Below are positions 1 to 35,779 of a stretch of DNA of 35,779 bases, piece after piece. The stretch is from Flavobacteriaceae bacterium (GTDB lineage: Bacteria; Bacteroidota; Bacteroidia; Flavobacteriales; Flavobacteriaceae). The notes beneath the pieces are model-generated. The model was not told the origin of the DNA and searched no databases. It worked only from the letters and a program-made list of their open reading frames with translations. The stretch spans positions 1-35,779 of the forward strand of contig JAOZVI010000013.1 of the NCBI GenBank assembly GCA_029938265.1. Direction: 5' to 3'. Made by a program: the position numbers and the translations under genes. The number at the start of each line of letters is the position of its first letter. Position 1 is the stretch's first letter.

Positions 1-142
1 AATGGTCTTTTTTTTTGCCCACTTAGATTTTTATATAATTTGATTAAAAATCAAGCTTTTGTACATTTACATAGTCTTTCAACATAGAAAAACAACAGAC
101 AAAAAAAGAAAACTTAATACTTTTTATTATAACCTTTTAACT
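1..142. other. Window edge, no gene seen
   Basis: AT-rich sequence downstream of the minus-strand permease gene. It holds homopolymer runs of T and A but no convincing hairpin, RNA gene or coding frame. A gene starting to the left of the window cannot be excluded. Confidence 0.5.
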
Positions 143-1756
143 TTAAAACAACCCATCAGGTGTAATACCCAACCATTTAAAATAGGTCATTGCCATAATG
201 ATTGAAATACCCCAGGCAATAAATTGCATGGTGATACCATACTTAAATGCATCGGTCATACTATACATATCGGTTTGATATAAAAGTAAAGCAGGTTTAC
301 TGTTAAATGGTAAAACATAAACATGTTCTATCAACAAGGCTACCGGAAATGCCAGACTCATAATTGGAAAACCAAAACGTACAGCTACACCTATCGCAAT
401 TGGTACGAAAATCATAGAACGCATGGTTTTTGATTGCATAAAAAGAGCACTAAAAACCATTCCTCCGGTCAGTACAACATACAAAAGCCAGAATGGTGTA
501 GTATCACCAAATCCCATTGCATCAAATGCAGCATTTACGGAAATTTGCGGTAAATCGGTTACCTTAAATCCAGCACCCAAAGTATATGCACCGGCAGAGA
601 ATAATAGAAGGTGCCAGGGTATATCCACATCATTCCATTTTACAATTCCGATTCTTGGCAACAAAGCAACAATACCACCAACAAAAGCAACTGCTGTAGG
701 GCTAATACCGTGATATCTATCGGTTACCCAAAGTGCTAAGATACTTCCAAATATAAGTAATGATTTTATTTCATTAAAACTAACCGGACCTAATTTTTTT
801 AATTCCTTTTTAAGGCTGTCCATACCTCCTTCAATCTGCGGTTTTCTTTCTTCGGGCGATATTGGAAATATTATTTTCATTCCTACAAACCACCCAATGA
901 TCATCAATAACATGGCTACAGGAAATGCTGCTTCCATCCATTGAGAGAAAAATACATCAACGCCTAATGCTCCTGCTATTAAAGATGCTGCCAGTAAGTT
1001 TGCTCCTGACCCTGTTAGAAATGACGCAGCACCCATATTGTTTTGAAATAAATTCTGTAAAACAACATTGCGTCCAAAGTTATTTTTAGATTTACTTGTT
1101 GCTCCATAAATTGCAGCAACAACCATAAATACCGGTAATAAAATAGCTGCTTTTGCTGTAGTAGCTGAAATAAACAATGATAAAACGAGATTTATCACTA
1201 AAAAACTGAAAATTACCGAATTGGCATTATGTCCAAATTTTACAATAAACCAAAGTGCAAATCTCTTGGCTACACCTGTTGCTACTAACATACTGGCTAA
1301 AATAAACGACATAATATTTAACCACATTACTTTATGACCCAATTGATGATAAGCATCAACCTCGGGTAAAGTTCCGGTAAGTACTAAAGAAATAATTAAA
1401 ATTAATGAAGTTAAATAATTTGGAATTGCTTCAGTAATCCAAAGAATTAAAGATGCTGCAAATATTGCCAGCATGGCTTTATTTGAATGGATGAAATTTT
1501 CCATACCAATGGTATCAAAATTTATCCTGGCACTGGCACTTAATTTTTCTATATCAAAATTATGAAGAAATGAAAAATCAAAAACATATAAAATTAATAT
1601 GAAGGAAATAATTGCTAATGGAGCACCAATTTTAACTAAGAATTTTTCAAATTTTGATTTCTCCCTTACCGGAAGTTTCTCCATTCTGTAATTGTTCATA
1701 TCCAGAACATCGTAATCTTCTTCTTTTTCTTCTACTTTTTGTATTGCTTCTGCCAT
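143..1756 (-). CDS. SLC13 (DASS)-family permease
   Basis: This is a 537-residue inner-membrane transporter with an acidic cytoplasmic N-terminus (residues 1-40) followed by about a dozen hydrophobic segments. The two-fold repeat of the divalent anion:Na+ symporter family is recognisable: FISATTAKAAILLP near 195-208 and FMQSKTMRSMIFVP near 439-452 sit where the family's two SNT signature loops lie, and TGSGANLLA follows the first at about 248-256. Both SNT motifs are altered (SAT and SKT), so substrate and ion coupling cannot be read from homology. The start is an ATG with a purine-rich AAAGAG just upstream. The gene lies downstream of phosphate-linked genes on the same strand, but a hairpin and 157 bp separate it from them, so it may be its own unit. 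Dicarboxylate, sulfate or phosphate are all possible substrates; the neighbourhood favours phosphate only weakly. Confidence 0.8.
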   Translation of the reverse strand: MAEAIQKVEEKEEDYDVLDMNNYRMEKLPVREKSKFEKFLVKIGAPLAIISFILILYVFDFSFLHNFDIEKLSASARINFDTIGMENFIHSNKAMLAIFAASLILWITEAIPNYLTSLILIISLVLTGTLPEVDAYHQLGHKVMWLNIMSFILASMLVATGVAKRFALWFIVKFGHNANSVIFSFLVINLVLSLFISATTAKAAILLPVFMVVAAIYGATSKSKNNFGRNVVLQNLFQNNMGAASFLTGSGANLLAASLIAGALGVDVFFSQWMEAAFPVAMLLMIIGWFVGMKIIFPISPEERKPQIEGGMDSLKKELKKLGPVSFNEIKSLLIFGSILALWVTDRYHGISPTAVAFVGGIVALLPRIGIVKWNDVDIPWHLLLFSAGAYTLGAGFKVTDLPQISVNAAFDAMGFGDTTPFWLLYVVLTGGMVFSALFMQSKTMRSMIFVPIAIGVAVRFGFPIMSLAFPVALLIEHVYVLPFNSKPALLLYQTDMYSMTDAFKYGITMQFIAWGISIIMAMTYFKWLGITPDGLF

Positions 1757-1873
1757 CTCTTTAGTATGTATCAGGTTTAGGTTTTGGGTAAAGAAATTTT
1801 AACTTAAAAAATCCTTAGCAAAACTAAAAAAACTTAGAATTCTAAACTTAACAATTTTTGCTTAAGATTAATT

Positions 1874-1906
1874 AAAGGACTGATTGACTTAAACAATCAG
1901 TCCTTT
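1874..1906 (-). terminator. Perfect 13-bp hairpin after the CYTH gene
   Basis: Arms AAAGGACTGATTG (1874-1886) and CAATCAGTCCTTT (1894-1906) are perfect complements around a 7-base loop. The hairpin lies 7 bases past the stop of the minus-strand CYTH gene. The U-tract on that strand is short (TTTAATTAATCTT). The plus-strand tail (TTTTTAAATTTT) is stronger, although no plus-strand gene ends here. It is probably a terminator or 3'-end stabiliser separating the CYTH gene from the permease. Confidence 0.65.
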
Positions 1907-1913
1907 TTAAATT

Positions 1914-2387
1914 TTACCAGTTTTTATAAGGATTTTTCATTAACATAGAGTTATAATATTTTACTTGTCCTGTTACTTCTTCTCCCAACCATTCAGGTTT
2001 AGTAAATTCAGTATCTTCACTTGGTAATTCAATTTCAGCTACAGTTAAGCCTTCATTTTCTCCATAAAATTCATCTACTTCAAAAATAAGATCGCCGTCA
2101 GCTTTAACGATAAAACGGGTTTTATCGATAGAGCCAGGTTCACTAATAGCCAATAAGGCTTTTGCATCTTCAACTGAGATCTCTTTTTCCCATTCAAATC
2201 TTGAAGCACCACTTTCATTTCCAATTCCTTTTATCGTAATAAAAGCATTATCACCTTTAATTCGAATACGTACTGTTCTTTCAGGTACCGTAGAAAGGAA
2301 TCCCTGTACAATTTTTGTTTCTTTAGTAACGTGTTTTTTATAATCTCCTTTTACTAAAAATTTTCTTTCAATTTCTCTATTTGCCAT
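1914..2387 (-). CDS. CYTH domain protein (triphosphate tunnel metalloenzyme family)
   Basis: This is a 157-residue cytoplasmic protein that begins with the family signature EIERKFLV (residues 5-12). It then shows TVRIRIKGDNAFITIKG (basic and strand residues of the tunnel), FEWEKEI, and an acidic C-terminal half with FEVDEFYGENEGL and VAEIELPSED, which matches the usual order of metal and phosphate ligands. CYTH proteins of this size in bacteria hydrolyse inorganic triphosphate or short-chain polyphosphate; some are class IV adenylate cyclases. The EIERKF form and position in a phosphate transport cluster favour a triphosphatase, which is inference. It starts with ATG 73 bp after a divergent CYTH-like gene, with a hairpin between, and is followed by a strong hairpin. 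Confidence 0.9.
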   Translation of the reverse strand: MANREIERKFLVKGDYKKHVTKETKIVQGFLSTVPERTVRIRIKGDNAFITIKGIGNESGASRFEWEKEISVEDAKALLAISEPGSIDKTRFIVKADGDLIFEVDEFYGENEGLTVAEIELPSEDTEFTKPEWLGEEVTGQVKYYNSMLMKNPYKNW

Positions 2388-2410
2388 AATATTTGTAATT
2401 GTAATTTTGG

Positions 2411-2445
2411 GTTTTGGATTAAGAGTTTAACTCGAAATCCAAAAC
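2411..2445 (-). other. Intercistronic hairpin between the two CYTH-type genes
   Basis: Arms GTTTTGGATT (2411-2420) and AATCCAAAAC (2436-2445) are perfect complements, with a second nested stem GAGTT/AACTC in the loop. It lies in the 73-bp gap between the minus-strand genes ending at 2461 and starting at 2387. There is no T-run after it, so an RNA-processing or stability element is more likely than a terminator. Confidence 0.5.
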
Positions 2446-2460
2446 TCATAATAATTTATT

Positions 2461-3102
2461 TTAATTAGCTAATGGTTTGTTTATCCAACCAATAACTCTT
2501 TTAATTGCTTGTAAATAATTTAAGTTTTCGAAGCTTTCTAATTTACAATCTTCCATAGTTTTTAAAATATCTTTAACTTCGGTAGATTCCGAATTGATAG
2601 TAACAACTTTCGCTCCGTTGATCAATACATTTCCTGTTTCACAAATAGTATCATTTACCATATATCCGAAACGTTGTTTGTGCACTTTAACACCTTGCAG
2701 GTCAGCATGAGCATCGATCATTGCTAAAAATTCTTCTAAAGTATAAGTATCTTGAGTCAAAGCCGGCATTTCAACCTGAAATGCAGGGAATACATCATTT
2801 TCCAATACTTCTTTTGCAATTGGAAATTCACCTTTCATCAAAGGATTCCATTGTTCTAAACCATCTACAGTTTGCACATAGGTTTTAATATCCATTTTGC
2901 CATCACGGATCTTTGTGTTGTTTACATCATTTGTTTTTGACATGATATAAATTTCATCAGATTCTCTTTCCCAAACCTTTTTAGGTACCGGTCCTGATAA
3001 ACGGGCCATCAATTTAGCTGATTCATCAAAGTTTTGACCGAAAGTTCTAAACTCAAATCTAGGTTTAGAGATCTCTCCAATTTTCATTTCTGGTTTTGCC
3101 AT
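2461..3102 (-). CDS. Divergent CYTH-like protein
   Basis: This 213-residue cytoplasmic protein has no assigned function that I can name with certainty. Read against its CYTH neighbour it shows the same layout: a charged strand RFEFRTF near residue 15-21, then DEIYIMSK, then NTKIRDGKMDIKTYVQ (alternating basic strand like the tunnel lysines and arginines), and in the second half HKQRFGYMV, ICETGNVLING and a C-terminal NYLQAIKRVIGW resembling the family's closing helix. The canonical ExExK opening is not intact. This suggests a diverged triphosphate-tunnel fold, an inference made by eye. It starts with ATGGCAAA preceded by AATATT, as the next CYTH gene does, compatible with an old tandem duplication. 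It lies 24 bp after the propeller lipoprotein gene. Confidence 0.6.
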   Translation of the reverse strand: MAKPEMKIGEISKPRFEFRTFGQNFDESAKLMARLSGPVPKKVWERESDEIYIMSKTNDVNNTKIRDGKMDIKTYVQTVDGLEQWNPLMKGEFPIAKEVLENDVFPAFQVEMPALTQDTYTLEEFLAMIDAHADLQGVKVHKQRFGYMVNDTICETGNVLINGAKVVTINSESTEVKDILKTMEDCKLESFENLNYLQAIKRVIGWINKPLAN

Positions 3103-3126
3103 AATATTTTTTAAATTTTGTAATTT

Positions 3127-3885
3127 TTAGTTTTGTGGTTTTTTAAATATGTATAATTCTTCTTCTGCATCACTTACCACATATATTTTATCTTTTGCAA
3201 TTGCTATACCTTCAGCTTGTAAAACGCCAATTGAATAACTATCTATCAAATCTCCTGTAAGCGTACATTTATTTATTGTTTTACTTTGGTCACTAACAAT
3301 CCAAAGTTCTTTCATTCCATTGTCATAATAAATCCCAGAATAATCAGATGCAAATTTCAGATCATATTCCGTCGAAACTGAAAAGTCACTTCTTAATCTG
3401 ATTAATTTTCCCGGATTCTTTTCATTCAATATAAAAATAGCATTGATATTTTCGGCGTAAGCAACACCTTCAATTCCGCTATTTTCATCATTATTATTAT
3501 AATCGATCCTATGCTTTGTATAAGCTCCGGTTGTCATATCAAACTCTACAATTTCTTTTGTTCTCTCTTCAGCCAATAACAGTTTGTTGGCTTTAAAAGT
3601 GGAAACTCCTTCCAGATCATTTCCTTTATAGTTAAGTGTTTGAATAACATTACCGGTAGTTGACAACATATAAACCTGAGCCGTATGATCACTCACCGTA
3701 TATAAAATACTTTCTGATTTATTGATTGCTAAGCCAGAAGGCTCTTTAACATTGATCTTGTTACTAAAAATTAATTCTAGTTTATCCTTTATAATATCAT
3801 CTCCTCCACCATTATCATCACTGCATGAAATAAAAAAACTCATGCAAAAAAGGATAATGAACAAATATTTTTTTAGTAGTAACAT
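3127..3885 (-). CDS. SdiA-regulated-type beta-propeller lipoprotein
   Basis: This protein of about 252 residues has a lipoprotein signal peptide: hydrophobic residues 6-20 and Cys21 in FFISC, followed by SDDNGGGDD. The mature part repeats short blades (EPSGLAINKSESILYTVSD, LEGVSTFKANKLLLAEE, IEGVAYAENINAIFILNE, AEGIAIAKDKIYVVSD). This spacing is typical of the SdiA-regulated (YjiK-like) propeller family and resembles phytase-like propellers. The start is set at the ATG at 3885; an upstream in-frame TTG at 3906 lies inside a terminator stem and is unlikely. The gene has essentially no leader of its own: the T-run of the preceding terminator ends only a few bases before the ATG. Its substrate is unknown. 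Outer-membrane or surface location is inferred from the lipobox. Confidence 0.75.
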   Translation of the reverse strand: MLLLKKYLFIILFCMSFFISCSDDNGGGDDIIKDKLELIFSNKINVKEPSGLAINKSESILYTVSDHTAQVYMLSTTGNVIQTLNYKGNDLEGVSTFKANKLLLAEERTKEIVEFDMTTGAYTKHRIDYNNNDENSGIEGVAYAENINAIFILNEKNPGKLIRLRSDFSVSTEYDLKFASDYSGIYYDNGMKELWIVSDQSKTINKCTLTGDLIDSYSIGVLQAEGIAIAKDKIYVVSDAEEELYIFKKPQN

Positions 3886-3887
3886 AT

Positions 3888-3925
3888 TAAAAAAATCAGC
3901 TTGCAACTTTCATTGCAAGCTGATT
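3888..3925 (-). terminator. Rho-independent terminator inside the phosphate gene cluster
   Basis: Arms AATCAGCTTGCAA (3894-3906) and TTGCAAGCTGATT (3913-3925) are perfect complements with a 6-base loop, followed on the minus strand by a run of seven T. It starts 11 bases past the stop of the lamin-tail gene (3936) and ends 3 bases before the ATG of the next gene (3885), so it probably sets a partial transcription stop between the two. Confidence 0.85.
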
Positions 3926-3935
3926 AAAAATTTAA

Positions 3936-5546
3936 TTATTGAACGTTAAATACATTCCAAAGAGCAGGATCAGCTTTAAAATCATCTGATTCATCAGTTG
4001 TACCTCCACCTGGAGTATCATCTAAATACATTGAACCATCACTACCATAATAGTACTCTGCAATAGAATTTCCTGAAGCATCCTCAGTTGCGATTCGCAC
4101 ATAAAAAGTAGTTTTATTACCTGTATCTCCAACAGCTAAACCATTATCTGCTACAACATCTTTAAAATTAACTGTAACTCCGGTTTGTGTAAAAGAAGTA
4201 TCATCTTCACCTTTCACTTTATTGTCTTTAACATAAACAGGAGCATCACCTACATCAAAATAGATTCTTGCTTCAGCTACAACATCGGTAGTTGCGTAAG
4301 TCATAACAATATTAATATCAGTTCCCGGAACAGGATTTGTTGGAAAAACAACGCTTGTTAAAGGTCCGTCTGTGTAATTTACTGTTTGATCAACAACAGG
4401 AGCATAAGTAATTGCTTCAACTGTATAACTTGGCCAGCTTGTACCATAGTCATGATTAAAATCTCCACCTTCAATTTCAAAAGGATAGTAAGTTTTTGTA
4501 CCATCAATATACTCAACTCTTAAATAATAGCTAATTACATCATCTGTATTTTGTTCAGGAACTACACCTACGTGTTTATCACCATCTGGTGTTAATGTTA
4601 CTCTAGTTTTATCATCATTAACATCATCTTGTAATTCACCAGGCAGCAAGTAATACAATCTGATTTCATCAACTTGTTCAGGGTAATATGGTATAGCAGT
4701 AAAAGTAACTTCACCTCTATATCCTGCATCTTCTCCTGTAATAATCAACTCTTCTAAACCACCTAAAACTGTAAATTCTGCTGGTTCATTATTGCCATTT
4801 TCAGGATAATATGTACTTAAACCAGTATTATCTGTAGCTATAACATAATATTTAACAACATCACCCACTTTACCTCTAGGTACAGTCGTTTTGTATTCAC
4901 CATCAACCAATGCCATATCAATAGATTGAACACCTTCATTGATCATTTGGATCAATTTAACTGAAGCAATACCATCAGCATCTGAAGCCGAAACAGAATA
5001 AACATTCATAAACTCAGTTAATGGTTCAGCCGATAAAATTGGAGGTGTATTTTCTGCAGCTCCATTTGAAGCTCCGGGAGTTGGAGAACTCACCTTCCAA
5101 GGCTCTTCACCATCAATTTCTCTTGCATAAGTTAAACCTACATTTGCGCTCATATCAGGAACAAAAATTAAGTCAATAACTGATCCATCAGGTTTTGATA
5201 AGGAAACATCTTCACCTCCTGAACTTACTTTGATACCTGATTCATTTTGATCTACTACATAAAACCCTTTTGATCCAATAATTGTTCCTGCAGGAATTTC
5301 AAAACCTCCTTCAGCAACATCTTTATCATTTAGGATATAACCTGAAATATCAAAATCTGCATCACCCATATTATAAACCTCAATCCAGTCAGGTTTATCT
5401 CCTGTATCTTTCGACATTATTTCATTCAATTTCAATTCACCTTCTTCAACTATCGGTCCATCTTTTTCTACTATCTCATCCTCAACACAGCTAACCATAG
5501 TTACAGTTGCGATAAGCATTACTAATAAATATTTTAAATTTTTCAT
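3936..5546 (-). CDS. Lamin-tail-domain lipoprotein
   Basis: This protein of 536 residues has a lipoprotein signal peptide (MKNLKYLLVMLIATVTMVSC, lipobox Cys20) and an acidic linker. A lamin tail domain follows at about residues 37-150 (LKLNEIMSKDTGDKPDWIEV, DISGYILND, IPAGTIIGSKGFYVVDQ, VSLSKPDGSVID, TPGASNG). The remainder is several immunoglobulin/fibronectin-like beta segments (for example SVKLIQMIN, YYVIATDNTG, YYLRVEYIDG, FYVRIATEDASGN). Lamin tail domains in Bacteroidota secreted proteins are accessory modules on phosphatases, nucleases and adhesins; no catalytic domain is visible here. The ATG at 5546 is chosen over an in-frame TTG at 5573 because it places the signal peptide at the N-terminus. 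It follows the porin gene by 30 bp and is followed by a terminator. A surface-exposed binding partner of the porin is a guess. Confidence 0.8.
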   Translation of the reverse strand: MKNLKYLLVMLIATVTMVSCVEDEIVEKDGPIVEEGELKLNEIMSKDTGDKPDWIEVYNMGDADFDISGYILNDKDVAEGGFEIPAGTIIGSKGFYVVDQNESGIKVSSGGEDVSLSKPDGSVIDLIFVPDMSANVGLTYAREIDGEEPWKVSSPTPGASNGAAENTPPILSAEPLTEFMNVYSVSASDADGIASVKLIQMINEGVQSIDMALVDGEYKTTVPRGKVGDVVKYYVIATDNTGLSTYYPENGNNEPAEFTVLGGLEELIITGEDAGYRGEVTFTAIPYYPEQVDEIRLYYLLPGELQDDVNDDKTRVTLTPDGDKHVGVVPEQNTDDVISYYLRVEYIDGTKTYYPFEIEGGDFNHDYGTSWPSYTVEAITYAPVVDQTVNYTDGPLTSVVFPTNPVPGTDINIVMTYATTDVVAEARIYFDVGDAPVYVKDNKVKGEDDTSFTQTGVTVNFKDVVADNGLAVGDTGNKTTFYVRIATEDASGNSIAEYYYGSDGSMYLDDTPGGGTTDESDDFKADPALWNVFNVQ

Positions 5547-5576
5547 TTTATTATTTTTTAAACGTTTATCCAATTA

Positions 5577-6941
5577 TTAAAAATCAACTTCAATTCTGAA
5601 AGAAACAAAACCAAAGTCATCACCACCTTTTCCTGTAGCTTCAACAACTTGGAACGGATCTTTTGTTAAATCTCCATTTTCATCATGACCTACATATAAC
5701 TTACCTTTACCATTTGCATATCTATCATGGTTATTATAAGTATAGTTCATCATAAATTTTACATTTGGATTAAAGTGATAATTTAAGCCAAAAGTATAAC
5801 CTTCTGCAGAACCACCATATATTTCGGCATCAAAATCATTCGCATCAATAAAGTCATATCTAAATGCAACTTCTAAATCTCCCATATCTCTACCCCTTGT
5901 TATTCTTGTAAATTCACCTTCTCTCATATTATAGTTATGATGTCCACCAAATATTAAGTATGCTGCTTGTATATAAAAACCATTGACATGAAAGCTCTCC
6001 AGGTCATTCATTCTATCAATTGTAGCCATTTTATACTCTCCCTGAAACATAAAGCTTTTGAATTTACCAGCCAATTCAAATACAAACCCAGTAGTACTTT
6101 CTACATCTTTAATATCATCCGTATCAATATATTTTTTTCTATTGATAGATGTATGAGATCTTGTGCTCAATCTATAAGTATTTGGATCTTCCAAATCAGT
6201 TTTCGGAGTTCGATATGTTCCTGCAATACCTAAATGCAGCACTTTGTCAACATCAAGAATTGGTGTAAAAACAGCTCTACCTGTTAAAGAATATCCTTCA
6301 TCAATACCAAAATCTTTATTTTGATCTTGAGAGAATTCTACTTCTTCATATTCTCCCTGTGTATTAAAATGAACACCTCCAACGAACAAAAATTTGTTTA
6401 GCATGATATTAGTTTGAACCCCTAAATGACGAGAAGCATCCATTTTGGAAACAAATGAACGTTCCATAAAAGTAAGGTATCTTGAAGATGTAGTTGTTTC
6501 CATACCAATACCTTCTTTAAAATGACCTGCTTTAATGTTCCATCTTCTTGAATCAGCCATATATTTAATATACATGTCTTTCATTTCAATAGCAGAGCCG
6601 GCAAAATCAACATCAATTTCACCATACCAATTATTCCAAAATTCTGCTTTAACTGCAAATCTTGCTCTACGAATGTTATAACCATTTCCTATTGGATTAT
6701 ATACATCGTTTGAAAAATAAGCAGCATCAAATTGAACTCTATTATCCATCCATAATTTATAACTGCCATCTTTAGACCTGAATTTAATAAATCCATCTTG
6801 TGCTTCTGTCTCTAAAGGCAATGCTTCTACTACCTGACCATACTGGTTAATTCTAACCGAATCAGTTTTAACTTCCTGGGCATGAGTTCCGATACTGTAA
6901 AGGACCAATGCCACTACCAATGTGTAAAATTTATTTCTCAT
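5577..6941 (-). CDS. OprP/OprO-like outer-membrane porin
   Basis: This 454-residue protein has a signal peptide (MRNKFYTLVVALVLYSIGTHA) and then a linker to a beta-barrel rich in alternating aromatic and polar strands: FRSKDGSYKLWMDNRVQFDAAYF, then FAVKAEFWNNWYGEIDVDF, KDMYIKYM, NIKAGHFKEGIGMETTTSSR, and a last strand FVSFRIEVDF that ends in Phe as outer-membrane proteins do. This pattern matches the phosphate-selective porin O and P family, whose members carry phosphate or polyphosphate across the outer membrane. It lies directly downstream of a PiT phosphate transporter (48 bp) and upstream of the lamin-tail lipoprotein (30 bp), which supports phosphate or polyphosphate as the solute. In Bacteroidota the same family name also covers porins of other specificity. 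Confidence 0.85.
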   Translation of the reverse strand: MRNKFYTLVVALVLYSIGTHAQEVKTDSVRINQYGQVVEALPLETEAQDGFIKFRSKDGSYKLWMDNRVQFDAAYFSNDVYNPIGNGYNIRRARFAVKAEFWNNWYGEIDVDFAGSAIEMKDMYIKYMADSRRWNIKAGHFKEGIGMETTTSSRYLTFMERSFVSKMDASRHLGVQTNIMLNKFLFVGGVHFNTQGEYEEVEFSQDQNKDFGIDEGYSLTGRAVFTPILDVDKVLHLGIAGTYRTPKTDLEDPNTYRLSTRSHTSINRKKYIDTDDIKDVESTTGFVFELAGKFKSFMFQGEYKMATIDRMNDLESFHVNGFYIQAAYLIFGGHHNYNMREGEFTRITRGRDMGDLEVAFRYDFIDANDFDAEIYGGSAEGYTFGLNYHFNPNVKFMMNYTYNNHDRYANGKGKLYVGHDENGDLTKDPFQVVEATGKGGDDFGFVSFRIEVDF

Positions 6942-6989
6942 TTTAATTAATAATTAATTTATATACTTGTTTTTAATGTTTATTCAATT

Positions 6990-8786
6990 TTATAATTTTC
7001 TAATAATTTTACTAAGTTTTTCCTCTTTTTTAATATCCATTTTTTTTCGCAACCTGTATCTGTTCACTTCAACGCTTTTTGGTGTAATATTTAATATTGA
7101 AGAAATTTCTTTCGAAGTTAACTTTAATCGTAATAGTGAACATAATTTTTTTTCATTTTCCGTTAAACCTGGATATTTTTTTTCAAGATTGTTATAAAAA
7201 TTATTGTTTAGTTCTTTTATATATTTATCAAAAGATTTTCTTTCTCTTTCAATATTCAGATTTTCAATGATGATCAACTTCAGTTTGTTTAGATCTTTGA
7301 ATTTTAATTTGTCTTCAGATTTTGATTTCAACTTTTCAATTTCATCTTTTAATTCTGATAGTATCTCATTTTTCCTGATGATACTCAGTGCAACTTTCTT
7401 TTGCTCTTTTTCTCTATCTTCAATTTCCCTTTCCAATTTCAAGTTAAATTCATTTGTCGCTCTTAGTTCATTTTCAAGTAATATTTGTTGTGCGTCATAT
7501 CTTTCAATACTCTCCTGAAATTCTTCAAGTTTATCTTTTTCTTTATGTTTACTTATGATATACATTAAATATACTACTACAATCAGTAAAAGAATAATCA
7601 CTATAATAACTGCCGGTTTATATAAATTAACCGTTGTTATTATTTCATCTGTTTCACCTAAATTTTCAATTATTTTAGTTCCACTATCAACTGAAGTATG
7701 AGTATCTTTAGCAACAACAACATCACCTTTAACAAATTTAGATGGATTTGCAGAAACTTTTAAATTAAATACATTACTCATAATAAATAAAGCCAAAAAT
7801 GCTATAAAACCAGCAATTATAGGCGTTACTAACCAACCTAAAGCAATTCTCCCAATAACTTTTAATTGAATATTTTTTCCTCCTTTTAAGATCCCTATTC
7901 CCAAAATCGCACCAACAATAGCTTGTGAACTAGATACGGGTACTAAAGGAATTTCCGGTAAACCAATTCTGACAAATAAATCAGATAAACTTTGAGAAGA
8001 AAATACAAACAAAACCAATGAATGTGCCAATACAACGATTATGGCTGTTTCTGCATTTAATTTCATCAATGAATTTCCAACTGTCATCATTACCTTTTTA
8101 GAATAAGTAATAATTCCAACTGCAATAGAAATACCACCCGCTAGAAATAACAACTGAATTCCATCTAAAGAAAAGAAACCAAAGTCCAGAGTTATATTTG
8201 GAGCTGACGGTATAAAAACACCTACAACGTTTGCAATATTATTTGCACCTAAACTAAAAGACCCAAACGCACCAACAATTAACAAGGCATACTTAATGTA
8301 TGCGTCTAATTTAATTAAATGGATTTTACTTTTCCTTAAAATAAATTGTAATAATAAGAATAATAAAACAGCAAAAATTCCACCTAAAATCGGGCCCGAA
8401 ATCCAGGTAGTAACGATTTTAGTTAAGGAATTCATATCTGTTGGATTATGAGTGAAAAAATTCCAACCAATAATAGCACCAACTACAGCCTGTGAAGTAG
8501 AAACCGGAAGTTTCAGTTTTGTCATCCAGAAAACAGATATACCGGCAGCCAAAGCAACTGTAAATGCACCTCCCAAAGCATCAACAGAACCTAACTTACC
8601 TAAAGTATGTGAACCTCCGGCGCCTTGTAAAACAGCACCTAATATCACAAAAATGGAAGCAATAATTGCAGCTTGTTTAAAACGGATCATTTTTGAACCA
8701 ACAGCTGATCCAAATACATTGGAAGCATCATTGGCTCCTAATGTCCATCCTAAAAAAAGTCCGCTTGATAAAAAGAATAAAAACAT
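6990..8786 (-). CDS. PiT-family phosphate transporter fused to a membrane-anchored LuxR-type HTH domain
   Basis: This is a 598-residue fusion. Residues 1-340 form an inner-membrane PiT permease with the duplicated signatures GANDASNVFGSAVGSK (17-32) and GANNIANVVGVFIPSA (180-195), and paired VSTSQAVVGA / VSSSQAIVGA motifs. Residues 341-389 form a soluble loop. A further membrane helix lies at 391-411 and ends in KHKEKDK, so the tail should face the cytoplasm. Residues 413-495 are a heptad-rich charged coiled coil, and 538-598 are a LuxR-type HTH (YPGLTENEKKLCSLLRLKLT, SKEISSILNITPKSVEVNRY, RLRKKM). That tail is the standard C-terminus of Bacteroidota TPR- or propeller-type membrane regulators, not of phosphate permeases. 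The frame is uninterrupted. It lies 20 bp after the DUF47 gene. A transporter that also reports phosphate status to DNA (a transceptor) is the inference. Confidence 0.9.
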   Translation of the reverse strand: MFLFFLSSGLFLGWTLGANDASNVFGSAVGSKMIRFKQAAIIASIFVILGAVLQGAGGSHTLGKLGSVDALGGAFTVALAAGISVFWMTKLKLPVSTSQAVVGAIIGWNFFTHNPTDMNSLTKIVTTWISGPILGGIFAVLLFLLLQFILRKSKIHLIKLDAYIKYALLIVGAFGSFSLGANNIANVVGVFIPSAPNITLDFGFFSLDGIQLLFLAGGISIAVGIITYSKKVMMTVGNSLMKLNAETAIIVVLAHSLVLFVFSSQSLSDLFVRIGLPEIPLVPVSSSQAIVGAILGIGILKGGKNIQLKVIGRIALGWLVTPIIAGFIAFLALFIMSNVFNLKVSANPSKFVKGDVVVAKDTHTSVDSGTKIIENLGETDEIITTVNLYKPAVIIVIILLLIVVVYLMYIISKHKEKDKLEEFQESIERYDAQQILLENELRATNEFNLKLEREIEDREKEQKKVALSIIRKNEILSELKDEIEKLKSKSEDKLKFKDLNKLKLIIIENLNIERERKSFDKYIKELNNNFYNNLEKKYPGLTENEKKLCSLLRLKLTSKEISSILNITPKSVEVNRYRLRKKMDIKKEEKLSKIIRKL

Positions 8787-8806
8787 AAACTTATTTAAAT
8801 TTCTAA

Positions 8807-9457
8807 TTACATTTTAATCTTAATCACTAAAGAAGATAATTGTTGTGCAACATCTTTTGCTGCCTCTGAAACTTGTTCAATATGTAAAGCAAAATATCGT
8901 AAATGAATTTTTTCACTTAACTTTAAGGAGTCAAAATCCTGAAATATTTTCCGTTTAATATTGGTTGACAATACATCAGTTTCTCTATGGTAAAACAAAA
9001 CCTTTTGAATTTTATCTTTTACTTCATCAGGAGATGTAAAAAATATTCTCGCAGCAGGTATAACATTTTCAGCTGATTTTGCAGAGAGTGAAACCAATTC
9101 TGAATAATCATTTTTTATCGCTTCGGGCATATGAGGAGTTTCAACTTCAAACTGACTCAAAACATTTTTAGATCTATCTACTATATCATCTACACTTTCT
9201 AACAGATTTAAAATATCACTTGCATAATTTGGCATTAATGAATGCAAGTAAAAATCATTCTCAATTTTTCTTTGTATTGAATCGGCATCTTTTTCTAAAA
9301 TATTTAATGTTTTTAGATTTTGATTAAATTCAATAGTATTACCATTTATGTAATTTTTAATTCCTTGCTTGAAATTTAAAATTCCAAGGTCTATTTTATC
9401 AAAAAATTCGTCAATACTTAACGCTACAGATTTTGAAGTTTTAAAAATATTAATCAT
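8807..9457 (-). CDS. DUF47 / PhoU-like phosphate transport accessory protein
   Basis: This 216-residue all-helical cytoplasmic protein starts MINIFKTSKSVALSIDEFFDK. It has the usual helical hairpins (LNILEKDADSIQRKIENDFY, LLESVDDIVDRSKNVLSQFE, ETDVLSTNIKRKIFQ, LSEKIHLRYFALHIEQVSE) with acidic metal-binding clusters such as EKDAD and ESVDD typical of PhoU relatives. DUF47 proteins are encoded with PiT transporters and are thought to control them, as PhoU controls Pst. Here it is the first gene of the minus-strand cluster, 20 bp before the PiT fusion. A TATCTTCG promoter element lies about 26 bp upstream. Confidence 0.9.
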   Translation of the reverse strand: MINIFKTSKSVALSIDEFFDKIDLGILNFKQGIKNYINGNTIEFNQNLKTLNILEKDADSIQRKIENDFYLHSLMPNYASDILNLLESVDDIVDRSKNVLSQFEVETPHMPEAIKNDYSELVSLSAKSAENVIPAARIFFTSPDEVKDKIQKVLFYHRETDVLSTNIKRKIFQDFDSLKLSEKIHLRYFALHIEQVSEAAKDVAQQLSSLVIKIKM

Positions 9458-9482
9458 AAAATAACCATTTTTAATTATAGTA

Positions 9483-9490
9483 CGAAGATA
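9483..9490 (-). promoter_or_regulatory. Putative -7 element for the DUF47-PiT-porin cluster
   Basis: On the minus strand this reads TATCTTCG, close to the Bacteroidota -7 consensus TAnnTTTG, about 26 bases upstream of the DUF47 ATG. No clear -33 TTG lies at the expected spacing. The same octamer occurs upstream of the minus-strand gene starting at 24460. The rest of the 9458-9719 gap is AT-rich with no other structure I can support. Confidence 0.4.
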
Positions 9491-9719
9491 TGGTTATTTG
9501 AGAGTTAAATAAAGTGATAAATATCAGGTGTAATATTGTAATCTGCCATGTAGTGTTTTTATAATATTTTAACTATCTGTTATATAGCTTTTTATATTAT
9601 TTATGTAGTTTATTAAAATACTGTAAAATACTAATTGTAGTGTTTTTGTTTGGTTTTTATTTAATTTGTTACCAAAATACGTCGTGATGTAGCGTTATTT
9701 TTTATAATATATTTATCAT

Positions 9720-10328
9720 TTACTTAATATTTACCTTAAATATTTCTTTATCTTCAAGTTTTCCAACCAAAACATCACCGTTATTTACTTTTCCAACTCC
9801 TTCCGGTGTACCGGTAAAAATAATATCTCCTTTTTTTAATGTAAAGAATTTTGAAACATAGGCAATGATCTCATCAATTTTCCACAACATATCAATAGAA
9901 TTACCATCCTGAACCATTTCGTTATTCTTCAATAATTGAAACCTGATATTATCTAAATTATAATCTTGTTTGGGATAAAAATCACCAATAACAGCACTTC
10001 CATCAAAAGCTTTTGCTTTTTCCCAAGGCAATCCCTTTTCTTTTAATTTACGCTGTAAATCACGAGCCGTAAAATCTATACCCAAACCTATCTCATCATA
10101 ATATTTATATGAAAATTTTTGATCAATATACTTTCCTACTCTATTGATCTTTACCAAAATCTCAACTTCATAATGCACATCATCACTAAAGGGCGGAATT
10201 ACAAATGGATTTCTTTTTGGCAAAATTGAAGAATCAGCTTTTAAAAAAATTACTGGTTCTTTTGGTTTTTCATTAGCTAATTCTTTGATATGTTTGGCGT
10301 AGTTTCTACCAATGCAGATAATTTTCAT
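9720..10328 (-). CDS. Fumarylacetoacetate hydrolase-family protein
   Basis: This 202-residue single-domain cytoplasmic enzyme begins MKIICIGRNYAKH, the usual start of short FAH/acylpyruvase proteins. Visible family features are the acidic metal ligands in HYEVEILVKI, the segment GLGIDFTARDLQ, KAFDGSAVIGDF, and the closing GDIIFTGTPEGVG. Small members hydrolyse acylpyruvates or decarboxylate oxaloacetate (FAHD1/YcgM type); which reaction applies here cannot be told from sequence. It lies alone, 271 bp downstream of menB on the same strand. Its length matches the short single-domain group. Confidence 0.85.
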   Translation of the reverse strand: MKIICIGRNYAKHIKELANEKPKEPVIFLKADSSILPKRNPFVIPPFSDDVHYEVEILVKINRVGKYIDQKFSYKYYDEIGLGIDFTARDLQRKLKEKGLPWEKAKAFDGSAVIGDFYPKQDYNLDNIRFQLLKNNEMVQDGNSIDMLWKIDEIIAYVSKFFTLKKGDIIFTGTPEGVGKVNNGDVLVGKLEDKEIFKVNIK

Positions 10329-10599
10329 AGTATAAGGTTACGAGTTTTGTTGATCAGAATAAGTATTGAACAGATATTATTATTTATAAAATTAACTCAT
10401 CTTTAAATTTCAAAATCTATTACTTCTATCAATTTAATTTTTCCATTTTCATTAAATTCCCCTTATTAATTAATGCTTTTTATTAATTTTTCATTATGTA
10501 TAAAAGTCAAAATGATATTAACTTTTTTTCTTTTTCTCACAAAGAACACAAAGGTATTATGCAAAGTTTGCAATGAAATATTTTTTGTCTTTAAACTTT
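10329..10599. other. AT-rich spacer between FAH gene and menB
   Basis: No gene is visible. It contains CACAAAGAACACAAAG at 10538-10553; a related string occurs at 16751-16768 in another gap. This may be a short dispersed repeat remnant. Confidence 0.35.
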
Positions 10600-11439
10600 T
10601 TAAGGTATCCACTTTTTTTCAAAATTAGGTTTGCGTTTTTCTAAAAATGCATTTCTACCTTCTTTAGCCTCATCGGTCATATATGCCAATCGAGTAGCTT
10701 CACCGGCAAAAACCTGTTGCCCCACCATACCATCATCAGTTAGATTCATGGCAAACTTGAGCATTTTAATCGATGTAGGTGATTTGGCCAAAATTTCCTG
10801 AGCCCATTGATAAGCAGTATTTTCCAATTCCTCATGTGGAATCACAGCATTTACCATTCCCATTTCATAAGCTTCTTGTGCCGAATAATCTCTTCCTAAA
10901 AAGAAAATTTCACGCGCTCTTTTTTGTCCTACCATTTTAGCTAAATATGCCGAACCATAACCACCATCAAAACTTGTTACATCAGCATCAGTTTGCTTAA
11001 ATATTGCATGCTCTTTACTTGCCAGAGTCAAATCGCAAACCACATGTAAACTATGGCCACCGCCAACTGCCCAGCCCGGAACAACTGCAATTACAGCTTT
11101 TGGCATAAAGCGAATCAATCGTTGCACTTCTAATATGTTTAATCTGTGATAACCATCTTCTCCAACATAACCCTGGTGACCTCTGGCTTTTTGATCACCA
11201 CCACTACAAAAAGAATAAACACCATCTTTAGTTGAAGGTCCTTCTGCAGAAAGTAAAACTACACCAATATTAACATCTTCCTGAGCATCGTAAAAAGCAT
11301 CATATAATTCTTTAGTAGTTCTGGGTCGAAAAGCATTTCTTACATTAGGCCGGTTAAAGGCTATTCGAGCAACTCCATTACATTTTTTATAAGTAATATC
11401 TTTGTATTTTTCAACAGTTTTCCAAACAGGTTCTTTCAT
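10600..11439 (-). CDS. menB: 1,4-dihydroxy-2-naphthoyl-CoA synthase
   Basis: This 279-residue crotonase-fold enzyme closes the second ring of menaquinone by Dieckmann-type condensation of o-succinylbenzoyl-CoA. Diagnostic segments are FNRPNVRNAFRP (28-39), FCSGGDQKARG (77-87), VPGWAVGGGHSLHVVCDLTL (oxyanion region, 120-139) and TSFDGGYGSAYLAKMVGQKRA (155-174, interrupted here for length), ending in KKWIP. Asp151 in QTD occupies the position where E. coli MenB has Gly156 (QTG) and uses bicarbonate. This makes it the bicarbonate-independent type with an enzyme carboxylate, as in M. tuberculosis. It is on the minus strand with menD, menF and menI nearby but not adjacent. Confidence 0.96.
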   Translation of the reverse strand: MKEPVWKTVEKYKDITYKKCNGVARIAFNRPNVRNAFRPRTTKELYDAFYDAQEDVNIGVVLLSAEGPSTKDGVYSFCSGGDQKARGHQGYVGEDGYHRLNILEVQRLIRFMPKAVIAVVPGWAVGGGHSLHVVCDLTLASKEHAIFKQTDADVTSFDGGYGSAYLAKMVGQKRAREIFFLGRDYSAQEAYEMGMVNAVIPHEELENTAYQWAQEILAKSPTSIKMLKFAMNLTDDGMVGQQVFAGEATRLAYMTDEAKEGRNAFLEKRKPNFEKKWIP

Positions 11440-11572
11440 TTTTAACTATTAAAGTTTTTTAATAAAATATTTAAAGTATTAATTCGTTCAATTATATTAA
11501 TATGTAGCGAATTTAACAAAATTTGCAATATGATTAGTTTTTAAATTCAAATTAGGCAATAACAATTTTATT

Positions 11573-11780
11573 AATAAATGGTATTAAACCTCAGGGCAAG
11601 CCCTGAACCCAATTATAGGAATTGACCCAAGGGTCGATGTATTAACCTTGATCCCGCTAGATACTGAAACAAGTTCAGCACAGGCAGCGGGATTAGCCTG
11701 CCACGCCGGCTGGCGGGTTCAACTAATATTTTGAGTTCGTTTTTAAACTCCTCAAAATTGAGTTTCACTAATAAAAAAAT
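11573..11780. repeat. Structured dispersed repeat, copy A
   Basis: A core of 124 bp (11573-11696) recurs at 27307-27431 with about six substitutions and one indel. It is far richer in G+C than its surroundings and is built from nested inverted repeats: TCAGGGC/GCCCTGA (11591-11606), GACCC/GGGTC (11624-11635), and ATCCCGCT/AGCGGGAT (11651-11658 with 11686-11693) enclosing CTGAA/TTCAG. After the core comes a copy-specific GC-rich stretch (CCTGCCACGCCGGCTGGCGG) and an AT-rich hairpin. A tail GAGTTTCACTAATAAA (11760-11775) is again shared with copy B. It fills most of the 349-bp divergent gap between menB and the next gene and carries no coding frame. Confidence 0.85.
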
Positions 11781-11788
11781 CTTGAATA

Positions 11789-13021
11789 ATGAAGCATTTA
11801 ACTATTCTGTTCTTTTTAATATCTTTTAGTATCTATTCTCAAGATAATATCGTTTTAAAGAAATTTAATTCTTATCAATTAAATACCGAAAGAGTATTAA
11901 AAATTTATTTACCAAAATCTTATGAAGAAAACAAGGGCCATACTTATCCGGTAGCGGTCGTTTTTGACGCTGAGTATCTTTTTGATATTTATGTTGCCAA
12001 TTCAAAGCTATTTGCTTCTAGAGATGATGCCCCTGAACAAATTGTAGTAGGAATTTTTCAAAATCAAAATGAGGAGCGCTATATTGACTGCGATTATAGT
12101 ACTGACACAGGATTACCTAATGAGGACAGCACAAAATTTTATGGTTTTGTAAAAGATGAAATACTTGCTTATATTGATGATAATTACCGTACTTCATTAT
12201 TTAAAACTTTGGTTGGAAACACTTTAACTGCTAATTTTATCAACTATTTCTTTTTGGATAATAACCATGAATTCAATGCTTATATCAATATAAATCCGAG
12301 TTATGCTCCTAAAATGGCAGAAAAATTAGAGATCAAAACACAAGATTTGACCGACGATGTTTTTTATTATGTCAATTCGGGAAGTTATCTAAAAGTAAAA
12401 AGAAATAAAGAAATTAATGAGGTAAATAACCTCTTAAAATTATCCGAAATTGAGAAATTTCATTTCAAATATGATAAATTAAGCAATACAACTAAAACAG
12501 CTTCAATTGGCCAGGCTATACCCAGTGCTATTGGATTTATTTTCGAATTATATGGCGCCATTTCTACAGATGAATTCAACACCAATATAGAAGATCTATC
12601 ACCTCCGGAAGCAATAGAATATCTCGAAAAAAAATATGTTGAAATTGAATTCTTATTTGGTGCAAATCTGGACATTAGAGAGAGTGATATATTTATGATA
12701 GAATCTATCATAATAGATAAGAATAACGGTGATTATTTAGAAGAATTTGGCAAAATGATTAATAGAATGTATCCCGATTCACCCATGGGTGATTATTATA
12801 TTGGTTTGTACTACGAAACCGGTTACGACTTTAAAAAAGCTTTAAAATACTACAAAAATGGTTATGCTAAGATTGGTTCTGACAATCCAAATGCCGATGC
12901 TTATTATCAAAACATCGAACGGGTTCTAGAAAAACGGCGTGCTGAAAAATTAGGTTTACCCTATGGTGAAGAAAATGATACAGAAGATGATGGCAATAAT
13001 GAAGATGAAGGTAGCAACTAA
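11789..13021 (+). CDS. Secreted esterase-D-like pseudo-enzyme with acidic tail
   Basis: This 410-residue protein has a signal peptide (MKHLTILFFLISFSIYSQ) and an alpha/beta-hydrolase domain of the putative esterase family (esterase D / enterobactin-esterase type) at about 22-260: RVLKIYLPKSYEENKGHTYP, VAVVFDAEYLF, EQIVVGIFQN, LAYIDDNYRT. The nucleophile elbow, normally GxSxG, reads GNTLT (143-147), so serine is replaced by Thr145 and the second glycine is lost. The later block that usually holds the catalytic His before the final helix reads TKTASIGQAIPSAIGFIFEL, with no His. The C-terminal part (about 330-385) has a TPR-like helix pair, then an acidic tail EENDTEDDGNNEDEG. It is probably non-catalytic, binding or structural, in the periplasm or outside. 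It is the first gene of a plus-strand block. Confidence 0.75.
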   Translation: MKHLTILFFLISFSIYSQDNIVLKKFNSYQLNTERVLKIYLPKSYEENKGHTYPVAVVFDAEYLFDIYVANSKLFASRDDAPEQIVVGIFQNQNEERYIDCDYSTDTGLPNEDSTKFYGFVKDEILAYIDDNYRTSLFKTLVGNTLTANFINYFFLDNNHEFNAYININPSYAPKMAEKLEIKTQDLTDDVFYYVNSGSYLKVKRNKEINEVNNLLKLSEIEKFHFKYDKLSNTTKTASIGQAIPSAIGFIFELYGAISTDEFNTNIEDLSPPEAIEYLEKKYVEIEFLFGANLDIRESDIFMIESIIIDKNNGDYLEEFGKMINRMYPDSPMGDYYIGLYYETGYDFKKALKYYKNGYAKIGSDNPNADAYYQNIERVLEKRRAEKLGLPYGEENDTEDDGNNEDEGSN

Positions 13022-13195
13022 GTCAAATCATTTTACTTTTTTAAATTAATTAAGAATTCTTTCAATAATTTGTTGAACTGTTGATGTTTATATCTACAAG
13101 GTTTTGAAAACTTTGTAGTTCGTTGATCATAACAAACTGTTTAATAAAGACCCTAATTTAATTTGGTTATTTCACTAAAACCCAAAATTTTATTT

Positions 13196-13203
13196 TATTT
13201 TTG
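13196..13203 (+). promoter_or_regulatory. Putative -7 element for the C1 peptidase gene
   Basis: TATTTTTG matches the Bacteroidota -7 consensus TAnnTTTG and lies 35 bases before the ATG at 13239. The nearest TTG upstream is about 30 bases away, longer than the usual spacer, so only the -7 box is supported. Confidence 0.4.
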
Positions 13204-13238
13204 TTTCTTGTATAGAAATCATATTAAATAAACCTACA

Positions 13239-14342
13239 ATGAAAAAAGCGCTTTTAGTATTCCTTTTAATAACCATCTCTAATTTTTTATTTGCACAGCA
13301 ATATCATTTTAAGAATGTAGTTGACATACCCGTTTCTTCGGTTAAAAATCAGGGAAGGACAGGAACATGCTGGAGTTTTTCTACTTCATCATTTATTGAA
13401 TCTGAAATTAAAAGAATTTCGGGATTAGATATTGATGTTTCTGAAATGTATATCGTAAGAACCACTTATGATAAAAAAGCATGGAATTATGTAATGAGAC
13501 AAGGTAATGCGCAATTTAGTGAAGGAGGTTTGGCTCATGACCTGATGAATGCTATAAAACTTAACGGGTTAGTTCCTCAAGAGGCTTTTACAGGATTTAT
13601 TGGTCAACAAACAAATTATGATCACAGTAAAATTTTTCCTGATATCAAAGTTGTTTTGGACAAATATATTAAAAAAGATTCCACTTTGAACAATTGGAAA
13701 AATCCTACAAAAACTTTATTAGACAAAAATATTGGGGCCTACATAACTACCTTTAGTTATAAGGGAAAAACTTATACACCTAAAGAGTTTTTAGAGATGA
13801 CAAAATTAGATCCCGATATCTATGTAAGCCTCACTTCTTTTACACATAAACCCTATTATTCAGAATTTATTTTAGACATCCCTGATAATTTTTCTTATGG
13901 TAGTTTTTACAATCTTCCTTTAAATGAATATATGGATATTATTGATACTGCTTTAAAACAAGGATATACTGTAGAGTTAGATATTGATGTTTCAGAACCA
14001 ACTTTTTCACAAAAATCCGGAGTTGCTTTTATTGCTAAAAATAAAGAAAACAATAAAAAAGGATTAACTGAAATAATTGATGAAATGACTATCAATCCAG
14101 ATTTCCGTCAAGCGGAATTTGAAAATTTTAATACAACTGATGATCATTTAATGCATATTACCGGTATTGTAGAAGATCAAAAAGGAAATACGTATTACAA
14201 AGTAAAGAACTCCTGGGGTCCGGCTATAACAAATGGTGGTTATATATATATTTCTGAAAGTTATATGAAATTAAAATCGATTTCTATTATGATCCATAAG
14301 GATGCTGTACCGAAAAAATATAAAGAAAATCTAAAACTATAA
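13239..14342 (+). CDS. Secreted papain-fold (C1, bleomycin-hydrolase-like) peptidase
   Basis: This 367-residue protein has a signal peptide (MKKALLVFLLITISNFLFAQ). The catalytic triad of the C1 family is complete: Cys44 in NQGRTGTCWSFS (38-49), His303 in DDHLMHITGI (301-310) and Asn324 in KNSWG (323-327), with the oxyanion Gln38 in NQG. The order and long insertion between Cys and His (about 258 residues) fit the aminopeptidase C/bleomycin hydrolase branch. That enzyme is normally cytosolic and longer (about 450 residues), so this is a shorter, exported variant. It follows the pseudo-esterase on the same strand with a 217-bp gap and its own putative -7 box. A hairpin with T-run follows. Confidence 0.88.
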   Translation: MKKALLVFLLITISNFLFAQQYHFKNVVDIPVSSVKNQGRTGTCWSFSTSSFIESEIKRISGLDIDVSEMYIVRTTYDKKAWNYVMRQGNAQFSEGGLAHDLMNAIKLNGLVPQEAFTGFIGQQTNYDHSKIFPDIKVVLDKYIKKDSTLNNWKNPTKTLLDKNIGAYITTFSYKGKTYTPKEFLEMTKLDPDIYVSLTSFTHKPYYSEFILDIPDNFSYGSFYNLPLNEYMDIIDTALKQGYTVELDIDVSEPTFSQKSGVAFIAKNKENNKKGLTEIIDEMTINPDFRQAEFENFNTTDDHLMHITGIVEDQKGNTYYKVKNSWGPAITNGGYIYISESYMKLKSISIMIHKDAVPKKYKENLKL

Positions 14343-14358
14343 TTCAAATTATAATCAT

Positions 14359-14389
14359 AAAAAAAAACCCTAAAAAGGGGCTTTTTTTA
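14359..14389. terminator. Bidirectional terminator between convergent genes
   Basis: A-run, CCC, short A-rich loop, GGGG, then seven T: arms AAAAAACCC and GGGGCTTTTTTT can pair with a minor bulge. It sits between the plus-strand peptidase stop (14342) and the minus-strand DUF2853 stop (14409) and has a T-run in both directions, so it probably serves both genes. Confidence 0.75.
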
Positions 14390-14408
14390 TAGAGTATCAT
14401 ACTCGAAC

Positions 14409-14744
14409 TTATAATGTTTTACCATAGTTCTTAGCAAGCAAATAATAAAATGCTGCTCTGTATTTTTGAGTATTGGATTCACCAAGATCTTTACAAACTT
14501 TTTCAATAGCTGCATCTAAACCATCACCATCACCTAATCCAAGTCTGTTCTTTAAAAATTTGTCTTTAATTGTTTCCATTTCAGATTCTTGTCCACAAGA
14601 AACCAATGATGCATCACCACCCTGAGCTGCAATTCCCATATGTTTAACAACTGCTTCTAACAGATCCATATCAGCATCAACACCTGCTTTTTCTTTTAAT
14701 TGTTCAACATTTACTTTAATGTATTCTTCTTTAGTGTAAACCAT
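14409..14744 (-). CDS. DUF2853 family protein
   Basis: This 111-residue small acidic helical cytoplasmic protein is recognisable as DUF2853 from the start (TKEEYIKVNVEQLKEKAGVD), the middle ESEMETIKDKFLKNRLGL and the end QKYRAAFYYLLAKNYGKT. No molecular function is known to me. It has its own well-formed promoter 44-74 bases upstream, in the 75-bp gap after menD. It lies just downstream of menD on the same strand, a pairing I recall from other Bacteroidota genomes. Confidence 0.85.
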   Translation of the reverse strand: MVYTKEEYIKVNVEQLKEKAGVDADMDLLEAVVKHMGIAAQGGDASLVSCGQESEMETIKDKFLKNRLGLGDGDGLDAAIEKVCKDLGESNTQKYRAAFYYLLAKNYGKTL

Positions 14745-14787
14745 AATTTAATTTTTTATTTTGATTAATATTGATTTTTTTGATGCG

Positions 14788-14818
14788 CAAATTTAAGAAA
14801 AATATTTATTATAATCAA
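14788..14818 (-). promoter_or_regulatory. Promoter of the DUF2853 gene
   Basis: On the minus strand: TTG (14816-14818), a 20-base spacer, then TAAATTTG (14788-14795). This is an exact match to the Bacteroidota housekeeping consensus TTG-N17-23-TAnnTTTG. Transcription would start near 14782, leaving a leader of about 38 bases before the ATG at 14744. Confidence 0.75.
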
Positions 14819-14819
14819 T

Positions 14820-16517
14820 CTAGTCTTTTAAATTGGAAAAATATGCTTTTAACTCAATATCATTTGTTTTTGAAGGTGTACAAATTTCTAATAATTTTGG
14901 TTTTCCTGACTTTTGATAAAAATTTGCTAGTCGTTTTTTTAAATTATTCTCATCATCAGCAACTTGATATTCAAATCCAAATAATTCACATAAAGGTTTT
15001 GCATTTAAGTTATGTGGTGTTTCAAAATAATCAATAGCATTGGTTGATTTTGGTCCGGGTAAAAATCTAAAAATTCCTCCACCCGAATTATTGATCAAAA
15101 TAATTCGAAAATTATTATTTATGTATTGATTCCACAAAGCATTACTGTCATAAAAAAAACTTATATCTCCGGTTATAAAAACTGTTTGTCCTTTATGGAA
15201 ATAGGCTGCCCCTATTGCAGTTGATGTACTCCCATCTATTCCACTTGTACCGCGATTGCAAAATACTTGAATTGATTTATTCAGATCAAAAAGTTGTAAA
15301 TACCTTACAACTGAACTATTTGACAACTGTAAATATATTTTATTAGGTAAACTCTGTAAAACAATTTCAAAGACCTTCAGATCAGTAAAATTTGCATTAT
15401 TTAAAAATCTTTGATGATCTAATTGTCTCACATCCTTAGTTTTAATCCATTTTTTTTGATATTCACTATCTCTTTTTTTTGTTAAAAAGAAAAACTGACT
15501 AAAAAATAATTGCGGTGAAACTTCAAAGTGATGATCTAAACAATGAAATGTATCAGGAGCATTTAATTTGTCAATATGCCAGTGATGTTTTGGTTGATAT
15601 TTACGCAAGAACTGTTTAATTTTTTTTGAAACGATCATCCCTCCAAAAGTGATCAAAATATCCGGTTGCAATTCCTTAAATTCACCTGTATCCAAAGGAG
15701 AGATCAATTGATCGATACAATTGATAAATTTATCGTGATACACATTTGAAATTGTTTCGGTAAGAACCAAAACCGAAGGATCTTTAACAACGTGAGATAA
15801 TTGGGTTTGCAACATTTTATCAGGATAATTTGAACCCAATAAAACCATTTTTTTAGAAGAAGCATTCCAAATATCTGCAAACTTTTGCAAATCATTTACT
15901 TCTAATGGTTCTTCATCTAATAAAGAATTCTTTAAAAGCTTATTTTTATTCTCTCCAATCTTAAAGTCAAAATTGTATAGCTCATCAATTGTTTCATAGA
16001 GAGGTTCGTCAAAAGGAACATTAATATGTACCGGTCCACTTTGCGCAACAGCAATTCTCAAAGCTTTTTGAATATCAACATTATTCTTCTTAACTGAACT
16101 TTTATCTTCAATCAAATTAACACTATAAAGAATATGGTTTTTAAACACATTTTCTTGTCTGATTGTTTGTCCGTCACCAATATCGATCAGATGTTTGGGT
16201 CTGTCAGCCGAAATAACTATCAAAGGAATTCTACTGTAAAATGCTTCCGCTATAGCGGGATAATAATTTAACAATGCCGACCCTGAAGTACAAACTATGG
16301 CAACCGGTTTTAAAGATTGTTGTGCCATACCCAAAGCAAAAAAAGCTGCACTTCGTTCATCTACAATGCTAAAAGTTTTAATATTAGGATGATTGACAAA
16401 ACCAATCGTTAAGGGTGCATTTCGCGAACCTGGAGAAATCACAACATTTTCAATTTCATTAACAACACATTGTTGCAAAACCAATTGGGCAAGTTTCTTT
16501 TTTGGATATTTAGACAT
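14820..16517 (-). CDS. menD: SEPHCHC synthase (ThDP enzyme of menaquinone synthesis)
   Basis: This 565-residue cytoplasmic ThDP-dependent enzyme adds the succinyl-semialdehyde unit of 2-oxoglutarate to isochorismate. Visible features are VISPGSRNAPLTIGF (23-37), the catalytic Glu in IVDERSAAFFALGMAQ, VCTSGSALLNYYPAIAEA, an ISADRP(K)HLIDIGDGQTI substrate loop, RGTSGIDGSTSTAIGAA, and the C-terminal ThDP/metal motif GDISFFYDSNAL ... INNSGGGIF. Length agrees with other MenD proteins. A -7 box TATTTTTG lies about 24 bases upstream. It is separated from menF by the plus-strand cyclase cassette. Confidence 0.96.
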   Translation of the reverse strand: MSKYPKKKLAQLVLQQCVVNEIENVVISPGSRNAPLTIGFVNHPNIKTFSIVDERSAAFFALGMAQQSLKPVAIVCTSGSALLNYYPAIAEAFYSRIPLIVISADRPKHLIDIGDGQTIRQENVFKNHILYSVNLIEDKSSVKKNNVDIQKALRIAVAQSGPVHINVPFDEPLYETIDELYNFDFKIGENKNKLLKNSLLDEEPLEVNDLQKFADIWNASSKKMVLLGSNYPDKMLQTQLSHVVKDPSVLVLTETISNVYHDKFINCIDQLISPLDTGEFKELQPDILITFGGMIVSKKIKQFLRKYQPKHHWHIDKLNAPDTFHCLDHHFEVSPQLFFSQFFFLTKKRDSEYQKKWIKTKDVRQLDHQRFLNNANFTDLKVFEIVLQSLPNKIYLQLSNSSVVRYLQLFDLNKSIQVFCNRGTSGIDGSTSTAIGAAYFHKGQTVFITGDISFFYDSNALWNQYINNNFRIILINNSGGGIFRFLPGPKSTNAIDYFETPHNLNAKPLCELFGFEYQVADDENNLKKRLANFYQKSGKPKLLEICTPSKTNDIELKAYFSNLKD

Positions 16518-16540
16518 GAATTCTTTTGAATTATTAAATA

Positions 16541-16548
16541 CAAAAATA
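16541..16548 (-). promoter_or_regulatory. Putative -7 element for menD
   Basis: On the minus strand this reads TATTTTTG (TAnnTTTG), 24 bases upstream of the menD ATG at 16517. No -33 TTG is found at 17-23 bases. Confidence 0.4.
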
Positions 16549-16682
16549 AGAATGTTTTATAAAATTATTTTTTTTTATTTAATTCTTTTCCAAACAATTT
16601 TTAAATCAATTTTGTTATATAACAATTGTTACTTAATGTTTTTTTGTTTATCTTTATAGAAAAACTATTATAAATGGTTGTA

Positions 16683-16841
16683 TTTCAGAATAATGTAATC
16701 TTTATGCACTCAATGAAAATTCTTTGTGGTTATTTATGGAATAACTATTTCACAAAGAAAACACAAAGTTTCTCAAAAGTATTATTGAGTTATTGCTACG
16801 ATGCAAGTGCTTAATAACCAACTTTCTACATTATTCTAAAA
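16683..16841. repeat. 159-bp imperfect nested palindrome
   Basis: Outer arms TTTCAGAATAATGTA (16683-16697) and TACATTATTCTAAAA (16827-16841) pair at 14 of 15 positions. Further inverted pairs are nested inside in order: GCACT/AGTGC (16706-16710 and 16806-16810), CTCAAT/ATTGAG (16709-16714 and 16784-16789), and TTCTTTGTG/CACAAAGAA (16720-16728 and 16751-16759) enclosing TTATT/AATAA. The right arm is longer, so the fold has bulges. The architecture resembles a MITE-like element or a structured untranslated region. No coding frame is present. Confidence 0.65.
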
Positions 16842-16894
16842 CACATCCTTATAAATTAACTTAAATGTATTTACTAATATAAAACCCCTCAATT

Positions 16895-17284
16895 ATGAAA
16901 ACAATTACCCTTAATGTTGACACTGGAAAAATTACAAAGGATAATACTGCAACAACTTGTAGTTTTGTTGGGCAAGCAGCTAAAACACACAATAAAGATT
17001 TTACAATTACGGCAAATGTTGGAGAAATTATAATCTGGGAAGGTGTTTCTTCAACTTCACCAGAAAATGATACAGTCCATATTAGGAGAATAAAATATGA
17101 AGATGGAACTAAAATTTTTAAATCAGATAAATTTAAAGGAGTTAGAAAAGTTTCTGGAGAAGTAATATTCAACACAAAAGATAAACCAGATTATAAATAC
17201 AAAATATCTTTCACAGTATTTAATGATGGAGTTAAAAGAAATGGCTTATTTAAAATTGATCCGAAAATTCAGGTTCCACAATAA
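16895..17284 (+). CDS. Small beta-rich protein of unknown function, first gene of cyclase cassette
   Basis: This 129-residue protein has no signal peptide or membrane segment. I do not recognise the family. The sequence alternates strand-forming residues (FTITANVGEIIIWEGVSS, DTVHIRRIKYEDGTKIF, SGEVIFNTK, YKYKISFTVF, LFKIDPKIQV), which suggests a single beta-sandwich domain, cupredoxin- or Ig-like in outline but without metal-binding His/Cys/Met. The start is the ATG at 16895 (MKTITLNVDTG). It precedes the cyclase gene by 37 bp on the same strand and is likely co-transcribed with it. A ligand-sensing or partner role for the cyclase is inference only. Confidence 0.7.
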   Translation: MKTITLNVDTGKITKDNTATTCSFVGQAAKTHNKDFTITANVGEIIIWEGVSSTSPENDTVHIRRIKYEDGTKIFKSDKFKGVRKVSGEVIFNTKDKPDYKYKISFTVFNDGVKRNGLFKIDPKIQVPQ

Positions 17285-17321
17285 GAATAACCCTTTTTTT
17301 TACCAAAATTTTTTAATACTA

Positions 17322-19187
17322 ATGGGAAAAACTTGTTCCATATTAATCAGTTTTAAAAATAAAGCCTATATAATACTAGGATTTTTGGCTGTTTTTTATG
17401 TAAATGTTAATAGTCAGAATCAAAAGCGAGCAGACAGTCTGGAATTGATCTATACCTCAGGTAACTTTAAAGAACAGGATCGATTAAAAATTCTTAAAGA
17501 TCTGGCTTATGATCATGCTGATCCTGATAAAAAATTGACTTATAGTTTAGAACTTATACAATTAGCAACAGAATTAGATTCCACTAAATATTTGTGGAAT
17601 GCTTATACAATGCAAGGTACTGCATTAAGAAGTAAGGGTGACTATGATAAAGCTTTGGAAAGTCATATCAAAGCAGTCCAAATTGCCATTGATGAAAAAT
17701 CGAATACAAACCTAGGTAAAGCATATATTACCATTGCAGATGTGTATTCTGTTATGGAAAATCACTCTAACTCGATTGATTATTACCATCAAGCAATTGA
17801 TATTCTAAGGAAAGAAAATGATTCCTCAGCTCTTGCAGGTGCACTTTATAATACAGGTGATGAATATGTATTCAATAAGAAATATGATTCAGCAAAAATA
17901 TATTTTAAGGAGTCAAGTCTTATTTTTAAGAATATTAATAACTTAACGGGCTCTGCCTATAACCTGGGTAGTATTGGATTGATCTATGCTGAACAAGGGA
18001 ATTATGCCTTGGCAAAAGAAAATATCAACCAAGCCATAACGATTCTTGAGGAATTGCAGCTTTATACACCTATTTCTGAATTCCTGATTGGTCTGGCTGA
18101 TATCTATATAGATCAAAATGATCTAATTACTGCATTAAGTTATACGCAAAGAAGTTTAGAACTTGCTCAAAAATATGGGTTAAAAAAAAATATAAGTGAA
18201 TCAAATCAAAAACTTTCAGAGATTTACCAATTAGATGGAAACCTACCTGAATCTTATAAATATTATAAAGATCATATAGCTTACAGAGATAGTGTCACTA
18301 ATATCCCAACAGTTCAGAAAATTGCTGATCAGATTACAGATTTTGAAGTCCAAAAAAAAGAAGATGAGATATTATTCTTAGAAAAAGAAGCTGAAATTAA
18401 TGAATTGAAAGACAAAAGGCATAAAACCTTGACCTATATTTCATTTGCAACAGCTTTTTTTATTTTATTATTAGCTGTAGGAACTATAAGAAGGTATCGA
18501 TTTATAAAAAAAACCAATCACATCATTCAAGAAGAAACATATAAATCAGAAAGATTATTGCTGAATATTTTACCGGAAGAAACAGCTTTAGAATTAAAAC
18601 AAAGTGGTAAAGTACAAGCAAAAAAGTTTGATTCAGTAAGTGTTATGTTTACTGATTTTATAGAGTTTACACGTTTTTCTCATAAATTATCACCAGAAGA
18701 TCTGGTTAAAAGTGTAGATTTTTATTTTTCAAAATTTGATGAAATAATTGAAAAATACGATCTCGAAAAGATCAAAACAATTGGTGATTCATATATGTGT
18801 GCAGGTGGTTTGCCCTTTCCAACTACGGATCATACTGAAAAAATAATTCAAGCCGCTTTTGAAATTACTGAATTTATAGAAGAATCAAAAAAAATGGATG
18901 GTAAAAAAATTAAAGCTTTTGAAGTACGTATTGGAATTAATACCGGCCCGGTGGTTGCAGGAGTTGTAGGTACCAAGAAATTTGCTTATGATATATGGGG
19001 CGATACAGTTAATGTTGCTTCTCGTATGGAATGTAACTCATCAACTGGTAAAATTAACATATCAGAGTACACTTATGAATTGATCAAAGACAAATATGAT
19101 TGTGAATATAGAGGTCAGGTACATGTTAAAAACAAAGGGATGATGAAAATGTATTTTGTAAATGGACTTAAGAAAACTGAAGTTTAA
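17322..19187 (+). CDS. TPR-membrane class III adenylate cyclase
   Basis: About 621 residues from the ATG at 17322, chosen over an ORF start at 17223 inside the previous gene because it places the signal/anchor helix (13-31) at the N-terminus. Layout: TPR-like repeats at about 60-330 (KGDYDKALESHIKAVQIA, HSNSIDYYHQAIDI, KKYDSAKIYFKESSLIF, GNYALAKENINQAITI), a coiled coil at 341-367, a membrane helix at 372-390, a short linker, and a class III cyclase domain at 437-570. Metal aspartates are Asp445 (MFTDF) and Asp489 (TIGDSYM). Base-selecting Lys485 (KTIGD) and Asp557 (YDIWGD) are the adenine-type pair; Asn564 and Arg568 (NVASRM) complete the site. The product is therefore probably cAMP. The TPRs would be periplasmic and the cyclase cytoplasmic. 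It is followed by a PycTM-like gene after 41 bp. Confidence 0.92.
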   Translation: MGKTCSILISFKNKAYIILGFLAVFYVNVNSQNQKRADSLELIYTSGNFKEQDRLKILKDLAYDHADPDKKLTYSLELIQLATELDSTKYLWNAYTMQGTALRSKGDYDKALESHIKAVQIAIDEKSNTNLGKAYITIADVYSVMENHSNSIDYYHQAIDILRKENDSSALAGALYNTGDEYVFNKKYDSAKIYFKESSLIFKNINNLTGSAYNLGSIGLIYAEQGNYALAKENINQAITILEELQLYTPISEFLIGLADIYIDQNDLITALSYTQRSLELAQKYGLKKNISESNQKLSEIYQLDGNLPESYKYYKDHIAYRDSVTNIPTVQKIADQITDFEVQKKEDEILFLEKEAEINELKDKRHKTLTYISFATAFFILLLAVGTIRRYRFIKKTNHIIQEETYKSERLLLNILPEETALELKQSGKVQAKKFDSVSVMFTDFIEFTRFSHKLSPEDLVKSVDFYFSKFDEIIEKYDLEKIKTIGDSYMCAGGLPFPTTDHTEKIIQAAFEITEFIEESKKMDGKKIKAFEVRIGINTGPVVAGVVGTKKFAYDIWGDTVNVASRMECNSSTGKINISEYTYELIKDKYDCEYRGQVHVKNKGMMKMYFVNGLKKTEV

Positions 19188-19228
19188 TTTTTTTATTATA
19201 TTTATCTTAAAATCAAGCTTTAAAAACA

Positions 19229-19738
19229 ATGATAAAACAAGATCCTAATAATTATTGGGAACAATTAGAAAGATTAGAGAAACTAATTAGAGCTTCTGAA
19301 CTTAAGGCTGGTATTATATTCTCCTTTCATAGCCTTATTATAGGCCTTTTTGCTGATAGAATAGACTATTTTCATCCTTTCTTTGAAAATAACATACCCT
19401 TAATAATTTTATCCATATTGTGGATAATAAGTGTTTTAATATCTATATATTATTGTTTTAAATGTTTTAGACCTCGAATTGAAATAAAGTATGATAAAAA
19501 TGTTTTTTTCTTTAGAAATGCCGCTAATAGTTTTGGTGATATCAAGGATTTTAGTAAAAAATTGATAGACGTTTGTGGTAACGATAAAAAACTTTTTATA
19601 CAGTTAAGTGAACAAATACATGTGGAGAGTATAATAATTGATCAAAAATTTAAAAGTGTTAATAAATCAATAGGTTATTTTGGCTTAAGCTTTATTCTTA
19701 TAATTTTAATGATATTATTTGGGATAATAAACTTATAG
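19229..19738 (+). CDS. PycTM-like membrane effector (DUF5706, Pycsar effector family)
   Basis: This 169-residue membrane protein has an amphipathic N-terminal helix LERLEKLIRASELKAGIIFS (13-32) leading into TM1 (to about 43), TM2 at about 56-77, a soluble section 80-145 containing FRNAANSFGDIKDF and QLSEQIHVESIIIDQKFKSV, and TM3 at about 149-168. The E-KAG-I-F-F start and the (Q)IH.ES.I...KFKS.NKSI block before the last helix match the DUF5706 family. Members act in Pycsar anti-phage defence as membrane effectors that open or damage the inner membrane when a cyclic nucleotide appears. It lies 41 bp after a class III cyclase and 25 bp before an HD hydrolase, which fits cyclic-nucleotide control. 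Function here is inferred. Confidence 0.8.
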   Translation: MIKQDPNNYWEQLERLEKLIRASELKAGIIFSFHSLIIGLFADRIDYFHPFFENNIPLIILSILWIISVLISIYYCFKCFRPRIEIKYDKNVFFFRNAANSFGDIKDFSKKLIDVCGNDKKLFIQLSEQIHVESIIIDQKFKSVNKSIGYFGLSFILIILMILFGIINL

Positions 19739-19763
19739 ATAATTACGTTATCAGTTTTAATAA

Positions 19764-20363
19764 ATGAAAGGATATATTAAAATAAGAAAAAAAGCTTTTG
19801 AGATATTAAATTTAAAATTATCAAAAAAGTTATCCTATCACGGAGCACGTCACACCTATGATGTACTTAGTGTAATCAACCAATTTATTAAACGTGAAAA
19901 GATAGATCCATACACGGCAAAACTCATGCGTATAGGAACTTTGTACCATGATATTGGTTTTACGATCTCTAATATTGAACATGAAAAATTAGGTTGTGAA
20001 ATAGTTGAAAAATATATGGTGGATTATGGTTTTAATAAAAAAGATATAGATATAGTTAAAGGACTTATAATGGCAACTCGTATTCCTCAAACTCCTAAAA
20101 ATTACTTAGAAAAAATCATTTGTGATGCAGATATGGATTATTTAGGAAGGGATGATTTTTATCCCATAAGTAACCAACTTTATAAGGAATTACAATCTTT
20201 TTCAGTTATTAATGATGTAAATGAATGGAATAAAATTCAAATAAAGTTTTTAGAAGCTCATAAATATCATACAGATTTTGCAAAGAAAATCCGACAACCA
20301 CAAAAAGAAAAACGAATTAAAGAACTAATGGAACTGGTTAATAAGACAGAAAAATATATATAA
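19764..20363 (+). CDS. HD-domain phosphohydrolase linked to PycTM
   Basis: This 199-residue cytoplasmic protein has a complete HD metal site: His30 (YHGARHTYDV), His62-Asp63 (LYHDIGF), His73 (NIEHEKLG) and Asp121/Asp123 (CDADMDYLGRDDF). The YH..RHT...V opening and the CDAD.DYLGRDDF block are, as I recall, the same as the HD half of longer Bacteroidota proteins in which an HD domain is fused to a DUF5706/PycTM half. Here the two are separate genes 25 bp apart. A nucleotide phosphodiesterase that resets or tunes the cyclase signal is the natural reading, but substrate is not shown by sequence. The stop lies only 8 bp from the convergent menF stop. Confidence 0.85.
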   Translation: MKGYIKIRKKAFEILNLKLSKKLSYHGARHTYDVLSVINQFIKREKIDPYTAKLMRIGTLYHDIGFTISNIEHEKLGCEIVEKYMVDYGFNKKDIDIVKGLIMATRIPQTPKNYLEKIICDADMDYLGRDDFYPISNQLYKELQSFSVINDVNEWNKIQIKFLEAHKYHTDFAKKIRQPQKEKRIKELMELVNKTEKYI

Positions 20364-20371
20364 TTATAAAT

Positions 20372-21466
20372 TCAAGCTAATAAAACCTTTTTCATTACCT
20401 CACTTTTTGCTACTGTTTCTTTCCATTCATTTTCAGGATCACTATCTTTTGTAATTCCACCTCCAATATATAAATATATTTTATGACCTACTATTTGCAT
20501 ACAACGTAGATTTACATATAAATTAGTTTTGGTAGCAATTTTATTTCCGCTAGAAATTTTATTCAATTCTCCCAAAAATCCTGCATAAAATTCTCTATCA
20601 TATTCCTCATTTTTCAAAATAAAATCCTTTGCCTCTTCTTTTGGCAAACCACAAACTGCAGGAGTTGGATACAAGCTTTCAATTAGGTTTTCAAGTACTT
20701 CATTTTCTAATATTTTACCTTTAATTTTGGTACAAATATGTAATAAATTTCCTGCTTTTAAGGTAAAAGGTTTGCCAATTTCAAGATCCTTCCTGTCGAG
20801 TTTTGATATAATAAAGTCGGTGACAAATTGTTGTTCTTGCCTTTCTTTTTCCTCCCAAATAACATCTGAATTGCCTTCAAATATTTGTGTTCCCGCCAAT
20901 GCCATTGTGGAAAATTGTTTGCCATTAATCTTTAATAAAGTCTCTGGACTTGCGCCCATCCATAATCCTACCTTTGGATGAAACCAAACATAAACAAAAG
21001 CTGACGGATATTTATAGATTAATTTTTTGAATATTATAGCAATCTCTATATTCTGTGACACAACTTCTTCATTTCTTGATAAAACCACTTTTAAAGCACT
21101 CCCCTTTTTAATAAAATTAATTCCTTTTTTAACAAGTTCAATATGATTTTGTTTATCTGTAACATGTCTTTTTGAGAGTTTGATTTGATCTTTATCAACA
21201 CTTTTTTCTTTAAAAATTGATTGACTATTGTCTATTTTAAATTCAAAAGACTCACAATGATTAAATGGCATCAATACAGTTTTATCTTTGTTATTAAAGG
21301 GAGCAAAAACAAAACCCGATTGTAAATAATCTTCTAAAACAAATAACCGATCATTGTTTTGAAACAAAGCATTAAGATCATCATCATTAGGCTTTCTATA
21401 CACAACAAAAGGCTTTTTTTGTTGATAAGCAATCTTAATTTTTAATAAAATTTCATCTAAAATCAT
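20372..21466 (-). CDS. menF: Isochorismate synthase
   Basis: This 364-residue chorismate-utilising enzyme makes isochorismate, the first committed intermediate of menaquinone. Features include the conserved C-terminal domain with VVLSRNEEV, GLWMGASPETLLK, FSTMALAGTQ, LYPTPAVCGLPKEEA (the PTPAVxG block of isochorismate/salicylate-type enzymes), EYDREFYAGFLGE, and the closing GGGITKDSDPENEW with acidic metal ligands. It has no glutamine amidotransferase partner, which argues against PabB/TrpE. It starts with ATG 5 bp after the alpha/beta hydrolase gene and ends 8 bp from the convergent HD gene. Probably the last gene of a menI-hydrolase-menF operon. Confidence 0.93.
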   Translation of the reverse strand: MILDEILLKIKIAYQQKKPFVVYRKPNDDDLNALFQNNDRLFVLEDYLQSGFVFAPFNNKDKTVLMPFNHCESFEFKIDNSQSIFKEKSVDKDQIKLSKRHVTDKQNHIELVKKGINFIKKGSALKVVLSRNEEVVSQNIEIAIIFKKLIYKYPSAFVYVWFHPKVGLWMGASPETLLKINGKQFSTMALAGTQIFEGNSDVIWEEKERQEQQFVTDFIISKLDRKDLEIGKPFTLKAGNLLHICTKIKGKILENEVLENLIESLYPTPAVCGLPKEEAKDFILKNEEYDREFYAGFLGELNKISSGNKIATKTNLYVNLRCMQIVGHKIYLYIGGGITKDSDPENEWKETVAKSEVMKKVLLA

Positions 21467-21471
21467 TTGAA

Positions 21472-22344
21472 TTATTTTTCTAATGTTTTTAAAATTTCTT
21501 TTTTGATCAAATCAAAATGAGTCCAAACCAAAGCGTGAGTTCCTTTTTCAATCTTTTTTAAAGAAAATTGTTGCGCTTGAAAAATTTCTTTTAAATATAA
21601 AGAATTTTTATACGGAACAATCTTATCTGAGCTACCATGAATCGAATGCACTTGTGAAGAACTATTTGTCCACTTGTTTTCATAAGTAGGTAATTCTGTA
21701 ATATGGGTTAATTTTTCTTGAGCGGCATTTTTAAATATTCGAGGTATTAATGGTCTTGTTAATTTCCATTTATAAAAATTCAATATCCAATACAGGGGTT
21801 CATATTCACCTTTTACAGATGGCGCCAATACAATTTTTGATCTGTAATTTTCAGGATTTGCCATAACTATAGTTCCTCCATAAGAATAACCGATTAAAAT
21901 GACTTTTTTAACTGGCAAACGCTCAATCACTTTATGTAATACAGCCACTTCCTTATCAATATTATTTAATACATTTTCATGTTTTTGTATACTATAACCT
22001 ATTCTATCATAAGCAATCATATTTGCTTTTTTATTCAGTATTGAATCAGATAAATATTCTTTAAAATCCATAGCTGAACCCGGAGAACCATGTATAAAAA
22101 CCAATGTTAATAAAGTTGTATCTATTCCCTTTTGCATAGAAATCAACCTTACTTTATGTCCTTCAAAATTAGAATAAGTAATTGTAGGCTGATAAGGTAA
22201 ATCTTTAAATTTATTAAAAATATATTTATCTGATTTTGGTTTAGAGAACTGGTAAATTGTAATTAAAAAAACTATAAAAATAAATGTAAATAAGATTACT
22301 GCAATCTTTAAAACACGCTTTATCCAATGCTTTTTTTTAACCAT
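21472..22344 (-). CDS. Membrane-anchored alpha/beta hydrolase in the men operon
   Basis: About 290 residues: a lysine-rich start (MVKKKHWIKR) and one membrane helix (about 13-34), then an alpha/beta hydrolase fold with FIHGSPGSAMDF (oxyanion strand), the nucleophile Ser in GYSYGG, Asp in HGSSDKIVPY and His in GTHALVWTH, a complete triad. The ATG at 22344 overlaps the TAA of the upstream thioesterase (TAATG), implying translational coupling. menF follows after 5 bp. It could be the MenH-type lyase of the pathway, since no other menH is visible, but MenH proteins I know are soluble and near 250 residues, so a general anchored esterase is equally possible. Confidence 0.82.
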   Translation of the reverse strand: MVKKKHWIKRVLKIAVILFTFIFIVFLITIYQFSKPKSDKYIFNKFKDLPYQPTITYSNFEGHKVRLISMQKGIDTTLLTLVFIHGSPGSAMDFKEYLSDSILNKKANMIAYDRIGYSIQKHENVLNNIDKEVAVLHKVIERLPVKKVILIGYSYGGTIVMANPENYRSKIVLAPSVKGEYEPLYWILNFYKWKLTRPLIPRIFKNAAQEKLTHITELPTYENKWTNSSSQVHSIHGSSDKIVPYKNSLYLKEIFQAQQFSLKKIEKGTHALVWTHFDLIKKEILKTLEK

Positions 22345-22766
22345 TAAATAGTTTTCTTTGGTAAAATAATATTGGTGAGCTTGCATAAAGAAATCAAATC
22401 ACTATTTTCATCAGTGATCCTTATTTCCCATAAATGAGTTGTTTTACCCTTATGAATATATTTAGCTGTTGCAGTAACTATTCCTTCTCTTTTGCTTTTT
22501 ATATGATTGGCAGATATTTCTATACCTCTGATTTCAAAATTATTATCGTTTAAAAATATATGTGAAGCTGCACTGCCAACACTTTCTGCCAAAGCCACCG
22601 TTGCACCACCATGCAATAGACCCATAGGTTGATATACACTTTCATTTACAGGCATTGTAGCAACCAAGAAATTTTCTCCAATTTCGGTATATTGAATACC
22701 TAATGTTTCCATTAGTGTGTTTTTTGATGCAAAATTTAATTTTGATATTATTTCATTTCTTTCCAT
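22344..22766 (-). CDS. menI: Hotdog thioesterase, DHNA-CoA thioesterase type
   Basis: This single-domain hotdog protein of about 140 residues closely follows the YdiI/MenI pattern: QPMGLLHGGATVALAESVGS (catalytic Glu in ALAES), FEIRGIEISANHIKSKREG, and TTHLWEIRITDENSDLI. It would release 1,4-dihydroxy-2-naphthoate from its CoA ester. The start is taken at the ATG at 22766; a GTG directly before it is also in frame. It is first in a tightly packed minus-strand operon with the alpha/beta hydrolase and menF, which supports a menaquinone role over PaaI-like activity. Confidence 0.85.
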   Translation of the reverse strand: MERNEIISKLNFASKNTLMETLGIQYTEIGENFLVATMPVNESVYQPMGLLHGGATVALAESVGSAASHIFLNDNNFEIRGIEISANHIKSKREGIVTATAKYIHKGKTTHLWEIRITDENSDLISLCKLTNIILPKKTI

Positions 22767-22847
22767 CACAAAATTATTAAAGACGTAAAAGTAAAAAAAG
22801 AAACGATTTATAGTTATATTTTAACTATTTATTTAGTTTTTATATAG

Positions 22848-22855
22848 TAATTTTG
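22848..22855 (+). promoter_or_regulatory. Putative -7 element for the pRiA4b ORF-3-like gene
   Basis: TAATTTTG matches TAnnTTTG and lies 22 bases upstream of the ATG at 22878. The -33 region reads TTTTAAC rather than a clear TTG. Confidence 0.45.
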
Positions 22856-22877
22856 CACTGCCTAATAAAAATAAAAA

Positions 22878-23363
22878 ATGGTTTATAAAATTAGAATTAT
22901 TTTAGATGTTGAAGATAATGTAATCAGAGATATTGCCATTCTAAAAAACGATACTTTAGAAGATCTTCACAATGCCATAACCAATGCTTTTGGATTTAAC
23001 GGAAGCGAAATGGCTTCTTTTTACCTTTCTGATGAAGAATGGAATCAAGGTGAAGAATTTCCTCTTTTTGATATGAGTGAAACTCCGGGCGAAGTAACAC
23101 AAATGCTTGATGTTCCAATCAAAGAAGTCCTTACAAAGGTCAATGACAAATTGATCTATGTTTATGATTTTATTTTTATGTGGTCATTTTTTATAGAACT
23201 CATAGAAATAAATAAAGAAGAAAGCGATAATGAACTACCATATTTATTATTTTCTTTAGGCGATGTTCCAAATAATGTTCCTGAAAAAAAATTTAAAAGT
23301 GAAGAATTTGATCTGGATGAGGATGATGAAGATGATTTTGATATCGGTGAATATTTGGATTGA
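22878..23363 (+). CDS. Plasmid pRiA4b ORF-3-like (IS1096 passenger TnpR-like) family protein
   Basis: This 161-residue soluble acidic protein has the start (MVYKIRIILDVEDNVIRDI), the helix LEDLHNAITNAFGF, the block MASFYLSDEEWNQGEEF and KLIYVYDFIFMWSFFIELI that mark the pRiA4b ORF-3-like fold. A very acidic C-terminal tail follows (FDLDEDDEDDFDIGEYLD). Despite the family label linked to a transposon passenger, no transposase or element ends are seen here; chromosomal copies of this family are common in Bacteroidota. Molecular function is not known to me. It is transcribed divergently from menI. Confidence 0.8.
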   Translation: MVYKIRIILDVEDNVIRDIAILKNDTLEDLHNAITNAFGFNGSEMASFYLSDEEWNQGEEFPLFDMSETPGEVTQMLDVPIKEVLTKVNDKLIYVYDFIFMWSFFIELIEINKEESDNELPYLLFSLGDVPNNVPEKKFKSEEFDLDEDDEDDFDIGEYLD

Positions 23364-23398
23364 TTCTGAATTAAAATTTTCCTTTATACATTTTTAAA

Positions 23399-24460
23399 TT
23401 ATTTAATAATATATACATTCACACTTTCATAATTACGGACAACAAAATCAAAGGCAACCTGTAAAATTTCACCCATTGATCTACAATTTTTAAAGTTCTT
23501 ATCATGTGTATATTCTATAAGATCATGCTTTAAATTTTCTATATTTTCTCTGGTAGAAATATGGTCATTTTTCATACATTTCATAAGAAGATTAATTCTA
23601 CTATGCGAACTTTTTAATCGTTTTGCCAATGCTGATCTTTCTTCTTTTTTATACTGTTCAATAGATCGTTCTCCCAGACTTTCCTGAACCATTTTCACAA
23701 AAGGTAAATTATCTTTAAAAAATTGAGGACGATAAACCTTTAATTTACCTTCATAACTTTGCTGATCAAAATCCATTGCCCTAATTCTGTATTGCACCTG
23801 ATCAAAATCATAAGTAGGAACGATCACATAATTATAAGCTCTCATATCACCAAGTAACCTCAAAGTTGATCGTTCATTAAATTTGACAAACTCTTTTGAT
23901 AAGCGCTGCTTTTCAATTTTTGGAAGATCTTTTAAATCTTCTTCCATAAACATATCACCGGGAATTCCCATAACATGTTCTTCAATTAAAGTGTCTTTAT
24001 AAATTAAAAAATGAATGCGGTTTGGAGACAAAATATCTTCAAATTCCAAACCGTAAACACGAGAAGCATCAGCCTTTTTAACATAAATATAGGCGTAATT
24101 ATCATTTAAAATATTTCTAATCTTTACTCTAAAAGGTTTAGAATTACCAAATGTACAATAGTCGATTTCATCCACTATCAGGTATTCTAAAACATCTTCG
24201 GTACCATCACCATGTAAAATATTATACATTTGCTTCAAGCTCAGATCGATCTCCTTTTGCTCAAACTCAGGATAATACACTCTTATCCACAAAGTATCAT
24301 TATCATATTTATCATAAACTGTTACCGAACCCGAAAATCGTAATAGATCATCATAAAAAATTGGAATTTTTATATTTCTATTATACTTTGTCAAATAACC
24401 GTACAATTCTTCATTAATAGGAAAAGAAGGTTTTTTATTTGAAATTAATTTTTCATCCAT
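23399..24460 (-). CDS. Uncharacterised conserved protein
   Basis: About 353 residues from the ATG at 24460 (an in-frame TTG at 24469 is less likely). No signal peptide or membrane helix is seen. I do not recognise the family. The middle holds RSTLRLLGDMRAYNYVIVPT then VQYRIRAMDFDQQSYEGK, an arrangement faintly like a kinase catalytic and DFD metal segment, but without a visible P-loop or HxD. The C-terminal third is helical and basic-acidic (SIEQYKKEERSALAKRLKSS). It is divergent from the ABC gene pair and tail-to-tail with the pRiA4b-like gene (35 bp gap). Confidence 0.7.
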   Translation of the reverse strand: MDEKLISNKKPSFPINEELYGYLTKYNRNIKIPIFYDDLLRFSGSVTVYDKYDNDTLWIRVYYPEFEQKEIDLSLKQMYNILHGDGTEDVLEYLIVDEIDYCTFGNSKPFRVKIRNILNDNYAYIYVKKADASRVYGLEFEDILSPNRIHFLIYKDTLIEEHVMGIPGDMFMEEDLKDLPKIEKQRLSKEFVKFNERSTLRLLGDMRAYNYVIVPTYDFDQVQYRIRAMDFDQQSYEGKLKVYRPQFFKDNLPFVKMVQESLGERSIEQYKKEERSALAKRLKSSHSRINLLMKCMKNDHISTRENIENLKHDLIEYTHDKNFKNCRSMGEILQVAFDFVVRNYESVNVYIIK

Positions 24461-24480
24461 CACTTTCAAAGTTTGCTTAG

Positions 24481-24488
24481 CGAAGATA
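24481..24488 (-). promoter_or_regulatory. Putative -7 element for the 24460 gene
   Basis: On the minus strand this reads TATCTTCG, the same octamer found before the DUF47 gene, 20 bases upstream of the ATG at 24460. A TTTTGAT lies upstream but at a short spacing (13 bases). Confidence 0.4.
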
Positions 24489-24615
24489 CAAATTCTTTAA
24501 TCAAAAGGATTTAGGTTAATTCAACAAAAAATAATTCTTTGTTCATAGCAACCTACCACAATTCGTAACAAATTTTCATTAAATTCGTCTAATATATAAT
24601 TCAATAAAAAAATCA

Positions 24616-25515
24616 TTGGAAACTATATTAAGTTTAAATAATCTCGATAAAAAATTTGGCAGGATCCATGCTGTAAATAATCTTTCATTTGATATTCAAA
24701 AAGGCAATGTTTACGGTATTTTAGGTCCGAATGGCAGTGGGGAATCAACTACTTTAGGAATAATTTTAAATGTAGTAAATAAAACATCAGGTTCATTTAG
24801 CTGGTTTGGAGGAACAGCTTCAACTCATGAAGCTTTAAAAAGAGTTGGTGCCATTATTGAACGACCTAATTTTTATCCATACATGACTGCTATAGAAAAT
24901 TTGAAGCTTGTATGTAAGATCAAAGAAATCTCTTCTGATAAAATTGAAGAAAAATTAAAAGATGTTAACCTCTATGAAAGGAGAAATAGTAAATTCCGTA
25001 CCTACTCCCTAGGAATGAAACAACGTTTGGCCATTGCTTCTGCCCTGCTCAATGATCCTGAAATTTTAATCTTAGATGAACCTACTAACGGACTGGATCC
25101 TCAAGGAATTCATGAAATCAGAAGCATCATCAAACAAATTACTGCTAATGGCACCACTATCTTACTGGCTTCACACTTGTTAGATGAAGTTGAAAAGGTA
25201 TGTACGCACGTTATAGTTATAAGACAAGGCAAAAAATTATATTCAGGTAGTGTAGATGAGATGACTTCTTCTTATGGGATTTTAGAGTTAAACTCTGAGA
25301 ATCAGAAAAAAGATTTGATTAAAGCTTTGAATAATTTCGAAGGAATTTCATCAATAAAACAAGAAAATGATCTGATCTATGCCAAATTGAATAAAAATAT
25401 TTCTGCCGCTGATATCAACCAATACATGATAAAAAATAATATTACTTTATCACATCTTGTAAAAAGAAAACCGACCTTAGAACAACAATTTTTAACCTTG
25501 ACCAACGATAAATAA
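24616..25515 (+). CDS. ABC transporter ATPase with mutated Walker A lysine
   Basis: This 299-residue protein is of the ABC-2 exporter type. The Walker A loop reads GPNGSGEST (37-45): Glu43 replaces the invariant lysine through a single base (GAA for AAA at 24742-24744). The remaining signatures are intact: YSLGMKQRLAIASALL (ABC signature), ILILDEPTNGLDP (Walker B and catalytic Glu), and LLASHLLDEV (H-loop). Residues 225-299 form a C-terminal extension typical of bacitracin/lantibiotic-type exporters. The start is TTG at 24616; no in-frame ATG lies nearby. The permease gene follows after 10 bp. ATP binding or hydrolysis is expected to be strongly impaired, so this copy may be decaying or regulatory. 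Confidence 0.9.
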   Translation: METILSLNNLDKKFGRIHAVNNLSFDIQKGNVYGILGPNGSGESTTLGIILNVVNKTSGSFSWFGGTASTHEALKRVGAIIERPNFYPYMTAIENLKLVCKIKEISSDKIEEKLKDVNLYERRNSKFRTYSLGMKQRLAIASALLNDPEILILDEPTNGLDPQGIHEIRSIIKQITANGTTILLASHLLDEVEKVCTHVIVIRQGKKLYSGSVDEMTSSYGILELNSENQKKDLIKALNNFEGISSIKQENDLIYAKLNKNISAADINQYMIKNNITLSHLVKRKPTLEQQFLTLTNDK

Positions 25516-25525
25516 GTTAAAAAAT

Positions 25526-26362
25526 ATGTTTAGATTACTCAATATAGAACTCCATAAAATAAAGCATAACAGAGCTAGTAAAGTATTGATCATTACTTAT
25601 TTTATTTTACTCACTTCAATCGCTTTAATTGCTGCAATAAAGTTTGATATTGGTCCGATAAAATTTCATTTGGCTGAACAGGGTATTTTTAATTTTCCAT
25701 ATATCTGGCATTTTAACACATTTATTGCTGCTCTTTTTAAACTATTTTTGTTATTAGTAATTGTATCAATGATTGCTAATGAATACAGTAACAAAACTTT
25801 AAAACAAAATTTGATCGATGGATTAAGCAAAAAAGAATTTATTTTGAGTAAATTTTATACCGTAGTTTTATTTGCTTTTATCTCAACAATTTTTGTTTTT
25901 GTTACTTCCTTAATTTTAGGATTAATCTATTCTGATTATAATGAATTATCCATAATTTTTTCTGATTTAGACTACTTACTGGCATTCTTTGTAAAATTAG
26001 TTGGTTTTTTCTCTTTCGGATTATTTTTAGGAATGCTGATCAAAAGGTCTGCCTTTGCCGTTGGAGCAATGCTGATCTGGTTCTTTATTGAGACCATTAG
26101 TTACAATGTATTTAAGTGGAATATTTTTAAGGATACCGATATTGCCGATAATATTTATCAATTTGCACCGCTAAAATCCATGTGGAATTTGATAGACGAA
26201 CCCTTTTCAAGGTTAAATGCCGTCAAAACTTTAGCCAATCAAGTTGGAGAAGATATCAGTTATGATTATGCTGTGCACTGGTATGAAATTACCATTGTAT
26301 CAGGATGGACCTTTTTCTTTATATATGCTTCGTATTATCTATTAAAGACTAGAGATTTGTAA
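25526..26362 (+). CDS. ABC-2 type permease
   Basis: This 278-residue inner-membrane protein has about six hydrophobic segments (near 20-40, 65-85, 108-135, 148-170, 173-192 and 250-272) and a basic N-terminus (MFRLLNIELHKIKHNRASK), with SMIANEYSNKTLKQNLIDGL in the first cytoplasmic loop as in ABC-2 bacteriocin or lantibiotic immunity-type permeases. It lies 10 bp after the ATPase gene and is surely its partner. The reading frame looks intact, in contrast to the altered ATPase. The exported substrate is unknown. Confidence 0.85.
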   Translation: MFRLLNIELHKIKHNRASKVLIITYFILLTSIALIAAIKFDIGPIKFHLAEQGIFNFPYIWHFNTFIAALFKLFLLLVIVSMIANEYSNKTLKQNLIDGLSKKEFILSKFYTVVLFAFISTIFVFVTSLILGLIYSDYNELSIIFSDLDYLLAFFVKLVGFFSFGLFLGMLIKRSAFAVGAMLIWFFIETISYNVFKWNIFKDTDIADNIYQFAPLKSMWNLIDEPFSRLNAVKTLANQVGEDISYDYAVHWYEITIVSGWTFFFIYASYYLLKTRDL

Positions 26363-26382
26363 AGAAAAACACACTATATTTT

Positions 26383-26418
26383 CACAAACAATAAATATTA
26401 TCATTTGTGTTTTTTTTT
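26383..26418 (+). terminator. Terminator after the ABC permease
   Basis: CACAAA (26383-26388) pairs with TTTGTG (26404-26409), followed by a run of T. A wider pairing of AAAAACACA with TGTGTTTTT is also possible. It sits 20 bases past the permease stop. Confidence 0.55.
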
Positions 26419-26430
26419 GGAAAATATTTT

Positions 26431-27249
26431 TCAATTCTTTTTATAATTCATCCAAAATTCATCACACTTTTCTTTTTCTGCTTGTTTTAAAATAGAAAAT
26501 CCTAACTCAATAGCTTTATAAAAATCTTCACAAGCTTTCTCTTTTTCACCAGTCTGAAATAAAGCAATTCCCCTTAAAAAATAGGCGCTTTTATTATTTG
26601 GATCAATAGCTATAGATTTATTACAATCAATTATTGCCCCAAGGAAATCGTTTGGAAATTTTGTTGCGGCTCTATTCATATATACCCTTGCGTTAGTCGT
26701 ATCATTTTGAATATAGATATCAAAATCTTTTTTTGCCAGTTCTGACTTTTCTATTGCCATATAAATCCGCGCTCTATTTAAAAGGATTTCAATATCATTT
26801 GAGCCATAAATAATACTATCTAATTCTTTAATTAAATTTTCAAAATTTGGCCGTACCCAAAAACCCATTGTTGATTTCACTCTTCCGTTACAACTATCAT
26901 CAATTAAATCAAAAGCTATATAATAATCTGTTTTATTTATTTTGTAAACACCCATCTCAGGGCAAGATTTTCCTTTAACATCATGAAATTTTATTGTATC
27001 ATTTACAATTGAAAAATTTGATATTACATCAACTAATTTGTTATTATCTAAATAACTTTCTACTGTACCATTTTCTTTAAAAAGTAAACTAATTGGCCCG
27101 TTATGACCCATTCTTAACCACTTTCCAATTATAAAACTTTCTTCATTATTTACAGCAGGTTTATTATTGTCAATCTTTGAAGGCTTTTGACTACAATTTA
27201 ATAAACTGAAAATTATAATCACCAATAAAAAAAGTTTACTTATTTTCAT
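26431..27249 (-). CDS. TPR lipoprotein with N-terminal lipocalin-like domain
   Basis: About 272 residues from the ATG at 27249 (a GTG at 27258 is in frame but would add only three residues). A lipoprotein signal has its lipobox Cys19 in LLNC. Residues about 35-130 form a beta-rich segment with GKWLRMGHNGPISLLFKENG, resembling lipocalin-like domains (GxW start). The C-terminal half has TPR-like helices (ILLNRARIYMAIEKSELAKK, ARVYMNRAATKFPND, SAYFLRGIALFQTGEKEKAC). No enzymatic motif is seen. It is probably envelope-located. It stands alone, convergent with the ABC pair, with repeat copy B upstream. Confidence 0.75.
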   Translation of the reverse strand: MKISKLFLLVIIIFSLLNCSQKPSKIDNNKPAVNNEESFIIGKWLRMGHNGPISLLFKENGTVESYLDNNKLVDVISNFSIVNDTIKFHDVKGKSCPEMGVYKINKTDYYIAFDLIDDSCNGRVKSTMGFWVRPNFENLIKELDSIIYGSNDIEILLNRARIYMAIEKSELAKKDFDIYIQNDTTNARVYMNRAATKFPNDFLGAIIDCNKSIAIDPNNKSAYFLRGIALFQTGEKEKACEDFYKAIELGFSILKQAEKEKCDEFWMNYKKN

Positions 27250-27306
27250 TTTTAACACTTAATAACTATGAGCAAATCAATACAAAAAAAATTAAAAATT
27301 GGTTTC

Positions 27307-27479
27307 AATAAAAGGTATTAAACCTTAGGGCAAGCCCTGAACCCAATAATAGGAATCGACCCAAGGGTCGAGGTATTTAACCTAGATCCCGCTAGATACT
27401 GAAACAAGTTCAGCACAGGCAGCGGGATTAGTTCGACTAACCACGCCAAAAAGCGTGGAGTCTCACGAATAAATATCTA
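27307..27479. repeat. Structured dispersed repeat, copy B
   Basis: The core 27307-27431 matches 11573-11696 at about 94%, with the same inverted stems, including ATCCCGCT/AGCGGGAT. After the core it carries a different hairpin, CCACGC/GCGTGG around CAAAAA (27441-27458). It then rejoins the copy A pattern in the tail (GAGTCTCACGAATAAA, 27458-27473). It occupies most of the gap between the TPR lipoprotein start and the acs stop. Confidence 0.85.
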
Positions 27480-27494
27480 TTATTCCTAAATTAT

Positions 27495-29402
27495 TTAAAA
27501 TGCATTGTCAATAATCTCCTGAACAACTTCAGGATTCAATAAAGTACTGGTATCTCCTAAGTTTGATGTGTCTTTCCAGGCAATTTTTCGTAAAATACGA
27601 CGCATTATTTTTCCAGAACGAGTTTTAGGTAATCCACTGGTAAATTGAATTTTATCCAATTTGGCTATCGGTCCAATATGCTCAGTAATGATCTGATTGA
27701 TCTCTTTACGTAAATTATCATGATCACGAGATTCACCACTTTCCTTTAAGATAACATAGCCATATAATGCATTTCCTTTAATGTCATGTGGAAATCCAAC
27801 AATAGCGGATTCAGCTACAGCCTGATGTTCATTAATAGCATCTTCAATTGGTGCAGTACCTAAATTATGACCCGAAACTATGATCACATCATCAACTCTT
27901 CCAGTAATTCTGTAGTAACCTACTTCATCGCGTAAAGCACCATCTCCTGTAAAATATTGATTTTCATAAGTTGAAAAATAAGTGTCTTTATAACGCTTAT
28001 GATTTCCCCAAATAGTTCTTGCCATTGATGGCCATGGAAACTTAATACAAAGTCTTCCATCTACTTGGTTATCTTTTATTTCATTTCCATTTTCATCCAT
28101 CAATGAAAGTTGAATTCCCGGTAATGGAAATGTTGCATATGTTGGTTTTGTAGGAGTAAGAAATGGAATAGGAGAAATCATTATTCCTCCTGTTTCAGTT
28201 TGCCACCAGGTATCCACAATCGGACTTTTCTTCTTTCCAATATTATCATTATACCAATGCCAAGCCTCTTCATTGATAGGTTCACCTACCGAACCTAATA
28301 CTTTTAACGAAGATAAATCGTGTTTTTCAACACATTTCAGATTTTCTTTTGCTAAAGCACGAATTGCTGTTGGTGCTGTATAAAACTGAGTTACTTTATG
28401 CTTTGCAACTACTTCCCAAAATCTTCCCCAATCCGGATAATTTGGTACACCCTCAAACATTACTGTAGTTGCTCCATTTGCTAAAGGACCATAAACAATA
28501 TAGCTATGACCTGTAATCCAACCAATATCTGCCGTACACCAATAAATATCATTTTCACGGTATTGAAATACATTTTTAAAAGTATAAGCTGTATAAACCA
28601 TATAACCTGCCGTTGTATGTACCATCCCTTTTGGCATTCCGGTTGAACCGGAGGTATATAAAATAAATAGCGGATCTTCAGCATCCATAATTTCTGGCTC
28701 ACATTCTGTTACAGCTTCATCAAGTAAAGGTTGTAACCATTTATCCCGACCCTCTTTCATTTTAATATCAGAATTGATACGCTTTGCTACTAAAACAGTT
28801 TCTACGCCGGGGCATTCTTCAAGTGCATCATCAACGATACCTTTCAGATCTATTGTTTTTGAACCACGATAGGAACCATCAGATGTAATTACCATTTTAC
28901 AATCACTATCATTAATCCTGGTTGCTAATGCTGTAGCTGAAAACCCTGCAAAAACAACAGAATGAATTGCACCAATACGCGCACACGCCAAAGTTGAAAT
29001 AGCCAGTTCGGGAATCATTGGTAAATAGATACAAACTCGATCTCCTTTTTTTATACCCTGATCTTTCAATACATTGGAGAATTGATTTACACGTTCATAT
29101 AATTGCTGATAACTAATATGCTCTGCTTCTTCCTTTGGATCATTCGGTTCAAATAGAATAGCTGTTTTCTCTCCACGAATTCTCAAATGCCGATCGATAC
29201 AATTTTCTGTAATATTAAGCTTTGCTCCTTCAAACCATTTTACTTCGGGCTTCTTAAAATCCCAACTCAAAACTTTGTCCCATCGTTTACGCCAAATAAA
29301 ATGTTCTTCTGCTACTTCTTCCCAAAAACCTTCCGGATTTCTAACTGATTTTCTATGTATTTGAAAATACTCTTCTAAATGCTTTATATGGTAATTACTC
29401 AT
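27495..29402 (-). CDS. acs: Acetyl-CoA synthetase (AMP-forming)
   Basis: This 635-residue cytoplasmic enzyme activates acetate through acetyl-AMP. The adenylation core is clear: YTSGSTGMPKGM (249-260, P-loop), VDTWWQTETGG (A5 motif; the Trp in TWWQTE marks the short acyl pocket of acetate/propionate enzymes), the YFTGDGALRDEVGYYRITGR hinge, and PKTRSGKIMRRIL with catalytic Lys598, the residue that is acetylated in other Acs proteins. Length is close to the usual 650. It is monocistronic, divergent from uvrB across 91 bp. A propionyl-CoA synthetase role cannot be fully excluded. Confidence 0.95.
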   Translation of the reverse strand: MSNYHIKHLEEYFQIHRKSVRNPEGFWEEVAEEHFIWRKRWDKVLSWDFKKPEVKWFEGAKLNITENCIDRHLRIRGEKTAILFEPNDPKEEAEHISYQQLYERVNQFSNVLKDQGIKKGDRVCIYLPMIPELAISTLACARIGAIHSVVFAGFSATALATRINDSDCKMVITSDGSYRGSKTIDLKGIVDDALEECPGVETVLVAKRINSDIKMKEGRDKWLQPLLDEAVTECEPEIMDAEDPLFILYTSGSTGMPKGMVHTTAGYMVYTAYTFKNVFQYRENDIYWCTADIGWITGHSYIVYGPLANGATTVMFEGVPNYPDWGRFWEVVAKHKVTQFYTAPTAIRALAKENLKCVEKHDLSSLKVLGSVGEPINEEAWHWYNDNIGKKKSPIVDTWWQTETGGIMISPIPFLTPTKPTYATFPLPGIQLSLMDENGNEIKDNQVDGRLCIKFPWPSMARTIWGNHKRYKDTYFSTYENQYFTGDGALRDEVGYYRITGRVDDVIIVSGHNLGTAPIEDAINEHQAVAESAIVGFPHDIKGNALYGYVILKESGESRDHDNLRKEINQIITEHIGPIAKLDKIQFTSGLPKTRSGKIMRRILRKIAWKDTSNLGDTSTLLNPEVVQEIIDNAF

Positions 29403-29481
29403 TTTCGGAATTTTTTATGTTGTATTTTAATATTTGAATCACCTAAAGTAATAAAAAAAATCATTTCCATGCAAATTACAC

Positions 29482-29489
29482 TATTTTTG
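29482..29489 (+). promoter_or_regulatory. Putative -7 element directly before uvrB
   Basis: TATTTTTG matches TAnnTTTG and ends 4 bases before the uvrB ATG at 29494. Transcription would start at or next to the start codon, giving a leaderless or nearly leaderless mRNA. No -33 TTG is evident. Confidence 0.4.
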
Positions 29490-29493
29490 TAAA

Positions 29494-31482
29494 ATGCAAT
29501 TTAAATTAAAATCAGATTATAAACCTACCGGAGATCAACCTCAGGCTATTGAAGAATTGGTAAAAGGATTCCATGAAAATGAAAAATATCAGGTTTTATT
29601 GGGAGTAACGGGCTCAGGAAAGACCTTTACAGTTGCTAATGTTATTGAAAAGGTACAAAAACCTACTTTGGTTTTATGTCATAATAAAACATTGGCCGCT
29701 CAATTGTATTCTGAATTTAAACAATATTTTCCAAATAATGCCGTAGAGTATTTTGTTTCATATTACGATTATTATCAACCAGAGGCTTACATTCCTACAA
29801 CAGGTTTGTATATTGAAAAAGACCTTTCTATCAATGATGAAATTGAACGTTTGCGATTGAGTACTACATCTGCTCTTCTTTCCGGAAGAAGGGATGTTCT
29901 GGTTGTTGCCTCTGTTTCCTGTTTGTACGGTATTGGAAATCCTGTAGAATTTAAAAAAAATGTCATTGAAATAAAGGTTGATCAGATAATTTCCAGAAAC
30001 AAATTTTTACACAGATTGGTAACCAGTTTATATTCTCGTACAGAAGCCGAAGTAAAAAGTGGAACTTTTAAAGTAAAAGGAGATACTATATCAATTTATC
30101 CTTCATATGGTGAATACGGATTTAGAATTCATTTTTTTGGTGATGAAATTGAAGAAATTGAAAGCTTTGATCTGATTAATAATCAAATTATTGAAAAATT
30201 TGAACAATTGACCATTTATCCGGCAAATCTATTTGTCACATCTCCTGATATTTTACAAAATGCCATACACCAAATTCAAGAGGATCTGGTAAAACAAGTA
30301 GATTATTTTAAAGAGATCGGTAAAGGTTTAGAAGCTAAACGTTTGTTAGAAAGAACAGAATTTGATCTGGAAATGATCCGTGAACTAGGCTATTGCAGCG
30401 GAATTGAAAATTATTCACGATATCTAGACGGACGACCAGCGGGTACTCGTCCTTTTTGTCTTTTAGATTATTTTCCGGATGATTATTTAATGTTGGTAGA
30501 TGAAAGTCATGTTACCATACCTCAGGTTCATGCTATGTACGGCGGTGATCGTTCACGAAAAGAAAATCTGATAGAATACGGATTTAGATTACCTGCAGCT
30601 ATGGATAATCGTCCATTAAAATTTGAAGAATTTGAAATAATCCAAAATCAAGTGATCTATCTCAGTGCTACACCAGCCGACTATGAGCTACAACAAACCG
30701 AAGGTGTTTTTGTAGAACAGATCATCCGACCTACAGGTTTGCTTGATCCGGAAATTGAAATCCGACCCAGCTTAAATCAGATTGATGATCTGATAGAAGA
30801 AATTCATCAAAGAGTAGAAAAAGACGAACGTATTCTAGTTACTACTTTAACCAAAAGAATGGCAGAAGAACTGACCAAATACCTGACCAGAATTCAAATT
30901 CGATGTCGTTATATACATAGTGATGTTGATACATTGGAAAGAGTTGAAATCATGCGGGATCTTCGTAAAGGCATATTTGATGTTTTGATAGGCGTGAATC
31001 TTTTACGAGAAGGTTTGGATTTACCGGAAGTATCACTGGTTGCAATTTTAGATGCTGATAAAGAAGGTTTTTTACGCAGTCATCGTTCATTGACACAAAC
31101 AGTAGGAAGAGCTGCTAGAAATGTAAATGGTAAAGCGATCATGTATGCCGATAAAATTACAAAAAGCATGCAACTTACTATTGATGAGACCAATAGAAGG
31201 CGTGAAAAACAAATTACTTATAACACTGAAAATAATATTACACCTACACAAATCAAAAAAAATATTGATGATTCTCTTACAAAAAAACAGATAACTACTT
31301 ATCAATACGATGAAGCCAATGCCCAGGCTGCTGAAGCTGATCTTCAATATTTAGCAAAACCTGAAATTGAAAAACGCATCCGTGAAAAACGAAAAAATAT
31401 GGAGGCTGCTGCTAAAGCTTTAGATTTTTTAGTTGCTGCAAGATTACGTGATGAGATCAAAGAATTACAAAGGTTTCTATAA
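29494..31482 (+). CDS. uvrB: UvrABC nucleotide excision repair subunit B
   Basis: This 662-residue DNA helicase-like protein is loaded by UvrA onto damaged DNA and recruits UvrC. Visible features are Walker A GVTGSGKT (37-44), the damage-probing beta hairpin YFVSYYDYYQPEAYIPTTGL (first aromatic cluster near residue 90-110), VDESHV (Walker B), YLSATPADYE (motif III), GVNLLREGLDLPEV and QTVGRAARN (motifs V and VI), and the C-terminal UVR domain AAAKALDFLVAARLRDEIKE that contacts UvrC. Length is as expected. It is transcribed alone. Confidence 0.97.
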   Translation: MQFKLKSDYKPTGDQPQAIEELVKGFHENEKYQVLLGVTGSGKTFTVANVIEKVQKPTLVLCHNKTLAAQLYSEFKQYFPNNAVEYFVSYYDYYQPEAYIPTTGLYIEKDLSINDEIERLRLSTTSALLSGRRDVLVVASVSCLYGIGNPVEFKKNVIEIKVDQIISRNKFLHRLVTSLYSRTEAEVKSGTFKVKGDTISIYPSYGEYGFRIHFFGDEIEEIESFDLINNQIIEKFEQLTIYPANLFVTSPDILQNAIHQIQEDLVKQVDYFKEIGKGLEAKRLLERTEFDLEMIRELGYCSGIENYSRYLDGRPAGTRPFCLLDYFPDDYLMLVDESHVTIPQVHAMYGGDRSRKENLIEYGFRLPAAMDNRPLKFEEFEIIQNQVIYLSATPADYELQQTEGVFVEQIIRPTGLLDPEIEIRPSLNQIDDLIEEIHQRVEKDERILVTTLTKRMAEELTKYLTRIQIRCRYIHSDVDTLERVEIMRDLRKGIFDVLIGVNLLREGLDLPEVSLVAILDADKEGFLRSHRSLTQTVGRAARNVNGKAIMYADKITKSMQLTIDETNRRREKQITYNTENNITPTQIKKNIDDSLTKKQITTYQYDEANAQAAEADLQYLAKPEIEKRIREKRKNMEAAAKALDFLVAARLRDEIKELQRFL

Positions 31483-31591
31483 GATCGATACTAGAAAGAA
31501 ATAAGAAGAAAATTATTTTAGGTCATAACAAATCGTTTGATTCAACAGTTAATTTTAATTTTCTGATTCAAATTCTTTGATATTTTTCAAA

Positions 31592-33040
31592 CTATTCCGG
31601 ACCCCATAGATCATTACTTGTCAAATTACAAACTTCAACCATTTCGATACAATAATCTAATCTTCCCAGATCATCAGCTCCTATATTATTTGTGCCAAAA
31701 GTAAATTTTACACCGGCATCCTTTGCGCGTTTTATAAATGTTGCACTAGGAATCTTATATCTTGCACTAATTTCCATTGCCACATTATTATCTACCAAGA
31801 CTTTTATAACTTTATTCATACGATCTTCTGTCCATAAATTATCATATCTATCCACTATTTCATCTGGAAGATAAGTTGCGTTCACATAAATATCAACAGG
31901 TTCATTACCAATAATACTTTCAATTCGATTGACCAATTGATCCATAAAATTATCGGGGTCACCAACCTCAGTTTCTTCTTTTAACCATAGTCGCATACGC
32001 TTTCCGTTATCATTTGTCCATGTCATAGCATCTGTGAAAACGTAATCAAATTGATCAACAGTTTCTTTAGAAAAAATATCAACCCATTCACGCCCTTCAG
32101 CCTGAATAGCGAGATAAGTATGTGGTGGTTTATTATAAATAGATAAAAATTCTTGAAGTGCATCCTCAGTTTCAAAAGTCATTTGCAATCCACAATTAAA
32201 AGCAATACCATAAGTGAAACCATATTTTCGAGCATTTTCCAGAACCTGATCTGTAGTCAAACCTCCTTTTAGATGGGCATGCAGATCCATTAATGGAAAA
32301 TCTTTACTTGAAAGGTCTATTAATTTAGATTCAAATTCGAGATCATCAATTGGATTCCCAATTGTTGTAGCTCCATTTGGCAAGGGTTTTACTTTAATAT
32401 TTTTAAAATATACTTTACCCTTAGAATTATTTCCCTGAAGAGCAAAAGTACCTGAAGCTAGAATGCTCCCTTTATTTTTATCAGTGCGATAAGGGTTTTC
32501 AGGCTCAGTATAATCAACCATCAATTCGCCATTTATATATGTTTTGATAGTCTTACCTTGTACAATGATGTGATAATTAAACCATTCACCATCCTTAACC
32601 GGTGATTTAAAAAGATTGCGAATACCACTTAAACTTCCAGTTTTATTTTGTGAACTATTTTTACTTGAAACGGTTTTAGAAGAAGAATTCAAGATCTGAC
32701 ATTGATATCCTTTTTTTGGCAAACCTGCTTCTTGATATTTTGTATGAAAAAATATACCTGAGTTTGAGGCATCATCTACTTTTACATCTACCATTAGCTC
32801 AAAATTCTTAAAATTTTGTTTAGAGATATCCCCATCATAAAACAAGTTAGAGCTACCGCTATTTGAAACAAGCATTCCGCTTTCTATCCCCCATAATGAT
32901 CCATTACCGGAAGATTTCCATCCTTTTATCGTTTTCCCGTCAAAAAGATCGATCCATTCCTCCTTTGCACAACCATTGAGCAAAGTAGAAGATATCAATA
33001 ATAGGGAAAATAACCTGATAATCCATTTTAGATCAAACAT
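31592..33040 (-). CDS. Lipoprotein fusing a DUF1080 (LamG-like) and a PHP-like domain
   Basis: This 482-residue protein has a lipoprotein signal (lipobox Cys24 in LLNGC). Residues about 28-217 match DUF1080 (3-keto-disaccharide hydrolase / LamG-like): WIDLFDGKTIKGWKSSGNG, FELMVDVKVDDASNSGIFFH, GEWFNYHIIVQGKTIKTYIN, GTFALQGNNSKGKVYFKNI. Residues about 245-482 resemble a PHP metallohydrolase: FPLMDLHAHLKGGL (HxH), GFTYGIAFNCG, and AMEISARYKIPSATFIKRAK followed by GVKFTFGTNN. The usual SDAH-type last ligand reads TNN, so the metal site is altered. DUF1080 proteins of Bacteroidota act on 3-keto-glycosides; pairing with a PHP-like domain in one surface lipoprotein is unusual. It is convergent with uvrB. 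Confidence 0.78.
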   Translation of the reverse strand: MFDLKWIIRLFSLLLISSTLLNGCAKEEWIDLFDGKTIKGWKSSGNGSLWGIESGMLVSNSGSSNLFYDGDISKQNFKNFELMVDVKVDDASNSGIFFHTKYQEAGLPKKGYQCQILNSSSKTVSSKNSSQNKTGSLSGIRNLFKSPVKDGEWFNYHIIVQGKTIKTYINGELMVDYTEPENPYRTDKNKGSILASGTFALQGNNSKGKVYFKNIKVKPLPNGATTIGNPIDDLEFESKLIDLSSKDFPLMDLHAHLKGGLTTDQVLENARKYGFTYGIAFNCGLQMTFETEDALQEFLSIYNKPPHTYLAIQAEGREWVDIFSKETVDQFDYVFTDAMTWTNDNGKRMRLWLKEETEVGDPDNFMDQLVNRIESIIGNEPVDIYVNATYLPDEIVDRYDNLWTEDRMNKVIKVLVDNNVAMEISARYKIPSATFIKRAKDAGVKFTFGTNNIGADDLGRLDYCIEMVEVCNLTSNDLWGPE

Positions 33041-33156
33041 AATATTTTTATTTAGATTGAATTATTAAATAAAAGTAATGGAAAATAATTAATCAAAAGT
33101 TTATTATTTTACTTAATATCAACATCGCCACTTTTTACCTATTATTTATCATACAT

Positions 33157-35010
33157 TTAAATAGTTAAAGCTGTTTGAAAAGCATTTTCAATAACATCTT
33201 GCGCTTTTCCTACTTTATTGGCATCTCCAATAATATGGACAGGTTTTTCAAAAATATCGTTACTAAATGGATTGTATGATTTCATTCCGGTAGCTAGAAT
33301 AATATGATCAATATCTTCAAGAGTTTGCTTAAAATTCTCTCCTTCAATATAAACTTTCTTCCCCGATATTTTTTTGACTTTTGTGTTTACAAAAATATTT
33401 ATATTCTCATTTTGAAATGCTTTTAATGTTAGTTTTCTTTCGATCATCTCCATACCACGAGCAACTTCAGCCATCATTTCAACAATAAAAATCTTGTTAC
33501 CTTTTGAAAGTAGCATATTGGCTACCTCCGTTCCAATTAACCCTCCTCCTATTACTAATGATCTTGTATTTTCCGGAATATTGTGCTCTTCAAGAATTTC
33601 TGCCCAAAAATAATCTTTTAAACCCTCTATGGGTGCTATTTGTGGTATTGAACCTGTGGCAATTAATATTTCATCATATTGAATAAAGTCACCTAATGTT
33701 GCTTCTTTATTAATAACTTCAATATGATTATCGGTAATTTCTTTTTCTAAATAATCGATAATTTTTACCAATGACTGTTTATGGGGAGGTAAAAAAGCCA
33801 GATTGAATTGTCCACCAAGTTTGTTCTTTTCAAATAACGTTACTTCATGTCCGCGTTGTTTAAGCGTAATGGCAGCAGTCATACCGGATAAACCACCACC
33901 TATAACAGCAATGTTTTTTTGTTTTTGGGTTTTTTCAAGAACAAAATCTTCTTTTCCTACAAGAGGATTTACGGTACACCCTAAACCTTTACCACTTTTT
34001 ACACCTCCCAAACATCCTTCGCTGCATGCCAGACACGGGCGAACATTCCCTATAACTTCACCTAGATATTTACCTATAAAATCAGGATCTGCCACCAAAG
34101 GGCGTCCTACTGCTATAAAACTACCCTTGGCTTGTTTCTTTATTTTATTAATGTCTTTAAATTCATTTATCTGCCCTACATAAATCACAGGAATATTGAT
34201 AACTTCTCTAATTTTGTCGGCCAATTGCCATGTTTTCCCTTTAGGAACAAACATATGCTGAAAAAACCATGGCGGTGTAGCACACACTGTTCCAGCTGTA
34301 ACATGGATCGCATCGACACCTTTTTTAGCAAGAATTTTTGAGAACTTTTGCATTTCATCAATTTTAATCCCATTTGGAGTCATTTCATCTCCACTGATAC
34401 GAGCAATAATTCCAAGATTTGTAGCTTTTTCAACAGCATCCAACACTTCAAGTGGAAACTTAATTCTATTTTCAAAGACACCGCCATATTCATCATTTCT
34501 GTCATTTACAGCTTCTGAAATAAACTGAGCAAATAAATATCCATGACCAAATTGTATCTCTATATAATCGAAACCTGCTTTTTCAGCTCTTATGCTTGCC
34601 TGAACAAATAAATTTTTTATTTTTTGCATACCAACAGCATCTAAAGCAGTTGGTTTGGCGCCCCCATTTTCGCAGGCTTTATCAGTTGAAGAAACAAAAT
34701 AATTTCCGGGTATTTTAGGGTTGACCATTCTTCCCGGGTGATTTAAGTGAGCTATTGCTTTAGCTCCATCCTGATGAATTGTATCGGTTAATTTTATCAG
34801 TCCATCTAATTTTTCATCATTATCAATACCCATTTGGGTTGGGAGTTCGCGTAAACCTTTATCCAAATATAAAGGCTCAGGAATAATAGCTCCTATATAT
34901 TTACTTCTTGCTTTGTAAAAAGTAAGATGTTTTTTTGTGACAAAACCATTTTTATCACTATATCCTGTCTTTACAGGAGCCATGATGAATTCATTTCTCA
35001 AGTCTATCAT
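33157..35010 (-). CDS. Old Yellow Enzyme-type NADH:flavin oxidoreductase with FeS and FAD domains
   Basis: This 617-residue enzyme has the 2,4-dienoyl-CoA reductase / trimethylamine dehydrogenase layout. The FMN TIM barrel (1-320) has LNHPGRMVN, FGHGYLFAQF (155-164, His156 and Tyr158 of the active site) and VGRPLVADPD. A 4Fe-4S cysteine set follows (Cys326, 329, 333 and 345; CLACSEGCLGG then GLGCTVNP), then an FAD/NAD(P) Rossmann part (IAVIGGGLSGMTAA near 366 and SLVIGGGLIGTEVANML). It uses NAD(P)H to reduce an activated double bond or related substrate; the true substrate is unknown. It starts 4 bp after the radical SAM gene, so the two are co-expressed. Confidence 0.9.
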   Translation of the reverse strand: MIDLRNEFIMAPVKTGYSDKNGFVTKKHLTFYKARSKYIGAIIPEPLYLDKGLRELPTQMGIDNDEKLDGLIKLTDTIHQDGAKAIAHLNHPGRMVNPKIPGNYFVSSTDKACENGGAKPTALDAVGMQKIKNLFVQASIRAEKAGFDYIEIQFGHGYLFAQFISEAVNDRNDEYGGVFENRIKFPLEVLDAVEKATNLGIIARISGDEMTPNGIKIDEMQKFSKILAKKGVDAIHVTAGTVCATPPWFFQHMFVPKGKTWQLADKIREVINIPVIYVGQINEFKDINKIKKQAKGSFIAVGRPLVADPDFIGKYLGEVIGNVRPCLACSEGCLGGVKSGKGLGCTVNPLVGKEDFVLEKTQKQKNIAVIGGGLSGMTAAITLKQRGHEVTLFEKNKLGGQFNLAFLPPHKQSLVKIIDYLEKEITDNHIEVINKEATLGDFIQYDEILIATGSIPQIAPIEGLKDYFWAEILEEHNIPENTRSLVIGGGLIGTEVANMLLSKGNKIFIVEMMAEVARGMEMIERKLTLKAFQNENINIFVNTKVKKISGKKVYIEGENFKQTLEDIDHIILATGMKSYNPFSNDIFEKPVHIIGDANKVGKAQDVIENAFQTALTI

Positions 35011-35014
35011 ACTA

Positions 35015-35779
35015 TTATTTATTTATTATTTGATAAAAAATTCCTCGTTTCAATTTAACTACCTCAATTTTATTTTCCGCCTCTAATACATCTAGATATT
35101 TGTTGATCTCATTAACATGTAATCCTAAAATTTTTGATAAATCATCAAGTGTACAAGGTCTTCTCCCTATAGTTTCTATAATGGCTGTTTCAGCATCTTT
35201 TCTGTATGATTGTATATCTTTTCTTTCCAAAGGTGCTGAAATTATCTCAACATTATCTAACTTCCAAAAATCAATGATTTTTTGTAATTCCTCTTTTGTT
35301 GCACTTCTTAAATTATCTTTTATCCCGGGTCTGTCTAAAGTATTTAATTGAACAGAATCCGGATTAATCTTCACTATTGCCTTTTTTAGAGCTATCAATT
35401 CCTTTTCATTATCATTATAATCAGGTAGAATAAAAATTTCAAGCCATATTTTTCCTTTAAATTCCTTACGGAATGTGATTAATCCTTGTATATATTTATC
35501 TAAGGTTAATGTTTTCGGTGGGCGATTTATTTTTAGAAACACTTTTTCTGTCGCAGCATCAAGAGAAGGTAGCACAACATCGGCATCCATTAATTCTTCT
35601 CTTACTTTCTTATCGTAAAGTAATGTTCCGTTTGTTAAAATTGCAATAGGAATATCAGGTTTATTTTGTTTTATAAATTGAATGATATCACCTATGCGAA
35701 TATTTAATGTGGGTTCACCATAACCGGAAAAAGTGATATAATCAGGATCCGGATTGTTATTGAAGTAATTTGTTAGCTC
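35015..35779 (-). CDS. Radical SAM protein with C-terminal winged helix (partial)
   Basis: The gene is cut by the window end; the frame stays open from the stop at 35015 through 35779, so an internal ATG at 35590 is not the start. About 254 residues are visible. They begin ELTNYFNNNPDPDYITFSG, then YGEPTLN (a GEP motif of radical SAM enzymes), IAILTNGTLLYDKKVREELM, VVLPSLDAATEKVFLKINRP and WLEIFILPDYNDNEKEL (barrel strands of the MoaA/COG0731-like branch). They end in a winged-helix segment (ETIGRRPCTLDDLSKILGLH, VNEINKYLDVLEAENKIEVV). The CxxxCxxC cluster motif must lie outside the window. It overlaps closely (4 bp) with the OYE gene downstream. Substrate is unknown. Confidence 0.85.
   Translation of the reverse strand, partial: ELTNYFNNNPDPDYITFSGYGEPTLNIRIGDIIQFIKQNKPDIPIAILTNGTLLYDKKVREELMDADVVLPSLDAATEKVFLKINRPPKTLTLDKYIQGLITFRKEFKGKIWLEIFILPDYNDNEKELIALKKAIVKINPDSVQLNTLDRPGIKDNLRSATKEELQKIIDFWKLDNVEIISAPLERKDIQSYRKDAETAIIETIGRRPCTLDDLSKILGLHVNEINKYLDVLEAENKIEVVKLKRGIFYQIINK

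Follow-up and report, generated by a model that had tools for sequence, protein, structure and literature searches.

A PiT permease with a DNA-binding tail

Can a phosphate permease carry, in the same polypeptide, the transcription factor that controls its own operon? This question is raised by a locus of a Flavobacteriaceae bacterium (assembly GCA_029938265.1, contig JAOZVI010000013.1), of which we analyzed a window of 35,779 nucleotides. Minus-strand positions 6990-8786 hold a single uninterrupted open reading frame of 598 amino acids with an ATG start. A first-pass annotation had read in it one frame joining a complete PiT permease with both GAN(D/N) signatures to an added helix, a coiled coil and a LuxR-type helix-turn-helix (HTH), and had proposed that phosphate flux is thereby coupled to gene control.

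The open reading frame, Pfam profiles and an AF2 model all bear out this domain order (Table 1). The PHO4 profile matched with 195 bits against a cut-off of 33.7, and the GerE (LuxR HTH) profile with 25.0 bits, barely above its cut-off of 23.5. The AF2 model (39 homologues, mean pLDDT 77.7) contains the PiT helices, a disordered stretch at residues 349-381 of the linker (pLDDT under 50), one helix from 389 to 487 and a four-helix HTH. Comparison of the model with the PDB revealed that the permease domain covers all of TmPiT (6l85, 313 residues aligned), such that both ends of one align to both ends of the other, and that residues 532-598 match LuxR-family HTH domains (DosR C-terminal domain, Z 9.0; NarL-DNA, Z 7.4). 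Five HTH residues (K570, S571, E573, R576 and R578) are invariant in the 39 alignment rows. The protein belongs both to the PiT fold family and to the LuxR-HTH class.

Its permease part shares the whole PiT fold and the GAND motif (residues 17-20) with PiT/SLC20 (PHO4) permeases such as TmPiT. It differs from them in that the second signature (residues 180-183) is GANN, not GAND, and that Q replaces H in both PxSxx motifs, differences common to nearly all of the 94 relatives compared; the extra transmembrane helix, coil and HTH are further departures from the family. A sulfate permease identity was rejected, as the CysP model gave 79 bits against a cut-off of 400.

PiT termini face outward. 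Because the C-terminus of the permease would thus lie outside, the tail would need an added helix to reach the cytoplasm. Residues 393-411 have the highest hydropathy of the whole protein, one added hydrophobic helix lies between PiT and coil in all 41 sufficiently long fused homologues, and K and R are richer after this helix, on the coil side, than before it in 38 of the 41. We infer a topology with the linker outside and the HTH in the cytoplasm, and an HTH dimer.

Table 1. Features of the locus, in window coordinates. Residue numbers refer to the 598-aa protein.
Feature	Position	Strand	Evidence
SLC13/DASS Na+-anion symporter, end of gene run	143..1756	-	Na_sulph_symp 2.7e-52
CYTH (triphosphate tunnel) protein, operon	1914..2387	-	8.7e-14
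Unnamed conserved protein, predicted triphosphate-tunnel fold, operon	2461..3102	-	AF2 pLDDT 81; TTM enzymes Z 12-13
SdiA-regulated/phytase-like propeller protein, operon	3127..3906	-	7.7e-28 and 1e-7
Lamin-tail-domain (LTD) protein, operon	3936..5573	-	LTD 2.2e-13; synteny
Phosphate-selective porin O/P family outer-membrane protein, next downstream of PiT-HTH	5577..6941	-	Porin_O_P 2e-41
LuxR/NarL-type HTH, residues 541-588	7023..7166	-	GerE 1.4e-5; DosR/NarL fold match
Coiled coil, residues 412-487	7326..7553	-	AF2 single helix 389-487 (TM + coil); dN/dS ~0.05
Extra transmembrane helix (13th by TmPiT count), residues 393-411	7554..7610	-	hydropathy 3.53
Linker, residues 342-390, variable, predicted periplasmic	7617..7763	-	pLDDT; identity; dN/dS
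PiT (PHO4/SLC20) permease domain, residues 1-341	7764..8786	-	Pfam 1.8e-57; AF2 vs 6l85 Z 39.8
DUF47/PhoU_div, first operon gene, directly upstream of PiT-HTH	8807..9457	-	Pfam 2.3e-17
TATCTTCG, Bacteroidota -7-like element (TAnnTTTG, one mismatch)	9483..9490	-	motif match
TGATATTTATCA, Crp/Fnr-like dyad, possible second regulator site	9515..9526	-	motif excess in Flavobacteriaceae group
Predicted operator: AAACWCTACA boxes 9548-9558, 9635-9645, 9687-9697; further ACTACA 9604-9609	9548..9697	-	motif search

The fusion is intact across genomes and its tail is under selection

An assembly join or frameshift at the start of the tail, which the first-pass annotation had placed near 7760-7820, would have undone this reading. 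We locate the PiT/tail junction near 7617-7763, close to that placement, and find the fusion intact and in the same frame in three genomes of the same genus (G003, G005 and G001, with 95, 84 and 78% identity) and in some 35-40 further genomes; in one more congener (G004) the tail alone is present, at a contig end. Ratios of dN/dS were 0.02-0.07 for the PiT domain, 0.03-0.09 for the HTH and about 0.05 for the coil where dS was measurable, values that indicate strong purifying selection on HTH and coil and an HTH kept by selection. The intact homologues and the HTH ratio together rule out a join, a frameshift or a functionless tail in decay, a reading for which we found no supporting evidence and whose probability we regard as negligible. 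The linker is variable (identity 0.32-0.78, dN/dS 0.2-0.9), which argues against a rigid rod transmitting a flux signal.

Distribution and origin of the fusion

A survey of PiT proteins for the same architecture, which had been suggested as a check, revealed that the fusion recurs: 44 of the 94 related PiTs compared carry it or, in contig-cut copies (3-4 of the 44), its start. About half of the 80 nearest PiTs in GTDB species genomes continue into the same TM-coil-HTH tail, among them proteins of Lutibacter, Mariniflexile, a Maribacter MAG, Bacteroidales, Lentimicrobium, Chitinophagaceae and Saprospiraceae; one fused PiT lies in a MAG labelled Melioribacteraceae. Across 395 genomes sampled from the phylum, only the window's own genome had a member of this PiT group whose frame was long enough to include an HTH. 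The frames of the other close matches were 390-530 aa long, and those inspected had no HTH; among well-sequenced species the fusion is thus uncommon.

Unfused PiTs end in one of three ways: with no extension ("short"), with a transmembrane helix and a stub ("TMstub", Bacteroidales), or with an extension of about 150 aa ("sol150", several phyla, some Bacteroidota). In a tree of the 94 PiT domains, whose deep branches are weak, all 44 fused proteins fall in one Bacteroidota-centred clade of 67 (SH-aLRT 99) together with all TMstub and 7 short members. The HTH label changes 7 times on the best tree compared with 31 after shuffling, and a single origin of the fused tails relative to 41 other regulators is not rejected (AU p 0.34). 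We read this pattern as best fitting one old gain of the tail followed by several losses, a gain that is not confidently rooted, as some of the branches behind the 7 changes are weak.

The TMstub PiTs (L056, L057, L058, L062, L063, L070, L079, L091 and others) have the extra helix and end in a conserved SEEKFWKN(I/M)K stub. They have neither HTH nor upstream boxes of the kind described below, and appear to be a derived form that serves a separate function. The uncharacterised extension of about 150 aa occurs on PiTs of several phyla (L115-L120, L078, L086, L098, L103, L106, L108, L110), mostly adjoining DUF47, and is probably periplasmic. A candidate remnant tail in a sister family (G075) was rejected: the alignment to position 410 spans six stops, and the PiT frame itself is 373 aa long and is followed by the porin gene.

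Outside PiT proteins, the same tail belongs to known membrane regulators. Residues ~390-595 share 35-40% identity, with E down to 2e-27, with ~940-aa Bacteroidota one-component regulators of the BT3442-like kind (propeller/Y_Y_Y or TPR sensor, TM, coil, LuxR HTH), whose TM-coil-HTH tail is homologous. The earlier assignment of the tail to propeller or TPR sensors agrees with this, as none of the 52 non-PiT carriers checked has more than one hydrophobic span, signal peptides aside, and by length and sequence they look like propeller (~930-1000 aa) or TPR-type (~530-650 aa) proteins. None of the 52 is polytopic, PiT being the sole polytopic partner seen. Judged by these homologies, the tail is joined to the permease in the position usually held by a periplasmic sensor, such that a polytopic PiT permease stands in for the soluble sensor and the protein, unlike those regulators, spans the membrane many times.

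A phosphate-type operon

The gene run, all on the minus strand, reads DUF47, PiT-HTH, porin O/P, LTD protein, SdiA-regulated/phytase-like protein, a 213-aa protein, CYTH and SLC13. DUF47 lies immediately 5' of PiT in nearly all homologous loci and also adjoins unfused PiTs, and the porin gene lies 3' of the fused PiT wherever the contig is long enough. The DUF47 and porin O/P neighbours hint that phosphate may be the transported ion, the gene content as a whole points to phosphate and short polyphosphates, and the DUF47 protein is a plausible modulator of PiT-HTH.

The 213-aa protein is highly conserved, has no Pfam match and is the neighbour of the CYTH gene, so that the operon would hold two triphosphate-tunnel-type proteins, one of them by predicted fold. 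Profile comparison of the 213-aa protein with CYTH gave no signal, though the structures agree.

The window's genome encodes two further canonical PiTs of ~780 aa. No PstA above cut-off was found in it or in G001 and G003, an absence that is weak evidence in incomplete genomes; PstA is present in fusion-bearing Lutibacter and Lentimicrobium genomes.

A box array upstream of fused operons

An alignment of the sequences before DUF47 from close relatives first revealed a repeated ACTACA. Among 41 fused operons, CACTACA occurs in 19 (1.8 expected), CTCTACA in 15 (1.1) and CTATACA in 18 (2.1), and none of these k-mers stands out in the unfused sets. The consensus derived by EM, AAACWCTACA, has at least one site upstream of 38 of the 41 fused operons and at least two upstream of 30, nearly all on the coding strand, compared with none of 44 unfused operons. 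Cross-validation gave the same picture: a model trained on Flavobacteriaceae found 25 forward sites in 26 loci of other orders (2.6 expected; 2 reverse), and the reverse training found 21 (1.5 expected), with unfused sets near expectation. One of the three loci without boxes (L083) has a misplaced start and a cluster just 5' of its DUF47 gene. The other two, Lutibacter L040 and L041, have AAACTCTCA repeated upstream of DUF47 in place of the standard box, perhaps because operator and HTH are changing together. One Lutibacter MAG has two DUF47-PiT-HTH operons (L033 and L034; the second contig-cut), with boxes at both.

Spacing and placement of the boxes are also ordered. Distances between boxes cluster near 11, 21, 32, 43, 54, 86 and 97, a period of ~10.8-10.9 bp (R 0.73 among representatives; as high in 0 of 1000 random placements). 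In 320 kb of fused loci there are 58 close pairs at the DUF47 start and 12 at other places, against a single pair in 311 kb of unfused loci. The array upstream of the operon is the only three-box cluster of the 35.8-kb window, and two-box patterns in the window's genome (G000) hit this operon and one coding site, leaving the operon's own as the sole non-coding cluster found. A two-box match in G001 lies after an FAA-hydrolase gene, the equivalent place, and is the operon-upstream array. A strict search of four genomes for CWCTACA-N-CWCTACA proved too strict, finding that array of G001 alone, and a wider regulon search gave extra matches at control level, the inspected ones inside coding sequence. 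At E<=0.001, G000 yielded no further protein bearing this tail.

The probable account of these boxes is that the HTH of the fusion binds them, and the sequence comparisons lend good support to such putative DNA targeting. We consider it quite improbable that the boxes serve a different regulator (a PhoB-like one or one of Crp/Fnr type) and merely travel with this type of operon while the HTH acts elsewhere or weakly. Helical direct-repeat arrays would also fit response regulators, and other factors may act at these promoters, as a Crp/Fnr-like dyad (TGAT-N4-ATCA) lies ~60-70 bp before the DUF47 start in 13 of 15 Flavobacteriaceae-group fused operons (17 sites, 0.12 expected). The dyad is, however, nearly absent outside fused operons of that group and suggests a second input, whereas across orders the boxes go together with the HTH, and the TM-stub, short and 150-aa-tail groups have neither. 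On the best tree this box-fusion link has 5 independent contrasts behind it, nearly all agreeing and 2 of them on well-supported branches; with so few contrasts, it partly reflects shared descent. In several unfused loci SLC13 directly precedes DUF47, and the missing boxes there are weak evidence because the promoter may lie further up.

In the window, the -7-like TAnnTTTG element stands ~33 bp before the start codon with the boxes upstream of it, a position typical of activators, so activation is favoured. A scan for sigma-70-type promoters gave no excess over shuffles.

How the fusion may act

Drawing on the fusion, its conservation, selection and fold, the extra helix and the box-fusion link, each documented at the sequence level, we favour, with somewhat more confidence than doubt, a membrane-tethered one-component regulator (a "transceptor") that activates its own phosphate operon and whose sensory part is the PiT permease. 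The extra helix would bring the tail from the outside back to the cytoplasm, where the coiled coil would pair two LuxR HTH domains; this dimer would bind the AAACWCTACA arrays on one face of the DNA before the DUF47-PiT-HTH-porin operon, and the operon would be switched, most likely on, by the state of the permease, be it phosphate binding, transport or contact with DUF47. The transporter thus probably switches its own operon directly; activation as the sign of control and phosphate as the signal are what promoter layout and gene content suggest. The variable linker, which disfavours rigid transmission, the PiT core motifs, alike with and without the tail, and the HTH score barely over its Pfam cut-off argue against this reading. 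The flux-coupled control first proposed is partly supported: it has gained a candidate DNA target in the array before its own operon, and flux is one of several possible signals next to binding, protein level and DUF47.

A less probable possibility, though one with a real share of our belief, is that the tail is a working transcription factor for which PiT serves only as a membrane anchor or protein-level gauge, such that the protein reports its own amount (autoregulation) and not phosphate or flux. The variable, disordered linker and a target apparently confined to its own operon would fit this, as would a PiT core that is the same as in unfused relatives: GAND, GANN and two PxSxxQ motifs are identical in both, so the fusion does not alter the transport motifs and they bear no mark of the fused permease as a specialised sensor. 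The transporter domain of CbrA is likewise not clearly required for signalling, according to a review (PMC8871633). Against it, the tail otherwise sits on periplasmic sensor domains, which makes a sensing input its usual use, and the phosphate-type operon makes a Pi input sensible.

Relation to known systems

The closest precedents are the transporter-histidine kinase fusions, in which a permease fold is joined to a signalling output: CbrA (SLC5-STAC-PAS-HK; PMC8871633) and KsAmt5 (Amt-HK; PMC10433425). Our protein differs from both in its DNA-binding output without a phosphorelay and in its permease family. In the PstSCAB-PhoU-PhoR-PhoB system a transporter and its PhoU-type partner feed into transcription (PMC6978683), whereas here transporter and factor are one protein, DUF47 takes the place of PhoU, and the window's genome has no PstA above cut-off. 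LysP and CadC pair a permease with a membrane-bound transcription factor (PMC6978683) as two separate proteins, compared with one chain here. A search of an open-access library of published papers found no description of a PiT-LuxR or other permease-transcription factor fusion.

Signalling transporters normally work via a partner protein or kinase; if our reading is true, the shortest pathway of this kind would be a permease that carries the DNA-binding domain itself and has a predicted operator. Tentatively, and with rather less confidence than in the reading for this one protein, we extend it to a widespread Bacteroidota class of permease-transcription factors, in which one polypeptide would import phosphate, sense it and bind an operator array of its own; phosphate control would then need neither PhoR/PhoB nor a phosphorelay, and DUF47 would set the gain. 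Whether flux, binding or amount is the signal would be testable in one protein and one promoter. The locus further draws attention to a phosphate/triphosphate operon that has gone unstudied, and to phosphate control among bacteria whose genomes yielded no Pst permease.
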